The notes below the pieces were generated by a model. It was given only the letters and a program-made list of their open reading frames with translations, searched no databases and was not told the origin of the DNA. From NCBI GenBank assembly GCA_026387665.1, contig JAPLLG010000013.1, positions 1 to 64,000 of the forward strand: a stretch of DNA of 64,000 bases, written 5' to 3'. This document shows, one piece after another, positions 1 through 64,000 of the stretch (positions are counted from its first letter, which is position 1; the number at the start of each line of letters is the position of its first letter). The DNA is from Nitrospirota bacterium (lineage in GTDB: Bacteria; Nitrospirota; Nitrospiria; Nitrospirales; Nitrospiraceae). The position numbers were made by a program, and so were the translations under genes.

Positions 1-2
1 CT

Positions 3-508
3 CTATAGTGCAGCGATTCCAGGGACTTGGCGAGCGGCGTTCTCATGCCGCGTTATTAGCGTGTTCAGGCGAGTCATGGCAGCGTCGAGCGTCTCCGCCT
101 TGATCGTGCGATAGCGGAGAAACATTTCCACAGAGGAATGGCCGACGATCTTCATGATCGTTCGGTATCGACCCCTGAGTCTGCGAGGTTCGTCACGGCA
201 CAGTGCCGGAGGTCATGGAACACAAAGTCTTCAATCTTCTGCTCCTTGCACAGCCGCCGCACTTCTCGATAGGTATGACTCAGTTCCCCCCCGTTCTTGT
301 GAAAGACGAGCCCCTGAATGCGTGTCACACCATCCAGCGCCCGTAGCCGCTGAATTTCCCACCGTAGGGTTGGCGTGATCGGGACAAGCCGCTATTGCCC
401 TGTCTTGGTGAGATGGCCTGGAATAAAGATCCGACCCTTCTCCAAGTCCACACGATCCCACGTCAAGGTGAGAATCTCTTCCAGCCGCATGCCCGTATGG
501 TAGCCCAT
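3..508 (-). pseudogene. Degraded tyrosine recombinase (phage integrase), C-terminal half
   Basis: Read on the minus strand, fragments of one integrase catalytic domain line up in order: MGYHTGMRLEEIL, the HDLRH box, and after a frame change KIVGHSSVEMFLRYRTI with the expected His and catalytic Tyr. An in-frame TAG at 392-394 interrupts the segment before RLVPI. The frame breaks again near 152-157 between GVDTER and MKIVGH. No start or N-terminal domain is present; upstream of 508 the frame is lost. The gene is therefore dead. It marks an old integration event together with the second relic at 1313-1720. Confidence 0.85.
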
Positions 509-625
509 CAGCACAAAAAGTCAGCAATTGACCTGCTGATAGTACGTAGTTATAATTTCTCTGTCGCTGAAAGATAACGCCAGCCTTGCAGTGCCTATTT
601 CAAGTTCCACAAAGAAGGAGGAGCA

Positions 626-1228
626 ATGAGCCCTACTCCGGAGGAAGCCGTCTCCACAATTCTTACGCATCTCGGATGGACCGATTTAAGCGTTGCCGTG
701 TTACTTGTTGCCGCACTGCAATTCCTGTCTACTTTGTGGATCAAGGCGCGCCTTGAAGCGTCAATAAAGTACGAGCACGACAAAACTCTTGAGGGCTTCA
801 AGTCTGCAATCGCAACACGGTCAAGCTTCCGTCAGAAATGGGCCGACGAGTTCTTTGGGACATGCCAGGAGTTCATGAAATCCTTCGAACGCTATCTGGC
901 GCTACTGAATCAACTCACGATCCTGAAGGACCCAAATTCAGAGGTGGGCGTCAAATACCAGCAAGAGCTTACCGCCCTCAATGCCTCCCTTTCTGAGCTC
1001 GAACTTCGAATACGCAGAATGGTGGTCTTCGCCGAGCTCGCAAGAGCGGATGTTTGCTCAACAGCGGCTAAAGTACTTACTTCGCTGACTGAGATGGTCA
1101 CTCCCGATAAAATATCCGGAAGAATGCAGGGTAGCTTTGACGAGCAATTCAAAAACATGGACGCCTTTAATAAGGCAACAAAAAATGCGCATGCAGAAAT
1201 GCTTAGCGTCCAGATGGATTTCAATTAG
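626..1228 (+). CDS. Membrane-anchored helical protein, unknown function
   Basis: I do not recognise the family. The 200-residue product has one hydrophobic segment at about residues 21-38 (LSVAVLLVAALQFLSTLW). A long, charged, mainly helical region follows, likely coiled coil and likely cytoplasmic. A good ribosome binding site (aaggaggag, 614-622) precedes the ATG. It lies between two oppositely oriented integrase relics, so it is probably cargo of a former mobile element. Topology is similar to the 236-residue protein at 1749-2459, but no sequence similarity is obvious. Confidence 0.7.
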   Translation: MSPTPEEAVSTILTHLGWTDLSVAVLLVAALQFLSTLWIKARLEASIKYEHDKTLEGFKSAIATRSSFRQKWADEFFGTCQEFMKSFERYLALLNQLTILKDPNSEVGVKYQQELTALNASLSELELRIRRMVVFAELARADVCSTAAKVLTSLTEMVTPDKISGRMQGSFDEQFKNMDAFNKATKNAHAEMLSVQMDFN

Positions 1229-1312
1229 GGCTTTGACGGGGTAGGCGAAAATTCCAGCGTCGGCACTGGTTGGCCCAAGCGTTTCAAAAGCAAACTCCCA
1301 GATTATATCCAT

Positions 1313-1720
1313 TTGACGAACGCTACCCAGCGTAATCTTGCCTCACACCTCACTGAGAATTCATGCCACTTATATCCTCAAACATCACGACTACTTGCGC
1401 TGCATTGGGCCTACTCCAATGCGTTTACTATACGGTCCATCGTGAAGACGGCCAGATATTTCGAAAAAACAAAAGGGGCCTGGAGTCTTTTTCTGCCGCT
1501 TAGCTTTCGCCATGGAAGCATCCTCAAGTTGCACGCGACAGGCGCAACCCATCACATTGTCGAGGTACTGGCCGGTCACACGACAGGAACGGTACGCGAG
1601 CAAGTGTATTCCCATCGGGACAAGCTGCCGATGAAACTCCTATTGGACGAATTGGCGAAGCTGCGGTATGTGGGGGTAGAGAAGAGCCTACGGGATAAGT
1701 TGGATTTCGGAGTGATCTAG
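1313..1720 (+). pseudogene. Second tyrosine recombinase relic, C-terminal end
   Basis: The last 85 residues look like the end of a phage integrase: SFRHGSILKLHATGATHHIV, then LAGHTTGT, then VYSHRDKLPMKLLLDELAKL. The box-II Arg, the Gly-His and the candidate nucleophile Tyr in VYSH are in the expected order. The first 50 codons do not resemble an integrase, and no core-binding domain is found upstream. The open frame is thus the tail of a truncated gene. It faces the opposite way to the relic at 3-508, so they are two different insertions or one rearranged element. Confidence 0.65.
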
Positions 1721-1748
1721 GGAGAAAGGGCTCGAATATAATGACAGA

Positions 1749-2459
1749 TTAGATCCCCACGATCTCTTTCATGATTGCGGGGGCTTTTCGTTGAATCTCG
1801 GATATAGACTGCAGAAGCTTTTCATGGTGTGGTTTTATTTCCTGCGAGACAGCCTCAAAAACAGCCGTTCGTCTAGCAGAATCGTTGCCAGCCTCCAGCA
1901 GTCTCCCCTGAGACTGCAGCACCCAAATGTTATAGCAGTGGTAGGCCTCCGATAGAACTTTGACCTCATCGCACAGATCAGGGAAGTATAGGCTAGCGAT
2001 AATATCGACCTTCCAGAAAGGGGATAATTCTGACTCCCTCGACTGATTATAATTATACAATCGGCCACTTAATTCCTTGTCGAGCCAGTATTGAACTGCG
2101 TAAACCGCACCGAGCAGCTCTTCCAGCTTGACGCGGCGAAGAGTCTTCCACTCTTTGTTTGTCCAATCGGAGTGCGCTATTTCAGTCCTAACCTCTTCGG
2201 CTGCAGTAGTCGTAGCGCGTAGTTGGGAAATTAACTGCTCAAAATCTGCCTTGGTCGCATAGGTCTCCCCGCGCTTTTGGATATACGAGCCCACGAATGC
2301 AGTTGTGACGGAGCTGAGAAATAACAATGCCAACAAAACGAGGTAGAAAATTCCATTATGAAGCAATTGCTCCTGAACGATTTGTTGGGAAATTTCACGG
2401 ATAAGGTCTTCGGGCGTCATTGGCGGCAAGTGTACCTCGAAAGGTTCGTAGGTATCCAC
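1749..2459 (-). CDS. Single-pass membrane protein, unknown function
   Basis: This 236-residue protein begins with GTG at 2457-2459; ATG at codon 13 is an alternative start. It has one clear transmembrane segment at about residues 38-57 (IFYLVLLALLFLSSVTTAFV) and a long soluble helical C-terminal part. No known catalytic motif is visible. It sits in the accessory segment with the integrase relics, on the opposite strand to its neighbours. The family is not recognised. Confidence 0.65.
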   Translation of the reverse strand: MDTYEPFEVHLPPMTPEDLIREISQQIVQEQLLHNGIFYLVLLALLFLSSVTTAFVGSYIQKRGETYATKADFEQLISQLRATTTAAEEVRTEIAHSDWTNKEWKTLRRVKLEELLGAVYAVQYWLDKELSGRLYNYNQSRESELSPFWKVDIIASLYFPDLCDEVKVLSEAYHCYNIWVLQSQGRLLEAGNDSARRTAVFEAVSQEIKPHHEKLLQSISEIQRKAPAIMKEIVGI

Positions 2460-2588
2460 CCACTCTTCTGCACCTATTGACCTTTAGCCCAACGGCTACG
2501 CCATCTTCGCTCCCCACTCCCACTCAGCTTCCGTTTGACACTGAATAACCTGCCCCGGTAGTGTCGTCCTTAAAGGGAGGGATCTACC

Positions 2589-2936
2589 ATGACTTCAGGA
2601 ATCTTCTCAGCGGCATTTACCTCAAGCCTGCAAATAGCGGGCTGCGGTATTGCCATTTTTAGAGACAACACGATACACGGCGGGGATGCCTCACATTACT
2701 ACCGAGGAAAATACAGGTTCGATGAGAAGAATCAGATTTCAGGAACAATAGATGTTGTCAAATACTCCGACCTTCAGAATTCGGTCTTTGGTCCTCTTAC
2801 TCCATTTCGGCTTATACTCAGCGGCCATATAATCACAAATGATAGAGCCTTTGAGCTGTCAGGTCACGTTGAGGAACAGCCGCAGTTGAAAATTAGAATC
2901 GCGTTGAACAAGATGGAGGAGTTAATAGAAGCCTAG
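2589..2936 (+). CDS. GrlR-like small regulatory protein
   Basis: The 115-residue protein resembles the GrlR family, small beta-barrel proteins named after the negative regulator of the LEE type III secretion genes. Visible family features are the opening SGIFSAAFTSS, the IHGGDASHYYRGKYRFDE segment, the central SVFGPLTPFRLILSG and the closing FELSGHV. Length matches the family. A strong ribosome binding site (aaagggaggg, 2573-2582) precedes the ATG. In many bacteria GrlR-like genes are orphans without a secretion system, and none is visible here. Function in this organism is unknown. Confidence 0.6.
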   Translation: MTSGIFSAAFTSSLQIAGCGIAIFRDNTIHGGDASHYYRGKYRFDEKNQISGTIDVVKYSDLQNSVFGPLTPFRLILSGHIITNDRAFELSGHVEEQPQLKIRIALNKMEELIEA

Positions 2937-2959
2937 GCGCCTTCGCGGAGGGGATTCGT

Positions 2960-3238
2960 ATGACACAACAACTCTTCCTGATACTGCTCCTGGTTTTTGG
3001 TAATAAACCAGCGTATGCGGAATAGGTGGATATTGGCGCACCCAACGATGCAACGTTATACGTCAATCCAGACACCATTCATCACAAAGGGAATCTAGTG
3101 AAGATGTGGCAATTAGAAGATTACAAGACCAATAGAGCCACTTCGAGCAAGTCGGTCATGTCCGTCGAGATCCAGATGGAGCTCGACAAGTCTAACGGTT
3201 TTCACGCCTACCCTTCCTCCACTCCCACGGCGGCATAG
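2960..3238 (+). pseudogene. Broken exported protein with surface-adhesin E-like domain
   Basis: An ATG at 2960 opens a signal peptide (LFLILLLVFGNKPAYAE) that runs into TAG at 3023-3025. The same frame continues directly as VDIGAPNDATLYVNPDTI and VKMWQLEDYKT. That pattern is typical of surface-adhesin protein E-like domains (Trp, YvDp.ti, vkmW.l.DYKT). Those proteins have Trp at the stop position, so one TGG-to-TAG change explains the break. The distal part after about 3180 is lost and runs into the tail of a neighbouring relic. Confidence 0.6.
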
Positions 3239-3410
3239 GCTGCGGGTCAGCTCACAATCCTCTTCTTGCCTCTCGCGCTTCCGTCTCTAGCCCTTCCGGC
3301 ACCGTATCCCCTGGCGCATACTTCCGATACCACCAGCACCCGCCTTGCTTGACGAGCTCCTGATTGAGGTTCATCCCATCGGGCAGTAATATTACCAAGA
3401 ACAGCCCCGG
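3192..3410 (-). pseudogene. C-terminal remnant of a thermonuclease (SNase) family gene
   Basis: On the minus strand the frame reads LLPDGMNLNQELVKQGGCWW, RKYAPGD, LETEAREARRGL, then TGA at 3252-3254, then ADPQPMPPWEWRK. This is the C-terminal end of staphylococcal-nuclease-like proteins, where a Trp follows RRGL; TGG to TGA explains the stop. The N-terminal half with the catalytic residues is absent, replaced near 3410 by the end of the lipoprotein gene at 3412-3870. Confidence 0.75.
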
Positions 3411-3411
3411 C

Positions 3412-3870
3412 TCACTTCTTCCCCTGCGAACCTGTCCCTGGCTGTGGGAGCGACGCATCGCGGCTGTTATGTTTGCCGTAGAGGCCTTGGTAGCTCCACT
3501 CGCTGGCTTTGCCGTTTTTATCGAACGTGTAAAAGACGCGATGCTGGCTCGAATCGGTTATGCCCCCACTGCTCATGCCCCCGTCATACCACCCGCAGAC
3601 CTCTCCCCCTGCCGGAGGTTTATTACATTGGAACGGCTCACCGAACGTGGCGCTCTCCTCTGCCTTCGTTTTCCCGAGTCCCCCATCGAGCCGCTTATGA
3701 ACGATCTCCTCATTCCCGCTGAACAATGACCAGACGCTAAATCCGACTGGCGTATCCCTCATCGTATTGGCTTGGGCCGCTCTCGCCTGACCTTCGGCAT
3801 CGGTCACTCCCGCTCCCGTACAGGCCCCCAACGTGCCAGCCAGAAACAACAGCACGAAAAATTGCACCAT
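3412..3870 (-). CDS. Small lipoprotein, unknown function
   Basis: The 152-residue product starts with a lipoprotein signal peptide (MVQFFVLLFLAGTLGACTG, lipobox LGAC, Cys about residue 17). The mature part is hydrophilic and includes two Cys (QCNKPPAGGEVCGWYDGG). No family is recognised. An ATG with GGAG about 12 bases upstream is the likely start. Its 3' end abuts the nuclease relic, so the last residues may have been altered by the rearrangement. Likely anchored to a membrane facing the periplasm. Confidence 0.7.
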   Translation of the reverse strand: MVQFFVLLFLAGTLGACTGAGVTDAEGQARAAQANTMRDTPVGFSVWSLFSGNEEIVHKRLDGGLGKTKAEESATFGEPFQCNKPPAGGEVCGWYDGGMSSGGITDSSQHRVFYTFDKNGKASEWSYQGLYGKHNSRDASLPQPGTGSQGKK

Positions 3871-4075
3871 GTCGATTCACTCCTCTCTTCCACTGCGCCA
3901 TCGCATTCAGGATTGCAGACCAAGGACCACCGGCCAAACAATCCATCAAGTATAGCAAACGGCTTCAGGCTCTTTTGCGCACGATCATACTGATTGCCGC
4001 CCACCGAAGGCTTTGGAGCCAGCGCCCCATTTACCTTTTAGGCGAACAAACGTTCATGGGCGCGTGAGTTCTTTA

Positions 4076-4996
4076 TTACGATCGCGAGGCCCGCATGTTG
4101 GCGGAAAGAAGCATCAGCAGGCGTCTATGGAGGGCGGTGAGATCATCGAGCAATTCAATCTTGGTTTCACGAAGCAGATCTCCGATGGCACAGGCGCCTT
4201 GGCCCCCGACCGCCACGGCCCAGCGCGCCGACAGGGGTGCGAGCTCTTTGAGGAGCTGACGAGCCTCGGTATCTGATTTGATTTCGGTCAGCGAGAGCAG
4301 CACGAGATCCGGATGTATCCGATCGCAAAAATCCACCAGAGCAGCAACGGGAAGGTTCGGGCCAAGGTAATAGACGTGGCACCCTCTGGTCGCGGCTAGG
4401 TAGGCCACGGCCTGGGCTCCGATCTCATGCGTTTCACCTTCCGGACAGGCAATCAGAACTCGTGGTCCGAATTCATTCACCGGAAGCTGGTTCATGACCG
4501 AAAACAATTTCTGCTGGGCGATCTTCGTCACATAATGTTCGACGGCAACAGTGATTCGGCCCTGGTGCCAGAGCTCCCCGATGCGCCGTTGCAATGGGAG
4601 CAGAATCCGCTGGACGGCCTCTTCAAACGGAATGACGGCCACTGCTCCGTTCAGTTTGCGCTCGAATCCTGCCTTATCGAGCGGGTCGAGCAAGCCAACC
4701 AAATCATCTAGCAGACGCTCATGGGGCTTCTGTTCCTCCGCCGACACAGGAGTCGCGACGTGCATCCGTGCGACCAGCGACTCACGCCCCTCTTCCGCCA
4801 GTGCACCGATCGTCGCGCCTTGCTCCATCTGCGCCTTCAGAAAGCGGAGGAGCGCCACTTCCTCGTCACTATATTCGCGATAGCGATTGGAGCTTCTGGA
4901 GGGTACGACAAGCCCGTATCGCCTCTCCCAGATGCGAATGACATCCTTCGAGAGGCCTGTAAGCTTTGCAACCCTATGAATTCTATGAGTATTCAT
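4076..4996 (-). CDS. CarH/LitR-type B12-dependent MerR regulator
   Basis: A 306-residue transcription factor. Residues 1-70 form a MerR winged helix (VAKLTGLSKDVIRIWERRYG). Residues 95-170 are the helical cap of B12-binding domains, with W143 and E153-H154 in the exact W-x9-EH spacing of CarH. Residues 178-300 are a Rossmann-type cobalamin domain with E188-x-H190-xx-G193, the motif supplying the lower His ligand. CarH-type proteins repress in the dark with adenosylcobalamin bound and release DNA after light cleaves the Co-C bond. That mechanism is inferred for this protein, not shown. It is divergent from the gene at 5133 and shares operator-like repeats with it, so autoregulation is likely. 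Confidence 0.88.
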   Translation of the reverse strand: MNTHRIHRVAKLTGLSKDVIRIWERRYGLVVPSRSSNRYREYSDEEVALLRFLKAQMEQGATIGALAEEGRESLVARMHVATPVSAEEQKPHERLLDDLVGLLDPLDKAGFERKLNGAVAVIPFEEAVQRILLPLQRRIGELWHQGRITVAVEHYVTKIAQQKLFSVMNQLPVNEFGPRVLIACPEGETHEIGAQAVAYLAATRGCHVYYLGPNLPVAALVDFCDRIHPDLVLLSLTEIKSDTEARQLLKELAPLSARWAVAVGGQGACAIGDLLRETKIELLDDLTALHRRLLMLLSANMRASRS

Positions 4997-5008
4997 ATTT
5001 ACTGGCCC

Positions 5009-5037
5009 ATTGTATTATCATGTCCAATGTTTGTCAA
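5009..5037 (-). promoter_or_regulatory. Promoter of the CarH-type regulator gene
   Basis: On the minus strand a perfect TTGACA (5032-5037) is followed after exactly 17 bases by TACAAT (5009-5014). The spacer contains the repeat ACATTGGACA. Transcription would start near 5002, only about six bases before the ATG at 4994-4996, so the message would be almost leaderless. Confidence 0.7.
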
Positions 5038-5114
5038 ATATTTTTCGTTGTAACACTTGACACATTGGACATAATGCTTTATACGTTAGACATACTTGCT
5101 TCAAACATTGGACA
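5021..5114. promoter_or_regulatory. Four operator-like repeats (consensus ACATTGGACA)
   Basis: Copies are at 5021-5030 (minus strand), 5062-5071, 5083-5092 (ACGTTAGACA) and 5105-5114 (plus strand). The three plus-strand copies are spaced 21 and 22 bases apart, about two helical turns. The first lies inside the minus-strand promoter and the next two in the plus-strand promoter. The arrangement fits a repressor tetramer contacting several sites on one helix face, as known for CarH proteins. Binding is inferred. Confidence 0.7.
5057..5085 (+). promoter_or_regulatory. Divergent promoter for the 5133 gene
   Basis: TTGACA at 5057-5062, 17 bases, TATACG at 5080-5085. One ACATTGGACA repeat overlaps the spacer just after the -35 box, and a second, ACGTTAGACA, overlaps the -10 box. 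The predicted start near 5092 leaves a leader of about 40 bases with AGGAGG at 5123-5128 before the ATG. Confidence 0.7.
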
Positions 5115-5132
5115 TAAAGCCTAGGAGGCAAC

Positions 5133-5411
5133 ATGGCAAGAGCATTATCGGAGCAAACAAGAGCTGAGAAGCTCGGGAGTCACTCGATCTCTTCTACAGT
5201 CCAACATAAATCGATCTGCGCCAGGTGCGGCGGACTCATGGTGAATGACTTCTGTCTGGATTTACTAAACAGCACCGGCGAATTGGAGTTTGCCGCAATA
5301 CGTTGCGTGCAATGTGGCGAGCTCGTTGACCCCGTCATTCTGCAGAATCGCCAACTCCGGCAGAGTTCGATGCCGAGTCGGTGGGCCGAAAGAATGACGG
5401 GAGGTCACTAG
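5133..5411 (+). CDS. Small zinc-ribbon-like protein
   Basis: A 92-residue soluble protein with two CxxC knuckles: CARCGG near residue 29 and CVQCGE near residue 61. They are likely a zinc ribbon. The segment between them (NDFCLDLLNSTGELEF) holds one further Cys. A strong AGGAGG stands five bases before the ATG. It is the first gene downstream of the regulated divergent promoter. The biochemical role is unknown; DNA, RNA or protein binding are all possible. Confidence 0.75.
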   Translation: MARALSEQTRAEKLGSHSISSTVQHKSICARCGGLMVNDFCLDLLNSTGELEFAAIRCVQCGELVDPVILQNRQLRQSSMPSRWAERMTGGH

Positions 5412-5467
5412 CAGTGCGTTCAACCAACCAGGGTCGTCCTGGCATTCTCAAACCAAGGAGGTTTCCC

Positions 5468-6433
5468 ATGCGGAGTCAAATAATATTCCAGGTCGGATTG
5501 GGGGTAGCGTTGATGGCGGGAGCCATCTCAGTCGCGACTGCGGCGGACATGCCGGGCAGCGACAAGGACATGGTGCCCATCCCGAAGGGTGAGTTCACCA
5601 TGGGGAGCAACGAACATTCGGATGAAGCCAGGCACCAGGTCGTGCTCGATGCCTATCTGATCGACAAGTACGAGGCGTCGAATGCTCGGTATAAAGAGTT
5701 TATGAAAGGCACCGGTCATCCGGCCCCAGCTTATTGGGATGACCCGCGGCTCAGCAAGGCCAATCAGCCAGTCGTCGGCGTAAGCTGGACTGACGCGAGC
5801 GCCTTCTGCAAATGGGACGGCAAGCGCCTTCCGACGGAAGCAGAATGGGAGCGAGCGGCCAAAGGTCCGGAAGGCGACAACCATTATCCGTGGGGCCATA
5901 CCCTTGATTCCAAGAAAGCTAACTACGGGCAGAATGTCGGCCATACCACGCCAGTGGATTCCTACCCGGAGGGTGTCAGCGGGTTTGGCGTCTACAACAT
6001 GGCGGGCAATGTCTTTGAATGGGTCGAGGATTGGTATGACCCGAAGTTTTATAAGGAGAGCATTGCCCTGAATCCGCGTGGCGCCGAGAAGGGCTACAAC
6101 TTCGCCAATCAAGGCCCGGTCAGGGTACTGCGCGGTGGCTCCTGGCTCGCGCCGGAAAGCTCCCTCCACACAAGCCATCGGTTCTGGAATCAGCCGGACA
6201 ATAACTCCTATGGGGTCGGCCTCGGGTTCCGTTGCGCGAAGTCGGCGCAGACGGTGTCCGATGAAGCGATGCAGGCAGGCCGCGATGCCTTCATACAGGC
6301 ATTAATCGCGATGGGTGTCGAGAAGAACGCCGAGGCGCTGGCTTCCATCGAACAGGCGCTGGCTTCGGAGCCGGGCAACAAGGAATACCTGGCGACCCGC
6401 GATTTGATAAAGAAGAGCATGAAGAAGAAATAG
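5468..6433 (+). CDS. Exported SUMF1/FGE-fold protein with C-terminal helical tail
   Basis: The start is ATG at 5468, preceded by AAGGAGG (5457-5463). A signal peptide of about 27 residues ends in ATAAD. The SUMF1 (formylglycine-generating enzyme) fold follows: MVPIPKGEFTMGS, DAYLIDKYEASNARYKEF, KRLPTEAEWERAAKG, NMAGNVFEWVEDWYD, RVLRGGSW and GLGFRCAKS. The two active-site cysteines of true FGE, normally just after the RGGSW motif, are absent. It therefore probably does not make formylglycine and may bind a ligand or act in another exported pathway. About 60 extra residues at the C-terminus look like a short TPR-like pair. It shares fold and export with the protein at 6959-7804. Confidence 0.85.
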   Translation: MRSQIIFQVGLGVALMAGAISVATAADMPGSDKDMVPIPKGEFTMGSNEHSDEARHQVVLDAYLIDKYEASNARYKEFMKGTGHPAPAYWDDPRLSKANQPVVGVSWTDASAFCKWDGKRLPTEAEWERAAKGPEGDNHYPWGHTLDSKKANYGQNVGHTTPVDSYPEGVSGFGVYNMAGNVFEWVEDWYDPKFYKESIALNPRGAEKGYNFANQGPVRVLRGGSWLAPESSLHTSHRFWNQPDNNSYGVGLGFRCAKSAQTVSDEAMQAGRDAFIQALIAMGVEKNAEALASIEQALASEPGNKEYLATRDLIKKSMKKK

Positions 6434-6448
6434 CTGCAGGACTGATGG

Positions 6449-6471
6449 GGGGGGCGGCCTCGCCGTCCCCC
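6449..6471 (+). terminator. GC-rich hairpin after the SUMF1-fold gene
   Basis: A G-run plus CGGC, a three-base loop CTC, and GCCG plus TCCCC form a stable stem 16 bases behind the stop codon. No T-run follows, so it may be a pausing or RNA-stability element rather than a full terminator. Confidence 0.4.
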
Positions 6472-6593
6472 TCTGAGGACAGACATCCTGACTAGTGGCC
6501 TGAAATGAATAATTCCAGAACCATGATGAAACGGCCGTGAGGGAATGTTGAAGCGGTTCTTCTCAATGGTTTGATCGTGACGGAGGCGGACCT

Positions 6594-6962
6594 ATGATAC
6601 ACGACAAGATTCTTCTTCTAGGGCTCGTTCTCATCGCGCTCCTCGGGGCCTCGCCCCTCCAGGCTGGTCCCATTGATCCGGCCCGGCATTCGCACCCGGA
6701 GAGCGCACAGGCGGTACATGAGGCCGAGCATGATGTGGACCACGCGTGGGAGGTCTATCATCGCGCCGCGTTAGGGGGAACGGTCGCGTCCCCTGCCCTG
6801 CAGGCGGACATCGAAGAACACCTGCACGAAGCCAGAACCCTCATTACCCAGGCGCAAGAAGCAGCCGCGCAGGGAGACAGCCGTGAGGTGAAACGTCTCG
6901 TGAGCCAAGTGAAAGTCCATACCACGAAAGCCATCGAAGGGAGTAAGGAGCAGAAGAAATGA
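6594..6962 (+). CDS. Small exported His-rich helical protein
   Basis: The 122-residue product has a signal peptide (residues 1-24, ending SPLQAG). A histidine-rich stretch follows (about residues 30-60, with HSHPE, HEAEHDVDHAW). The remainder is an amphipathic helical region ending in Lys-rich EGSKEQKK. The His residues could bind metal, but no defined motif is present. Its stop overlaps the start of the next SUMF1-fold gene (ATGA), so the two are translationally coupled and probably act together outside the cytoplasm. Confidence 0.7.
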   Translation: MIHDKILLLGLVLIALLGASPLQAGPIDPARHSHPESAQAVHEAEHDVDHAWEVYHRAALGGTVASPALQADIEEHLHEARTLITQAQEAAAQGDSREVKRLVSQVKVHTTKAIEGSKEQKK

Positions 6963-7804
6963 CACAAGGTCTGAGAAGAAGAGGAACCAGCTGGCGCACT
7001 ACCGTTGCGATGATGGCCCTAGCCTCTGCTGCCGCCTTCGCGCCTGTCATGGCAGCGCCGCCGGCGCCCAAGGAACTCGACCAAGTCCCCATGGTGACGA
7101 TTCCGGCTGGACCATTTCTGATGGGGAATCCGGAAGGCAAAGGCCGGACTGATGAGTGGCCGCAGCGGTCTGTAGACCTCGACGAGTTTGCGATCGATCA
7201 AGTCGAAGTGACGAATGAACGGTATCTGGTGTTCGTTGCGACCACAGGCCACCGAAGCCCTCCGAATCCCTATGGCACCGGCCCGCTCTTATCCATGAAG
7301 GGAATCGAACAGCTTCCGGTCGTGCAGGCCACCTGGTACGACGCCAAGGCCTATTGTAGCTGGGCGAAGAAGCGGCTCCCGACGGAAGCGGAATGGGAGA
7401 AAGCCGCTCGTGGCACCGATGGTCGGCTGTTTCCCTGGGGCAACGAACCAGCGACAGCGAAGCGGGCGAACTTCGACCGTGAGTGGGATGAAGAGAAAAC
7501 CTTACATCCGGTCGGGTCCTTGCCAGGCGGCGACTCACCCTACGGCGTGAAGGACATGTCGGGCAATGCTCGAGAGTGGGTGCAGGATTGGTATGACGCT
7601 GAGTACTACAAACATGCGCCGGATCGGAATCCCCAGGGTCCTGACAAGAAAGGCGTGGTCCGATCGATTCGCGGCGGGTCTTGGCATAGCCCGATGTCGG
7701 ACATCACGACGACGGCTCGCGGGCGTGGCGGATTCGCGCTGCAGACCCACGGGACGGGCTTTCGCTGTGTCCGGGGTCTCGAAGACCAGATTCAGCAGAA
7801 GTAG
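6959..7804 (+). CDS. Second exported SUMF1/FGE-fold protein
   Basis: A 281-residue paralogue of the protein at 5468. After an N-terminal export signal (residues 1-33) come MVTIPAGPFLMGN, FAIDQVEVTNERYLVFVA, KRLPTEAEWEKAARG, DMSGNAREWVQDWYD, RSIRGGSW and GTGFRCVRG. As in its paralogue, no Cys pair follows RGGSW, so the formylglycine-generating chemistry is unlikely. It lacks the C-terminal helical tail of the first copy. The ATGA overlap with the small helical protein gene indicates one operon. Confidence 0.85.
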   Translation: MTQGLRRRGTSWRTTVAMMALASAAAFAPVMAAPPAPKELDQVPMVTIPAGPFLMGNPEGKGRTDEWPQRSVDLDEFAIDQVEVTNERYLVFVATTGHRSPPNPYGTGPLLSMKGIEQLPVVQATWYDAKAYCSWAKKRLPTEAEWEKAARGTDGRLFPWGNEPATAKRANFDREWDEEKTLHPVGSLPGGDSPYGVKDMSGNAREWVQDWYDAEYYKHAPDRNPQGPDKKGVVRSIRGGSWHSPMSDITTTARGRGGFALQTHGTGFRCVRGLEDQIQQK

Positions 7805-7883
7805 ACAATTAGACGTGGCGATGCGATGAGACCAGATGACCCCAGCAGAGATACGACAGCCGGCTTCTTTTCCCCGTTAGGGT

Positions 7884-8007
7884 GGCGCCGCGACTCCGCA
7901 CGGCGCCTCCCGCTGAGGCAGACAGGTCCCTCCCGATGGAGGGGCCTGTCGTCTTGATCCGCAAGAGAAGCTGGGTGTAAGAAAGCAGAAGAGGAACTGT
8001 CGGCGCC
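7884..8007 (+). promoter_or_regulatory. Structured leader before the epimerase gene
   Basis: The 222-base gap holds two strong hairpins. GGCGCCG (7884-7890) pairs with CGGCGCC (7901-7907). GACAGGTCCCTCC (7921-7933) pairs with GGAGGGGCCTGTC (7938-7950). A third CGGCGCC at 8001-8007, just before the ribosome binding site at 8013-8020, could compete for the first stem. This looks like a regulated or terminating leader. I could not match it to a known riboswitch. Confidence 0.4.
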
Positions 8008-8026
8008 ACGCGAAAGGAGGTGAACC

Positions 8027-8944
8027 ATGCACATTATTGTGACCGGCGGAACGGGCTTCATCGGTCGGCCCTTATGTGCATCCTTAAGTCAGGAGGGGCA
8101 TCGGGTGACTCTCCTCACGAGAAGGAAGGAAGAGGCGCAACGATCCTGTGGCTCCACCGTCACGGCCGTCGAGTGGAATGGCAAAGAGGCGGGAGTTTGG
8201 GAGCATTGTCTCGAAGGTGCCGATGCTGTCATCAATCTTGCCGGTGCGCCCATTGCTGATGCCCGCTGGAGCGATGCCCGCAAGCGACTCCTCACAGAAA
8301 GCCGGGTCCTCACCACTCGTCTGCTGGTAGAAGCCCTGTCCCGCCGGTCCTCGAAACCGCGCATTCTGATTAGTGCCTCCGGTATCGGCTACTACGGGGC
8401 CAGCGACGATCGCCTGCTGGATGAGGGCGCCGCGCGCGGCCAAGGATTTCTGGCCGATCTCTGTCTCGCATGGGAAGCGGAGGCACTTCGGGCTGCGGAG
8501 TTCGGTGTGCGAGTCGTCACGTTACGGACCGGAATGGTGCTCGAACGAGACGGCGGGGCCTTGCCGAAGATGCTGTTGCCGTTTCGGCTCTTCGTTGGCG
8601 GGCCGATCATGCCGGGGACTCAGTGGGTGTCGTGGATCCATCGGCGTGACCACATCGGTCTGATCCAGTGGCTGCTCGCAATGCCGAGCGTCTCTGGCCC
8701 CGTCAATGCTGTGGCTCCCGAGGCTGTAACGATGAACCGGTTCTGCAAGGTGCTCGGGCAAGTCCTCCACCGGCCGTCCTGGCTTCCCCTGCCTGGCTTC
8801 GCGCTACACATGGCGATGGGTGAACTCGGGACGCTCATGACCACGGGCCAACGGGTCAATCCGGCGAAGGCGCTCTCCGGGGGCTACGTCTTTCGCTACC
8901 CGACGCTGGAACCGGCCTTGCGGGCGATCCTCGCGAAAGGATGA
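8027..8944 (+). CDS. TIGR01777-family NAD(P)-dependent epimerase
   Basis: A 305-residue extended short-chain dehydrogenase. The nucleotide-binding motif TGGTGFIG is at residues 6-13. ISASGIGYYG marks the usual active-site region of this subfamily, and VNAVAPEAVTMNRF the C-terminal part typical of TIGR01777 (YfcH-like) proteins. The substrate is unknown for the whole family. A near-perfect ribosome binding site (AAAGGAGGTG) precedes the ATG. In other bacteria such genes are found in light-induced CarH/LitR regulons, which fits its place here. It probably acts in the cytoplasm on a nucleotide sugar or lipid-like substrate, an inference only. Confidence 0.85.
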   Translation: MHIIVTGGTGFIGRPLCASLSQEGHRVTLLTRRKEEAQRSCGSTVTAVEWNGKEAGVWEHCLEGADAVINLAGAPIADARWSDARKRLLTESRVLTTRLLVEALSRRSSKPRILISASGIGYYGASDDRLLDEGAARGQGFLADLCLAWEAEALRAAEFGVRVVTLRTGMVLERDGGALPKMLLPFRLFVGGPIMPGTQWVSWIHRRDHIGLIQWLLAMPSVSGPVNAVAPEAVTMNRFCKVLGQVLHRPSWLPLPGFALHMAMGELGTLMTTGQRVNPAKALSGGYVFRYPTLEPALRAILAKG

Positions 8945-9175
8945 ATGGGCATCGTTTATGATCTCGTCAATGGGATACCTTCATGCACGTGCCGTCGCCT
9001 TTGCCATCGGCAAGGTTGTGTTCTTGCCCTTCGTCGCAGCGCTGTCGATCCGAACCTTCAAGCTGCATGGAACGTCTCCCTCAGCGATCGATTTCTCTGA
9101 ATTCACTCGTGCTGCTCGCAGGACTCTCGGTACTCGGATTCGCACATCAACGGTAGTTCACAAGGAGGCATTCGC

Positions 9176-9595
9176 ATGATGACCAAGAAGATCGGTATCA
9201 CCAGCTACGTATTGTTGAGCCTGTTAACGGTCGTGCTGTTTCAGATCTCAGGGAAAACGAGCGACGTCAGGGCTGCCGAGGGGCAGGATAAGGCAGGGAG
9301 TCAGGCCCAGCGACCGCACGGAGACGAGGCCAACCTGCCGAATGGGGTGATCGGCCTGTCGCTGCATGTCGGGGCGGAACGTATCGGCGATCCTGCTTCG
9401 TTGTATGTAGCCCATGTGCATCCGGAGGGCCCTGCCCAGCAAGCAGGCCTGAAGCACGGAGATGAGGTGGTGACGGTGAACGGTGCGGCGGTAGTCGGTA
9501 AGACCTATGAACAGGTGGTGAAGATGGTGCGCGGGGAAGCGGGCACAGTGGTGAAACTGGGGGTGAAGGGGGAGGGGTGGGGCTGCGCGAGCTAG
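9176..9595 (+). CDS. Exported PDZ-domain protein, frameshifted at the 3' end
   Basis: The product has an N-terminal signal or anchor (residues 8-25) and one PDZ domain from about residue 55: GVIGLSLHVG, YVAHVHPEGPAQQAGLKHGD, VTVNGAAVVGKTYEQVVKMV. The frame ends at TAG 9593-9595 with an odd GWGCAS tail. In another frame the same DNA continues as LRELVITRIASEKLYKGEMG to a stop at 9664-9666. This is how such PDZ proteins normally end. The shift lies in the G-rich stretch 9558-9583. It could be a real mutation, a slippage site or a sequencing error. The start is ATG-ATG behind AAGGAGG. Confidence 0.75.
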   Translation: MMTKKIGITSYVLLSLLTVVLFQISGKTSDVRAAEGQDKAGSQAQRPHGDEANLPNGVIGLSLHVGAERIGDPASLYVAHVHPEGPAQQAGLKHGDEVVTVNGAAVVGKTYEQVVKMVRGEAGTVVKLGVKGEGWGCAS

Positions 9596-9675
9596 TGATC
9601 ACGAGGATCGCCAGCGAAAAACTCTATAAGGGCGAGATGGGATCCCATGGTGGTCCGGCGCGATAGGGGTGCATC

Positions 9676-10206
9676 ATGATCAACAGCCTGAAACTATTTG
9701 CGGCTCTTGGACTCATCGTCATGCTTGGCGGGGGTGCCGCGTTTGGTGAACCGGCAGCCGTTGCGGCTGGCTCACCGCGGACCAGCCTGACGAAAGCGCA
9801 TATCTATCTGGGGGCCGGCGATTACCGTCGGGCGCTGGAGGTCTGCCAGAGAGAAATCGACGACGAACCCTCCGTCGAAGCCTATATCCATTTGACCTAT
9901 GTGTTCCATGCGATCGATGCCTACTTAGACCATCTGTCTCGGGAGGAGCGGTGGAACACAGTGGAACAGTTGTATCTGAATTTTGCCTACAAGGATCCGC
10001 AAGATTTGATCGATCCTCCTGGTGGGCTGGCCCGCATGGCGAAGGAGATGATTCAGACCGGCGTGCATCAACAATCTGACGTGAGCGCCGCGATGGCCAC
10101 CCGTCTGAACAAGAGCGAGGCAGATCGGTTGTGGCAGCAACAGACTCAATGGCGTACGGCGAATCCACAGACCTGGTGGACTGGCATCCCGGACGCATGG
10201 CGTTGA
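9676..10206 (+). CDS. Exported helical (TPR-like) protein, unknown function
   Basis: A 176-residue protein with a signal peptide of about 24 residues (LFAALGLIVMLGGGAAFGE). The mature part begins with one TPR-like helix pair (AHIYLGAGDYRRALEVCQRE). The rest is helical and Trp-rich at the end (QTWWTGIPDAWR). It lies nine bases behind the shifted-frame end of the PDZ gene, so the two are likely co-transcribed. No enzyme motif is visible. Confidence 0.65.
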   Translation: MINSLKLFAALGLIVMLGGGAAFGEPAAVAAGSPRTSLTKAHIYLGAGDYRRALEVCQREIDDEPSVEAYIHLTYVFHAIDAYLDHLSREERWNTVEQLYLNFAYKDPQDLIDPPGGLARMAKEMIQTGVHQQSDVSAAMATRLNKSEADRLWQQQTQWRTANPQTWWTGIPDAWR

Positions 10207-10301
10207 AGCGAGCGTAGGTTGAACGTTCGGCTTTCGCCCATCGTGGGTCGCCGGCAAGCCCGCGAGGACTATTTAGCCCTCGGCAGACAACAGAGGACGA
10301 G

Positions 10302-11255
10302 ATGACAACCGCGCCGCTCCGTCTTGGCATCAGCCGCTGCCTCCTCGGTGACGAGGTCCGTTTTGACGGGGGCCATAGGCGGGACAGTTTTCTCACAGAC
10401 GTGCTGGGCCGTTATGTGGAATGGGTTCCAGTCTGTCCCGAAGTGGAGGCCGGTCTCGGCACGCCCAGGGACGCGATGAAGCTGGTGGGCGATCCTCTCC
10501 ATCCCAGGCTCGTAACCATCGAGAGCGGAATCGATCACACGAAGGCGCTCGAAAAGATGAGCGTCCGGCGCATCCGTGAACTACAAAAGCTGGACCTCTC
10601 CGGATACGTGTTCAAAAAGAACTCGCCGAGCTGCGGCATCGAACAGGTTCGCATCTATAATGAGCAGGGGAAGCAGAACGGAAACGGGGTCGGGCTGTTT
10701 GCTCGGGCCTTCATCGAGCAGTTCCCTCTGATTCCGGTCGAGGACGAAGGGAAGCTCTGCGAGCCAACGATCAGAGAAAATTTCATCGAACGGATCTTTT
10801 GTTATCGCCGCTGGCAGGATTTCATGCAGGGCAAAGTCACGAGACAGGCCCTGGTGCAGTTCCACACGATCCACAAATATCTGTTGATGGCCCATAGTCC
10901 GCAACAATACCAAGCGCTCGGGCGGCTGGTCGGTCACACTCATCGACAGAGCCCCAAGACACTCGCCAACTTCTATGGCAAGCTCTTCATGAAGACCTTG
11001 GCCATGAAGGCGACGGTGCGCAAACAGGTGAACGTGCTCCAGCACATGCTGGGATACTTCAAAAAGATGCTGAACACTCAGGAAAAGGCAGATCTATTGG
11101 GCGCGATTGACGATTATCATCGCGAGCGCACGCCGCTGGTTGTCCCGTTGACGCTGATCAAACACTATGTCCAGGTCTTTGACGTGAGCTATCTGCGGGA
11201 TCAAATCTATCTTAGGCCTGACCCAAAAGAACTCATGCTGCGCAATCATGCATAA
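10302..11255 (+). CDS. DUF523-DUF1722 (YbgA-type) fusion protein
   Basis: A 317-residue protein of two known domains. Residues 1-150 are DUF523: LGISRCLLGDEVRFDGGH, VPVCPEVEAGLGTPR, and FKKNSPSCG. Three conserved Cys suggest metal or cluster binding. Residues 185-310 are DUF1722 (the E. coli YbgA domain): LVQFHTIHKYLLMAHSPQQY, LANFYGKLFMKTL. In E. coli and pseudomonads this architecture is linked to photolyase genes and light-responsive MerR regulators. Here it lies downstream of a CarH-type regulator but no photolyase is in the window. The biochemical function is not established. Confidence 0.88.
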   Translation: MTTAPLRLGISRCLLGDEVRFDGGHRRDSFLTDVLGRYVEWVPVCPEVEAGLGTPRDAMKLVGDPLHPRLVTIESGIDHTKALEKMSVRRIRELQKLDLSGYVFKKNSPSCGIEQVRIYNEQGKQNGNGVGLFARAFIEQFPLIPVEDEGKLCEPTIRENFIERIFCYRRWQDFMQGKVTRQALVQFHTIHKYLLMAHSPQQYQALGRLVGHTHRQSPKTLANFYGKLFMKTLAMKATVRKQVNVLQHMLGYFKKMLNTQEKADLLGAIDDYHRERTPLVVPLTLIKHYVQVFDVSYLRDQIYLRPDPKELMLRNHA

Positions 11256-11268
11256 AAGGAGTCCGGTA

Positions 11269-11775
11269 ATGGCGGCTGTACGAGGAGTGATTCTGGTTGG
11301 TCATGGCGGGATTCCCAAAGACTGCCCGCAGGAGTTGGTCACGAGGCTAAAACGATTGGAGGCTCAGCGGCGAGCTGCCAAGCTGCCTCGCTCCCAGGAA
11401 GAAATCGAGCTGGATGGCAAGATCCGAAGCTGGCCGAGGACTGCTGAGACGGAGCCCTATCAGGCAGGCCTCGAAGCAGTCGCAGCGCGCTTGCGCGCGC
11501 AACTGGACGGGGTCCTCTTTGCCGTAGCCTACAACGAATTTTGCGCCCCGACCCTGGAAGAGTCGGTGGAAGGGCTGATCAAGCAGGGCGCGACCCACAT
11601 TACCGTAACCACGACGATGTTCACGCCAGGCGGCTCGCACTCGGAGGTTGAGATTCCGGAAATCCTCGACCATCTGAAGCCGAAGCATCCAGGCATCGAA
11701 CTCCGTTACGCCTGGCCCTTCGATCTAAATCTTGTCGCGAACACCTTGGCGGAACAGATCAAACGATTTTCTTGA
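11269..11775 (+). CDS. CbiX-like cobaltochelatase
   Basis: The ATG at 11269 has AAAGGAG seven bases upstream and is preferred over the one at 11248, which overlaps the previous gene. The protein (168 residues) has the class-II chelatase pattern: GVILVGHGG near the N-terminus with the metal-binding His, and FTPGGSHSEVEIP with the second His and a Glu. CbiX inserts cobalt into sirohydrochlorin in anaerobic-type B12 synthesis. An insertion of about 30 residues (RRAAKLPRSQEEIELDG) follows the first motif. It directly follows the DUF523-DUF1722 gene, and its product pathway supplies the cofactor of the regulator at 4076. Confidence 0.75.
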   Translation: MAAVRGVILVGHGGIPKDCPQELVTRLKRLEAQRRAAKLPRSQEEIELDGKIRSWPRTAETEPYQAGLEAVAARLRAQLDGVLFAVAYNEFCAPTLEESVEGLIKQGATHITVTTTMFTPGGSHSEVEIPEILDHLKPKHPGIELRYAWPFDLNLVANTLAEQIKRFS

Positions 11776-11897
11776 ATAGGATCGCGGGGCGTCTGTGCAT
11801 GCATGGGCAGGAATTAATTTACAGCGGAGGATTCTTTTTTGCCCTTCGCCGAGTGTACAATGCGAAACTTTGTTTCAGAACATTGTCGAGTCACAGC

Positions 11898-12476
11898 ATG
11901 CTGCCCCTGAAAGCTGAATTAGCCAAAGCCTTCCACGACACAAAATCGTTCAAGTGGGACCAGGGTAAAGGGTTCACCCTCGCGTCCGGCTTAACCAGCC
12001 CCTTCTACGTCGATTGCCGGTCCCTCATGGCCCATCCAAGCTCGCGCAGACTGGTGGCCAACTTGGCCTGCGAGGCGCTGAAGTCTGTCGAGCTCGATTG
12101 CCTCGGCGGACTGGAGATCGGGGCCATTTCCATTGCCACCAGCATCTCTGATTTTGCCTTCGCATCCAAGCCGCCGCGAACCTGGAAAACCTTTGTGGTG
12201 CGGAAACAGGCGAAGGACCATGGGCTCGGGAAGCTGATCGAAGGATCGTTTCAGCCGGGGAATCGCGCGGTGATCGTCGATGATGTGCTGACCAGCGGAG
12301 GATCGCTCCTCAAAGCCGTCGCTGCCGCCAGAGGCGCAGGACTGATTGTGACCCATGCCTTGGTGATCGTGGACCGGAAGGAACAGGATGGCCGAAAGAA
12401 AATTGAAGCGGAAGGGCTGACGCTTCTGAGCCTATTGGATATTGATGATCTGACCAGCGCGCAACCGCACTCCTAG
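11898..12476 (+). CDS. pyrE: Orotate phosphoribosyltransferase
   Basis: Makes OMP from orotate and PRPP in pyrimidine synthesis. The start at 11898 (MLPLKAELAKAFHDT) is chosen because homologous sequence begins there; the longer frame to 11772 has no ribosome binding site. The 192-residue product has SGLTSPFYVDCR (orotate-binding loop), LGGLEIGAISIA, the catalytic loop RKQAKDHG with Lys, and the PRPP motif VIVDDVLTSGGS. The start has only a weak ribosome binding site. It is a stand-alone pyr gene at the end of the plus-strand train. Confidence 0.85.
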   Translation: MLPLKAELAKAFHDTKSFKWDQGKGFTLASGLTSPFYVDCRSLMAHPSSRRLVANLACEALKSVELDCLGGLEIGAISIATSISDFAFASKPPRTWKTFVVRKQAKDHGLGKLIEGSFQPGNRAVIVDDVLTSGGSLLKAVAAARGAGLIVTHALVIVDRKEQDGRKKIEAEGLTLLSLLDIDDLTSAQPHS

Positions 12477-12483
12477 CGACCCC

Positions 12484-12792
12484 CTACTTACAGCGAAACT
12501 CAATCCCCCATCGGCGCTCCTGAATGATTTCTTGAGCCCCTTCGACATGGCCTGCCATACGGGTTCGGCCTTTCGTCTCCCCCTCGCGCACAATGGTATA
12601 AAGCCCGCCGCACTTCTCCTGCATGAGGGCGATGGCGTCCTTGCGAGAGGAGGCCAGGATCGCTCCCTGCTCTCCCTTGAAGGGATAGATCACCACCCCT
12701 CCATCGGCCCGCTCCTGAACCAGCTTAGCCCCCTCGGCACAGCCGACTAAGGCAAGAGCAACAAGGAGACTAAAACTTGACCCAATCTTCAT
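12484..12792 (-). CDS. Small lipoprotein, unknown function
   Basis: A 102-residue protein with a lipoprotein signal (LLVALALVGCAEG, Cys at about residue 18). The mature part contains GGVVIYPFKGEQG, two further Cys (QEKCGG and the C-terminal RCK) that could form a disulfide, and a basic end. It is convergent with pyrE (seven-base gap) and divergent from the rhodanese gene, with which it shares a 36-base promoter region. Family not recognised. Confidence 0.7.
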   Translation of the reverse strand: MKIGSSFSLLVALALVGCAEGAKLVQERADGGVVIYPFKGEQGAILASSRKDAIALMQEKCGGLYTIVREGETKGRTRMAGHVEGAQEIIQERRWGIEFRCK

Positions 12793-12828
12793 GCAATCCC
12801 TATCATAGCTATCGTAAGGAGGCCCATC

Positions 12829-13245
12829 ATGACCAAGCCCATCGTCAGAACCCTTGTCGGCCTGTTTCTACTATCGACCGTCACGATTAGTGGCGTGTCA
12901 GCCGATCATTCGTACCAGCTCAGCGTTCAGCAATTGCGGTCTGGATTGACCAAGGCTCCCTCGATGAACCAGAAGGGGTTCATCTTGATCGATGTCCGTT
13001 CCACGGAAGAACATGCGGAAGGATTTATTCCAGGAACAGACCTGAACATCGACTTCCGGGAGATCAAGGCTCGACATCGGGACATCGGCGCCCAGCTGGA
13101 GGACCACCTGGTGGTCTATTGCCAGTCCGGCCATCGGAGCAACATTGCGGCGGAAACCTTGGCGGACTTGGGCTACCGTCATGTCTACAACCTCACCGGC
13201 AGCATGGATGCGTGGGTTGCGGCAGGATTTCCGTTGGGAAAATAA
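12829..13245 (+). CDS. Exported single-domain rhodanese
   Basis: A 138-residue protein with a signal peptide (residues 1-25, ending SGVSAD) and one rhodanese domain: FILIDVRSTEEHAEGFIPG, then the active-site loop YCQSGHRS with the catalytic Cys, then GYRHVYNLTGSMDAWVAAG. Rhodaneses move sulfane sulfur; periplasmic ones are often linked to sulfur detoxification. The gene has TAAGGAGG eight bases upstream of the ATG. It is followed within ten bases by a 124-bp inverted repeat. Confidence 0.85.
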   Translation: MTKPIVRTLVGLFLLSTVTISGVSADHSYQLSVQQLRSGLTKAPSMNQKGFILIDVRSTEEHAEGFIPGTDLNIDFREIKARHRDIGAQLEDHLVVYCQSGHRSNIAAETLADLGYRHVYNLTGSMDAWVAAGFPLGK

Positions 13246-13253
13246 CGCCGCTA

Positions 13254-13377
13254 GCAGGATGCTGAAAAAGTCCGCCAGCTTCGTTCTCGCTTCGCTCAGA
13301 CCCTCAACGTACCCTCGGGTACGATTCGGCCCTTCGCTTGCTGCGGCCTTGCTGGACGGCTTTTTTGAGCATCCTGC
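13254..13377 (+). repeat. 124-bp inverted-repeat element, full copy
   Basis: The left arm begins GCAGGATGCTGAAAAAGTCC, and the right arm ends CTTTTTTGAGCATCCTGC. Between them is an inner palindrome GTACCCTCGGGTAC. It starts eight bases after the rhodanese stop codon. Related copies occur at 40713-40830, 43777-43811 and 61440-61460. It resembles a small non-autonomous repeat (MITE or REP type) and could form a long hairpin in the transcript. Confidence 0.75.
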
Positions 13378-13413
13378 ATGGGCCTCTATCCTCATGCCAC
13401 GATCTCATCTGCT

Positions 13414-14307
13414 CTATCTCGTCTTGGCTCCTGCCTGCTCACGTCTCGGACTGATCCCGATCACCGCTGGTAGTCCGATGTGAGTCGTGGTGCTCTCTTC
13501 CAGCAAAGGAATCCAGCTGTGAAAGCCTGCCATCTTGGACGTGGCTTGCCGGAGCGACGGGCTGACTGCGACGTCAGAGGACGATCCTCCATCCATCGCC
13601 ATAACCTGACGAAGCGAAGGAAAGGCGTCCCGCAGACATTCCCCCAGGGCATGGAGGGAGACAACATCCGTGGTCTTGAGGATGAGGAGGTGCCCATCCC
13701 CTTGCTCTGCGACGAGGGTCTGGTGCGCGCGCTTCCCTGTTTGGCGGACCCGAATTTTTCCGGTCCGGTCGAGGAGCATCAGGGATTGCGCCACTTCCCG
13801 GTAAGGAATCTGCTGTTCATCAAAACTGTCAAAGGTCAGGTCCAGCACCCTCGCGCGGCGTGAGCCTGCCTCTGCCGGTTCTGCCACAAACAATCCCAGC
13901 CACGTGCCATGCCGCCTGCTTCCCATCGAGCGGCCCTCTCCATAGAGCAGTCCGAGATAGGCATAGTTCTCGCGGAAGAGCCCGGCATTGAAGACCAGGT
14001 CGTGGCCGGTTCGCTCTTGCCATTGGTGGATATCGAGAGGATTCGTCAGGCCATCCTGCTGATAGTAATGCACGGTAAAGCGGTAACGCTCCGGGTCGAC
14101 GTCAATGGCGACCAAAGGTGGAACATCAGGACATTTCGCTTGAGGGCTCCAGATGGAGATGGAGAGGCCTTCTCCCAGCCGGTCCCCTATAAGGCTTTGG
14201 GCCGATGCTGCCGAAGGCCCGCTGGACATGACGATAACGACAGCCAGGAGAAATCCGGCTGAGCGGGTGAGAGGGAACGGCCTGTGGAAACTCTTGTCCT
14301 GTGCCAT
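13414..14307 (-). CDS. Exported phosphodiester glycosidase-like (NAGPA/DUF2233) protein
   Basis: A 297-residue protein with a signal peptide (about residues 1-37, FLLAVVIVMSSGPSAASAQ). The mature region matches the phosphodiester glycosidase family: VFNAGLFREN near the middle and VMAMDGGSSSDVAVS near the end, the conserved Asn and Asp-Gly-Gly residues. Family members cleave GlcNAc-phosphodiester bonds or related linkages. The true substrate here is unknown but is likely extracytoplasmic. It lies on the minus strand, downstream of the nuo operon with a hairpin between. Confidence 0.7.
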   Translation of the reverse strand: MAQDKSFHRPFPLTRSAGFLLAVVIVMSSGPSAASAQSLIGDRLGEGLSISIWSPQAKCPDVPPLVAIDVDPERYRFTVHYYQQDGLTNPLDIHQWQERTGHDLVFNAGLFRENYAYLGLLYGEGRSMGSRRHGTWLGLFVAEPAEAGSRRARVLDLTFDSFDEQQIPYREVAQSLMLLDRTGKIRVRQTGKRAHQTLVAEQGDGHLLILKTTDVVSLHALGECLRDAFPSLRQVMAMDGGSSSDVAVSPSLRQATSKMAGFHSWIPLLEESTTTHIGLPAVIGISPRREQAGAKTR

Positions 14308-14380
14308 AGGATCTCGAATCGTGGTCCAGCAATCGAGTATAGAGAGGGCCGGCGCGCAGCGTCAATCGTTCACACGGAAG

Positions 14381-14407
14381 CCCGGCGCTCCGTCCTGCAG
14401 CGCCGGG
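14381..14407 (-). terminator. Hairpin behind the nuo operon
   Basis: A perfect nine-base stem (CCCGGCGCT / AGCGCCGGG, nine-base loop) lies 14 bases downstream of the nuoN stop. No T-run follows on the minus strand, so termination may be Rho-assisted or leaky into the next gene. Confidence 0.45.
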
Positions 14408-14420
14408 AGCGGAGGCTCAC

Positions 14421-15914
14421 TTATGGATTGATGACGGCAGGAGGAATGGCCGTGAGGGGTAAATCCACCAAGCCTGAAAACATCATCGTGGCAGAGACCA
14501 CCCAATCGGTGAAGGGCTGCGGATAGATACCGATCGTGAGGGTGCCGGCGAGACAGACGTACAGCACCGCTTTGATCGGACCGGAGACCCTGATGGGTGA
14601 CGGGTCGTGGGGTTCGCTGATGTACATCTTCTTCACGACGATGAGGTAGTAGTACATGGAAATGACGATGTTGATGAGCCCCACCGTGATGAGCACGTAG
14701 AGCCCTTCCTTCATGGCCGCGACAAAGATATAGAGCTTGCCGATGAACCCGGCTAACGGCGGCACACCGGCCAGCGACAGCAAGAAAATCAGCATCGAAA
14801 AAGCGAGGAAAGGCGACCGGCGGCCCAGGCCACTGTAGTCGTCGATCTCCTCGCTGCCGATCGCTTCACTCACGGCGATGATGATGGCGAAGGCCCCGAG
14901 GTTCGCGAAGAGATAGGTCAGGAGATAGAACAGGATCGCATCGTTGCCCATCTTGGTCCCGGCTGCGAGCCCGATCAGCACGTTGCCGATCTGCGCGATA
15001 CCGGAATAGGCCAAGAGCCGCTTCATGTTCTTCTGGGCGATGGCCACGATGTTGCCGTAGGTCATCGACAGGACGGATGCGGCCACGAGCAACAGGACCC
15101 AGATCGGCTTAAAGGTCGCCAGCGCGACGAAGAACATTCTGAGGAGAATGGCAAAGGCCGCCCCCTTCGGTGCAATCGACAGAAATGCCGTCACCGGCGT
15201 CGGCGAGCCATGGTACGTGTCGGGAATCCAGGAGTGGAACGGCACGGCGCCGATCTTGAAACCCAGCGCGCCGAAAATCAGCAGGAACCCGATGGCCAGC
15301 CCCGGTGTGACCTGGGTCAACTTCATGTCGGAAAAGACCAGTTGGCCCGTTTCCCCGTAGACCAGGCTGATGCCATAGGCGAGGAGGCCTGCGGCAAACA
15401 CGCCCAGGATGAAAAACTTGATACCCGCTTCATTCGACGCCATGTCCTCGCGGAGATAAGCGACAAGCACGTAGAACCCGAATGTGGAGAATTCCAGCGT
15501 GACGAACACCGATAAGAGGTCGTTGGCGGAGGCCATGAACATCATCCCGAGGGCCGACATCACGACCAGGAAATAATATTCCCCGCGGAAGAACTTGAAT
15601 CGATGGACATAGTCGATCGAGGCCAGAATGACCAAAATGGTCGAGCCGACGATGAACATCTTGAAGAACAGGGCCATCCGGTCGAGCACGAACATGTTCG
15701 CGAAGAGGGTTCCGGTCACGCCGCCGACGTTGAACCAGGCCAGGCAGCCGAGGGTGGCACCGAGCCCGGCGATGCTGAGATAGGCCAATTGCTCGTTGGG
15801 CAAGCGGGGGAACGAAAAATCGACGATCAGGATCAGGCAGAGCCAAGCCGTAAGGATGATTTCCGGCAACAGCAACAGCAGATCGGATGGAGACATGGTG
15901 AGCGAAAAATTCAT
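14421..15914 (-). CDS. nuoN: Complex I membrane subunit NuoN
   Basis: One of the antiporter-like proton-pumping subunits of complex I. The 497-residue protein is almost entirely transmembrane (about 14 helices). It shows the family motifs SVFVTLEFSTFGFYVLVA (Glu on helix 5), PFHSWIPDTYHGSPTPVTAF, SIAPKGAAFAI with the pumping Lys, and LLAYSGIAQIGN. Its ATG overlaps the end of the preceding nuoM by four bases (ATGA). It is the last gene of the operon. Length is normal for NuoN. Confidence 0.95.
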   Translation of the reverse strand: MNFSLTMSPSDLLLLLPEIILTAWLCLILIVDFSFPRLPNEQLAYLSIAGLGATLGCLAWFNVGGVTGTLFANMFVLDRMALFFKMFIVGSTILVILASIDYVHRFKFFRGEYYFLVVMSALGMMFMASANDLLSVFVTLEFSTFGFYVLVAYLREDMASNEAGIKFFILGVFAAGLLAYGISLVYGETGQLVFSDMKLTQVTPGLAIGFLLIFGALGFKIGAVPFHSWIPDTYHGSPTPVTAFLSIAPKGAAFAILLRMFFVALATFKPIWVLLLVAASVLSMTYGNIVAIAQKNMKRLLAYSGIAQIGNVLIGLAAGTKMGNDAILFYLLTYLFANLGAFAIIIAVSEAIGSEEIDDYSGLGRRSPFLAFSMLIFLLSLAGVPPLAGFIGKLYIFVAAMKEGLYVLITVGLINIVISMYYYLIVVKKMYISEPHDPSPIRVSGPIKAVLYVCLAGTLTIGIYPQPFTDWVVSATMMFSGLVDLPLTAIPPAVINP

Positions 15915-17602
15915 GGCTGGCCTCCGCTCACAGGAGCCGCGTCTACGGGCTCAGGGCTCAGGACGAGAGACGCGCTCCCGGCACCTGGGGCCTCCAGCTT
16001 CACGGCCGGAGATTCCGCAACCAACGGCACGACGCGGGTGATCTTCGCGATCAAGGGGTCCACGCCGGATCGCACCACGTTATAGAGATGCATGGGGAAG
16101 AAAAAGAATCCGATGCTGACGGTGATCATGATCAGGAGCGGCAAACGATCCACCGCAGACACGGCGTCGTGCGCGTGACTGTACTTCTGGTCCATCGGTC
16201 CGTAGAAGAGCCCCCGCATCATCTTGAACAGATAGGCCAGAGTCAACACGATCCCGACCACGGCGACGATGACTTGGAAGGGATACTTCTCCCAACTGCC
16301 GACGATGATCATGACCTCGGCGATAAAGTTGATCGTGCCCGGCACGCCGATCGAGGCCATGCAGCCGATCACGAAGCAGCCGGAAATGAACGGCATGCGG
16401 TTCGCGAGCCCCCCGAGCGAGGGAATGTCGCGGGTATGGGTCTGGTCGTACACCCAGCCGGCCATCGCGAAGAGCATCCCCGTCGCCATGGCATGGGCGA
16501 ACATATACATCACCGCGCCGGTCAAACTGATGTAGTCCAGTGCCGCCATGCCGAGGAACACATAGCCCATGTGGCTCGAACTGGAATAGCCGATGACATA
16601 TTTCGTGTCTTTGGCGTAATAGGCCACGAAACCGCCATAGACGATGCTGAACATGCAGAGCACGGCCGCGATGGGCATGAGCTCCCTGGTCGTCTCCGGC
16701 AGGATTTCGAACGCCACGCGGATGATGGAGAAGTGGCCGAGCTTCATCAGCACGCCCGCGTGCAACATGCTCGTGGCGGCCGGAGCGGCGGCGTGGCCCA
16801 CGGGCGACCAGGAATGCAGCGGCCAGAGCGGAGCGATCGAGGCGAACCCGAAGAAGATCAGCAGCCAGATGATCTTGTCCAGCGTCGTGCCCAGAACCGG
16901 GATATGCATCAAATTGGCATGTTCGCGCAGAACCAGAATGTCGAAGGTGTTGAGCCCCGAATACTTATAGATCAATAAAATACCCATCAGGGCTGCGACG
17001 GCAAAGGCCGAGAGGAAGAGCACCAGCTTCATCGCGGCATATTCTTTACTGTTGGAACCGAAGTTGTAGATAAATCCGACCGAGTCCCGCAACTTCAACC
17101 CTTCCGGGTCCGTCATCTCGTTGTACTTCTTCGTATGGCTGCCCCACATGCCCAATAAGAGATACATGGGGATCACGGACATCTCGTAGAAGAAGTAGAG
17201 GAAGAACAGATCCAGCGACATGAAGACGCCGATCGTGGCGGCGGCGAGGATGAGCAACCAGATATAGAATTCTTTCGTCCGGTCTTTGACGTGCCAGGAG
17301 ACGAAAATGCCGGCGAACAATAAGATCCCCGAGGCCAGCACCAGCGGCGTGCCGATGCCGTCCACCCCGAGGTGGAGCGAAATCCCCAGCTGACGCGACC
17401 ATTCGAACTTCTGAACGAACTGGAAGCCGCCCTTCACATAATCGTAAGAGTAGAACAGATAGAGCGAGGATAGCAGACAGACGAAGGCCGATCCCGCCGC
17501 GATGCCCCGCACGAGCATCGGCTGCCGGTTGGAGACGAAGATCAGCGCGATGGCTCCCAGGAAGGGAGCGAAGAGAATATAGAGCAGTGCGTAATCACCC
17601 AT
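15911..17602 (-). CDS. nuoM: Complex I subunit NuoM, second copy (next to NuoN)
   Basis: A 563-residue antiporter-like subunit, longer than ordinary NuoM (about 500). The helix-5 Glu is present in FLYFFYEMSVIPMYLLLGMW. The broken-helix region reads PLHSWSPVGHAAAPAATSML, unlike the usual HTWLPDAHxEAPTxxS of NuoM, and is followed by LMKLGHFSIIRVAF with the pumping Lys. An extra loop around residues 155-185 (TKKYNEMTDPEGLKL) precedes helix 6. Two different NuoM genes in a row define the 2M type of complex I, thought to pump extra protons. The C-terminus is a long Pro/Ala-rich tail. Confidence 0.93.
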   Translation of the reverse strand: MGDYALLYILFAPFLGAIALIFVSNRQPMLVRGIAAGSAFVCLLSSLYLFYSYDYVKGGFQFVQKFEWSRQLGISLHLGVDGIGTPLVLASGILLFAGIFVSWHVKDRTKEFYIWLLILAAATIGVFMSLDLFFLYFFYEMSVIPMYLLLGMWGSHTKKYNEMTDPEGLKLRDSVGFIYNFGSNSKEYAAMKLVLFLSAFAVAALMGILLIYKYSGLNTFDILVLREHANLMHIPVLGTTLDKIIWLLIFFGFASIAPLWPLHSWSPVGHAAAPAATSMLHAGVLMKLGHFSIIRVAFEILPETTRELMPIAAVLCMFSIVYGGFVAYYAKDTKYVIGYSSSSHMGYVFLGMAALDYISLTGAVMYMFAHAMATGMLFAMAGWVYDQTHTRDIPSLGGLANRMPFISGCFVIGCMASIGVPGTINFIAEVMIIVGSWEKYPFQVIVAVVGIVLTLAYLFKMMRGLFYGPMDQKYSHAHDAVSAVDRLPLLIMITVSIGFFFFPMHLYNVVRSGVDPLIAKITRVVPLVAESPAVKLEAPGAGSASLVLSPEPVDAAPVSGGQP

Positions 17603-17606
17603 ACGA

Positions 17607-19166
17607 TCAATCCACCCTTATCTGCGGCTTGGACTCGAGTGACGGCATGGCGCCCCGGTCCACTCGATCGACTAACGCCTGCACCGACCCGTTCATCATT
17701 CTCAAAAAGGGAGCGGGATAGAGTCCAATCCAAAGAATCATGACCGACAGGGCCGAGGCAATGATCATTTCGCGTGGATGCAGGTCGCGAAGGGAATCCT
17801 TCACCGCCTTCCCGACCGGTCCCAGCATCGCCCGCTCGTAGTACCAGAGAAAATAGGCCGCGCCAAAGATCACGCCGGTGACCGCGATCCCGCCGTACAG
17901 CCAATTGGCCTTGAAGGTGCCCAGGAGGATCAGGAATTCTCCGACGAAGCCATTGGTGCCAGGCAGACCGATCGAGGCCAGTCCGATCAATAAGAAAAAG
18001 CTGGCGAGCAAAGGAGTCTGTTTGGCCATGCCACCGAAGGCACTCAGTTCGGTGCTCTGCTGCCGCGAATAGAGAAAGCCCGCGATAAAGAACAGGCCTG
18101 CCGTGCTGAACCCCAAGTTGATCATGGTGAGCAGGCTGCCCTGGAGCCCCTGATAGTTCAGAGCGAACAGGCCGATCACGACGAACCCGAGGTGGCTGAT
18201 GCTACTGAAAGCCAGGAGCCGGCGGAAATCCGACTGGATCAGCGCCATGATGGCCCCGTACAGAATAGCCAACAAGCCCAGGACCATGATGACTGTGACC
18301 ACGGTCTGACTCTTCGAAGCATCCGGCAGCAAGGGAATGCTGAAGCGGATGAAGCCGAACGTCCCGAGCTTCAGCCCTGCCAGCACCACCGCCATGCCGA
18401 TCGGTCCTTCCAGGAGGGCGTCCGGGAGCCAGGTATGGAACGGAAACAGCGGGGCCTTGAACGCAAAGCCGAGGAACAGGAGCCAGAAAATGAGGATCTG
18501 CTGGCTGAGCGGAATCGGCACGGCAAGCAGTTCCAACAGATCGAACGAATAGGTCGGATCCATATGGTGCAGCGTCGCCCACTGGTGGTAATTGAGGTCC
18601 AGGAGGGCAATGCCGACCAGCATGAAGACGCTGCCGAGCAGGGTATAGAGCACATATTTCAACGCCGCGTAATGCCGCTCCGCCCCTCCGCCCCAGAGCT
18701 TGATCAGGAAGTAACTGGGAATGAGCATCAACTCCCAGAAGACGAAGAAGAGGATCAAATCGATGGAGAGGAAGACCCCCATCGTCGTCGTTTCGAGCGC
18801 GAGCAGAGCCATCATATAGAGCTTCACTTGATGGCGGACTGTGTCCCAGGAATAGATGACGATCAGGACCGTGAGGAAGGCCGTCAGCCCGACGAACAGT
18901 ACACTGATCCCGTCGACCGCAAGGTGATAGCTCACCCCGAGGGCGGGAATCCACGGCACATGTTCCGTAAACTGCATCGCGGCGGAATCAGGAAGAAACC
19001 GGAGCAGCACGAACACAGAGAGAGCCAACTCCACCAGCGCGATCGTCAAGGCAGAGGTCCGCACCATGTCCTCGTCCTCGACCAGCCACAGGACCACGGC
19101 CCCGACGAGGGGGAGGAAGAGGATGCAGGTCAGAATGGGAAATGTTGAGGCCAGTTCTTCTAACAT
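17607..19166 (-). CDS. nuoM: Complex I subunit NuoM, first copy (next to NuoL)
   Basis: A 519-residue NuoM with about 14 transmembrane helices. Motifs include FFVFWELMLIPSYFLIKLWG (helix-5 Glu), PFHTWLPDALLEGPIGMAV with the following GLKLGTFGFIRFS (Lys), and LLAFSSISHLGFV. It is closer to canonical NuoM than its neighbour at 15911. The two share only family-level similarity, so the duplication is old or the second copy came from another antiporter-like lineage. Ten bases separate it from nuoL. Confidence 0.95.
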   Translation of the reverse strand: MLEELASTFPILTCILFLPLVGAVVLWLVEDEDMVRTSALTIALVELALSVFVLLRFLPDSAAMQFTEHVPWIPALGVSYHLAVDGISVLFVGLTAFLTVLIVIYSWDTVRHQVKLYMMALLALETTTMGVFLSIDLILFFVFWELMLIPSYFLIKLWGGGAERHYAALKYVLYTLLGSVFMLVGIALLDLNYHQWATLHHMDPTYSFDLLELLAVPIPLSQQILIFWLLFLGFAFKAPLFPFHTWLPDALLEGPIGMAVVLAGLKLGTFGFIRFSIPLLPDASKSQTVVTVIMVLGLLAILYGAIMALIQSDFRRLLAFSSISHLGFVVIGLFALNYQGLQGSLLTMINLGFSTAGLFFIAGFLYSRQQSTELSAFGGMAKQTPLLASFFLLIGLASIGLPGTNGFVGEFLILLGTFKANWLYGGIAVTGVIFGAAYFLWYYERAMLGPVGKAVKDSLRDLHPREMIIASALSVMILWIGLYPAPFLRMMNGSVQALVDRVDRGAMPSLESKPQIRVD

Positions 19167-19175
19167 ACAGTGTGC

Positions 19176-21140
19176 TTATAGTTGCATGATGAGCTGAATA
19201 ATCACCGCCAACAGGAACAGGCCCGCCACCAGGATCGCGGCATAATGATGCACCATGCCGCTTTGCAGCTGCCGCCACTGTCTGGCGATGAGATGGTTGC
19301 CGTATCCGATCACGTTGAGGCCGCTGTAGACCACATACTTCTCCATCCAGGTCGAGCCGGCCGCGCCCAATTCTGCCATCTGGGCCACTCCACGGACGAG
19401 GCCATCGATCACGGTGCGGTCGAACCAATCGAGCAGCTCCCCCAACTTTTTGGTCGGCTCCACAAAGAGCCGATCATAGAGCTCATCGACGTAGTACTTG
19501 TCGAGCAGCGTCTGATAGGCCGCCTGAAACTTGGCCGCCAGCCGGTCCGGCGCCGAGAGGTTCACACTGTAGAAATAATGCGCGACGCCCCAGCCGAGCA
19601 ACGCGATCCCTGTGGCCACCATCATGAGCGTCAGCACCAGGCCGGTGCTCGCGGTATGTTCGGCTCCCGCTCCCGCAACCGGCGCCAGGAATCCATGGAG
19701 CCAGCCATGCTCGGGAGGAAAGCCCAGAAGCCCGCCGAAAATGGACAGCACGCCCAACGCCATCAAGGGGCCGACCATCACCATCGGCGATTCATGGACA
19801 TGTTCCGCCGTATGGTGATCCATGCGGGACGTGCCGTAAAACGTCAGATAGGTCAGGCGGAACATATAGAAGGACGTCAGCAATGCGCCGATGGCGGCCA
19901 TGCCATACAAGAGATAATGCTCATGCGTGAAGGCATGGGCCAGAATTTCATCTTTGCTCCAGAACCCCGCCAAGGGAGGAATGCCTGCGATGGCGATGGT
20001 GCCGATCAGGAACAGACGATAGGTCCAGGGGATCTTCGAGCTGAGGCCGCCCATCTTTCTGATGTCCTGCTCGCCCGAGAGCGCGTGGATCACCGATCCG
20101 GCCGAGAGGAACAAAAGAGCCTTGAAGAAGGCATGGGTCATGAGGTGGAACACGGCGGCCGTATAGGCCCCGATCCCGCACCCCAGGAACATATAGCCGA
20201 GCTGGCTCACCGTCGAATAGGCCAGGACGCGTTTGATATCCGTTTGCACCAGGCCGATGGTCGCGGCAAAGAGGGCCGTGAGACCGCCGATGACGCCGAC
20301 GATCGTCATGGCCGTGGGCGACAGATCGAAGATGGCATGGTTCCGCACGATCATGTAGACCCCGGCCGTCACCATCGTCGCAGCATGGATGAGGGCGCTG
20401 ACAGGGGTCGGGCCCTCCATCGCATCGGGGAGCCAGGTATAGAGGGGCAGCTGCGCGGACTTGCCGACTGCGCCGACAAGGAGACAGAGCGCGATCGCCG
20501 TCGCCATGTCCGGAGAAAGCTGCCCGACCTGGGCGAAGACCTTCGTATAGTCGAGCGTCTTGAAATTGATGAAGATCAGGAAGATGGCCAATAGAAAGCC
20601 CGCATCGCCGATGCGGTTCACGACGAAGGCTTTCGAGGCGGCCTTTGCGGCTGAGACCTTGTCGTAATAGTAGCCGATCAGGAGATAGGAGCAGAGCCCG
20701 ACCCCTTCCCACCCGATGAAGAGGACGAGATAGTTGTTCCCCATGACGAGGAGCAGCATGGAGACCATGAAGAGGTTCATGTAGGTGAAGAAGCGGGTGA
20801 ACCCCGCTTCTCCATGCATGTAGCCGACGGAGTAGATATGGATCAGGAAACCGACGCCCGTCACCACCAGCAACATGATGCAGGTGAGCGGATCGACGAG
20901 GTAGGCCAGATTGATCGTCAGATCGCCGCCGAAAATCCATTGATAGGCGACGACTTCATGCGCGGTGCCGGTCTGGACGACGTCGACAAAGACGCCGAGC
21001 GTGCAGAGAAAGGACAGGCCCACCGATCCCCAGGCCAGGCGATGGGCGATCTCATGGGAATAGCGCTTGCCCGCGAGCCCGTTCAGGAGCACGGCCAGCA
21101 AAGGGAACACCGGAATCAGCTTGATCAATAAATCTGTCAC
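19176..21140 (-). CDS. nuoL: Complex I distal pump subunit NuoL
   Basis: At 654 residues it is longer than E. coli NuoL (613). Core motifs: LFIGWEGVGLCSYLLIGYYY, QLPLYTWLPDAMEGPTPVSA, LIHAATMVTAGVYMI and VLAYSTVSQLGYMFLG. The C-terminal part contains the amphipathic lateral helix region (AKFQAAYQTLLDKYYVDELY) that runs along the membrane arm. The longer C-terminal half fits a membrane arm extended by an additional NuoM, as proposed for 2M complexes; that is inference. It begins two bases after nuoK. Confidence 0.95.
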   Translation of the reverse strand: MTDLLIKLIPVFPLLAVLLNGLAGKRYSHEIAHRLAWGSVGLSFLCTLGVFVDVVQTGTAHEVVAYQWIFGGDLTINLAYLVDPLTCIMLLVVTGVGFLIHIYSVGYMHGEAGFTRFFTYMNLFMVSMLLLVMGNNYLVLFIGWEGVGLCSYLLIGYYYDKVSAAKAASKAFVVNRIGDAGFLLAIFLIFINFKTLDYTKVFAQVGQLSPDMATAIALCLLVGAVGKSAQLPLYTWLPDAMEGPTPVSALIHAATMVTAGVYMIVRNHAIFDLSPTAMTIVGVIGGLTALFAATIGLVQTDIKRVLAYSTVSQLGYMFLGCGIGAYTAAVFHLMTHAFFKALLFLSAGSVIHALSGEQDIRKMGGLSSKIPWTYRLFLIGTIAIAGIPPLAGFWSKDEILAHAFTHEHYLLYGMAAIGALLTSFYMFRLTYLTFYGTSRMDHHTAEHVHESPMVMVGPLMALGVLSIFGGLLGFPPEHGWLHGFLAPVAGAGAEHTASTGLVLTLMMVATGIALLGWGVAHYFYSVNLSAPDRLAAKFQAAYQTLLDKYYVDELYDRLFVEPTKKLGELLDWFDRTVIDGLVRGVAQMAELGAAGSTWMEKYVVYSGLNVIGYGNHLIARQWRQLQSGMVHHYAAILVAGLFLLAVIIQLIMQL

Positions 21141-21141
21141 G

Positions 21142-21444
21142 TTACCACTTCAAAAGATTCATCTCGTCCACGTTCGTGGAAATCTTTCCACGGAACACGA
21201 CGATGATAATGGCCAGCCCGATCGCCGCTTCCCCTGCTGCAATGGCAATGATAAAGAGGGCCACCAGTTGGCCTGCCATCGATTCCAGGTAGTAGGAAAA
21301 GGCGACGAGGTTGATATTGGCCGCGTTCAACATGATCTCGACGGACATCAACACGATGATGAAATTCCGCCGGATCAACACGCCGAGCAGGCCGGTGAGA
21401 AAGAGGACGGCGCTGACGGCGACATATGCGCTTAAAGGAACCAT
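21142..21444 (-). CDS. nuoK: Complex I subunit NuoK
   Basis: A 100-residue subunit with three transmembrane helices. The two conserved membrane Glu residues used in proton transfer are visible in [12 protein letters not shown] and [12 protein letters not shown]. Length and motifs are canonical. It lies between nuoJ (30-base gap) and nuoL. Confidence 0.93.
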
Positions 21445-21474
21445 AGGCCTCGTGGACTGAACAGGGTGAACCCC

Positions 21475-21999
21475 TTACCTATCACGTTTGTCGACGATCG
21501 GCTTCGGCGTTTTCGCCAGCACGATCGCTCCGATGATGGCGCCCAACAGGAACACCCCGACAATTTCAAACTGCAACAGATAATCGCTGAACATCTTGAT
21601 GCCGACTGCGTAGGTATCGCCGTCCTGGAGGACCGCCACCGTGGGGGCATCGCCCTTCGCACCCTTGAAAGGTGAGCGCATCAGCAGAAACAGGACATAG
21701 GCCGATCCGATGGCAGCAGGCGCCAGGAAATACCGGTAGGAGGAATGGAAATACCGGTCGTCGGTTTTCAGATTCAAGAGCATCAGCACGAAGAGGTAGA
21801 GGACAAGGATCGCGCCGGCATAGACAATGACCTGCACGGCCCAGAGGAACTCGGCGTTGAGGAGGATGAAGAGTCCGGAGACATGGAGCAACAGGGCCAG
21901 GAGCGCCAGACCACAATGGACCGGGTGCTTGAGCGCAACCGTCATCACGCCTGCCACGATGCTGGCCAATGCGAAATAAGTAAAAAAGACCACAACCAT
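21475..21999 (-). CDS. nuoJ: Complex I subunit NuoJ
   Basis: A 174-residue membrane subunit with five predicted helices. The conserved VQVIVYAGAILVLYLFVLML segment contains the pi-bulge helix important for coupling. Typical of bacterial NuoJ in length and order (I-J-K). The C-terminus IVDKRDR is basic and cytoplasmic. Confidence 0.92.
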   Translation of the reverse strand: MVVVFFTYFALASIVAGVMTVALKHPVHCGLALLALLLHVSGLFILLNAEFLWAVQVIVYAGAILVLYLFVLMLLNLKTDDRYFHSSYRYFLAPAAIGSAYVLFLLMRSPFKGAKGDAPTVAVLQDGDTYAVGIKMFSDYLLQFEIVGVFLLGAIIGAIVLAKTPKPIVDKRDR

Positions 22000-22007
22000 G
22001 AATCGAC

Positions 22008-22595
22008 TCAGCCCAAATGCTTCGGTGGTGGTTGAGTCGGCTTCAGCACCGATTGCGGGAAGTAATACCGATACTCCCGGCTTTCCTCAACGTTCTTTTC
22101 CTGATTATGCGCGTACAAGTATTTTTTTGCATCGTCGAGATGGCGCTCGCCGATGTCGTATAGCCGCTTCTTGTCGAACAGCAGGGTGCGTTTGTCGTGC
22201 GTCGAAAACTCATACATCTTCGTCATGGCCAGGGCGTTGACGGGACAGGCCTCGACGCAATAGCCGCAAAACACACATTTCGTAATGTCGATATAGAACT
22301 CGCTGGCGAACCGCTGCAGCGGGCGCTTCACATCTTCCGCGCTGACAACCTTGATGCAGCGGGAGGGGCAGGCGGCTTCGCAGAGGTCGCAGCCGACACA
22401 GCGCTCCTGATGATCGTCGTAGCGCAACAGGGCCAGCGCCCCCCGGTGCGTATCGGGGAGGACCCGCTGCTCCCGCGGATACTGGAAGGTGATGGGCTTG
22501 TGGAACATATGCTTGAACGTGACCTTCATCGCGTCCCAGATCTCGTAGAACAGGGCGGCCTGGAGAATTTTTTTGATCAGTACGGTGATACGCAT
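22008..22595 (-). CDS. nuoI: Complex I subunit NuoI (two 4Fe-4S clusters)
   Basis: A 195-residue peripheral-arm subunit carrying clusters N6a and N6b. Both ferredoxin motifs are intact: CVGCDLCEAACP and CVFCGYCVEACP. It passes electrons toward NuoB. In the canonical operon nuoH stands between nuoG and nuoI; here only 19 bases separate nuoG from nuoI, so nuoH is missing from this place. Confidence 0.95.
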   Translation of the reverse strand: MRITVLIKKILQAALFYEIWDAMKVTFKHMFHKPITFQYPREQRVLPDTHRGALALLRYDDHQERCVGCDLCEAACPSRCIKVVSAEDVKRPLQRFASEFYIDITKCVFCGYCVEACPVNALAMTKMYEFSTHDKRTLLFDKKRLYDIGERHLDDAKKYLYAHNQEKNVEESREYRYYFPQSVLKPTQPPPKHLG

Positions 22596-22614
22596 GTGCG
22601 CTTCCTGTTTCCCC

Positions 22615-25308
22615 TTACGCCTTGTCGATCGTCACGCGGGTCTGCTTGAACGAGGGCACGCCGGTCGTCGGATCGATCTGGACCGCCATCAGGTCTTTCA
22701 CCGGAGGCTCATTGAAATGCTCCGGGAAGAAACAGGTCTGCGGCGTGACGAACTGATCGGCCTGGACCGCCAATTGGAGCGAACCGCTATCCGACGTGAG
22801 GCGCACCCTCGCCCCCTCACTCACTCCGAGCCGCTTCATATCTTGCGGATTCATCTTGAGCCGGCCGGTATTGGGCGCGATCTTGATGAGACCGGGCGCT
22901 GCCGTGGACATCTTGCCTGAGTGATAGAGGACCTGCCCCATCAGCAGCGTGAAGGGTCGCTGGTCCTTAGGGGCTGGAGCAGAAGCCTGATAGCGCGCCG
23001 AGACTTCGGAGGCATAGCCGCTGGACAGATAACGGTCCACCGTCGGCACGACCTTGCGGGGCTGCCCAAGGTTGTAGTACCCGGGGAGCAATTTCATGAT
23101 TTCGGCTTGAATATCGTTCGAGGATTCATAGGCCCACTCACAACCCAGCGCGTTGGCCAGCGCCGTCATGATATGCCAATCCGGCAAACTTTCCCCGATC
23201 GGATCCATGGCCTCACGGACACGCAGGACGCGACCTTCCAGATTGGTGAAGGTGCCGTCCTTTTCCGCCGAGGTGCAAGCAGGCAGCACCGCATGGGCCA
23301 TCCGAGCCGTGTCGGTCAGAAAGGGATCCTGGACGACGAGCAACTCCAACCGATCCAGCGCAGCACGAACCCCCATCGACGCGGGCAAGGTTGCCAGGGG
23401 ATTTTCGCCGACCACATAGAGGGCGCGAATCTCGCCGCTCTTGCAGCGATTGAGAATCTCGACAAGGTTCGCGCCGGAGCTGGCTGCCGGGAGCGGCATA
23501 TTCCAGGCCTTGCCGAAACGGTCACGCGCGGCTTGATCGTTGAATGAGGCTTGCCCGGGAAGGAATTCCGGCGCGACGCCCATGTCCACGGCGCCCTGCT
23601 CGTTCGGCTCTTCCGTCACGGTATTCACCCCGCAACCTGGCTGGCCCAGCTTGCCGGTGATCCAGGCGAGGTCGATCAGCTTCAACACGTTCTGACAGCC
23701 ATTGGCTTGGCGGACGATGCCCTCGGCGCAGAGGATGATGGAGCGGGGCGCTTCGGCGAAGATCGCCACGGTGCTCCTCAAGGAATCGACCGACATGCCG
23801 GTCTGCGCCTCGATCCGCTCCAATGAAATATGAGCCACGGCGGCCTTCAGGGCCTCGAAGGCCCGCGGGTACTTTTTGACGCTTGCCTCGTCGATCAAGT
23901 CCAATTCCAACGCGGCCTTGATGAGTCCATCGATCACGAGCCCTTCCGTTCCCGGATTGATCAGGACGGGATGGGACGCGAGCCGGGCCATGTTCGTCAC
24001 GGTGGAGTCGATCACGACCACTTGCGCCTGATACACGCGCAGCGCTTCCTTGATCCGCACGGCCGTAAGGGGATTCGTCTCCGTAATATTGGAGCCGATC
24101 ACGATGATCGCCTGGGCCTTCGTCAGGTCTTCCCAGTCGTTCGGGCTCCGCCCGATCCCCAAGGCCTGCCGGGAGGCATGCACGAAATTGAGATGGCCGT
24201 AGCGCGCGCTGCTGTCGAGATGGTTGGTCTTGAATCCGGTGCGCATGAGCTTCTGGAACAGATACAGCTCTTCGTTGGTGCAGCGGGCGGTAATCAAGCC
24301 GGCAATCGCGCCCGGTCCATGCTTGCGCTGGATCTCGGCGAATCGCTCAGACACAAAGTGCATGGCTTCGAGCCAGGGAGTCGGCACGAGCTGATTGCCC
24401 TTGCGGAGAAGCGGCTGCTTCAGCCGGGCCTGGCTATCGATGTACTCGAACCCGAAGCGCCCGCGCACGCACAGCCCTCCATGGCCCTTGGCCGTGTCGG
24501 CCCGGTCGCCCCATTTATTCTTCCAGGAGAGAGGCGAGGTCACGCGGACGACTTCGGCGTCCTTGGTCTCAAGATGCATCTGGCAGCCGTCCCCGCAGTA
24601 GTTGCAGGTCGTGGTGGTCTTTTTCATCTGCCAGGGCTTGTACAGATACTTGGAGAACTTGTTCGTGATGGCGCCGACCGGGCAAACCGCGAGGCAATCG
24701 CCGCAGAATTCGCAGGACAACGCCACGTCGCCCTTCGGCACGACTTGATTGAATCCGCCCTTCTTCATGAACTGGAGCACGTCGATCATCAGCACGTCCT
24801 TACAGACGTTGATGCATTCCGCGCAGGCGATGCAGCGGTTCATGTTGAAGTCGAGCACCGGGCTGCGGGTATCTTCCGGAATGAATTTTTGTTTCGCGTT
24901 GGGCAGGTTTGTGACCCCGTGCTGGAACGCCATGTCTTGCAGTTCACAATGGCCGTCAGCGTCGCAGACCGGGCAATCGAGCGGATGGACCGAGAGATGC
25001 TTCTCCACCGCTTTCTTCCTGGCCAGGAAGAGGTCCTCGCCCTCGGTTCTGATGATCATGCCAGCTGCCGCCTTGGCGGTGCAGGAACGAACCGGCGCTT
25101 TCTTGCCTTCCTGCATGACCAGACACATGCCGCAGGAACCGAAGGGATCGAACGTATAGTGGTAGCACATGGCCGGAATGATCTTGCCCGTGCTGGAGAT
25201 CACGTCGTACAGCGACACGCCGTCCTTGGCGGTCACGGTTTTTCCATCAATCGACAGTTCGATCGTGGTGGCTTCCACGTCAGGATTGGTTGCTGGCTTT
25301 AAACCCAT
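22615..25308 (-). CDS. nuoG: Complex I subunit NuoG, with full iron-sulfur set including N7
   Basis: An 897-residue subunit. The N-terminal part has a 2Fe-2S domain (CYHYTFDPFGSCGMC with a later Cys in RSCTAK). The N5 site has His then CPVCDADGHC. A double 4Fe-4S domain follows (CIACAECINVC, CEFCGDCLAVCP). The molybdopterin-oxidoreductase-like domain opens with CNYCGDGC and a further Cys in GGLCVRG, which is the N7 cluster site. The domain runs to the C-terminus with a final MoCo-binding-like fold, as in formate dehydrogenases, but no cofactor use is implied. nuoE and nuoF, which normally precede it, are absent. Confidence 0.95.
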   Translation of the reverse strand: MGLKPATNPDVEATTIELSIDGKTVTAKDGVSLYDVISSTGKIIPAMCYHYTFDPFGSCGMCLVMQEGKKAPVRSCTAKAAAGMIIRTEGEDLFLARKKAVEKHLSVHPLDCPVCDADGHCELQDMAFQHGVTNLPNAKQKFIPEDTRSPVLDFNMNRCIACAECINVCKDVLMIDVLQFMKKGGFNQVVPKGDVALSCEFCGDCLAVCPVGAITNKFSKYLYKPWQMKKTTTTCNYCGDGCQMHLETKDAEVVRVTSPLSWKNKWGDRADTAKGHGGLCVRGRFGFEYIDSQARLKQPLLRKGNQLVPTPWLEAMHFVSERFAEIQRKHGPGAIAGLITARCTNEELYLFQKLMRTGFKTNHLDSSARYGHLNFVHASRQALGIGRSPNDWEDLTKAQAIIVIGSNITETNPLTAVRIKEALRVYQAQVVVIDSTVTNMARLASHPVLINPGTEGLVIDGLIKAALELDLIDEASVKKYPRAFEALKAAVAHISLERIEAQTGMSVDSLRSTVAIFAEAPRSIILCAEGIVRQANGCQNVLKLIDLAWITGKLGQPGCGVNTVTEEPNEQGAVDMGVAPEFLPGQASFNDQAARDRFGKAWNMPLPAASSGANLVEILNRCKSGEIRALYVVGENPLATLPASMGVRAALDRLELLVVQDPFLTDTARMAHAVLPACTSAEKDGTFTNLEGRVLRVREAMDPIGESLPDWHIMTALANALGCEWAYESSNDIQAEIMKLLPGYYNLGQPRKVVPTVDRYLSSGYASEVSARYQASAPAPKDQRPFTLLMGQVLYHSGKMSTAAPGLIKIAPNTGRLKMNPQDMKRLGVSEGARVRLTSDSGSLQLAVQADQFVTPQTCFFPEHFNEPPVKDLMAVQIDPTTGVPSFKQTRVTIDKA

Positions 25309-25318
25309 GTTCTCTTCC

Positions 25319-25383
25319 CCGTGAAACGCAAAACGAAATCGTCGCTCTACCGTTTACTGTTCACTTCTCACGTTTCACGTCTA
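25319..25383. repeat. Short intergenic repeat between nuoD and nuoG
   Basis: The 72-base gap holds GTGAAACGC (25321-25329) and, further on, CTCACGTTTCACGTCTACC, which runs into the nuoD stop codon (TAG as CTA at 25381-25383). Similar TCACGTTTCAC/TCTACC strings occur at 40751-40777 and 58629-58663, and shorter ones near 37325 and 63311. It fills the spot where nuoE and nuoF would lie. Confidence 0.5.
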
Positions 25384-26625
25384 CCGGTCGCACTCACCCA
25401 TCACAATATCGTAGGTCCCGAAGAGCGTGATCGCGTCGGCGATCATGTAGCCCCTGGACATATAGTCGAACGCGCCCATGTGAATGAAGGAGGGGGCGCG
25501 AATCTTCAAGCGGTAGGGTTTCCCGCCGCCTACGCTGACAATGTAAAAGCCCAGTTCGCCCTTATGCGCTTCGGTGCCGCAATAGATCTCTCCCGGAGGC
25601 GCATCGAACCCCTGGGAGAAGAGCTTGAAATGCTGGATCATCGATTCCAGATTCGTAAAGACTCGCTCTTTCGGCGGCATGGTAACGCTGGGCACCTCGG
25701 CCATGATGGGGCCGTCCTGCATCTGCTCCAGACATTGCCGGATGATCTTCACGCTTTCATAGAGTTCCTGAACGCGAATCCAGTACCGATCGTAAGTGTC
25801 GCCGTTCTTGCCGAGCGGCACGCTGAATTCGCATTTTGGGTAAGCCGAATAGGGTTCGGCCTTCCGGAGATCGTAATCGACGCCGGACCCGCGGAGCGTC
25901 GGGCCGCTGAGGCCGAAACTCACGGCATCTTCCGCCGAGATCACCGCCACGCCCTTCGTCCGCGCCACCCAAATCCGGTTCTTCTCCAGAAAGACGATGT
26001 ATTCATCGATTTTCGGCGGGAAGTAGTCCAGGAACTGTTTCAGCTTGTCGAGCAGCGACGCGGTAAAGTCCCGTTCGACGCCGCCGATGCGGTACCAGCT
26101 GGTCGTGAGCCGCGCGCCGCAGAGCTCGTCGAACCAATCCAGCAAAATTTCCCGGTCGCGGAAACAATAGAAGAAGACGGTCATGGCGCCGATGTCGAGG
26201 GCCTGGGTGCCGAGCCAGAACTGATGGCCGATGATCCGCTGCACCTCCGCCACGATCGTGCGCAAATATTCGGCGCGGTCCGGCACGGTGATGTTCATGA
26301 GCTTTTCGACCGCGCGGCAGTACGCGAAGTTGTTGTACATCGCGCAGACATAGTCGAGCCGGTCCGTATGGGGAATGAACTGGTGGTAGGTGCCGTCTTC
26401 CGCGAGCTTCTCGACGCCGCGATGGAGGAATCCCAGCACGGGGGTCGATTTAACGAGGCGCTCGCCTTCCAGCTCGAGAATGACTTTCAGCACTCCATGG
26501 GTGCTTGGATGCTGAGGCCCCATGTTGAGCAGGAGCTCTTCCGTCCGCAGGGTCGGCAGAGTCTCGCTTTCCGGATGGGCCGGATCGACCTTATAGACGG
26601 TTGTACGTTGATCTTCAAAAGCCAT
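25381..26625 (-). CDS. nuoD: Complex I subunit NuoD
   Basis: A 414-residue subunit related to the large subunit of NiFe hydrogenases; with NuoB and NuoH it forms the quinone site. Visible motifs: LLNMGPQHPSTHGVLK with the quinone-site His, HRGVEKLAEDGTYHQFIPHTDRLDY (quinone-site Tyr), and PPGEIYCGTEAHKGELGFYI. nuoC and nuoD are separate, not fused as in E. coli. The stop codon lies in a short repeated motif. Confidence 0.95.
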   Translation of the reverse strand: MAFEDQRTTVYKVDPAHPESETLPTLRTEELLLNMGPQHPSTHGVLKVILELEGERLVKSTPVLGFLHRGVEKLAEDGTYHQFIPHTDRLDYVCAMYNNFAYCRAVEKLMNITVPDRAEYLRTIVAEVQRIIGHQFWLGTQALDIGAMTVFFYCFRDREILLDWFDELCGARLTTSWYRIGGVERDFTASLLDKLKQFLDYFPPKIDEYIVFLEKNRIWVARTKGVAVISAEDAVSFGLSGPTLRGSGVDYDLRKAEPYSAYPKCEFSVPLGKNGDTYDRYWIRVQELYESVKIIRQCLEQMQDGPIMAEVPSVTMPPKERVFTNLESMIQHFKLFSQGFDAPPGEIYCGTEAHKGELGFYIVSVGGGKPYRLKIRAPSFIHMGAFDYMSRGYMIADAITLFGTYDIVMGECDR

Positions 26626-26642
26626 CGTCTATCCTACAGGGC

Positions 26643-27146
26643 CTACCGGGCCGTTTCGTCCAGGAATTCGAAGGTGTCGCGCCAGCCCTTGCCGCGCAGC
26701 GGGAAATCTTTTCGCAGCGGATAGCCTTCGGTGTAATCGTCCGGCATGAGGATCCGGCGGAGATCCGGATGGTTCCGGAAACGGATGCCCATCATGTCGT
26801 ACACCTCGCGCTCCATGAAATCCGCGCCCTTCCAGAGATCCGTCAGAGAATCCACGATGCAATCCGATTCCGGCGTCCTGGTTTTGAGGCGGATGCGCTG
26901 GCGCTTCTTGATCGAATAGAACTCATACACGACTTCGAACCGCTCGTCATCATCAGGCCAATCGACCGAACTCACATGCACGATGTAGTCAAAGTCCATG
27001 GCCGGGTCGTCATGGAGAAACTGCGCCACCTCATGGAGCCGCTCCCGCGGCACGGTCACCGCAAGCTCGCCGCGCCACTCGACGATTTTCGTCAAGCCGG
27101 TGGGGAACGCATCCTGGAGCTGGCTGATCACTTGCTGCAATGACAT
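26643..27146 (-). CDS. nuoC: Complex I subunit NuoC
   Basis: A 167-residue peripheral subunit (30-kDa family). The signature EREVYDMMGIRFRNHPDLRR and LRKDFPLRGKG are present. Spacing is ten bases from nuoB and 17 from nuoD. The normal partner of NuoD in the hydrophilic arm. Confidence 0.94.
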   Translation of the reverse strand: MSLQQVISQLQDAFPTGLTKIVEWRGELAVTVPRERLHEVAQFLHDDPAMDFDYIVHVSSVDWPDDDERFEVVYEFYSIKKRQRIRLKTRTPESDCIVDSLTDLWKGADFMEREVYDMMGIRFRNHPDLRRILMPDDYTEGYPLRKDFPLRGKGWRDTFEFLDETAR

Positions 27147-27156
27147 GGATCGAACC

Positions 27157-27684
27157 CTATACCTTATAGCCCGGCCTGACCTGCTCCGGCTGTTTCAGGA
27201 ACACGCGCTTCTGCATGATCCGCTCCTGCAATTTAAGGATGCCGTCGAAGAGCGCCTCCGGCGTCGGAGGACAGCCCGGCACATAGATATCCACCGGCAC
27301 AAAACGATCGACGCCCTGGACGACGCTGTAACTGTCGTAGATATTTCCCGACGTGGCGCAGGACCCCATCGCAATGACGTATTTCGGCTCAGGCATCTGG
27401 TCGTAAATTTTCCGGATGACTGGCGCCATTCGGCGGCAGACGGTCCCGGCCACGATCATCAAATCGGACTGCCGTGGCGAAGCCCGGAAGACGCCGGCCC
27501 CATACCGGTCCATATCGTAACGTGACGACACGGCGGCGATCATCTCGATCGCGCAACAGGCCAAACCGAATGTCATCGGCCAGAGCGAGCCCTTGCGAGC
27601 CCAATTGACAGCTTTTTCGACCGTGGTGGTCACGATGTCCGGTGTGCCGTCCTTGTCGTGTCGACCGATTTGGATCAGTCCCAT
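27157..27684 (-). CDS. nuoB: Complex I subunit NuoB (cluster N2)
   Basis: A 175-residue subunit holding terminal cluster N2. The ligands are in GLACCAIEM (two adjacent Cys), GSCATSG and VPGCPP. The ATG at 27684, overlapping the end of nuoA by ten bases, matches the family N-terminus ([13 protein letters not shown]). The frame is open upstream to 27903, but that stretch lies inside nuoA. Confidence 0.95.
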
Positions 27685-28058
27685 TCCAGGGCTCCCTTGC
27701 GCCAGGCGTAAATATAGGCGACCAAAAACAACGCGATAAAAATCAGCATTTCGATCAGTCCGATAAACCCGATCTTGGTGAACACCACCGCCCAGGGATA
27801 GAGAAAGATCACTTCGATATCGAAAATCACGAAGAGCATGGCGAAGATGTAATACCGGACCGGGAACGGCATGCGCGCATCGGAAAACGGCTCCGATCCG
27901 CACTCATAGGTGGTGAGCTTCTCCGGTTCCGGATACTTGGGTTGGACCAAATAACTGAGCAGTAGCGTGACCACGCCGAACGCCAGCGCCACGAAAATAA
28001 ACAGCAGAATCGGAAAGTATCGGGTTAGGTACTCAAGGAGTAACTCGAAACCGCTCAT
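27675..28058 (-). CDS. nuoA: Complex I subunit NuoA, first gene of the operon
   Basis: A 127-residue membrane subunit with three helices. The family motif [20 protein letters not shown] contains the Cys loop, and [11 protein letters not shown] carries conserved acidic residues. It opens a 12-gene minus-strand operon. Upstream is a 535-base region without a clear gene, which should hold the operon promoter; I could not identify a convincing -35/-10 pair. Confidence 0.94.
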
Positions 28059-28593
28059 AGGGCTGACCTTTCAACACCTTGCGTACAAATGAGAGCGGGA
28101 TCTTAGACTCTGGATTGCGGGGATAGCAAGCGTCCAAAGGACCTATAGCCGAGACCCGAAAGTCCTAGGCACGGCGGCCTTGCGCGTGGCATCCCTCAAA
28201 AAGCAGGAGCCGGCCATCCGGCAGAAGACGCGCTACGAAGATTTTTTGGCTTTGTTCGGCGGAGTGGGCGCCATGCGACCTGATGGCATACGCAGATGGG
28301 AAGGAGGCACCTGGTCGACTTGATCCCATTCAGGCTCCAAGGACGAAAAGGCCTTGGCCTTCTTCCGGCGGTGAATCTGGGTCTCAATACGAGGAGGAGT
28401 CTGGCGTGGGGCCTTGTCGACGGAGGGTCTGTCAGGAGCCATGGACGTTCCCGATCTGTGAGCAATCGATCTTCACACACCTTAGCATCGGGTGAATTGG
28501 CGGGTCAACGAGGCAAAGCCTCAATATTCTTGACAATACAGGGCTACTTGCTATGGTTTGAGAGCACTCCTTGTCTTACGGAAGGGCACCCCC
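28059..28593. other. Intergenic region between nuoA and the 28594 gene
   Basis: No gene is well supported. A minus-strand frame at 28233-28442 (69 codons, Pro/Lys/Arg-rich, ending NKAKKSS) has some low-complexity protein character but no ribosome binding site. The region must hold the two divergent promoters for nuoA and the plus-strand gene at 28594. Confidence 0.4.
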
Positions 28594-29673
28594 ATGGCTC
28601 ACTATTCAATGAAATATGTCGTTTCGTCCATCGCCTGGACCCTGGCCCTGCCGCTCTGTTCTTTGGCCGGGACAGCAGACACTCTCAATGCGATCCGGTC
28701 CGGAGAGCAGGCCCTGGCCTATTCGTCCGGCGCCATCCAGCGATCGACTCCCCAAGATGGGTTCGTGAACGTGATTACCGGCGACAATCAGACCACCGGA
28801 GATCACATGATCCTGGGCAGCCTGGATATCCTGTATCTTCGACTGGTGAATCCCAGCGCGGCGGCGCCGGGAGATCTCTTCACGATCTACAAGCGAACGC
28901 ACAAAGTCTTCCATCCGACTACTGGTCAATATCTGGGCCATTTGGTTAACCGGCTTGCTGTGGTCCAAGTGACCCAGACTGACAAGGACCTGACCACCGC
29001 TCAGATTGTCCGGGCCTACGCAACGGTATCGCCGGGCGACCCGGTAATGAAGCTCGTCCTCCCGATTCACGAAGGAACGGTCGGCAGCCAGCCCTCCGCC
29101 AGTGATGTGGAGGGACGGATCGTGGAGCTTCAGTCCGACATGGGCACCATGAACCTCGTGGCACAGGGGAATGTCGTCTATCTGGACCGGGGACGGGAAG
29201 ATGGAATCAGGGCAGGGGATCGCCTGGACGTCATCCGGTCAGGAGGGAACCTGCCCCAACGGGTCGTGGGAGAAATAAAGGTCCTGTCCTTGGAGGACCA
29301 AACTGCCACGGCGCTGATCACCAAATCGACGTCCCGCATTCTCAAGGGCGATCGTTTCCGCACGAAAACTCATGTGTCTCCCATCGCGCCGATCTCTCGA
29401 TCTCCCAAACGATCCCCTGGTGTCATGCTTGCGCCGACGGCCAAGTCGATCGAGCAGGACGATACAGACTACCGCCTATCCCTCCTCAGTCCTGGGAAAC
29501 GCAGCGCTTCGATCACGGCAGTGGACGTAACGAGCCAGGCAGCTCCAACGGATCAGTCCACAGTGGACCCATTATCTGTCCCTGCAACATCGGTCCAGGA
29601 CGCGATTCCTCCATCAGTCGGCCAAGGCGACTCGGATCAAAGCCCCGAGGTTCCGGCCGTCCCTCTCCCGTAA
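28594..29673 (+). CDS. Exported protein with repeated beta-rich modules
   Basis: The ATG at 28594 opens a signal peptide (WTLALPLCSLAGTAD). Two related modules follow, at about residues 70-150 and 180-255. The first has DLFTIYKRTHKVFHPTTGQY and later SPGDPVMKLV; the second has YLDRGREDGIRAGDRLDVIR, RVVGEIKVLSLEDQTATALI and ILKGDRFR. Similar modules occur in LysM or flagellar-assembly-T-like cell-envelope proteins. The remainder is a Ser/Pro-rich disordered tail. Function is unknown; a cell-envelope role is likely. A strong terminator follows. Confidence 0.7.
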   Translation: MAHYSMKYVVSSIAWTLALPLCSLAGTADTLNAIRSGEQALAYSSGAIQRSTPQDGFVNVITGDNQTTGDHMILGSLDILYLRLVNPSAAAPGDLFTIYKRTHKVFHPTTGQYLGHLVNRLAVVQVTQTDKDLTTAQIVRAYATVSPGDPVMKLVLPIHEGTVGSQPSASDVEGRIVELQSDMGTMNLVAQGNVVYLDRGREDGIRAGDRLDVIRSGGNLPQRVVGEIKVLSLEDQTATALITKSTSRILKGDRFRTKTHVSPIAPISRSPKRSPGVMLAPTAKSIEQDDTDYRLSLLSPGKRSASITAVDVTSQAAPTDQSTVDPLSVPATSVQDAIPPSVGQGDSDQSPEVPAVPLP

Positions 29674-29691
29674 ACTCACAGAACATCGTGC

Positions 29692-29728
29692 GGAGGGCTG
29701 ACGTGATCGCGTCAGCCCTCCTTTCTCT
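29692..29728 (+). terminator. Rho-independent terminator
   Basis: A perfect 12-base stem (GGAGGGCTGACG / CGTCAGCCCTCC, loop TGATCG) followed by TTTCTCTCT. It lies 18 bases after the stop of the 28594 gene. Confidence 0.9.
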
Positions 29729-29767
29729 CTCGTTGTTCCCACTTTTCTACTGCTGCTACAATGCCGC

Positions 29768-32089
29768 ATGATTTCGACCCAAGCCCCTCCCCGCACGGAG
29801 CCTGAGGCTCTGTTCGCAGACGTCATTGTCCCGCGACATCTGGCAGGCCCCTTCACCTATATCGTACCCCTGTCGCTCAAGCCGACGCTGCGCATCGGCC
29901 ATCGCGTGCTTGTGCCCTTCGGGCGAACCATGCTCCAAGGAGCGGTCGTCGCTCTTTCCCCTCTGCTGCCTTATGGCCTGAACCCGGCGCGCCTCAAAGA
30001 AATTCACTCGTTGCTCCCGGAAGGGACCGCAACCGATGTGCCGCCCAACCTGTTCCAACTCTCACAGCAGGTGGCCGAGCAATATGTCGCGCCATGGGGG
30101 CAATGTCTCAGGCTGATACTGCCTCCAACCGCCAAGCCACAGAAGCCGATCAGCCACTACCAGCTAACAGAGCAAGGGAGGGCCGCAGTTGCAGCACGAA
30201 AACCCTGCTCGGTGAAGGAACGGGCTCTGCTCGTCAAGCTGAGCAAAACACCATCGGGACTTCGCAAGTCCTCCCGCCGCTCCGGCCTTGCCGACTTATT
30301 GCAAGATTTCACGGTTCGTGGATGGGTGCGGGAAATTCAGGATCTGCCCGCTGCTTCGACAACGCCGCTCGCCCAACCGTCCACACAATTGAGCCTGGCT
30401 CATGCCGACCACGCTGCGCCGCTCCTTCACGATCCAGCCCTCTCGTGGGCTGAGCCGCTCTTTGACACATTGAAAAATCCTGGCCCCTCCCGGGTTCTGG
30501 TACAGGCTCCCTGGGCCGATCGATTGAGGCTGTTACAGCAGACTATTCGCCTGATACTCGATCGTGGGCAAACGATCCTCATTCTCGTGGGTGAAGCAGA
30601 GCGGGCCCAATGGGTGGCAGACTTGCTCCGTGATAATGAACGGAACATTGCCCCGGCCTGCGTCCATAGCGGACTGTCGGACCAGGCAAAAGCCGAGCTC
30701 TGGGATCAGATCCATCGGCAGGTCGTTCGAGTGGTCGTGGGAACCAGATCGGCCATCTTTCTCCCATTGACTGCTATCGGGGCAATTTGGGTCGAGGGAG
30801 AAGAAGATGCAGCGCTCAAAGAAGCGCAGGAACCCCGCTACCATGCAAGGGACGTGGCTTGGTTGAGGGCGCAGACTGAGCGAACGGTGCTGATCCTGAG
30901 TTCTTCCCATCCTTCCCTCGAAACCAGGGCGGCCGTGAAACAAGGCGGAGTCATCATCCTCAAGTCCGTACCGTCCAATGCGCGGCCTGCCATACAAGTC
31001 GTGGATCTCCGCAAGCAGGGATACGGCACGGTGCTGAGCCAGCCGCTCCTTCGGGCCATCCAACAGACGATCAGCCGCAAGGCCGGCGTCCTCCTGTTTC
31101 TCAACCGGAAGGGTTATGCCGGCGCCCTCGTCTGTCGCGACTGCGGCCAGGTGCCCCGCTGTCCCGCCTGCCGCGTGGCGCTGATGTATTCTCGACAGGC
31201 GGATCGTCTGCTCTGCTCCTATTGCGGAGGCAGATCGTCCATCCCGGAAACCTGTCATTCCTGCTCCGGCCCCCGCATGCAATTGATCGGAGAGGGCACA
31301 GAGCGGGTCGAAGAGGATGCCAAGCGATTGTTTCCCCACGCAGCCGTGATCCGGCTCGATGGAGATACCATGAAGAAGCCGGCAGAGGCCGAGGCTCTCT
31401 GGCGAAAGATCGACCGGGGGGAATGGGATATCATCGTCGGCACACAATTGCTCTTACGGCGCGGACCGCTTCCGGCCATGGGCCTCGTCGGGATGGTGCA
31501 GGCGGACGCAGGCCTCAGCGTGCCGGATTTCCGATCAGCCGAACGCACCTATCACACATTGCTCGATGCCGTAGCGCTCGCCGGTCCGGCAGGGGCTGGA
31601 GGCCAGGTCATCATGCAAACCTCTCTGACCTCGCACCATGCGATTCAGGCCGTGGCACAGGATGACGAATCCCTCTTCCTCTCGGAGGAACTATCCCATC
31701 GCGCAGCGTTGGGCTATCCGCCCTCGGTCCATCTGATCGCCCTCCTCGTCTCGGGGACCGATGGAAACATGGTGCGCGACGCGGCCACAGCCTGGGTGGC
31801 TCGACTCACCGCCTACGCAACACCCTCCGTAGCAGGACAAGCGGCCAGGGCAAAGACCCGTCCGATGGCTCCATTGATGGGTAGACCAGGCCCTCTCACA
31901 ATTCTCGGCCCAGTCCCCTCTCCCGTGGCAAAACTCCGGAGCCGCTATCGGTGGCAAATTCTCGTGAAATCGCTCGAACGGGAAACGGGGCTCGCGGCGG
32001 TGCGAACCACGGTCAAGGACATGGAACGAACCCACCATCGCCGGTCCATTAAGTTCGATGTCGACGTCGATCCGATCGAGATGTGGTAG
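29768..32089 (+). CDS. priA: PriA-like replication restart protein without ATPase motifs
   Basis: A 773-residue PriA. The N-terminal 3'-DNA-binding domain is recognisable (VIVPRHLAGPFTYIVP, GHRVLVPFGRTMLQG). All zinc-binding Cys are present at about residues 455-500 (CRDCGQVPRCPAC, CSYCGG, CHSCSG). The helicase motifs are changed. The Walker A site reads RVLVQAPWADRL instead of GxTGSGKT. DEEH reads GEED. The arginine-finger motif GRAGR reads ALAGPAGAG. It probably cannot hydrolyse ATP but may still recognise forks and load the primosome. Loss of these motifs is also known in actinobacterial PriA. Confidence 0.9.
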   Translation: MISTQAPPRTEPEALFADVIVPRHLAGPFTYIVPLSLKPTLRIGHRVLVPFGRTMLQGAVVALSPLLPYGLNPARLKEIHSLLPEGTATDVPPNLFQLSQQVAEQYVAPWGQCLRLILPPTAKPQKPISHYQLTEQGRAAVAARKPCSVKERALLVKLSKTPSGLRKSSRRSGLADLLQDFTVRGWVREIQDLPAASTTPLAQPSTQLSLAHADHAAPLLHDPALSWAEPLFDTLKNPGPSRVLVQAPWADRLRLLQQTIRLILDRGQTILILVGEAERAQWVADLLRDNERNIAPACVHSGLSDQAKAELWDQIHRQVVRVVVGTRSAIFLPLTAIGAIWVEGEEDAALKEAQEPRYHARDVAWLRAQTERTVLILSSSHPSLETRAAVKQGGVIILKSVPSNARPAIQVVDLRKQGYGTVLSQPLLRAIQQTISRKAGVLLFLNRKGYAGALVCRDCGQVPRCPACRVALMYSRQADRLLCSYCGGRSSIPETCHSCSGPRMQLIGEGTERVEEDAKRLFPHAAVIRLDGDTMKKPAEAEALWRKIDRGEWDIIVGTQLLLRRGPLPAMGLVGMVQADAGLSVPDFRSAERTYHTLLDAVALAGPAGAGGQVIMQTSLTSHHAIQAVAQDDESLFLSEELSHRAALGYPPSVHLIALLVSGTDGNMVRDAATAWVARLTAYATPSVAGQAARAKTRPMAPLMGRPGPLTILGPVPSPVAKLRSRYRWQILVKSLERETGLAAVRTTVKDMERTHHRRSIKFDVDVDPIEMW

Positions 32090-32092
32090 CAA

Positions 32093-32611
32093 CTATCGAT
32101 TCTTGCGGGAACGCCTCGATTGAGGCGCAGGCAGAGGGTTGCCTGGCGCTTCCGATGAAGGAGCGAGACTTGGCTGACTGGCTCGTTTAAAGAGCCCGTA
32201 GGCAAACGTGATCCAAAAGACCGCCGAAAAAATTCCCGTCAGAACGGCTGAAAGGATCGCCCCCATCTGTTCGTCAGTCGGCTCCGCCGTGATCGAGCGA
32301 ACCTGCACCATCGTCATGATCGGCCAAGCCAAACTCTCCAGGCCCAGCAGCAGAGTGGCCCAGGCCCAGACCAGTCCGATCGTGCGCCCTTGCCAGAGCA
32401 GCAGTCCTGCTGCGGCCCCTGCAACGAGTACGATTCCCCAGGGTGAAAACGAGTCCCAGGCCAGCCAGGCACCTGCTGCCACGACGAGACTGCCCAATAC
32501 AGCATTGAGTTGAGGGTTCCACCAACCGGTAACCATACTGAACGTTCCTCTCCGTGGACGAGGGGCCAGTGTGAATTCTGACGGCGTGGTTGTCAATGGA
32601 GGGTGAGGCAA
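32093..32611 (-). CDS. Small multi-pass membrane protein
   Basis: A 172-residue protein with about four hydrophobic segments, for example LVVAAGAWLAWDSF, IVLVAGAAAGLLLW, VWAWATLLLGLESLAW and VFWITFAYGLF. The C-terminus is basic and Pro/Ser-rich (RRSRKNR). A start at an internal Met (residue 26, MVTGWWNPQL) is also possible and would begin closer to the first helix. Convergent with priA (three-base gap). Family not recognised. Confidence 0.6.
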   Translation of the reverse strand: MPHPPLTTTPSEFTLAPRPRRGTFSMVTGWWNPQLNAVLGSLVVAAGAWLAWDSFSPWGIVLVAGAAAGLLLWQGRTIGLVWAWATLLLGLESLAWPIMTMVQVRSITAEPTDEQMGAILSAVLTGIFSAVFWITFAYGLFKRASQPSLAPSSEAPGNPLPAPQSRRSRKNR

Positions 32612-32623
32612 AAGGAAACAGGG

Positions 32624-32995
32624 CTAGGTCGGTAATTCTGCGTGGACTGCGTCGAGGAGCGCCTTCATCTCAAACGGTTTCTGCAGCGTGCGGTGGGCGC
32701 CTAGCATTTTGGCCACGTCCAGAAAATTGAGCGTGCCAACCATCTCGCTGCCGCCGGTGATCGCGATGACTTTCACATCTGGGAATTCCCGTCGCAGCCT
32801 GGAGGTAGTCTCCAGACCGTCCTGATCGGGCATGAGAATGTCCATAATGATAAGGTCGGCCGGGGCCCGCCGACATTGCAGAATGGCTTCCTTCCCGTCA
32901 CGCGCTTCCGCAACCTGATAGCCCGCCTGCTCCAATGTTTCTCGGATCAAGCGGCGGATCTGGTCTTCGTCATCGACAACAAGAATAGATGGCAT
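32624..32995 (-). CDS. Single-domain response regulator (CheY-like)
   Basis: A 123-residue receiver domain only: acidic pair in LVVDDEDQ, phosphorylation site Asp in IIMDILMPDQDG, Thr in IAITGG and Lys in LQKPFE. With no output domain it must act by protein contact or in a phosphorelay. It lies near a PAS histidine kinase and a LuxR-type regulator, which are plausible partners. Confidence 0.9.
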   Translation of the reverse strand: MPSILVVDDEDQIRRLIRETLEQAGYQVAEARDGKEAILQCRRAPADLIIMDILMPDQDGLETTSRLRREFPDVKVIAITGGSEMVGTLNFLDVAKMLGAHRTLQKPFEMKALLDAVHAELPT

Positions 32996-33170
32996 CGTCC
33001 TCGTGGCTTCGGTGAATGACTCCGTGCCTCAAATCCCTGCACGCTGAATCTTCTAGGTAATATTTATGACTGTACCATCTCCCTGGCGAGCAGGCAAACA
33101 AACAATGCATTTTCGTCAATAGCCACGGCCCTCTTGCTATCGCGCACAGACGCTGATGCGGACGATGCCA

Positions 33171-33827
33171 TCAGGTCTGACGTTTGACGAAGAGAGCGGC
33201 GGCTTGCGACCGTCGCGAGATGTGCAGTTTCTGAAACATGTTAGCAAGATAGTTCTTCACCGTCTTGTCGCTGAGCTTCATCGTGGTGGCGATTTCCTTA
33301 TTGGTCAATCCTTCCGCCACCAACGCCAAGACCCGTTCCTCCTGAGGGGACAGGGATTGCCCTCGCGCCAGGCCGCCCTGTTCCGGCCCGGCCTTAATCC
33401 AATTCCTCGCCTGTTGGGTGAGGGCCGGGTTCAAAATCGACTGACCATTGGACACGGTGCGAATCGATCGAATGAGCAGGCTCGAATCGATATCCTTGAG
33501 GACATAGCCGTGCGCGCCGGCCAGCACCGCCGCCAGGACGGATTCCTCATCGGCATAGGAGGTGAGAAAGATGATACGTGTTGCAGGATGATTGGCGAGA
33601 ATCGTGCGGCAGGCTTCGACCCCGGAGCCATCCGGGAGCCGGACATCCATCAGGACGATATCCGGACGGAAACGCTTGGCCGCTCGCACTGCGGCGGCTT
33701 TGGACCCTGCCTCGCCGACGACGGTAATGCCGTGGTGGTTGTGCAAGACGGTCCGAAGGCCGACACGAACCACTTCATGGTCATCGACCAAGAGCAGACG
33801 AACCGGCTTGGCCTTAGCGGCGGACAT
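33171..33827 (-). CDS. NarL/LuxR-family response regulator
   Basis: A 218-residue two-domain regulator. The receiver has LLVDDHEVVRVGLR and the phospho-accepting Asp in VLMDVRLPDGSG. The DNA-binding domain is a LuxR helix-turn-helix, LSPQEERVLALVAEGLTNKE, ending in the recognition helix around KTVKNYLANMFQKL. Its start overlaps the kinase gene stop by 14 bases, so the pair is translationally coupled. Confidence 0.93.
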   Translation of the reverse strand: MSAAKAKPVRLLLVDDHEVVRVGLRTVLHNHHGITVVGEAGSKAAAVRAAKRFRPDIVLMDVRLPDGSGVEACRTILANHPATRIIFLTSYADEESVLAAVLAGAHGYVLKDIDSSLLIRSIRTVSNGQSILNPALTQQARNWIKAGPEQGGLARGQSLSPQEERVLALVAEGLTNKEIATTMKLSDKTVKNYLANMFQKLHISRRSQAAALFVKRQT

Positions 33828-36219
33828 TCAAGACCTCTTTGGGCAGATCGAGCACGACGCGCGTCCCCTTCTTGATTTTCGAGAAGACGGCGCACCGTCC
33901 TCCGATCTTCTGCGCACGGTCGGCCATATTGATCAACCCATGCCCTTTGACGGAAGCCGGATTGAATCCACAGCCTTTGTCGCGAATACTCAACCGGACT
34001 CCCTGCTTCAACAGCTTCAGCGATACCATAGCCTCTTGCGCGCCACTATGCTGAAGACAATTACTCACCGCTTCCTGGGCGATGTAGATCATATGCGCCG
34101 CCTGCTCAGCCGAAACGGCCTGCGCGGCACGGTCCTCGGCCACAAGACGCACACGCAACGCGTGATTTTGCGTCAGTGATTTTAACATGAGACGCAGCGC
34201 CGGCAACAAGTCCTTCCCCTGAAGCGGGTCTGGCGCCAGCCCCGCAATGAAACTCCGGACTTCGCGTATGACACGGTTCAACTCGCCGATGGCCTGGTCC
34301 AATCGCGAACCGGCCACCTTGCGGCTCCCTGGAGACAGCAGCGCCTGGGACGCTTCCAGGCCCAGGCCCACGGCAAACAACGACTGTAAAATCCCGTCAT
34401 GTAGATCCTGGCTGATCCGCTCGCGCTCCTCGATCGCGGCGCGCAGATCGTGCTCTCGCTGGCGCAAAGCCTCTTCCATGCGCTTGCGCTCGGTGATATC
34501 CCAGTTCGTGCCGATCATACGCAGGGGGTGGCCGGAAACGTCGCGATGCACGGTGGTGAGGGCGCGAATGTTGCGGATCGTGCCGTTCGGCCACAGCACG
34601 CGGAATTCGATATCGAGATCTTTTTCACCCCGGAGCGCCCTCTGGACCTCGGCATCGACTTGCTCGACGTCTCCCGGGAGTACGCACGCCTTCCAGGCCT
34701 CATAGGTGCACGTGAAACTCTCCCGCGAAACGCCATAGAGAGCAAACATCTGGTCATCCCAGGTCAATACGTTTGACGCAACGTTCCAATCCCAAATACC
34801 CACGCCGCCTGCACGCGTGGCCAGCGAGAGACGATCGGCGGTCTGGCGCAATGCCTGCTCCGTCTGCTTGCGCGCGGTAATGTCGCGCCCCGCCACAAGA
34901 CGGACGTCCCGCCCTTTGTATCGACAAGGCTTGATGATGACTTCCCCGTAGAACGTCGAACCGTCCTTCCGCCGCCCCACAGATTCGTACGGACCTTGCT
35001 CGTTATTCCTCATTTTGGCGAGAACCGTCTCGCGGGATTCGTCGGCCACCAGGTCCAGCACATGTTTCCCGAGGAGTTCTCCCGGCCCATAACCGAACAT
35101 CCGTTCCAGCCCGGGGTTCACCTCTAGGATAATGCCTTGGTCGTGGATGGCGATGCCATCGAAGGTGGCGGCGGTCAGGAGCCGGTATCGTTCCTCGCTC
35201 TCACGCAGCGCCTCCTCCACCTGCTTGCGTTCCGTGATATCTCGTACGAATGCACTCAATACAGGCTGGCCATTAACATGAAACAAAGTAATGGCCAACT
35301 CTACCGGAAACTCATGGCCGTCTCGATGGAGGGCGGAAAACTCACGACGCCCTTTCGATCCGGGATTTTCTCCGGCTTGAAAGACCCGCGCAATTCCGAT
35401 GGCATGGGCCTGTCGAAATCGAGCAGGGATAATCGTCTCGCTCAACCCGCGCCCGATTGCTTCGTGAGCGGAATAGCCAAAAATGGCCTCAGCTTGCGCA
35501 TTCCAGCCGATGATGCGACCTTCTTTATTCGTGGCAATCACCGCATCGAAGGCCGTTTCAATAATCGAACGGCTACGGACTTCACTTTCGCACAAGGCCT
35601 CTTCTGCCTGCTTTCGCTCCGTAATGTCGCTGAAGGAGCCGGACATGCGGATCGGGTCGCCGGTCTCATTCCACTGCGCCTGACCTCTGGCCGCAATCCA
35701 TCGGCATACGCCGTCCTTCCTCACAATCCGATACTCGATATCGTAGGGAATGCGCCGGGTAAGATGCGCATGGACTGCGGCAAAGACCCGCTCACGGTCG
35801 TCCGGATGGAGCCGCGTGACCCACGTCCCCAACAGATCCGGCCCATCCTCCCCCTTCACCCCCATGATCTCTTTCATGCGGGGAGAGTAGTAGGTAGGGT
35901 TGGCAACATTGAGCGGGTCGTCGGCAGAGAAGTGCAGATCCCAGAGACCATCCCGAGAGCCCTGAACGGCCAAGTCGAATCGCTCGATGCTCAGCTTGAG
36001 AGCCTCTTCTGTCCGCTTCTGCTCGGTGATATCTAACTCAAAGCCAGCCATGGGGAGCGCGATCCTTTCGACCTGAAAGACCAAAGGCGTGAACGAACGA
36101 ATCGACGAGCGGAGGAACGAAAAGAACGACATCGGTGAAGGTGACAACGGGGAACCAGGTTCGTGGGCGCGGATCAGACTGCAGACACCGCATCGGCGCA
36201 GGCTCCCGGTTATCCTCAA
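33814..36219 (-). CDS. Multi-PAS sensor histidine kinase (HisKA_3)
   Basis: Four complete PAS-PAC units end in DITERK-type motifs at about residues 200, 325, 450 and 590. A HisKA_3 dimerisation domain with the phospho-His in RISQDLHDGILQSLFAVGLG and a HATPase domain (AVSNCLQHSG, DKGCGFNPASVKGHGLIN) follow. This fits partners of NarL-type regulators such as the adjacent gene. The first about 70 residues look like the end of another PAS unit (GFELDITEQKRTEEAL), so the gene may be 5'-truncated. ATG at 36051 (codon 57) is a possible true start. No transmembrane helix is evident, so it is probably cytoplasmic. Confidence 0.88.
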   Translation of the reverse strand: MRITGSLRRCGVCSLIRAHEPGSPLSPSPMSFFSFLRSSIRSFTPLVFQVERIALPMAGFELDITEQKRTEEALKLSIERFDLAVQGSRDGLWDLHFSADDPLNVANPTYYSPRMKEIMGVKGEDGPDLLGTWVTRLHPDDRERVFAAVHAHLTRRIPYDIEYRIVRKDGVCRWIAARGQAQWNETGDPIRMSGSFSDITERKQAEEALCESEVRSRSIIETAFDAVIATNKEGRIIGWNAQAEAIFGYSAHEAIGRGLSETIIPARFRQAHAIGIARVFQAGENPGSKGRREFSALHRDGHEFPVELAITLFHVNGQPVLSAFVRDITERKQVEEALRESEERYRLLTAATFDGIAIHDQGIILEVNPGLERMFGYGPGELLGKHVLDLVADESRETVLAKMRNNEQGPYESVGRRKDGSTFYGEVIIKPCRYKGRDVRLVAGRDITARKQTEQALRQTADRLSLATRAGGVGIWDWNVASNVLTWDDQMFALYGVSRESFTCTYEAWKACVLPGDVEQVDAEVQRALRGEKDLDIEFRVLWPNGTIRNIRALTTVHRDVSGHPLRMIGTNWDITERKRMEEALRQREHDLRAAIEERERISQDLHDGILQSLFAVGLGLEASQALLSPGSRKVAGSRLDQAIGELNRVIREVRSFIAGLAPDPLQGKDLLPALRLMLKSLTQNHALRVRLVAEDRAAQAVSAEQAAHMIYIAQEAVSNCLQHSGAQEAMVSLKLLKQGVRLSIRDKGCGFNPASVKGHGLINMADRAQKIGGRCAVFSKIKKGTRVVLDLPKEVLNVRR

Positions 36220-36386
36220 CAGAAATGCCAGGCGTTTGATATTCTCCTACGGATGGAGATCTACTGTCCAGATCAAGGCCCTGGCTTGGTCGGCGTACGA
36301 TGCGGAGTCACTTGAAGAAGAGGAGCGGCGCTCGACCCCGGCAACTCGATCGTAGAAAAGAGTCGCCGGGATAAGCAAACTTGGAT

Positions 36387-36470
36387 TGGTGCCGAAGGCG
36401 GGACTTGAACCCGCACGGCTTGCGCCACACGCCCCTCAAACGTGCGTGTCTGCCATTTCACCACTTCGGC
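36387..36470 (-). tRNA. tRNA-Leu (anticodon GAG)
   Basis: The 84-base sequence on the minus strand folds as a class-II tRNA. The acceptor is GCCGAAG/CTTCGGC, with encoded CCA. The anticodon loop is TTGAGGG. The variable arm is long, and the T-loop is GTTCAAGTC. The extended frame of the next plus-strand gene runs over it but should not start there. Confidence 0.95.
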
Positions 36471-36588
36471 ATTGGAGATCACTTCGAAGACGAGGGAGGC
36501 GTATTATAGAAGTGGGGCAAAATCCTTGTCAATCAATAGAGTGTCCGGTAGAATCGGGCGGCATATACTCACCGGATCCTCCAACGTT

Positions 36589-37299
36589 GTGCAGAGCCAC
36601 CAGATCCTGACTTCTACACTTGATGATGTCGCTGAACGACGGGCCCAAGGGTCCGTCGCGGCATTATTCGACGTCGACAACACGCTTCTGCCAGGAGAGG
36701 CCAGCGAAATACGGTTCTTCCGGTTTCTATGGCGGCGCGGTCTGGTGGGATGGGGCGAGTTGAGCCGAACGATGGCCTGGCTGGCCGGGCATGTGCCCCC
36801 CTTCTCGCTGCACTCGCTCCGAGAACGAAAAGTCTATCTGACGGGCAAGCGCCCCGCCGACATTGAATCCTATGCAAAGGAGTTCTGTCAGGCGGAGATG
36901 ATCGACCGGCTATCCCCACAGGGCCGCGCCAAGCTGGACGCCCATCGACAGGCTGGACATCAGCTGATTCTTGTGACTGGCGCGCCGGATTTTTTAATTG
37001 TGCCCCTTGCAGCATTCTTGAATGTACCCACAATTTTCGCGGCAAAACCGGAACAGCACAATTCCCTCTATACCGGCGCCTTGATTCCCCCCCTGCCCTA
37101 TGGCAGTGGCAAGCGCGAGTTGATCCTCGCCCATGCCCAGGAAATGGACCTCGATCTGGCCAGGTCCTACGCCTACGGAGACAGCCCCGGAGACCACGAC
37201 CTCCTGGAACTAGTCGGGCACCCCCTGGTCGTTAATCCGATCCGGGGCATGAGACGCGTCGCGCGCCGCCGTGGCTGGCCTGTGACGGAATGGACATAA
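36589..37299 (+). CDS. HAD-IB family phosphatase (SerB-like)
   Basis: Motif I FDVDNTLLPG, motif II in LVTGAPDF, the Lys in GSGKREL and motif IV YGDSPGDHDLL identify a HAD superfamily IB hydrolase. The cap region between motif I and II is helical. Substrates of this group include phosphoserine and phospholipid-linked phosphates; the substrate here is unknown. Start choice is uncertain: no ATG precedes motif I in frame, and GTG at 36541 or 36589 are candidates. The earlier ATG would overlap the tRNA. It has no clear operon partner. Confidence 0.8.
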   Translation: MQSHQILTSTLDDVAERRAQGSVAALFDVDNTLLPGEASEIRFFRFLWRRGLVGWGELSRTMAWLAGHVPPFSLHSLRERKVYLTGKRPADIESYAKEFCQAEMIDRLSPQGRAKLDAHRQAGHQLILVTGAPDFLIVPLAAFLNVPTIFAAKPEQHNSLYTGALIPPLPYGSGKRELILAHAQEMDLDLARSYAYGDSPGDHDLLELVGHPLVVNPIRGMRRVARRRGWPVTEWT

Positions 37300-37348
37300 C
37301 GACGTGACTCCTTGCTCATTCCACCTTTCGCCTTTCACGTCTTAATTT

Positions 37349-37984
37349 ATGCGCATCACCGAGATCTTTTATAGCATTCAAGGCGAGTCGAGCTACGCGG
37401 GACAGCCCTGCGTATTTGTCCGGCTGACCGGATGCCCGCTCCGCTGCACCTGGTGCGATACCGACTATGCCTTTTATGGAGGGCGGGACTGCTCGATCGA
37501 TGAGGTCTTGGCGAAGGTGCAGACCTATGGATGCCGGCTCGTGGAAGTCACAGGAGGGGAACCGCTCGCGCAGACTGAGAGTCTCCCCCTCATGGCGAGG
37601 CTCTGCGATGCCGGCTACACCGTCCTTCTGGAAACCAGCGGCACCATCGATATCGCGCCAGTTGATCCCCGAGTCCATGTCATTCTGGATGTGAAATGTC
37701 CGGGGAGCGGCATGGCAGAGCGGATGCACTGGCCGAATCTTGCTGCGCTGACCGCCAAGGATGAGGCGAAATTTGTCCTGGCCGATCGGGCCGATTATGA
37801 TTGGGCTCGCGAGATGCTTGTCCAACATAACTTGGTCGGCCGCTGCTCAATACTCTTCAGTCCGGCCTTCGGCACGCTCGACTTGCGTCAGCTAGCAGAA
37901 TGGATTCTGGCCGACAAACTTCCGGTGAAGTTCCAGATACAGTTGCATAAATATATATGGGCCCCCGACATGCGTGGAGTGTGA
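37349..37984 (+). CDS. queE: 7-carboxy-7-deazaguanine synthase (radical SAM)
   Basis: A 211-residue radical SAM enzyme that makes 7-carboxy-7-deazaguanine for queuosine or related modifications. The N-terminus YSIQGESSYAGQPCVFVRL is the family signature. The cluster motif is CPLRCTWC (C-x3-C-x2-C). EVTGGEPL is the SAM-binding GGE motif. No queC or queD is in the window. The preceding gap contains a short ACGTCTTAA-like repeat. Confidence 0.92.
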   Translation: MRITEIFYSIQGESSYAGQPCVFVRLTGCPLRCTWCDTDYAFYGGRDCSIDEVLAKVQTYGCRLVEVTGGEPLAQTESLPLMARLCDAGYTVLLETSGTIDIAPVDPRVHVILDVKCPGSGMAERMHWPNLAALTAKDEAKFVLADRADYDWAREMLVQHNLVGRCSILFSPAFGTLDLRQLAEWILADKLPVKFQIQLHKYIWAPDMRGV

Positions 37985-38058
37985 GTTATGGCCATCAGCG
38001 GTCCGTTTGAACTGAAAGCTGAATGCTGATGGCTGACAGCTTAAACAAGGAGACGTGA

Positions 38059-39570
38059 ATGAAGATCATGCAGGTCAACGCACAGGTTGGAAAAGCGGAG
38101 ACGACACCGACAGAGGTGTTGGTGCTCACGCATTGCGAAGGAGAGGGCTTGGCCAAGCAGGATGCGGCCCTGCTCGATCGGGCTCTCGGAGGCTCGCTGC
38201 GCAAGCTGCTGCAATCCAAGGAGTTCGAGGGCAAGGCCAACGAAGTCTTGCTCTACCACACGCAGGGCAAGGTGCCGGCCAAGCGGCTGATTCTGGTCGG
38301 TTTGGGTAAGAAGAGCACGGTCACGCTGGAGACGATCCGGCAGGCGATGGGCTCGGCCGCGAAACGAGTCCGGCAGGCGAAAGTCGGGTCCTTTACGGTA
38401 GCGCTGCCGACAGTGACGCCTAGCGGGATGTCATCGCTCGAGGTGGCGCAAGCGATGGTCGAAGGCGCGATCCTGGGCAGTTATCAGTTCACTGTCTATC
38501 GGAGCGAGTCCACCTCGGATCATACCGTCGCGAAGATGAAGGTGCTCATCCCGCAAAAAAGTCAGTTGCGGCAGGTTGCCGAAGGGATCCGGCGCGGCGT
38601 GGCTACGGCAGAGGCCACCGTCTTTGTCCGAGACCTCTGCAACCATCCCTCCAACGTCCTGACCCCGACCATGGTGGCCGATGAAGCGAAGGCCATCGCC
38701 AAGGCTGAAAAGATCACGATCAAGATTCTCGAACAGAAAGACATGGAGCGCTTGGGAATGGGAGCGCTGCTCGGCGTGGCGCGCGGGAGCCAGGAGCCGC
38801 CTAAGTTCATCATTCTGGAATATAACGGCGCCAAGAAAAAAGACGAGCGTCCGGTCGTGCTGGTTGGGAAGACGATCACCTTCGACACGGGCGGAATCTC
38901 GCTGAAGCCTGCCGAAAATATGGAACATATGAAGGCCGATATGACGGGCGGGGCCGAAGTCCTCGCCTCGATCAGGGCGGCGGCCCGGCTCAAGCTCCCG
39001 TTGCGCCTCATCAGTATCCTGCCAGTGGCGGAAAACATGCCGGGCGGGCGGGCGATGAAGCCCGGCGATATCGTGATGACGCTGGCGGGGAAGACCGTCG
39101 AGGTCCAGAACACGGACGCGGAAGGCCGGCTCATCCTGGCCGACGGCCTCGCCTATGCGATGCGCTACAAGCCGGCGGCCTTGATCGACATTGCCACGCT
39201 CACAGGCGCCTGCGTGGTAGCGCTCGGCCAATTTGCGATCGGCATGTTCGGAAACGACGTGACCCTTAAAGAACAGGTGCGTCGGTCCGGACAGAAGGCC
39301 GGCGAACGAGTCTGGGAAATGCCCCTGTGGGAAGAATATTTCGAACAGCTCAAGAGCGACGTCGCCGACATGCGCAACATCGGCGGCCGGGGCGGCGGCA
39401 TGATCACCGCCGCGCTCTTCCTGAGCAAGTTCGTGGGGAACTGCCCCTGGGTCCACCTCGATATCGCCAGTACGGATTGGAGCGAGCGGGAACGGGCCTA
39501 CGTGCCGAAGGGGCCCTCCGCAATTGGAACCAGGCTGTTGCTGCAATACCTGATTGATCGGAGTCTCTAA
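38059..39570 (+). CDS. pepA: Leucyl aminopeptidase (M17)
   Basis: A 503-residue cytosolic aminopeptidase. The C-terminal catalytic half has GKTITFDTGGISLKPAENM (metal and catalytic Lys residues), KADMTGG and the signature NTDAEGRLILADGL. It is expected to be a hexameric two-metal enzyme releasing N-terminal residues; in E. coli the homologue also binds DNA. ATG follows AAGGAGAC. nagZ begins two bases after the stop. Confidence 0.95.
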   Translation: MKIMQVNAQVGKAETTPTEVLVLTHCEGEGLAKQDAALLDRALGGSLRKLLQSKEFEGKANEVLLYHTQGKVPAKRLILVGLGKKSTVTLETIRQAMGSAAKRVRQAKVGSFTVALPTVTPSGMSSLEVAQAMVEGAILGSYQFTVYRSESTSDHTVAKMKVLIPQKSQLRQVAEGIRRGVATAEATVFVRDLCNHPSNVLTPTMVADEAKAIAKAEKITIKILEQKDMERLGMGALLGVARGSQEPPKFIILEYNGAKKKDERPVVLVGKTITFDTGGISLKPAENMEHMKADMTGGAEVLASIRAAARLKLPLRLISILPVAENMPGGRAMKPGDIVMTLAGKTVEVQNTDAEGRLILADGLAYAMRYKPAALIDIATLTGACVVALGQFAIGMFGNDVTLKEQVRRSGQKAGERVWEMPLWEEYFEQLKSDVADMRNIGGRGGGMITAALFLSKFVGNCPWVHLDIASTDWSERERAYVPKGPSAIGTRLLLQYLIDRSL

Positions 39571-39572
39571 TC

Positions 39573-40691
39573 GTGGAACCCTATCGCATGACCACACGAG
39601 ATCAGATCGGACAGCTCTTCATGGTCGGGTTTCTAGGCACGTCGGTGACGCCGGACCTGGCTGCGTTCATCAAGGAATACAAGCCGGGCGGCGTCATTCT
39701 GTTCTCACGGAATCTGGAATCCGTCGAACAGATAGTCGAACTGACCAACGACTTACAAGCCTGCAGCCCCCATTCACCGCTTTTGATCTCGATCGATCAA
39801 GAAGGCGGTCGAGTCTCCAGGCTCCCGAAGGGTTTTACAATTTTCCCGCCCTGCGATCTCTTGGGCCGCTGCAATTCGACCGAATTGGCCTATGCGGCGG
39901 CGGCCACCATCGCCAAAGAATTGAAGGCGGTGGGCGTGAACATGAATATGGCGCCGGTGCTCGACGTCAACAGCAATCCGGCCAATCCGGTCATCGGCGA
40001 CCGGGCATTCGGGACGACGCCGGATGTGGTCTGTGAACTGGGCTTGGCCACGGCGGCAGGGCTGCAAGACAATAAGGTCGTGGCCTGCGGCAAGCACTTC
40101 CCCGGCCACGGCGACACGAGCGTCGATTCCCACAAAGAGCTTCCGGTGGTCGAGGCTTCCCGTGAGCGATTGGAATCCATCGAGTTCCCTCCGTTCCGCC
40201 GTGCCGTGACGCAGGGGGTCGCGTCACTGATGACTGCCCATGTCCTGTACCAAGCCCTCGACAACGAATTGCCTGCCACCCTCTCGCCGACCATCATCAC
40301 CAATTTCTTGCGCCAGGAGCTGCAATACGATGGGGTGGTCTTGACGGACGACTTGGAGATGCATGCGATCATCGACCATTACGGAGTGGAAGACGCTGCA
40401 GTCCGTGCGGTGCTGGCGGGATGCGATGTGCTGTTGATTTGCAAAGATCGGGATCGCGAGATCGCTGCCTTCAAGGCCATCGAGCAGGCAGTCTCGGCTG
40501 GAACGATTTCTTCCGAGCGATTAAGCCTCTCGGTGGCTCGTATCGCCAGACTCAAAGATAAGTTTGTGGCGCCCTATAAACCAGTGACGATCTCCGACGC
40601 GAAACTCATTGCAGGATGCCGAACCCATCAGACCTTGCTGCGCACCATCGAACAGGTCCGGGATCGGTTACCGAAGGTCTCAACACTGTAA
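39573..40691 (+). CDS. nagZ: Beta-N-acetylhexosaminidase (GH3)
   Basis: Removes GlcNAc from muropeptides during cell-wall recycling. The GTG start at 39573 follows the pepA stop by two bases; ATG at 39588 is an alternative. The 372-residue protein has VILFSRNLES, ISIDQEGGRVSRL, the family motif KHFPGHGDTSVDSHKELP with the His-Asp pair, and VVLTDDLEMHAI with the nucleophile Asp. No signal peptide, so cytoplasmic like E. coli NagZ. No other recycling gene adjoins it. Confidence 0.93.
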   Translation: MEPYRMTTRDQIGQLFMVGFLGTSVTPDLAAFIKEYKPGGVILFSRNLESVEQIVELTNDLQACSPHSPLLISIDQEGGRVSRLPKGFTIFPPCDLLGRCNSTELAYAAAATIAKELKAVGVNMNMAPVLDVNSNPANPVIGDRAFGTTPDVVCELGLATAAGLQDNKVVACGKHFPGHGDTSVDSHKELPVVEASRERLESIEFPPFRRAVTQGVASLMTAHVLYQALDNELPATLSPTIITNFLRQELQYDGVVLTDDLEMHAIIDHYGVEDAAVRAVLAGCDVLLICKDRDREIAAFKAIEQAVSAGTISSERLSLSVARIARLKDKFVAPYKPVTISDAKLIAGCRTHQTLLRTIEQVRDRLPKVSTL

Positions 40692-40712
40692 AATAAGAAC
40701 GATTCAACTAGA

Positions 40713-40830
40713 GCAGGCTGCGGAAAATATATACGCACGCTGACCGTCATTTCGCGTTTTACGTCTCACGTTTCACTGGCTCTGGAAGCGAGGCGAGAAC
40801 GCCGCTGACGGACTGTTTCAGCAGCCGGCA
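40713..40830 (+). repeat. Related inverted-repeat element (118 bp)
   Basis: The left arm is GCAGGCTGCGGAAAA and the right arm GGACTGTTTCAGCAGCCGGC. Length and termini are similar to the 124-bp element at 13254. Inside lies the TTTTACGTCTCACGTTTCAC motif found at other intergenic sites. It begins 22 bases behind the nagZ stop. Confidence 0.55.
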
Positions 40831-40845
40831 CGGCAGGGAGGGATT

Positions 40846-41232
40846 GTGGCACTGAAAAAAGGCGATATCCTCGATGAATTCAAGCGGCACTCACAATCTT
40901 GCGGCTTGGTCGTCAAAGTCATGGGCGGCGGCGGCGGGTTTGAGAAGATCGTCTGTTGCGACCACGATCTGACGGAAGAGGACCTGGTGCCGGACGCCGA
41001 AATCATACGCGGCCGGAAAAAGGGGAGCCTGCCTCCCGCGGTCGTACTCGATGAAAAGAAATTGTATCCTGATTCCTGCGGGCTGCGCGTCATGATCATA
41101 GACGGAGGAGCCGGCTTCACAGAGATTCGCTGCTGTGGTCATTCGCTGACGGCCAGCTCGATGCGGGACCTTCAATATGGCAAGATGCGGGGACCGGATC
41201 CAGAATCGACAGGACCGGCGGGAACGGCCTAA
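40846..41232 (+). CDS. Duplicated desulforedoxin-like small protein
   Basis: The GTG start at 40846 has GGAGG seven bases upstream (40835-40839). The 128-residue product contains two copies of a 25-residue module: SCGLVVKVMGGGGGFEKIVCC at about residue 18, and a second at about residue 70 (SCGLRVMIIDGGAGFTEIRCC). The pattern matches desulforedoxin (CxxCGxxVxVxxGGGGxLxCC), but the first Cys of CxxC is Ser or Asp in both. Each module thus keeps three of four iron ligands. It may bind metal as a dimer of modules or have lost it. No redox partner adjoins it. Confidence 0.75.
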   Translation: MALKKGDILDEFKRHSQSCGLVVKVMGGGGGFEKIVCCDHDLTEEDLVPDAEIIRGRKKGSLPPAVVLDEKKLYPDSCGLRVMIIDGGAGFTEIRCCGHSLTASSMRDLQYGKMRGPDPESTGPAGTA

Positions 41233-41253
41233 CGGCTTCACACAGGAGGGATC

Positions 41254-41742
41254 ATGCAGCACAGAAAAGAGCTCATGACGCGCTGGTGCGGGGCCATGGA
41301 ATGGCTGGACCGATTGGGCTATGCCACGGCGGGATTCAGCCTCCTGATCCTCGGCATGTTGATCTTCGTGCATGCCTGGTATGTGTTTGTGGCGGGACAA
41401 TTCAATCCCAGCAGCCACCAGCAACTCTTGCCGGCAGGGCTGAAGCTGCTAAACGATATTCTGCTCGTCATCATTCTGCTGGAGTTGTTTCGAACCGTCA
41501 TCCGGTTTCTGCAGACGGAAATCCTCGACCTGGAGCCCTACCTTGCCGTCGGCGTGATCGCCTGCACGAGACGGATTCTCACCGCCAGTGCGGAGCTTTC
41601 CCATCTGACCGCCATGACCGACACGCAATTCTATCAGTACCTCATGGACGTCGGCTTGAACGTTACGGTCATCATGGTGCTGACCCTCGGCGTCTTCATG
41701 ATCCGCAAACGCCCGGCGCAATCCCAGACCACGTCGCCGTAG
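41254..41742 (+). CDS. PsiE-family membrane protein
   Basis: A 162-residue protein with four predicted helices and the family core LLNDILLVIILLELFRTV, FLQTEILDLEPYLAVGVIAC and RRILTASAELSHL. This matches the phosphate-starvation-inducible PsiE family. Biochemical function of the family is unknown. A good ribosome binding site (AGGAGG) precedes it. It follows the desulforedoxin-like gene by 21 bases, so probably one operon. Confidence 0.8.
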   Translation: MQHRKELMTRWCGAMEWLDRLGYATAGFSLLILGMLIFVHAWYVFVAGQFNPSSHQQLLPAGLKLLNDILLVIILLELFRTVIRFLQTEILDLEPYLAVGVIACTRRILTASAELSHLTAMTDTQFYQYLMDVGLNVTVIMVLTLGVFMIRKRPAQSQTTSP

Positions 41743-41765
41743 CCCTCTCTTCCCTCCCTCATTGA

Positions 41766-41860
41766 AGGGCAAGGAGGCCTGCTCCCTAACTGCGCGCGTC
41801 CAACGAGCACAGTTTCATCGTGCGCGTTCTGCGAGCAAAAGGGAGCAACCTCCTTGCCCT
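41766..41860. repeat. Large inverted repeat (22-base arms)
   Basis: AGGGCAAGGAGGCCTGCTCCCT (41766-41787) pairs with a right arm at 41840-41860, with one gap. The inner 52 bases hold a smaller palindrome around TGCGCGCG. It starts 24 bases after the PsiE-family gene stop. It could end that transcript or be a small mobile repeat. Confidence 0.6.
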
Positions 41861-41904
41861 CGGCGCACCTCTTATGGCATCATGCCACCCTCTTGGAGGC
41901 GGGC

Positions 41905-42258
41905 ATGCCACAGTTACTCGAATACGTCGGCTCGGTACACATCTTCCTCGGCCCCTACCGTGGAAACCCGATCGCCCTCTATTTAAAGCGGATGGAAATG
42001 AAGTGCCAGATCGGCCCCAGAGCCTATCCCTGGAATGACGTGGTCGGCAGTGGTGAGACGCCGAATAAAGCAGCGGCTGATTTCGAAGAGAAATGGAAAG
42101 CCACAGGTCTCGCGGCGGATATGTATTCCGGCCCCTCATGGGAAGGGGGCATCAAGCCTGAAAGACCTGCTCCTCCCAAGCCACCTGCCGCGCCTAAGCC
42201 GGCGGCATCCGCAGCGGCTCCAGCCCCGGCGGCTCAGCCAGCAGACGAATCGAACTAA
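41905..42258 (+). CDS. Small protein with Pro/Ala-rich tail
   Basis: The ATG at 41905 with TTGGAGG just upstream is preferred over 41854, giving 117 residues. The first about 75 residues are soluble and Trp/Tyr-containing (LGPYRGNPIALYLKRMEM). The rest is low-complexity Ala/Pro (KPPAAPKPAASAAAPAPA), likely disordered. No family recognised. The upstream inverted repeat may affect its expression. Confidence 0.55.
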   Translation: MPQLLEYVGSVHIFLGPYRGNPIALYLKRMEMKCQIGPRAYPWNDVVGSGETPNKAAADFEEKWKATGLAADMYSGPSWEGGIKPERPAPPKPPAAPKPAASAAAPAPAAQPADESN

Positions 42259-42268
42259 CCCACTCTAT

Positions 42269-43711
42269 TTAACGTGCACGCGGGAGGTGGCCTTCAGGGG
42301 AAGGGCCGGCCAGCTTGCTATGCTTCAAGCCATATCCCAGGTAAACCGCAATGCCGATAATGGTCCAGACGACGAATCGGATCCAGGTCACCCAGGGAAG
42401 AAAGCTCATGAGGCCAAGGCAGGCCAACATGCCAAGAATGGGCACGACCGGCATGAAGGGAAGACGGAACGGGCGGGGCTGATTCGGTTTCGTATAGCGC
42501 AGGATCACGACACCGATACAGACCAGGACAAACGCAAAGAGGGTGCCGATGTTCGTCATGTCCGCCGCGTCGCCGATGGGAATCAAGGCGGCAAGCGTGG
42601 CCACGCCGATACCGGTGATAATCGTGGCATAGTGAGGCGTGCCATAGCGCGGATGCACGGTTGATAGCCACGGGCTTAAAAGGTGGTCGCGCGACATGGC
42701 AAAGAAGACCCGGATCTGACCCAGCATCATCACGACCAGCACGCTGGTAATTCCTGCCACAGCCCCGATCCCCACAATCGCCGCTCCCCACTTGAACCCT
42801 ACCCTGTTAAGCGCTTCCGCCACCGGCGCATGGATATCGATTTGTGACGCGGGGACCAAACCGGTCAGGACAGCGGCCACGGCAATGTAGAGGACCGTGC
42901 AGATGCTGAGCGAGGCGATGATCGCGATCGGCAGATCCCTCTGAGGGTTTTTGGCCTCCTCGGCGGTCGTGGAGATGGCGTCGAATCCGATATAGGCGAA
43001 AAACACTATCGCCGCTGCGGCACCGACGCCTGCGAACCCCTGAGGCATGAAGGGGATCCAGTTGTCCGCATTCACAGCCGGCGTCCCCACGGCAATGAAA
43101 AAGAGAATGACCGCGAGCTTCAAACAAACAATGATGCCGGTCGCGCGGGCGCTTTCTTTGATCCCGATAACGAGGATGATCGTGACCAGCAGCACGATAA
43201 TGGCGGCAGGAAAGTTGGCCACGCCCCCGTCCGGTCCTCCCGGTGGGTGCGTCGCCCAGTGTGGCAATTCGATCCCGGCCAGCCGGAGCAAATTATTGAA
43301 ATAGCCGGACCAGCCAATGGCCACAGCGACACAGGCCACGCCATATTCAAGGATCAAATTCCACCCGGTGATCCAAGCCAGAAATTCTCCCAGCGTTGCA
43401 TACGAATAGGTATAGGCGGAACCGGCCACGGGGATCATCGTGGAGAACTCTGCGTAGCAGAGCGCCGCAAAGGCACAGGTCAGGCCGGAGAGCACGAATG
43501 ACAGAATGATTCCCGGTCCTGCGCCTGGCCGATGGGCATCGCCGACGATGGCGGTGCCGATGAGCACGAAGATGCCGGTGCCGATGATCGCGCCGATGCC
43601 AAGCGCCGTCAGATCCCAGGCCGTGAGGGTCTTTTTTAAACGATGATCGGGATGATCGGCGTCCTTGAGAATCTGATCGATCGATTTCGTTCGGAAGAGC
43701 CGCCTGATCAC
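42269..43711 (-). CDS. APC-family amino acid permease
   Basis: A twelve-helix cationic-amino-acid-type permease. The first helix has the substrate motif GIGAIIGTGIFVLIG. IGFDAISTTAEEAKNPQRDLP marks the family's inner loop and gate. The frame is open from 43747, but GTG at 43711 has GAGGTGG at ideal spacing and is preferred. The closest class is the YfnA/YhdG type; the substrate cannot be told. It is convergent with the Ala/Pro-rich gene. A repeat copy lies between it and the next gene upstream. Confidence 0.88.
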   Translation of the reverse strand: MIRRLFRTKSIDQILKDADHPDHRLKKTLTAWDLTALGIGAIIGTGIFVLIGTAIVGDAHRPGAGPGIILSFVLSGLTCAFAALCYAEFSTMIPVAGSAYTYSYATLGEFLAWITGWNLILEYGVACVAVAIGWSGYFNNLLRLAGIELPHWATHPPGGPDGGVANFPAAIIVLLVTIILVIGIKESARATGIIVCLKLAVILFFIAVGTPAVNADNWIPFMPQGFAGVGAAAAIVFFAYIGFDAISTTAEEAKNPQRDLPIAIIASLSICTVLYIAVAAVLTGLVPASQIDIHAPVAEALNRVGFKWGAAIVGIGAVAGITSVLVVMMLGQIRVFFAMSRDHLLSPWLSTVHPRYGTPHYATIITGIGVATLAALIPIGDAADMTNIGTLFAFVLVCIGVVILRYTKPNQPRPFRLPFMPVVPILGMLACLGLMSFLPWVTWIRFVVWTIIGIAVYLGYGLKHSKLAGPSPEGHLPRAR

Positions 43712-43776
43712 CGGACCACCTCGATCCGCTGGGACGCCAAACGACACATCGCGAAATATGCGGCGCGGCTATCAAG

Positions 43777-43811
43777 CACGAAGCTGGCGATTTTTTTCAA
43801 CATCCTGCTAA
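43777..43811 (-). repeat. Partial copy of the 124-bp repeat's left arm
   Basis: On the minus strand it reads TTAGCAGGATGTTGAAAAAA then CGCCAGCTTCGT, matching the left end of the element at 13254. It overlaps the stop codon of the amidotransferase gene, TAG being its first three bases. Confidence 0.7.
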
Positions 43812-44548
43812 GTGGCCCGGCGACGGGCGGCGCGCAAAAAGGCCTCGAACAATCGCCGATGGAGAGGATGCTGTTCGAACAAAAATTCCGGGTGCCACTG
43901 GATGCCGAGAAAAAAACGGTGGGTCGGGGATTCGATCGCCTCGACGATGCCGTCGGGAGCCACCGCGCTGGCGATCAATGACGGAGCAACGGCTTTAACC
44001 GATTGATGGTGCGAGCTGTTCACTCGCATCGAGACGGATCGTACGATACGGCGGAGCAAACTGCCCGGGGTGACGGTCACGCTGTGACTGAGATTCGTCG
44101 CGTGAGTCCGTTGCCGATGCTGGAGCGGCTTCGTCACTTGGGACGCGATATCCTGGAACAGACTGCCGCCGCAGGCGACGTTCATGGTCTGCATCCCTCC
44201 ACAGATACCGAGCAGGGGGACATCAGCCCGCCTGGCCAGGTGAACGAGATCCAACTCAAAGCTCGCGCGGCGGTCGCTCACGGTTCCAAACGGATAGCGC
44301 TGACGCTCACCGTACAATGACGGGGGAAGGTCCGGCCCGCTTCCGGTAAGGAGAAGTCCGTCGAGTTGCTGCAGCAGCCGCCGCCTCGCGGCCCGGTCTG
44401 CGACGAGCGGTAGCACCAGCGGGATGCCGCCCAGTTCTTCGATTGCACGAATATAACGCGCACGCAGGAAGTACGTGGGCTCGCGCCCGCCCCATTCCTT
44501 CCGATCACCGGCATTAAAGTCTGGTGTGACGCCGATGATCGGTTTCAT
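43808..44548 (-). CDS. Class-I glutamine amidotransferase-like hydrolase (PuuD/C26)
   Basis: A 246-residue protein of the gamma-glutamyl-gamma-aminobutyrate hydrolase family. The nucleophile Cys is in LLGICGGMQTMN. The His-Glu pair is in FLGIQWHPEF. SHHQSVKAVAPSL is the family's conserved middle. In polyamine catabolism PuuD releases GABA from its glutamyl conjugate, but Puu partner genes are not present, so the substrate is open. The adjacent permease gene may supply an amino acid substrate, an inference. Its stop codon is inside a repeat. Confidence 0.85.
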   Translation of the reverse strand: MKPIIGVTPDFNAGDRKEWGGREPTYFLRARYIRAIEELGGIPLVLPLVADRAARRRLLQQLDGLLLTGSGPDLPPSLYGERQRYPFGTVSDRRASFELDLVHLARRADVPLLGICGGMQTMNVACGGSLFQDIASQVTKPLQHRQRTHATNLSHSVTVTPGSLLRRIVRSVSMRVNSSHHQSVKAVAPSLIASAVAPDGIVEAIESPTHRFFLGIQWHPEFLFEQHPLHRRLFEAFLRAARRRAT

Positions 44549-44551
44549 CGG

Positions 44552-44977
44552 CTAGCGGACTGGTTCAGACCCACCGTTCGAATCCGCGACCCCCAGGAAC
44601 CGCACGGGCCGATTGCCCTGGAGATGGTCCGGCGTAATGAGGTAGGTGCCGTAGAGGCTCGTGGTCCAAATGCTTTTGGCCGCCTGTTCATTCCCGCCTG
44701 AAAACGCATAGGCCAGTCCACCGACAATGCCTCCGCCGATGGCAAATGCCGTTTTTAGTGGAAAATAGACGAGCGTGGAAAGGACAGCTGCGGCTTGCAG
44801 GCCCGCGCTTGAAGGGTTGCCCCCTTCGGTACTCATACTCGAAGAGGTCGATGTGCCGTCCTGACTCCAAGCCGATGGCACCATCGTGATGGTGCACAAA
44901 GCCAGAAGCATACAGGCTGCGACCAGCTTGAAACCGGAAGCCGTACACAGACGAGCAGATAATGCGTATGTATTCAC
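44552..44977 (-). CDS. Exported protein with Gly-rich hydrophobic segment
   Basis: The GTG start at 44977 is preferred for its AGAAGGAGG ribosome binding site; the frame is open from 45334 but without support. It has 141 residues: a signal peptide (VAACMLLALCTITMVPSAWS), a Ser/Thr-rich linker and a glycine-rich hydrophobic segment (FAIGGGIVGGLAYAFSGG). The C-terminus ends in RFLGVADSNGG. Function unknown; likely associated with the envelope. It lies three bases upstream of the amidotransferase start, so they may be co-transcribed. Confidence 0.65.
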   Translation of the reverse strand: MNTYALSARLCTASGFKLVAACMLLALCTITMVPSAWSQDGTSTSSSMSTEGGNPSSAGLQAAAVLSTLVYFPLKTAFAIGGGIVGGLAYAFSGGNEQAAKSIWTTSLYGTYLITPDHLQGNRPVRFLGVADSNGGSEPVR

Positions 44978-45117
44978 AGGTAATCCTCCTTCTTCGACAG
45001 AACAAGCTGAGCGGCGGTGGTTGACCCCAGGACGCTCACCCACATTGCAGGGTAGTGGGGTTATAGCAAATTCGACTCTGATTGCAAAGCCCCTGCGGAG
45101 CAGAGGGAACGCGTTGC

Positions 45118-45591
45118 CTACGAGGCGGCAGACTCTCCCGGCGCGAGGTCCAGCTCGGCGGCAATGTACGATGTGACAAAGCCCCTCCGCCGGATGACCC
45201 ACTCTCCGACTTCGACGATCCAGCTGTCCTCTGCGAGACATTGGTTCTCTTGCGTGATGCCGGACTGCAAGAGGATGTCCAGCTTGCACCAACAGACCGC
45301 CTGGACAAAGAGCTCGCAGGCTCGTTCCTGGCACAATGCACGATCTTCCGCTACGGAATCACTCAAGGCCCGGGCCAACCAGCCGGGGAAATCCATTTCG
45401 GCGCTGAGCCTATCGATTTGGCCCTGCGTCATATGGACGGCAACCTGGACCCCGCCCTTCCAACTCCGTTTCTTGACGTTGAACACGCAGGAAGAAAGGC
45501 CGGGCCTTCCCTCCACCGGCTGCGGTCCGACAAACAGGGTCACCCGAAACTGAGAGGGCTCTGGTGCATGCTCGACTGCCATGACGCGCAT
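45118..45591 (-). CDS. Conserved-looking hypothetical protein
   Basis: A start at 45591 (MRVMAVEHAP) or 45582 gives about 155 residues; the frame is open further upstream to 45804 but that overlaps the opposite gene. The product is soluble with four Cys and two Trp near RACELFVQAVCWCKLDILLQ. No known motif. It is divergent from the M24 peptidase gene with a 72-base shared upstream region. Confidence 0.55.
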   Translation of the reverse strand: MRVMAVEHAPEPSQFRVTLFVGPQPVEGRPGLSSCVFNVKKRSWKGGVQVAVHMTQGQIDRLSAEMDFPGWLARALSDSVAEDRALCQERACELFVQAVCWCKLDILLQSGITQENQCLAEDSWIVEVGEWVIRRRGFVTSYIAAELDLAPGESAAS

Positions 45592-45663
45592 TGTAGCACG
45601 ACCGCCGCTCTCACCCGCCGTCTCATTGACGGCTTGGTAGCGCGACGATAAGATGCCCCTACG

Positions 45664-46860
45664 ATGACCACAGCCCTCCATCAGCGCGTGAGCGAGATTC
45701 AGCAGGCCCTTCGCGAGGCCGAGATCGACGGCTGGCTCTTCTACGACTTCCGCGGAAGCGATCCCCTCGCCTATCGCATCCTCCAGCTCGATCCAACGCT
45801 CCATGTAACCAGACGCTGGTACTACTGGATTCCGGCGCAGGGAACTCCGGTCAAGCTATTGCACCGCATCGAGCCACATGTGTTGGATTCATTGCCAGGA
45901 CAGGCTGACTACTACGTGTCCTGGGAACAGCAGCGGCAGATCCTGGCGCGCCTGTTGGCCGGCAGCCCCCGCGTCGCCATGCAATATTCTCCACTGAATG
46001 CTGTGCCCTACGTGTCGCGCGTAGATGGCGGCACGATCGAGTTGATCAGAAGCTACGGCGCCGAGGTGGTCAGTTCAGCGGATTTGATTCAGATATTTGA
46101 AGCGCGTTGGACGGACCGGCAACTCGAATCACACCAGTTTGCCGCGGCGGCGCTCCGGCGCATCGTCGACGAAACGTTCAGCCATGTGCGTGACGCAGTC
46201 GCACAAGGCCGCGGTCTCACCGAATATGACGTGCAGCAGTTTATTCTGGCTCGCATCGGCGATGCGGGCATGGTCACGTCGAGTGCGCCGATCGCCGCCG
46301 TCAATGCCCATAGCGCCGACCCCCATTATGGCCCGACAAAATCCGGCTCAGCCGACGTGACCCGCGACTCATTGCTCCTGATCGATCTCTGGGCCAAACA
46401 AGCGGAGACCGGTGCGGTCTACGCCGATATCACCTGGACCGGCTATGTCGGGCAAACTGTGCCGGTGAAACATCGCGCGATCTTCGACTTGGTCCGGCAA
46501 GGACGGGACGCAGCCTTGACCTTTGCCAAAACAGAAATTGCGGCAGGCCGCCGCCCCTTCGGCTGGGAAGTCGACCAAGCATGCAGGCAGGTCATCCAAC
46601 AGGGTGGCTACGGCGACCAATTCGTCCATCGCACAGGCCACTCGATCGGCGAAGAGGTCCATGGCAACGGAGCGAACATCGACAGCCTGGAGACGCAGGA
46701 CACCCGCCGCCTGATGCCGAGAACCTGCTTTTCGATTGAGCCGGGGATCTACTTGCCGGGCGAGTTCGGGATCAGAAGCGAGCTGGATGTGTACCTCGCA
46801 GACCGGGAAGCCCTGGTCTTTGGGTTGCCATTGCAACGAGAAATCGTCTCCATTTTCTAG
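45664..46860 (+). CDS. M24-family metallopeptidase (Xaa-Pro aminopeptidase-like)
   Basis: A 398-residue pita-bread-fold protein. The N-terminal creatinase-like domain is followed by the catalytic domain with all five metal ligands: Asp in LLLIDLWAK, Asp in YADITWTG, His in VHRTGHSIGEEVHG, Glu in SIEPGIYLPG and Glu in IRSELDVYL. It probably removes an N-terminal residue before proline. Cytoplasmic. It has no operon partner. Confidence 0.88.
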   Translation: MTTALHQRVSEIQQALREAEIDGWLFYDFRGSDPLAYRILQLDPTLHVTRRWYYWIPAQGTPVKLLHRIEPHVLDSLPGQADYYVSWEQQRQILARLLAGSPRVAMQYSPLNAVPYVSRVDGGTIELIRSYGAEVVSSADLIQIFEARWTDRQLESHQFAAAALRRIVDETFSHVRDAVAQGRGLTEYDVQQFILARIGDAGMVTSSAPIAAVNAHSADPHYGPTKSGSADVTRDSLLLIDLWAKQAETGAVYADITWTGYVGQTVPVKHRAIFDLVRQGRDAALTFAKTEIAAGRRPFGWEVDQACRQVIQQGGYGDQFVHRTGHSIGEEVHGNGANIDSLETQDTRRLMPRTCFSIEPGIYLPGEFGIRSELDVYLADREALVFGLPLQREIVSIF

Positions 46861-46968
46861 CCCCTGACCATTCCTTGACAGTGCCTCCTACTGGCCTATA
46901 CAGTTGATTCGGCTCTCAAAATAGCAGGGCCACGGTCGATTTACCGAACTGAACAAAGGAACGACGCC

Positions 46969-47769
46969 ATGTTTGGTACCATGGGGATCTCAGAACTCAT
47001 CATTATCCTGGTCATCGTCCTCATCATTTTCGGGGCAGGCAAGCTTCCGCAAATCGGTGAAGGGGTCGGCAAGGCACTCAGAGGATTTAAAAAAGAAGTC
47101 AATGAAATCCCCGCGCCGGAGGCGGTGCAGCCGGAAACAACTGAGCCGGCCCCCATGCAAGTCCAAGCAACGGTCCAGGCTGCTCCAGCCACGACAGTCA
47201 CGCAGGGACAGGCTCCAGCCTCGTTGAAGCCCACCGCTCCTTATACGCCAGGTCCGGAACTGACCCCCGGGACCACCGCCGCCTTGATGTACAACATGGC
47301 GGCTCCGCCGCAGCCAGTTCGCGCAGCGACATCCGCTGCGGCCCCGTCAGCGGCGCAGGGCCAGCAGCCCCCCACGATGGAAGAACGAGCGGCGGCTCCC
47401 TCACCGATGATGAAAGCGCAGTACCCGCCCCTTCCTCCCGGCGCGCAGGCCAAACCAGTGGCCAAGCGCCCCTCAGCCATTGTGAACAAGGATGCCGTGG
47501 CCCGCGTACAGGCGCAGCAAGCGGCGATAAAGGCGAAAGCCGCGCAGCCAACCGGCGTCTCCCCTCAAGACATGCAGAGCCTGGGCGAGGGGTTGGGCGA
47601 TGCCTTGCGGACGTTCAAACAGGCCGTCGCCGATGTTCGGAATTCGGTCGATCCTGAGATGCGCACGATCCAAGCTGAAATGGATTCGGCGCAGAAAGAA
47701 TTCCAGCAATCCCTTGAAGCAGCCAAAGAACTGCCTGCAATGCATGAGGAGCCTCCGAAGCAAGCGTGA
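46969..47769 (+). CDS. tatA: TatA/B-like protein with long tail and second helix
   Basis: Residues 1-45 are a canonical TatA/B start: MFGTMGISELIIILVIVLII, FGAGKLPQIGEGVG and the amphipathic helix ALRGFKKEV. The next about 155 residues are Ala/Pro/Gln-rich. Residues about 203-220 (SLGEGLGDALRTFKQAV) repeat the amphipathic helix, and a coiled-coil-like segment (VDPEMRTIQAEMDSAQKEFQ) ends the protein. At 266 residues it is far longer than TatA (about 60-90). It forms part of the twin-arginine exporter; no tatC is adjacent. The next gene begins at its stop. Confidence 0.85.
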   Translation: MFGTMGISELIIILVIVLIIFGAGKLPQIGEGVGKALRGFKKEVNEIPAPEAVQPETTEPAPMQVQATVQAAPATTVTQGQAPASLKPTAPYTPGPELTPGTTAALMYNMAAPPQPVRAATSAAAPSAAQGQQPPTMEERAAAPSPMMKAQYPPLPPGAQAKPVAKRPSAIVNKDAVARVQAQQAAIKAKAAQPTGVSPQDMQSLGEGLGDALRTFKQAVADVRNSVDPEMRTIQAEMDSAQKEFQQSLEAAKELPAMHEEPPKQA

Positions 47770-48569
47770 GCTGGGGAAAGGGCTCCATCAGCCTGACCGA
47801 TGTCTGGCCCCTGTTCCGTCCCGTATCCTCCTCTCGCACCATCGGATGGGCTGCCCTTTCACTGATCCTTTCTCTCTCCGGCTGTATCCAGGACTCTCCC
47901 CCTTCATCGAAAACACAAGCGGTCGCGCTATTATTGGCACTGCTCCAGGATGAGCGGCCAGAGATGCGGCGGACGGCAGTGGAATCCCTCGGCAAAATCG
48001 GCGACCCACAAGCCACCGACTCCATCCTCTCCCTCACCCGCGATCCGGCCTCGCTGGTTCGCGAGGCGACGGTGACCGCGCTGGGACGGTTGAAGCCAAC
48101 AGCCACAGAAGCGGTCATACTCCTCCTAGCGCAAGCGCTGGAAGATCCCGTCGAGTCGGTCCGGCAGGCTGCGATTGTGGCGACCGGTGAAATCGAACCA
48201 AGCCCTCAATTGCTAAAACCGATCGTCTCCTTACTGCGATCTTCGGATGCGGCAATCAGGAGCGCAACGGCGCGATCGCTGCTCCAAGTCGATTCAAGTC
48301 AATCGATTCCTGCGCTCATCGCCGCAGGCCGTGATTCCGATGCGGAGGTTCGTCAGGGAATTGTGGCAACGGTGGGGGAATGGGGAGGAGCCTCTGTCGC
48401 CCCTTGGCTCAGAAAATGTTTGGCCCAGGATCCCTCGCCCATGGTGCGGGCAGAAGCCGCCTATCGCCTGAGAACATTCAATGATTTCGAGACAAAGGCC
48501 GCGCTTGAAGCAGCGGGCACGAAGGATGCTGACCGCGAGGTGCGGCGCTGGACGAAGCAGGGGACTTAG
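47766..48569 (+). CDS. HEAT-repeat lipoprotein
   Basis: GTG start overlapping the tatA stop (GTGA), so the two are co-translated. A lipoprotein signal (LILSLSGCIQD, Cys about residue 40) follows a short N-terminal extension. Five or six HEAT repeats follow, such as ALLQDERPEMRRTAVESLGK and ALEDPVESVRQAAIVATGEI. Such repeats bind proteins. Placement next to TatA suggests a role with exported substrates, a weak inference. Confidence 0.8.
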   Translation: MSWGKGSISLTDVWPLFRPVSSSRTIGWAALSLILSLSGCIQDSPPSSKTQAVALLLALLQDERPEMRRTAVESLGKIGDPQATDSILSLTRDPASLVREATVTALGRLKPTATEAVILLLAQALEDPVESVRQAAIVATGEIEPSPQLLKPIVSLLRSSDAAIRSATARSLLQVDSSQSIPALIAAGRDSDAEVRQGIVATVGEWGGASVAPWLRKCLAQDPSPMVRAEAAYRLRTFNDFETKAALEAAGTKDADREVRRWTKQGT

Positions 48570-49084
48570 ACCGCCTTGCGGGAACGAGTCAACGCCTCAA
48601 CCAGCTGAACAAGCTCGTGCCGGGCCTGGTCGTCGATCGCGGTAAATTTGACGCCCATCCCGGGAAAGAGCACGTACCGTTCAGGCTTGCTGCGAGTCCA
48701 GGCGACTTTCGCCTTGACTCTGTGCTTCTCCAGGGGACGGTCTGGCAGAGCAAACTCGATGGATAATTCGGTGCCAGGAGCCAGCGGTGCGCTGCTCTCG
48801 ATGAACAGGCCACCCGCACCGATACTGCCGGTTAAACTCTCAAACTGCTTGCCCTCCGGAGTCGTATACCGGACCTTCACGGCAAGCGGCACTCTCGGAT
48901 GAGAACGCACCGAGGAAAATTTAGCGTCATCGTCACGAACAAGAACCCGCTCAATGATATCGCCCCACGCGAGAGCGCCGAGCAGCTCTCCCGTCGCGCT
49001 ATGAAGTGTGAGGACTTCCTCCTCGACATTCATCGCCAGAACTTTCCCCTCATGTCTTTCTGTCGTGGTGACAGGAAACTTCAT
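48566..49084 (-). CDS. PilZ-domain protein, copy 1
   Basis: A 172-residue soluble protein. Residues 1-60 form a distinct N-terminal domain (MKFPVTTTERHEGKVLAMN) not typical of PilZ. The PilZ domain follows, with RSHPR as the RxxxR motif and GSIGAGGLFIES in place of (D/N)xSxxG. The Asp is missing, so c-di-GMP binding may be weakened. The same size and layout recur in the next gene (49132), a tandem paralogue. It ends four bases inside the HEAT gene (convergent). Confidence 0.8.
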   Translation of the reverse strand: MKFPVTTTERHEGKVLAMNVEEEVLTLHSATGELLGALAWGDIIERVLVRDDDAKFSSVRSHPRVPLAVKVRYTTPEGKQFESLTGSIGAGGLFIESSAPLAPGTELSIEFALPDRPLEKHRVKAKVAWTRSKPERYVLFPGMGVKFTAIDDQARHELVQLVEALTRSRKAV

Positions 49085-49131
49085 GCGTAGACCTATGATA
49101 CGCGGAATGATTTGATGCGGGAGGGTCGCGA

Positions 49132-49650
49132 CTAGGCGGGCTGCCCGACGATCTGGATGGATTTCACCAGTTCCAGCACGCGAGTACGAATATCGGGGTT
49201 AATTTCTGTAAAGCGCACCCCCATGCCTGGGCTAAACGTATATTGATCTGCCTTAGGGCAGACCCACGCGACAACTCCCTTAGCCGGCAACCATTCTGCC
49301 GGATTCTCTGGCAGCGAAAATTCCAACGCGAGCTTGGTGCCGACCGTGAGAGGGCTCTGGCTTTCAATGAAGAGCCCGCCTCCGCCGATGCCGCCAGCGC
49401 GACCTTCAAACCGGTGCCCCTCCGGAGTCTTGTATTTGATGCGGAACGTAAGCGTCACGCGCGGCTCATTCCTGGGTTCCCGGCTCGTAGGGGGCTTACG
49501 GTAGGCCAAAATCTGATCGATGACGAAATCCCAGGACAGATTGCCCATAGGCTCACCGTTGCTTCCCAGAAGCGTGATGACTTCCCGGGCTGCGTCGAGG
49601 TCGATGGCTTTGCCTTTGTGTCGAAGGCTTGAAGACACTGGATACTTCAC
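49132..49650 (-). CDS. PilZ-domain protein, copy 2
   Basis: The GTG at 49650 with GGAGG is the start; it matches the N-terminus of the paralogue at 49084 (VKYPVSSSLRHKGKAIDL), and both encode exactly 172 residues. RNEPR is the RxxxR motif, and GGIGGGGLFIES replaces (D/N)xSxxG, lacking Asp and Ser. It may respond to c-di-GMP poorly or act through protein contact. The two genes come from a tandem duplication that has diverged. Confidence 0.8.
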   Translation of the reverse strand: MKYPVSSSLRHKGKAIDLDAAREVITLLGSNGEPMGNLSWDFVIDQILAYRKPPTSREPRNEPRVTLTFRIKYKTPEGHRFEGRAGGIGGGGLFIESQSPLTVGTKLALEFSLPENPAEWLPAKGVVAWVCPKADQYTFSPGMGVRFTEINPDIRTRVLELVKSIQIVGQPA

Positions 49651-49795
49651 ACGTCCTCCACGTTCAAGAGTGACAAGGCAAGTATAGCGCAGGATTCTAT
49701 CTTGTCGAGGGAAAGCGCGAAATGAGGAGGCTGTCACCGGTTGGAATGAAAAGAGGGCTCATGGCCAAGCCGATTCAAGAGGGGGCTCTATAACA

Positions 49796-49832
49796 AAACA
49801 ACCAGGACAGGGTGACCCTGTCCTGGTTGTTT
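49796..49832 (-). terminator. Terminator of clpX
   Basis: A perfect 17-base stem with TGA loop (ACCAGGACAGGG / CCCTGTCCTGGT core). On the minus strand it is followed by TTGTTATAG. It lies 53 bases downstream of the clpX stop. Confidence 0.85.
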
Positions 49833-49884
49833 CCTGAATGAAAGAAGACTGCTTACTAAATAAAAATCATTTATTTACAACGGC

Positions 49885-51141
49885 TTACGCTGTCTTCACG
49901 TCCTTATCCTGTTCGAAGATCCGAATGGGCGGATGCTTCCCAAGGATGGCATCCTCAGTAATGAGGACTTCCTTGATCTGCTTTTGCGACGGGGCGTCGT
50001 ACATCACGTCCAACATCACGTCTTCCAGGATCGCGCGCAGTCCTCGGGCACCGGTCTTCTGAATAAAAGCCTTCCGCGCGATCGCGCCCAACGCGCCTTC
50101 CGTGAACTTCAGCTTCACTTTTTCAAAGGAGAGCAGCTTCTCGTACTGTTTCGTAAGGGCGTTTTTCGGTTCGGTCAAAATACGAATAAGCGCTCGCTCA
50201 TCCAGCTCATCCAACGTGGCCACGACCGGCAGCCGACCGACGAATTCCGGGATCAACCCGTACTTGAGAAAGTCTTCCGGTTGAACCTTCGCGAACAGTT
50301 CGCCAAGCTTGATTTCGTTCTTCCCGCGAACTTCGGCGCCGAATCCCATCGACTTGCGGTTGAGTCGCTGTTCGATAATCTGCTCGAGCCCGACGAACGC
50401 GCCACCGCAGATGAACAGGATGTTGCTCGTGTTGACCTGAATAAATTCTTGATGCGGATGCTTGCGCCCGCCTTGAGGCGGCACGTTGGCAACGGTGCCC
50501 TCGATGAGTTTGAGCAGCGCCTGTTGCACCCCTTCACCCGAGACGTCACGCGTAATGGAGGGGCTGTCGCTCTTGCGGCTGATCTTGTCGATTTCATCGA
50601 TGTAGACGATGCCCCGCTCGGCCCGCTCGACATCGTAATCCGCTGCCTGCAGGAGCTTGAGGATGATGTTTTCCACATCTTCACCGACATACCCCGCTTC
50701 GGTCAGCGTGGTGGCATCGGCCAGCGTGAACGGAACATCCAGATACTTCGCGAGGGTCTGAGCCAACAGCGTCTTGCCTGTGCCCGTCGGCCCCAGCATG
50801 AGGATGTTGCCCTTCTGGAGCTGCACCTCATCCGTGTCCTTGTCCTTGGACGAGATCCGCTTGTAGTGATTATGCACGGCCACCGCGAGGATTCGCTTGG
50901 CCCGCTCCTGCCCCACGACGTATTGATCCAGGTGGTGTTTGATTTCCACCGGCTTTTTCAGTTTCGACGAAATCTCTTCTTTGGCTTCTTCCCAATCCTC
51001 GGCAATGATGTCGTTGCAGAGGTTGACGCATTCGTCACAGATGTAGACGGTAGGCCCGGCAATCAATTTGCGGACTTCGTCGCGGCTCTTTCCGCAGAAC
51101 GAGCAGCGGAGATGTCGATCCATCTTATCCGGCTTAGCCAT
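49885..51141 (-). CDS. clpX: ATP-dependent Clp protease unfoldase ClpX
   Basis: A 418-residue AAA+ unfoldase that feeds substrates to ClpP. The N-terminal zinc-binding domain has CSFCGKS and CDECVNLC. Walker A is GPTGTGKT; Walker B is [10 protein letters not shown]. The pore loop region is present ([16 protein letters not shown]), and the IGF-type loop is expected near GFGAE. It is eleven bases behind clpP. A strong terminator follows. Confidence 0.97.
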
Positions 51142-51152
51142 ACGTCCCCCTG

Positions 51153-51788
51153 TTACTTATCCTTCGCCGCGTCTTTCCCTGCATCACCGCTGACGGCCTT
51201 GAGGAGCTTCGGAGGCCTCGTGATGACTTCGTCGATGAGACCATACTGCTTGGCCTCTTCCGCCGACAGGAAGTAGTCCCGTTCGGTATCCTGGGCGATC
51301 TTCTCCAACGGCTGGCCGGTATGTTTGGCCATAATCTCGTTGAGCCGCTCGCGGATTTTCAAAATCTCTCTGGCGTGAATGTCGATTTCCGTGGCCTGCC
51401 CGGAAAACCCGCCCATGGGCTGGTGGATCATGACTCTGGCATTCGGCAGGGCGAATCGCTTGCCCTTGGTACCGGCGGTGAGCAAGAAGGCTCCCATGCT
51501 GGCGGCCTGGCCCAGACAGATGGTGTTGATCGGAGGCTTCACATATTGCATCGTGTCGTAAATACCCAGACCTGCCGTAACGCTTCCCCCTGGCGAGTTG
51601 ATGTAGAGATTGATGTCTTTCTCCGGATCTTCCGCTTCGAGGAACAAGAGCTGGGCAATGACCAGGTTGGCGAACACGTCGTCGATTGGCGCACCAAGGA
51701 AAATGATCCGGTCTTTGAGGAGCCGGGAATAGATGTCGTAGGCCCGTTCGCCTCGGTTCGTCGTTTCAATAACAATGGGAACCAGCAT
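51153..51788 (-). CDS. clpP: ATP-dependent Clp protease proteolytic subunit ClpP
   Basis: A 211-residue serine protease. The catalytic Ser is in [11 protein letters not shown] and the His in [11 protein letters not shown]. The Asp is expected in the conserved TERDYF region. It forms a tetradecamer with ClpX. The order tig-clpP-clpX is classical. A short C-terminal tail ([11 protein letters not shown]) is lineage-specific. Confidence 0.97.
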
Positions 51789-51856
51789 GCACGTCGTTCC
51801 TTTCCGCTTACAGCCTGTTGAAGCCGAGGTGCCAGAGGACCGGCACCGTTCGGTTC

Positions 51857-53167
51857 TTATCCCTGAATCACCGCATTGCGATACACGAAATCCAAGGCCT
51901 TGTCCGCCAGAATCCTGGCGCGCAATTCATCGATGGAATCTTGCCCGCCCGACTTGATCATCTTCACGAGATCGGCAGCCGGCATCTTGAGCTCCGACGC
52001 CAACCGCATGACTTCGGCGTTCAGATCGTCCTGCGTAACCGTCAGCCCTTCTTTCTCGGCAATCGCTTCTAAGATAAGGCCAAGCTTCACGCGGCGCGCG
52101 GCTTCATCGCGGTGCTCCTGACGAAGAGCCGTGAGCGCTTCCATGCTCAGTGCGTCTTCGCTGCCGCTCTTCTGTTGCTGTTGCTGCACGTGCTGGCGGA
52201 TGATGGCCTCCAGCTCGCGCTCCACCAGGGTTTCCGGAAGATCGAAGTGGTGGGTCTCCACCAGCCGCTTGATGATCGTATCCTTGTAGGTATCTTCGAT
52301 CTCTCGCTTCAAGGCCTGCTCCATCCCGCCCTGCAACTTGTCTTTGATTTCCTGGAGCGAGGTGTAGGGGCCGCAGTCTTTGGCGAACTCGTCGTCCAAC
52401 ACCGGCAACTTCTTCTCTTTGACGGCCTTCAACGTCACGTTGAACACCACCGTTTTCCCTGCGACGCGCGGATCGGGATGGCTGGCTGGATAGGGCTGGG
52501 AAATCTCGACTACGTCGCCCTCTTTCTTGCCTATGACCTGCGAATCGATCTGCACGCCCAACACGGACGCGTTCGATCCGACCTTATGGAGCTGCCCATC
52601 CTTCTTCGTGCCGTCCAGAGGCGCCCCGTCAAGGGTGCCCTGCACGTCCAGCACGATATAGTCCCCCTCCGCGATGACGTGGCCGGCTGGCGCCGCTTCC
52701 AAGCGGGCTTGCTGTTCGCGCAACACTTCGAGCCCACGGGCCAGCTGCTCCTCGGTCACGGTGCGCTTGTCCGGCTTGAGCGAGATGGGGCTCGGCGCTT
52801 TATAGTCCCGCAACTCAATGGTCGGCTTGATCTCGACGGTCGCGGTAAAGGTGAAGGGCTCGTCCTTCTTGATCTTGACTCGTTCCAGCGGGGGAATTTC
52901 GACGAGAACCGGCACAATCCCCGCTTGGCGAACGGCCTTGTCGTAGTAGTCCGGCACGAGATTCCGGATCACGTCTTCTTCCACGGATTTGGAATAGCGC
53001 TTTTCCAACAAGGCCAGTGGCGCCTTGCCTGGGCGAAACCCCGGAATATTGACCTGGCGGTTCAACTCAACGTAGGCACGGGCAAACCGTTGCGTGACCT
53101 CGTCGGCTGGCACCTCGATCTTGAGGGCGCGTTTCATCGGTCCTAATTCAGTCACTTCCATTTTCAT
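51857..53167 (-). CDS. tig: Trigger factor chaperone
   Basis: ATG at 53167 (MKMEVTELG) is the likely start. Residues 1-110 form the ribosome-binding domain with the GFRPGKAP signature. The FKBP domain follows ([19 protein letters not shown]) and the C-terminal arm domain runs from about residue 250. A frame open to 53275 would run through the adjacent tRNA and is not real. Binds nascent chains at the ribosome exit and precedes clpP. Confidence 0.96.
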
Positions 53168-53235
53168 AGCTGGTACTACCCTTATCTTGTAAGAAGCCGC
53201 CAGGTGCCACTGCGCCGTCGCAGCCGTCCGTGGTT

Positions 53236-53318
53236 TGGTGCGAGCGGAGGGACTTGAACCCCCACGGTTACCCACGAGATCCTAAGTCTCGCGCGTCTGC
53301 CAGTTTCGCCACGCTCGC
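53236..53318 (-). tRNA. tRNA-Leu (anticodon TAG)
   Basis: An 83-base class-II tRNA with acceptor GCGAGCG/CGCTCGC, encoded CCA, anticodon loop CTTAGGA and long variable arm. The T-loop is GTTCAAGTC. Second tRNA-Leu in the window, 69 bases upstream of tig. Confidence 0.95.
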
Positions 53319-53740
53319 ATGGTGGGGTTATGCTGAAGTCGCCTCCAGCATGATGAGCAAACAAGCGAAATAACTCAATAGCGTTAGTCTTTTGTACCGT
53401 TGGATGCCTCCTACTGTCAACCCATACTCCTGGGGGAGAGGACGCGTGGCGAGATGGCCCTGAGTCAGCCCAGGAGCGGAAAACAATTGAGTTTAGCAGG
53501 CTTTCTATCGAGCCCTATCAGGCCAACTACGCACGACTCCCTGTCCTAAGTCAGTGATTGGTAGCGCCCTCATCTTATGGGGGGTATAATACCGGCGAGG
53601 CTGCTCCATCGTCTCAAACCCTGCGGGCCCGACACGAGGTGAGGACGTGAGTCATGGGAACGAGCGGGAACAGCACGAGGCTCCCTCTCCTCCGCTGCAT
53701 TCAATGGCTTCCCCTGAGGCCCTGTTCCGTAAGGAGGTGC
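53319..53740. other. Intergenic region, no clear gene
   Basis: No convincing gene. The region holds the presumed promoters of the tRNA-Leu (minus strand) and of the HEAT gene at 53741, whose ribosome binding site AAGGAGGTG is at 53731-53739. No repeat was recognised. Confidence 0.5.
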
Positions 53741-54814
53741 ATGATGCGAGCGTTTCTCCTTTCCATTGCCTGCCTGCTGGTTTTGCTACCGACTCCTTCC
53801 TGGGCCTACCGCGATTATTTTACGATCGATCAGAAGGCGCAACTCGCCAAGGTCCAGACAGTCCTGGTCGATGCCATGGCCCTGACCGATAAGGGATCCG
53901 TTGAGGCAGGACCGATTGCCGACATCGTCTCACGGAGGCTGGGCGAGTTGGGCTATACAATAGTTCAGGATCGCACGAAACCCCACGACGCAGTCTTCAA
54001 GGTGAAGTGCGAACAGCGGAAGACCTGGGAAGGGACCACTGCGGCCGGCGGCGACGCAGATCTGCCAGATGCTCCGTCGCGCCTCTGGAAAGGGCCTGCC
54101 TGTCAGCTGACCTATCTCTTGGGGGAACTAAAGATTCGATGGCAGAGGGAGGTGCGCACCGGCTTCGACGATGCGGTCGTGGCAGCCCAAGCCGCGAAGG
54201 CCGGGGACCCAGGGGCCTATGCGATAGGGAAACTACAAGAGGAGCTGGAGAAGTACGAGTTTCCGCTGCTATTGACGGCGGAGTGGGGCCAGCCGGAGCG
54301 GCTATTGAAGCTGCTGGATTCTGCCGAAACCAACCAGGCTCGCAAAATCAAAATCTTTTCGTTGCTCGGTGAAATGCAGGCAGATGAAGCCCTGCCGAGG
54401 CTGAAACAAGCGCTTCAGGATAGAGACTTAGCGAAACAGGCCTTGTCGGCGATGGGCAATCTCGGGAGGGAGGGCATTCCGCTGCTGATTGAGATCATGA
54501 CGACGTCCCAAGATCTCGAGCTGCAAGCAGCCGCGGCCAAAGGGTTGGGCCAACTCGGCGGGCTGCATGGAGACGCCTCGGTCGTGCTGCCGCTGCTGAC
54601 CAAGCTCAAGGATCCCAAGACGGACTGGTCTGTGCTCACGGAAGTGGCCTGGGCCTTGGGGAAAATTCCGGACAAACGATCGATTCAGCCGCTCTACGAC
54701 CTCGACAAGAAACTCCAAGGCATGCGCGATCCAGAGAACATACCGTTGAAGAAACTCAAAGAAGCGGTGTTCTGGTCGATCAAACAATGCGATACATGGG
54801 ATCAGTTCAGTTAA
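53741..54814 (+). CDS. Exported HEAT-repeat protein
   Basis: ATG-ATG at 53741 follows AAGGAGGTG. A signal peptide (LLSIACLLVLLPTPSWAYRD) leads into a mixed domain with one conserved Cys pair (VKCEQRKTWEG, GPACQLTYLL). HEAT-type repeats follow from about residue 180 (ALPRLKQALQDRDLAKQALS, IMTTSQDLELQAAAAKGLGQ). Likely periplasmic scaffold or binding protein. The frame is open to 53654 but the internal start fits better. Confidence 0.75.
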   Translation: MMRAFLLSIACLLVLLPTPSWAYRDYFTIDQKAQLAKVQTVLVDAMALTDKGSVEAGPIADIVSRRLGELGYTIVQDRTKPHDAVFKVKCEQRKTWEGTTAAGGDADLPDAPSRLWKGPACQLTYLLGELKIRWQREVRTGFDDAVVAAQAAKAGDPGAYAIGKLQEELEKYEFPLLLTAEWGQPERLLKLLDSAETNQARKIKIFSLLGEMQADEALPRLKQALQDRDLAKQALSAMGNLGREGIPLLIEIMTTSQDLELQAAAAKGLGQLGGLHGDASVVLPLLTKLKDPKTDWSVLTEVAWALGKIPDKRSIQPLYDLDKKLQGMRDPENIPLKKLKEAVFWSIKQCDTWDQFS

Positions 54815-54977
54815 TTGACAGTCCCCTGTAAGGTGCGTATTGCCCTCCGAGCCGGTCGAGAGCCGGCTCGGAGACAACAGGATGGGCGCATTCCCGTCTG
54901 CGATTCTCTTCTCCAAGTTCACGACCGGCTCGGCGCGACTGGCTACTTCGCTGGATTAAATATAATGGGAGACTCTC

Positions 54978-56222
54978 ATGACCGACTATTCACGCAGACG
55001 ATTCCTCCAACTGACAGCTGCGACCAGTGGGGCTCTGGTCTGCGGGGATCTGATCGACCAGGTGCTGGGGGTGACGGGCGGGCCTCGCATGGCGGCAGCG
55101 GGCGAACCAATCAAGATCGGCATCATTGATCCCTTGTCGAGCCCCTACAAGACCTCCTCGATCCATGATGTGCACGGAGCCAACGTCGCCATCGATCTCT
55201 ATAACAAGCGTGGCGGCATACTGGGACGCCCGGTTGCGATCCTCGAAGCGGACGATGCGTCGAATCCTGAGACCGCCGTGAAAGCGGCTACGAAGCTTAT
55301 CAAGGAAGATCGGGTCGACGTGTTGATGGGGACCTTCAACGGGGACTGCGCCCTCGCCGTGAGTGCGCTGGCACAACGGGAGAACAAACTATTCATGGTG
55401 ACGGGCGCGCATCTCCCCGAGCTGACAGGCGCAGTCTGCAATGCGCAAACGTTCGTGTTCATGCCCAATGCCCGGATGATGGCTCAGGCTGTCGCGCCAC
55501 ACCTTGCGAAAGCTTACGGGACTCGCTGGCACATGATTACGGCTGCCACCCTCGATGGCAAGGCATCGGCCCAGGCAATGCTGGAGGCGGGCCAGTCCCA
55601 AGGCGTCGATTTCGTTGGGGAGACAGTCACGCCATTCGGCTCGACGGATTTTACGCCAGCCTTCACCGAGGCGAAGGCGACGAATCCCACGGCCATCATT
55701 CTCAACCTGTATGGGTGGGATCTCGTCCATGCGTTGAAAGCCTATACGAAACTGGAGCTGGCCAAGGAGAAGATCGGCGTGGGCGGCATGATCGCCGGCG
55801 AGCAGATCGGCCGCCCGTTAGGCTATGCCAATAATGCGGGAATTTGGGGCCTGATCTGGGATCCCAAGATCAACACCGAGGGCTCACGGCGGTTCATCCA
55901 AGACGTAATCGACAAGTACAACCATACGCCCACGTCACGGTGCTACCTCGGCTACGCCGCGGCGATACAAATTCTTGAGGCGATCCAGCGGGCCGGTTCG
56001 ACCGACACGGCCCACCTGATCAAATCGTTGGAAGGACATGAGTTCGATGGATTGAAGGTCGGCCCGTCCTCCTTCCGTTCATGGGACCATCAACATGTGC
56101 AGGATGTCCTCGTCGGCGAGGCATTCGGAAAGGAGCTGGGACTGGGCCATTATAAGATTCTGGCCACGGTTCCCGGGGATCGCCTAGCAGGGACTGTCGA
56201 TCAGAATACCTGCAGGCTGTAG
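54978..56222 (+). CDS. Tat-exported ABC-type substrate-binding protein
   Basis: A 414-residue protein with a twin-arginine signal (YSRRRFLQLTAATSGAL), so it is exported folded. The mature part is a periplasmic binding fold of the urea/amide or branched-chain amino acid type: PIKIGIIDPLSSPYKT, AILEADDASNPETAVKAATK, LMGTFNGDC and PTAIILNLYGWDL. No transporter permease or ATPase genes flank it. It could deliver a ligand to an unlinked transporter or sense it. The ATG has only a weak ribosome binding site (GGGAG). Confidence 0.85.
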   Translation: MTDYSRRRFLQLTAATSGALVCGDLIDQVLGVTGGPRMAAAGEPIKIGIIDPLSSPYKTSSIHDVHGANVAIDLYNKRGGILGRPVAILEADDASNPETAVKAATKLIKEDRVDVLMGTFNGDCALAVSALAQRENKLFMVTGAHLPELTGAVCNAQTFVFMPNARMMAQAVAPHLAKAYGTRWHMITAATLDGKASAQAMLEAGQSQGVDFVGETVTPFGSTDFTPAFTEAKATNPTAIILNLYGWDLVHALKAYTKLELAKEKIGVGGMIAGEQIGRPLGYANNAGIWGLIWDPKINTEGSRRFIQDVIDKYNHTPTSRCYLGYAAAIQILEAIQRAGSTDTAHLIKSLEGHEFDGLKVGPSSFRSWDHQHVQDVLVGEAFGKELGLGHYKILATVPGDRLAGTVDQNTCRL

Positions 56223-56265
56223 CGAATCGCCAAAGAGACAACAGAAGGCGACGTGTTCCTAATTC

Positions 56266-58152
56266 CTATCTTCCTAATAACCCCTTCAAGAAGTCCTGCC
56301 CCTTTTGTTTTAAGTCCTGGGATTTCGGCGATCCGCCCAGCAAGTCTCCGATAGCCCCCTTGAGCTGTTCCTTCACCTGTCCCTGAACCCTGCCTGTGAG
56401 CGCACGCAGGTCCACGCCATAGGAGGGGGCTTGGGTCGTGCCGGTAATCGTTACAGGCACACTCAAACGACCTCCGACAAAGGCCAGCCGTGTAGCCTGC
56501 AGGGCTCCCGCGATTTTCCGGCTCAGCGACGGCGAGAGATTGAGCGCGAGCTTGAGGTTGAGCGATTGGTCGAACCCGACAGTTCCCCCTCCCGTAGCTT
56601 GAAAGTCATGGCTCTCCATCAGAAGCCGCTGGATGTTCACGATGCCGTCCTTGACGGCCAGGTCCGTTTCGGCCGTCGAGAAGACCGTCGCTTTGGGATT
56701 GTCCAGGGTGAGACCAGGAGCATTGAGGCGCGCCACTACTTCCTGAATCAGATTCACGCCTTCGATCTTTCCCTGACTCACGCCAATGTGGCCGGTCGCC
56801 TCCAAGGCCTTCGTCAAGTCAGACATTGAAAACCCCCGGCCGCTGACAGCAAGTTCAAGCCCGGCAGTTCCGCTGGCGGAGATCTGCGAGGAACCGAGCG
56901 CATCGAGCGCCGGGCCAAGCTGCAACCCTTCCACAGTGACTTTCCCGTGGAAGGGGGGAGCAAGACTTCCCGCCGTCACCCCTCCAACCGCCTTGATCGT
57001 GCCACCGAAAAGCTGCAGCGACAGGTTGTTGACGCGAACGTCTTGCCCCTTGAGCTCAGCGGAGAGTTGCAGCGCTTTAATTTCGATGGGCTTCTTCAGG
57101 GACAGCTCGATCGGGAGATCCGCCGTATTGATCGAGGGCGCCGTGACCGTAATGGTCAGACGACCACCGGCTCCGTGGCCCTGTACCGTCAGCAGGGATT
57201 GGCCCATGGCCACCGCGAAACCGAGATCATGGATATCGACGAGTTGCTCGGCTGCTCCTCCGGGCGGCAACGGATATTGGGCTTTCACCGTGGCATGAAA
57301 ATCCTTGATCTGGACCGGCTTCGTAAGGGGGAGCGCAATCGGCAGGTCAGAACTCTTGATCAAGGGAGCCGTCAATGTGGCAGCGAGGTTCCCGCCAACC
57401 AGGCTGCCCTTCACGACCATCGCCATCTTGCCCAGACCGAGGTCGAACATGAACTGCCTCAGATCGAACGTCTCGGTGAGCGGGCCGGCCGAGCCGTCCA
57501 ACTTCACCGGGATATTGTAGGGCTGCAGGGTCGCGGCAAGATGCAGGGTGGGGGTCGCGCCCAGATGTACAGATCTGAGCAACAGCTCAAGGTCGTTGAC
57601 CCTATATTCCATCGGTTCAAGCGTGGAATCATCGCGATAGGTAATGGCGCCCCCTGTAATAGAGAAACGATCCACCGCCAGCAGGGCCAGCACTTGCAAC
57701 GGGTTGGCAGCTGGTTGAGACGGGGCCTCTGGTCGCCCAGGGGCGGAGGCTACGGGGATGCGCGTCCCGATTGTCGACAGATTCATCTCGCCCTTGCGGT
57801 TCTTGATGACGGCGATGAGCGGGTCGCGCAGCGTCACCTCTTCAACTTCGACCTTCCGGCTCAGGAGCGGCAGCAGTTTCACGCCCACGTCGAGCGAGGT
57901 GAACGACGCAAAGGGACCGGCGCCAAATGCGGGATCCTCCTGCACCGTAACCCCTGCCACACGAACACCCAGCCGTGGCCAGATGGTCAACCGGACGTCC
58001 TGAAGGACCATCTTGCGGTTGAGCGCCTCTTCGATCAGCGGCTTGTACCGGTCTTGATACTGGTTCAGGTCGACGAGAAAGGGCAACGCGAGGAGAATGG
58101 CCAGCAAAAGGACAACCAGGACACCCAGCCCGATGAAAATTCTCATCTGCAT
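56266..58152 (-). CDS. AsmA-family protein
   Basis: The ATG at 58152 starts a 628-residue protein with an N-terminal transmembrane helix (LGVLVVLLLAILLALPFLVD) and a long beta-rich periplasmic part. The N-terminal family signature LPFLVDLNQYQDRYKPLIEE and the C-terminal IAGALQATRLAFVGGRLSVP region identify AsmA. AsmA-like proteins are thought to move lipids between membranes. Short repeats such as LPIALPLTKPVQIK and LPIELSLKKPIEIK reflect the repeating beta modules. Confidence 0.88.
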   Translation of the reverse strand: MQMRIFIGLGVLVVLLLAILLALPFLVDLNQYQDRYKPLIEEALNRKMVLQDVRLTIWPRLGVRVAGVTVQEDPAFGAGPFASFTSLDVGVKLLPLLSRKVEVEEVTLRDPLIAVIKNRKGEMNLSTIGTRIPVASAPGRPEAPSQPAANPLQVLALLAVDRFSITGGAITYRDDSTLEPMEYRVNDLELLLRSVHLGATPTLHLAATLQPYNIPVKLDGSAGPLTETFDLRQFMFDLGLGKMAMVVKGSLVGGNLAATLTAPLIKSSDLPIALPLTKPVQIKDFHATVKAQYPLPPGGAAEQLVDIHDLGFAVAMGQSLLTVQGHGAGGRLTITVTAPSINTADLPIELSLKKPIEIKALQLSAELKGQDVRVNNLSLQLFGGTIKAVGGVTAGSLAPPFHGKVTVEGLQLGPALDALGSSQISASGTAGLELAVSGRGFSMSDLTKALEATGHIGVSQGKIEGVNLIQEVVARLNAPGLTLDNPKATVFSTAETDLAVKDGIVNIQRLLMESHDFQATGGGTVGFDQSLNLKLALNLSPSLSRKIAGALQATRLAFVGGRLSVPVTITGTTQAPSYGVDLRALTGRVQGQVKEQLKGAIGDLLGGSPKSQDLKQKGQDFLKGLLGR

Positions 58153-58282
58153 ATCTCCCCGTGAATTCCTTGCAGTATAGGAAGGGGACCGGGGAGGGTC
58201 AATGACATGGCGATTTGCGCTGGTTGTCACCTTGCCGCTCACCAGACCGCGTGCTAAGATGCCCCTTCGCAAAAATCGGTGC

Positions 58283-58372
58283 GGAGAGGTGCGAGAGTGG
58301 TCGAATCGACATGCTTGGAAAGCATGCGTCCCAGCAATGGGACCGTGGGTTCAAATCCCACCCTCTCCGCCA
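58283..58372 (+). tRNA. tRNA-Ser (anticodon GGA)
   Basis: A 90-base class-II tRNA: acceptor GGAGAGG/CCTCTCC with encoded CCA, anticodon loop TTGGAAA, long variable arm (GTCCCAGCAATGGGAC) and T-loop GTTCAAATC. Confidence 0.97.
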
Positions 58373-58386
58373 AAATACGATGCGGC

Positions 58387-58458
58387 AAAAGTAAAAAGTT
58401 AAAAGGCAGAAGTTTCCGCCCTACGCACCTTCTACTTTTTCATTTTTACTTTTTACTT
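58387..58458. repeat. AT-rich imperfect inverted repeat
   Basis: AAAAGTAAAAAGTTAAAAGG and later CATTTTTACTTTTTACTT pair imperfectly across 72 bases. It lies between tRNA-Ser and the SRP RNA, where a stem ending in T-runs could stop transcription in either direction. Confidence 0.5.
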
Positions 58459-58465
58459 CGGGTAC

Positions 58466-58566
58466 GGGGCTGGGCCCTGTGCAACAGAACCCTGTGAACC
58501 CCGCCAGGTCCGGAAGGAAGCAACGGTAAGCGGTCAGTTCTGTGTGCCGCAGGATCACCTGGCCCC
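58466..58566 (+). ncRNA. ffs: Signal recognition particle RNA (4.5S type)
   Basis: A 101-base RNA with closing ends GGGGCTGGGC and CCTGGCCCC and the conserved apical core GTCCGGAAGGAAGCAACGG, the Ffh-binding GGAA tetraloop region. It forms a long hairpin. Placement just before dnaX is common in bacteria. Confidence 0.95.
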
Positions 58567-58628
58567 ACTTAGTTTTATTCCGTGAGGCGTGAGGCCTAAG
58601 ACGATACGGACTCTCGGCGTCATGCCTC

Positions 58629-58663
58629 TCAACGTTTCACATCTACCGTTTCACATCTAACGT
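58629..58663 (+). repeat. Tandem TTTCACATCTA motif upstream of dnaX
   Basis: Two copies, ACGTTTCACATCTACC and CGTTTCACATCTAACG, resemble the motif at 25368-25385 and 40751-40777. It lies directly before the dnaX start and leaves dnaX without a clear ribosome binding site. Confidence 0.45.
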
Positions 58664-58666
58664 CTT

Positions 58667-60505
58667 ATGGATTACCAAGTCTCCGCCAGAAAATACCGGC
58701 CCGGCACGTTTGATGACGTGATCGGCCAGCCGCACGTCGTGCAAACGCTGGTCAATTCCATCACCACGAAGCGAATCGCCCAAGCCTATCTCTTTTCCGG
58801 GAGCCGCGGCGTGGGGAAGACCACGGTTGCGAGGATTCTCGCCAAAGCGCTCAATTGCGAGCAGGGGCAGACCGGCACGCCCTGCGGCACCTGCTCCAAC
58901 TGCCTCGAAATTGCGCAAGGCACCTCCGTCGATGTCATGGAGATCGACGGCGCGTCCAACACGAGCGTGGACGATGTGCGCGAGATCCGCGAGAACGTCA
59001 AGTTCGCCGCGTTTCGCGGGAAGTACCGGGTCTACATCATCGACGAAGTCCACATGTTGTCGAACTCGGCCTTCAACGCGCTGCTGAAGACCCTGGAGGA
59101 GCCGCCCCCGCACGTGGTATTTATTTTCGCCACCACCGAGATCCACAAAATTCCGGCGACGATTCTGTCCCGCTGCCAGCATTACAACTTCCGGCGCATT
59201 GCGCGAACCGAGATTGTCGAGCGGCTACGCCATGTGGTCCATCAGGACCAGATCGTCATCGAGGAACGGAGCCTGATGGCGCTCGCCCGGGCCAGCGAAG
59301 GCAGCATGCGCGACGGGCTCAGCCTGCTCGACCAGGCAGTGGCCTTCGGCGGCAAGACGATCGTGCATACGGACCTGGAAGCCCTGCTGGGGGCGGTTCC
59401 GCAAGAATTGGTGCGCGCCATGATTCAAGCTATTACCACGCAGGAGAGCGCCGCGGCGCTGCGCGTGCTGGCCCAACTGCTGGACCAAGGACACGACCTC
59501 CGCGCCTACTGCGCGGAGGTCGTTGAGTATCTGCGCAACATGCTGGTGGTGTCGGTCGTGCCTTCGCCGCAAGAACAGCAGGGCCTGATCGAAGCCGCCG
59601 CGGAAGACCTTGCGCAAATGGCGGCTGATACCAAAGCATTCTCACCGGAGCAGCTTCAAGAGCTGTTTGCGATTTTCACACAGGCAGAGGATTCGCTCCG
59701 GCTCAGCGCCCATCCCCGATTCGTACTTGAAACGGCGGCGGTACGTGCCACGCGGCTACTGCGTCGCGCGAACGAAAAGCCCGCCCAAGCAATGCCGCCG
59801 GCCCAGGCACCACGCCCACCCTTGCAGGCGCCCGCGCGCGTAGAAAAACCAGCGCCGCCCGTTCGCTCAGACAATCCGGCCCCCCCATCGGCGCTGCGGC
59901 CTCCACAAGCGACGGCTCCCGTGCCAGCCGCGCCAGTGCCTGCACGACCTCCAGTTCTCGCAACTGCGACGCCCGCACGGAGCCCCCTCCCGACTCCTTC
60001 ACCTGTCCGGCCTCCCAGCGCCAGCAGTGAAGGGACCGCGACGAGACCTGTCCCTGCTCCACCGAGTGAAGCAGGCCGTCCCGCCCTTACGCTCAATTGG
60101 GAGCAGCTTCAAGAGGAAGTGGCCGGAGCCTTTTCCAATATCGCCCCCTTCCTGGAAATGGGGCGGCTCGTCGGCGTGGACGGCCATGTCGTGACGATCG
60201 GCTTTTCCAAGCAAGCGACGGTGGCCCGAGGCATGATCGAGAAGCCCGACAATATCGCGGTGCTCACATCGATGTGTGAACGACTGAGCGGGCAGACCGT
60301 TCGGCTGCGGGTTGTCGAATTGACCGAGGCGGACCCCCCGGGGCGCACGATGGCAGAGCTCAGGGTGTCAAAAGAAAAAGAACAAAAACAGGTGCTCTTC
60401 GAGCAAGCGCGGGCGCATCCGGTCGTCAAGCAGGCGCTGGAGATGTTCGGCGCAGAGCTCGCAGAGGTCAGACCGGTATCGAGCCAGAAGGAGATCGAAG
60501 AATGA
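58667..60505 (+). CDS. dnaX: DNA polymerase III subunit tau/gamma
   Basis: Clamp-loader ATPase of the replisome. Walker A is GSRGVGKTT; zinc ligands are in CEQGQTGTPCGTCSNC; Walker B is VYIIDEVHML; the SRC motif is TILSRC. A long Ala/Pro-rich linker (about residues 360-465) precedes the C-terminal tau domain. No classical A-rich slippery sequence for a gamma product is visible. ybaB begins in its stop codon (ATGA). No Shine-Dalgarno sequence is evident at ATG 58667; initiation may rely on the upstream repeat region. Confidence 0.95.
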   Translation: MDYQVSARKYRPGTFDDVIGQPHVVQTLVNSITTKRIAQAYLFSGSRGVGKTTVARILAKALNCEQGQTGTPCGTCSNCLEIAQGTSVDVMEIDGASNTSVDDVREIRENVKFAAFRGKYRVYIIDEVHMLSNSAFNALLKTLEEPPPHVVFIFATTEIHKIPATILSRCQHYNFRRIARTEIVERLRHVVHQDQIVIEERSLMALARASEGSMRDGLSLLDQAVAFGGKTIVHTDLEALLGAVPQELVRAMIQAITTQESAAALRVLAQLLDQGHDLRAYCAEVVEYLRNMLVVSVVPSPQEQQGLIEAAAEDLAQMAADTKAFSPEQLQELFAIFTQAEDSLRLSAHPRFVLETAAVRATRLLRRANEKPAQAMPPAQAPRPPLQAPARVEKPAPPVRSDNPAPPSALRPPQATAPVPAAPVPARPPVLATATPARSPLPTPSPVRPPSASSEGTATRPVPAPPSEAGRPALTLNWEQLQEEVAGAFSNIAPFLEMGRLVGVDGHVVTIGFSKQATVARGMIEKPDNIAVLTSMCERLSGQTVRLRVVELTEADPPGRTMAELRVSKEKEQKQVLFEQARAHPVVKQALEMFGAELAEVRPVSSQKEIEE

Positions 60506-60825
60506 AAAATCCGTTAGCGAATATGGGGAATATTCTGAAGCAGGCGCAGGCGATGCAGGCGCAAATGGCAAAGGTGCAGGAACAGGCTTCGGTGAAAACC
60601 GTCACCGGAACGGCCGGCGGTGGCAGCGTGACGGTCACGGCCAATGGGGCGATGCAGCTGCTCGGCATCGTGATCGATCCCGAAGTCGTGAAAAGCGGCG
60701 ACGTAGAGATGGTGCAGGACCTGGTCATGGCGGCATCGAACGACGCCCTCCAGAAAGCGCGCGAGATGATGGCGAATGAGATGAAGGCAGTGACCGGCGG
60801 GATGAATGTCCCCGGATTATTCTAG
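60502..60825 (+). CDS. ybaB: YbaB/EbfC nucleoid-associated protein
   Basis: A 107-residue DNA-binding protein, classical between dnaX and recR. MGNILKQAQAMQAQMAKVQE and NGAMQLLGIVIDPEVV are family signatures. It overlaps dnaX by four bases. Confidence 0.95.
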   Translation: MKNPLANMGNILKQAQAMQAQMAKVQEQASVKTVTGTAGGGSVTVTANGAMQLLGIVIDPEVVKSGDVEMVQDLVMAASNDALQKAREMMANEMKAVTGGMNVPGLF

Positions 60826-60839
60826 CGGACGATTACATT

Positions 60840-61442
60840 ATGGCAGTTGATCAGCAGGGACTCCTCGCGCGGTTGGTGCGCGAATTGGTTCGTCTCCCCG
60901 GCATCGGACAAAAGACGGCGCAGCGACTGGCCTTTCACGTCTTGAAAGCCGAGCGCGAAGAGGCGCTCCGCTTGGCCGACGCCATTCGTGCCGTGAAGGA
61001 CGGGCTTTCTTTTTGCCGCCAATGCCGGAACATTGCCGAAGGGGAGCTCTGCGAGTTTTGCCTCGACCCCAAACGGGACCAGACGCGAATTCTGGTGGTG
61101 GAGGAACCGAGTACGACCTATGCCATAGAGCGGGCCGGCGCCTACCGCGGCCTATACCATGTGTTGCTCGGCGCCTTATCCCCGCTCGACGGCGTCGGGC
61201 CTTCCGATATCAGGGCCGAGGAATTGGTCGATCGGGTGAAGCTCGGGGGGATTCAGGAAGTGATCCTCGCGACGAGTCCGACGATCGAGGGCGAGGCGAC
61301 CGCCATCTATTTAACCAACCAGCTGAAACCCCTTGGCACCCGGGTCTCCCGTATTGCCTATGGCATTCCGGTCGGGATGGACATCGAATATGCCGACGAC
61401 GTGACGCTGCTCAAGTCGATCGAAGGCCGTCGCGACCTTTAG
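60840..61442 (+). CDS. recR: Recombination mediator RecR
   Basis: A 200-residue RecF-pathway protein. The helix-hairpin-helix is RLPGIGQKTAQRLAF, the zinc motif CRQCRNIAEGELCEFC, and the Toprim domain begins ILVVEEPST. The stop codon TAG at 61440-61442 is the first triplet of a repeat copy. Confidence 0.96.
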   Translation: MAVDQQGLLARLVRELVRLPGIGQKTAQRLAFHVLKAEREEALRLADAIRAVKDGLSFCRQCRNIAEGELCEFCLDPKRDQTRILVVEEPSTTYAIERAGAYRGLYHVLLGALSPLDGVGPSDIRAEELVDRVKLGGIQEVILATSPTIEGEATAIYLTNQLKPLGTRVSRIAYGIPVGMDIEYADDVTLLKSIEGRRDL

Positions 61443-61460
61443 CGGGATGCTCAAAAAGCT
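61440..61460 (+). repeat. Left-arm remnant of the 124-bp repeat family
   Basis: TAGCGGGATGCTCAAAAAGC starts at the recR stop codon and matches the ends of the element at 13254. No right arm is found; the rest of the 172-base gap shows nothing clear. Confidence 0.55.
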
Positions 61461-61614
61461 CGGTTGATGCGGGAAGTATGGCTGGAATGGTGCTGGGGCC
61501 AGCTAGGGCCGGTTGAGCGAAGTTGACGGCCTTACGCCTCCCATTGACCCCCCTCCAGACCCCTGTTATAGTCCGCTCGCTTAGGATGGTTTTACTCCTC
61601 AGGCAGGTGGCTAG

Positions 61615-62058
61615 ATGAAAGCAATATCTTCCGCCAAACGCATTGCATCCGCTCCCGCAGCGACACAACCTGTCGCTCGCACACGCCGCGCCACAATCGC
61701 AGCCGTCGAAGGAAAGTACGACGCGATTCGTCGCGACCTGGAGCAGCAGCGCCGGACCATTTTGAATGAAGTGGTCGAGGGCCTGACCAGTTCAAATAGT
61801 CAGGAGACCTTCCCTGATGTCAGCGATCAGGCGTCGGCGGAGGCCGAACAGCACTTTTCGATGAGGATTCGCGAGCGCGAGCAACGGTTGGTCAAGAAGA
61901 TCGATGAAGCGCTGGCTCGAATGGACATGAACATCTACGGCATCTGCGAACGCTGCGAAGAAGAGATTCCCTATCCACGACTCAAAGCCCGTCCCGTCAC
62001 CACCCTCTGTATCGACTGCAAGACGCTCGAAGAACAAGAAGAGAAGAGCCGGCGCTAA
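61615..62058 (+). CDS. DksA/TraR-family zinc-finger regulator
   Basis: A 147-residue protein with the DksA layout. A coiled coil carries the DxxDxA tip (DVSDQA, about residue 70), which in DksA reaches into RNA polymerase. A C-terminal zinc finger follows, CERCEEEIPYPRLKARP then CIDC (C-x2-C-x17-C-x2-C). It is expected to alter transcription with ppGpp. The extended, basic Ala/Arg-rich N-terminus (residues 1-30) is unusual for the family. A moderate ribosome binding site (AGGTGG) precedes the ATG. Confidence 0.88.
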   Translation: MKAISSAKRIASAPAATQPVARTRRATIAAVEGKYDAIRRDLEQQRRTILNEVVEGLTSSNSQETFPDVSDQASAEAEQHFSMRIREREQRLVKKIDEALARMDMNIYGICERCEEEIPYPRLKARPVTTLCIDCKTLEEQEEKSRR

Positions 62059-62120
62059 ACGTATTACGCCGCTCCATCTCGAACCAATTCGAAGTGCAGC
62101 GCAACCCTCTTACGCAATGA

Positions 62121-63275
62121 TTACTGTTTGAGCGCCTTCACTCGCTGTTTAACGAGAGCGATCCGACTGGCTTCCTCTGGGATACCTTCGACCAAGGCGA
62201 GATAGGTCTCGTATTCCAGAATGGCGCGCCTGGGGTTCGTGGACTCGATGGCTTCGGCCAGGTTGTAGCGGGCGATGGCGTAATTAGGCCGAAGGATGAC
62301 GGCCTTCTCGAAGGAGGCCAGCGCGTTCGCCTTCTCTCCCAGCTTGCCGTAGACCGTGCCGAGGTTGTTCAAAATTTCCGGAGTGTTGGGCCTGATGGCC
62401 AGCGACTGCAGCAGCTCCCCCTTGGCCTTCTCGTGCTGCCCCTTCCCTTCCCATGCCAGGCCCAGCTTGTGATGCACCTCTGCCTGCCACACCTTACTCG
62501 TAAAGCCGCTCGCAATCGCTTTCTGATAGGCATTCGCTGCGATATCGTAGTTCTGGAGCCCGCAGTAGGACAGCTGTGCGGTTTGTCCGCGCGCAAATTG
62601 CTGGAGCGACAGGAACGGTTCCTTGTCCTCCGCACCTTGGCTGTCGAGCTGTTGCCCAGGCTTCTGACTGCTTGGACGGCGCAACCGTTCTAAGAATTCG
62701 CGTCGATAGGGTGAGAACAATCGCGCGTAGGGGTCGATCGTGATCGAGGCCTGGAGCAATGCCGACTGCTCGCTCGTGCCAAGGACCAAATATTGCGTCG
62801 TGGATTTCTCATCGCCCGTTTCATAGAGGACACTCGACGCCATGCTCGTCTTGGAAGACAGATTCGCCACGTTGAGATAAAACTCCAATGCAGGCTTCAG
62901 CAACGTCAGGGTCTGGCGGAGGACCGGGTAAGACTCCAGGTCGAGGCCTGACGAAAAGGTAAAGAGGGCTCCGACCAACAGCCCATCTTCATCGAAGAAA
63001 TAAGATTCATCGCCATGGGAGGGGCTTTGATCGGCAGGCAGCATCAACTCTTGGCCTGAGCCCCAGGCTTGCGTCTTGAGCGCAGAAACAGGATGGGTCT
63101 TGAGAAAGTCTGACTTAGCCGCACAGATAGTTGCGGATTTCAGAAGAAATAGATCGCTTTCCGATGGTGGGAGGTTCGGTTTGGGAGCTGCCGTTTCGCA
63201 GGCGCTCAGCAAGAGGCTTAGCCCCAACCCACAGACCAGCCACAGCCGAAGGGACGCGGCACCAGACGCTCTCAT
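62121..63275 (-). CDS. TPR lipoprotein
   Basis: The ATG at 63275 is preferred, as it leads directly into a lipoprotein signal (LWLVCGLGLSLLLSACETA). A mixed middle domain is followed by three to four TPRs from about residue 260 (KVWQAEVHHKLGLAWEGKGQ, TPEILNNLGTVYGKLGEKAN, NYAIARYNLAEAIESTNPRR). It likely scaffolds an envelope complex. The frame is open to 63548 but without signal or ribosome binding site. Confidence 0.8.
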   Translation of the reverse strand: MRASGAASLRLWLVCGLGLSLLLSACETAAPKPNLPPSESDLFLLKSATICAAKSDFLKTHPVSALKTQAWGSGQELMLPADQSPSHGDESYFFDEDGLLVGALFTFSSGLDLESYPVLRQTLTLLKPALEFYLNVANLSSKTSMASSVLYETGDEKSTTQYLVLGTSEQSALLQASITIDPYARLFSPYRREFLERLRRPSSQKPGQQLDSQGAEDKEPFLSLQQFARGQTAQLSYCGLQNYDIAANAYQKAIASGFTSKVWQAEVHHKLGLAWEGKGQHEKAKGELLQSLAIRPNTPEILNNLGTVYGKLGEKANALASFEKAVILRPNYAIARYNLAEAIESTNPRRAILEYETYLALVEGIPEEASRIALVKQRVKALKQ

Positions 63276-63345
63276 ATCACAGGGTGTTCGACTCACGCCA
63301 GGAAGCATACACGAAACGTGAAAGCCTTTACCAACCGACAAACGA

Positions 63346-63379
63346 CCACGCCCGCCTCTCCAAGGAGCAGCGGGCGTGG
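63346..63379 (-). terminator. Hairpin behind the small lipoprotein gene
   Basis: Perfect ten-base stem CCACGCCCGC / GCGGGCGTGG with a 14-base loop, 27 bases downstream of the stop at 63407 on the minus strand; followed by TCGTTTGT. Confidence 0.7.
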
Positions 63380-63406
63380 AATCGGAAAACCGTCTTGCTC
63401 TAAATC

Positions 63407-63748
63407 TTATCGACGCTGCGCATCCAGCATGGCATCTTCGGATGTGTACCCGAAGAGATAGGGCAGCCGGCTGGTGAGCGAGTAAATCGGTCTGTTGATC
63501 GCGTAATCCAATGCCACTCCGGCTGGGTGCAAGGCAAAGCCGGTCCAACGCCAGGGGTTATCGCTCGGAGCAGCTCCCGCCGCCACATCGGTATAGACCA
63601 AGGATGTCGGGTCCATGACACTGTAAATACTGGCGGGAGCGGTATAGCCCCCCTCCGCGTCGGCCAACGCTTGCTGCTGGCGGTTTTCGGCGCAGCCGAC
63701 CGCAGTGACCAGGAAGAGCATTCCTATGGCGCATGCTGTTGTCCGCAT
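63407..63748 (-). CDS. Small lipoprotein, unknown function
   Basis: ATG at 63748 starts a 113-residue protein with lipobox AVGC (ACAIGMLFLVTAVGCAEN). The mature part has SIYSVMDPTSLVYTDVAAG and LHPAGVALDYAINRPIY. No family recognised. It lies in the same orientation as the TPR lipoprotein, separated by a terminator-like hairpin. Confidence 0.7.
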   Translation of the reverse strand: MRTTACAIGMLFLVTAVGCAENRQQQALADAEGGYTAPASIYSVMDPTSLVYTDVAAGAAPSDNPWRWTGFALHPAGVALDYAINRPIYSLTSRLPYLFGYTSEDAMLDAQRR

Positions 63749-63894
63749 AGTTAACCTCACTTGTCCGGTAGGGTTCACAACACACGATGGCGCAACACAA
63801 TAAAGTGTAGCCGACCACCCTGGTTCTGTCCAGGATGAGAACGGCGCCAACAACCCTTATGAAAACCGTGAGTTGGGGGTCGGGGATGGGGAAG

Positions 63895-63969
63895 TGGTGG
63901 GCGATACTGGTATCGAACCAGTGGCCTCTTCCGTGTGAAGGAAGCGCTCTACCCCTGAGCTAATCGCCC
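63895..63969 (-). tRNA. tRNA-Val (anticodon CAC)
   Basis: A 75-base class-I tRNA: acceptor GGGCGAT/ATCGCCC with encoded CCA, D-arm TTAGCTCAGGGGTAGAGC, anticodon loop TTCACAC, T-loop GTTCGATAC. The window ends 31 bases beyond. Confidence 0.96.
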
Positions 63970-64000
63970 ACAGAGTTTGAAGTCTAGCATGGGGTCATAA

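Follow-up and report, generated by a model that had tools for sequence, protein, structure and literature searches.

A predicted CarH-type repressor with two back-to-back operators at a putative photo-damage operon of Nitrospira

The CarH of Thermus thermophilus, a class I LitR (5c8d, 5c8e, 5c8f), shares its domain order, its fold, the residues of its AdoCbl pocket and its bis-His residue with the regulator described here, as well as an 11-bp TnnACA operator with the -35 box inside a repeat. The two proteins are nevertheless only about 33% identical. The plus-strand operator of our locus differs from the Thermus one in that it extends over about 50 bp, has a middle repeat that is degenerate and includes a 21-bp step linked to the promoter spacer; no carotenoid genes were seen in the unit that it precedes. 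Published CarH operators consist of 11-bp direct repeats of the form nnnnTnnACAn overlapping the -35 and -10 boxes, and those of the Myxococcales CarH/CarA proteins likewise combine full (DR) and degenerate (dr) units; divergent carH promoters have been predicted there too (PMC9304148). The Myxococcales operators lead to carotenogenesis, whereas ours lead to RudS, FGE-like and ThyD genes, with a photolyase in relatives. In Pseudomonas, the class II LitR proteins PplR and PmlR control a light-induced cluster that, similarly, includes a photolyase and an SDR; they lack one of the two B12-binding domains, are relieved by a LOV protein and use the motif T(G/A)TACA-N12-TGTACA (PMC9758184). RudS, which removes the near-UV-sensitive base 4-thiouridine from tRNA, is often encoded in light-responsive LitR operons, including one of the class II LitR type (PMC11417400).

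We analyzed a 64,000-nucleotide stretch of a 2.64-Mb Nitrospira genome (the window), together with the rest of that genome and related loci. The regulator gene (4076-4996, minus strand) codes for a 306-residue protein with a MerR helix-turn-helix, a four-helix B12-binding_2 domain and a Rossmann-type B12-binding domain, and the three Pfam families (MerR_1, B12-binding_2 and B12-binding) all scored above their cut-offs. A PDB sequence match (E~1e-30) to T. thermophilus CarH/LitR spanned the whole length of the protein. Its AlphaFold model had a mean pLDDT of 86, and the top Foldseek structures were those of full-length CarH (5c8d/5c8e/5c8f, E of 3e-19), 5c8e being a DNA complex. Whole-chain TM was just 0.5-0.6, owing to a different arrangement of the domains, with a TMt of ~0.8 for the B12 region. 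The cobalamin motifs W-x9-EH and ExHxxG reported in the initial annotation were confirmed at residues 143-154 (W143, H144, E153, H154) and 188-193 (E188-T-H190-E-I-G193). Residues W131, H132, E141, H142, H177 and G192 of the Thermus protein correspond to W143, H144, E153, H154, H190 and G205, and these positions are kept in nearly all of 33 relatives. The genome also encodes two cob(I)alamin adenosyltransferase families for AdoCbl synthesis.

The Thermus dimer-interface pair R176-D201, which forms a salt bridge, is T189/N214 in the window protein, and Glu-Arg or Asp-Arg equivalents are absent as well; N214 is retained by most Nitrospira. As such equivalents have been reported for many but not all CarH homologues (PMC9304148), the salt bridge is not strictly defining for CarH. 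The substitution nevertheless means that oligomer assembly may differ, and the predicted formation of a Thermus-like tetramer is not assured. With the NCBIfam CarH equivalog model the protein scored 141 bits, where the cut-off is 400, a database threshold rather than a biological definition of the family. Since it falls below that cut-off and does not have the interface pair, we filed it as a divergent member: judged by its sequence, it is a CarH/class I LitR protein outside the curated equivalog. An assignment to class II LitR was rejected, as both B12 domains are present and the repeats at the locus are not T(G/A)TACA-N12-TGTACA.

The genes facing away from carH, all on the plus strand, begin with a small zinc-ribbon-like protein with two CxxC motifs (5133-5411), conserved as the first gene in most relatives and without a Pfam match. 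It is followed by an exported FGE-sulfatase-domain protein (5468-6433), a small exported protein (6594-6962) and a second exported FGE-sulfatase-domain protein (6959-7804), all three conserved and both FGE assignments made by Pfam. Further downstream are a ThyD/YfcH-type SDR (8027-8944, TIGR01777), a conserved PDZ-domain protein (9176-9595, Pfam), a small conserved protein (9676-10206), a RudS-type TudS-DUF1722 protein of the tRNA 4-thiouridine desulfidase family (10302-11255; Pfam; PMC11417400) and a CbiX-type chelatase-like protein (11248-11775, Pfam), whose gene adjoins rudS in most relatives. Many relatives keep the order from zinc-ribbon to CbiX gene, and the sister family keeps it in outline. 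A terminator scan gave results at chance level only; these genes would make up a single operon, and the 10302-11255 product would have RudS activity. In relatives, including the nearest two (L063 and L064), a class I-type DNA photolyase gene stands between the 9676-type gene and rudS, where the window has 96 bp (10206-10302). The PF03441 photolyase family had no match anywhere in this genome, and one other genome (G019) likewise keeps carH, the operators and rudS with no PF03441 photolyase.

Several other arrangements were observed around these genes. Directly after rudS in the window, a PyrE-like open reading frame overlaps the end of the CbiX-like gene (11248-12476). In some relatives a pair of carH and array precedes a NapC/NrfH-like multihaem cytochrome c, named by eye from its sequence (L048 12186-14673; L082 7933-9864; L107 7942-9865; L103 2984-4912), and some of these loci also have a cytochrome c-FGE fusion; this makes a second kind of unit linked to CarH in the genus. 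The sister family has a second CarH paralogue, about 35% identical, beside rudS, and a photolyase and a BLUF-like protein, the latter read by eye, are found nearby in L042 (all these features at L042 2283-3167, 697-2145 and 7861-8706; L043 5770-6618).

Light as the signal is suggested by the CarH family and by the photolyase/RudS neighborhood. The absence from this genome of a photolyase, the clearest light gene, counts against that reading. One may ask if a CarH-family repressor senses B12 status or redox instead and regulates envelope proteins, CbiX and RudS. The two photolyase-less genomes that have kept carH, operators and rudS would fit this, as would the CbiX-like chelatase in the unit. 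Nevertheless, all the photochemical residues are retained, including the equivalents of W131, H132 and H177, the nearest relatives have a photolyase inside the unit, and RudS belongs to light-responsive operons elsewhere (PMC11417400). We thus regard a B12 or redox sensor as improbable, and light as the likelier signal.

Two promoters with perfect TTGACA boxes and 17-bp spacers stand back to back at 5009-5085, facing outward, as the initial annotation had proposed. The carH promoter, TTGACA-17-TACAAT (-35 at 5037-5032 and -10 at 5014-5009, minus strand), has 11/12 consensus matches. The promoter of the 5133 unit, TTGACA-17-TATACG (-35 at 5057-5062 and -10 at 5080-5085, plus strand), was read in the sequence; a consensus scanner omits it because its -10 box is weak (4/6, with no T at position 6). 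TTGACA-17-TATACA/G was nevertheless found again in most of 72 orthologous promoters. Transcription of carH is predicted to start at ~5002, ~6 nt ahead of the ATG. The carH promoter is kept in 73 orthologues, where the predicted leaders are 0-9 nt long, so that the repressor message is probably near-leaderless. The 5133 gene has a Shine-Dalgarno sequence, AGGAGG, read directly at 5123-5128 on the plus strand, and neither a cobalamin riboswitch nor any other known leader RNA was found there in a search at 5133.

The same decamer had been reported in both spacers, and this was correct: ACATTGGACA is present exactly at 5021-5030 on the minus strand and at 5062-5071 on the plus strand, the latter in a conserved register (predicted repeat 1). 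Of two further copies proposed on the plus strand, the one in the early leader (repeat 3, ACATTGGACA, 5105-5114) is exact, whereas the one overlapping the -10 box (repeat 2, ACGTTAGACA, 5083-5092) has 2 mismatches to ACATTGGACA. Both -35 boxes themselves match TnnACA. On the minus strand, the -35 TTGACA and the spacer copy are thus two TnnACA units with a step of exactly 11 bp between them; they make up the predicted carH-side operator (5021-5037). On the plus strand the steps are 9 bp from the -35 box to repeat 1, then 21 and 22 bp. The proposed 21-22-base steps are therefore present, although the true unit is the 11-bp CarH repeat, of which 22 bp is two; a degenerate middle repeat, at register 41, lies at 5094-5104. 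As the repeats of one promoter run opposite to those of the other, they make up two opposed operators rather than the one shared array of the initial annotation. Both are composed of TnnACA units at 11-bp spacing that overlap the promoter boxes, the plus-strand one beginning with a 9-bp step and including one degenerate unit. That first step, being 9 and not 11 bp, counts against the reading of the locus as a CarH light switch.

Across the whole window the decamer shows no enrichment, with 44 matches to ACATTGGACA at up to 2 mismatches against 40.7 expected, but six of the 44 fall within 94 bp at this site. No decamer occurred three times in any of 20,000 shuffles of 4997-5132. Four exact copies of ACATTGGACA were found in the whole genome, three of them at the carH/5133 intergenic site and the fourth a lone copy on contig C7. 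A pair of TTRRACA motifs at a step of 21 matched exactly only at this site in the genome; at 3 mismatches the matches were mostly chance, with similar counts for the control. The only TTGACA-N5-TnnACA of the genome is that of the carH promoter. A genome search by repeat had been expected to reveal the rest of a regulon, and neither these patterns nor a profile of the operator (R1, see below) returned a second strong site in the genome.

About 75 operators, almost all from Nitrospira, retain the array, and the whole divergent region is common to orthologues that nearly all bear that genus name. Counted from the plus-strand -35 box in 72 orthologues, TnnACA/G units are found at position 9 in 58, at 30 in 59 and at 52 in 54; a weaker register, that of 41, is present in 11. 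The repeat columns carry 1.32 bits on average, the degenerate unit 0.65 and the other intergenic columns 0.77. The middle repeat, with its TnnACA, is intact in N. moscoviensis (L085) and in some other relatives (L025, L106, L111), and two loci (L015/L019) have steps of exactly 11 where others have 22. The 22-bp step is, on this comparison, two predicted 11-bp CarH units whose middle one has decayed. Steps of 12 and 23 are also present among the orthologues, and the sister family (L027, L029) has 11-bp steps starting from the -35 box. The 21-bp step from 9 to 30 tracks the promoter spacer in several orthologues, being 22 at a spacer of 18.

We searched 61 genomes with R1, a sequence profile of the plus-strand operator built from 19 of the arrays that it matches. 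It had a single match in its own genome and matched 23 of the 61 genomes at E<1e-10, each time beside carH or a carH fragment, and among these 61 those devoid of CarH gave no match below 0.01. Matches outside the building set include G004, G012, G023, G025:C73 and the second arrays of G027, G028 and G030. Two CarH-bearing genomes of the sister family (G047, G057) gave weak matches at the equivalent place. In G027 and G028 a second carH is reduced to fragments while its promoter pair is kept, in G028 upstream of ThyD-PDZ-photolyase-RudS-CbiX genes. That promoter pairs have outlasted their carH suggests that such operators may be controlled in trans, with the caveat that the arrays at these decayed copies, in two genomes, have a 5-bp insertion after the -10 box that breaks the phase. 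The shared insertion and the retained operator pair were seen at L143 813-1092 and L045 16557-16839.

CarH is predicted to bind these repeats; alternatively, the sites might belong to another DNA-binding protein next to which CarH lies by chance; the operators do not have the T(G/A)TACA-N12-TGTACA of Pseudomonas class II LitR. We consider this very unlikely, given that the unit fits the published CarH repeat (PMC9304148), that every array lies beside a carH copy or fragment and none is present where CarH is missing, and that autoregulatory sites are a common feature of the family. Least probable of all is plain promoter conservation with chance repeats, since, even though two of the TnnACA motifs are -35 boxes, the shuffles, the column bits and the conservation over about 75 operators, which extends to repeats outside the boxes in spacers and leader, already contradict it.

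The fold, the cofactor residues, the operator consensus, conservation across the genus and a strict co-occurrence thus uphold the proposal of a CarH-type B12 regulator with autoregulatory divergent operators. The locus very probably encodes a repressor responsive to AdoCbl and light that controls its own gene and a photo-damage operon, acting through two back-to-back CarH operators. We infer the following course for binding, dark repression and light response. In the dark, the AdoCbl-loaded regulator would occupy the TnnACA repeats, phased at 11 bp, within each of the promoters, covering the -35 box and spacer of carH to switch off its own gene, and the spacer, -10 box and early leader of the 5133 promoter to switch off the photo-damage unit. 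Light would break the Co-C bond in the W143/E153/H154 pocket, with H190 as the lower ligand and H144 as the ligand after photolysis; the oligomer would then fall apart and both promoters would fire. The output here would be the zinc-ribbon-like protein, two FGE-like exported proteins, ThyD/YfcH, RudS and CbiX, joined by DNA photolyase in most relatives, and RudS would take photosensitive 4-thiouridine out of tRNA. A more specific proposal, which we hold to be rather unlikely, is that of a Nitrospira CarH lineage that does without the salt bridge of the Thermus dimer and occupies every second 11-bp repeat, at a distance of two helical turns, with s4U removal by RudS, and not DNA photorepair or carotenoids, as the core output kept in photolyase-less members.

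Nitrospira are major nitrite oxidizers and include the comammox bacteria. A CPD photolyase of Nitrospira has been reported (PMC9239080), and N. marina has photolyases and a need for B12 (PMC8115632). The literature searched, largely papers free of subscription, yielded neither a CarH of a Nitrospira nor a sensor-level account of the light response of Nitrospira. The system is apparently a further case of a known CarH kind, undescribed in Nitrospira, its novelty being provisional. It would give Nitrospira a concrete, conserved B12 photoswitch with operators and targets, and would connect the sensing of light with photolyase and with s4U removal from tRNA. The spacing variants found in nature (11, 12, 22 and 23 bp) offer a test of how CarH may read phased repeats.
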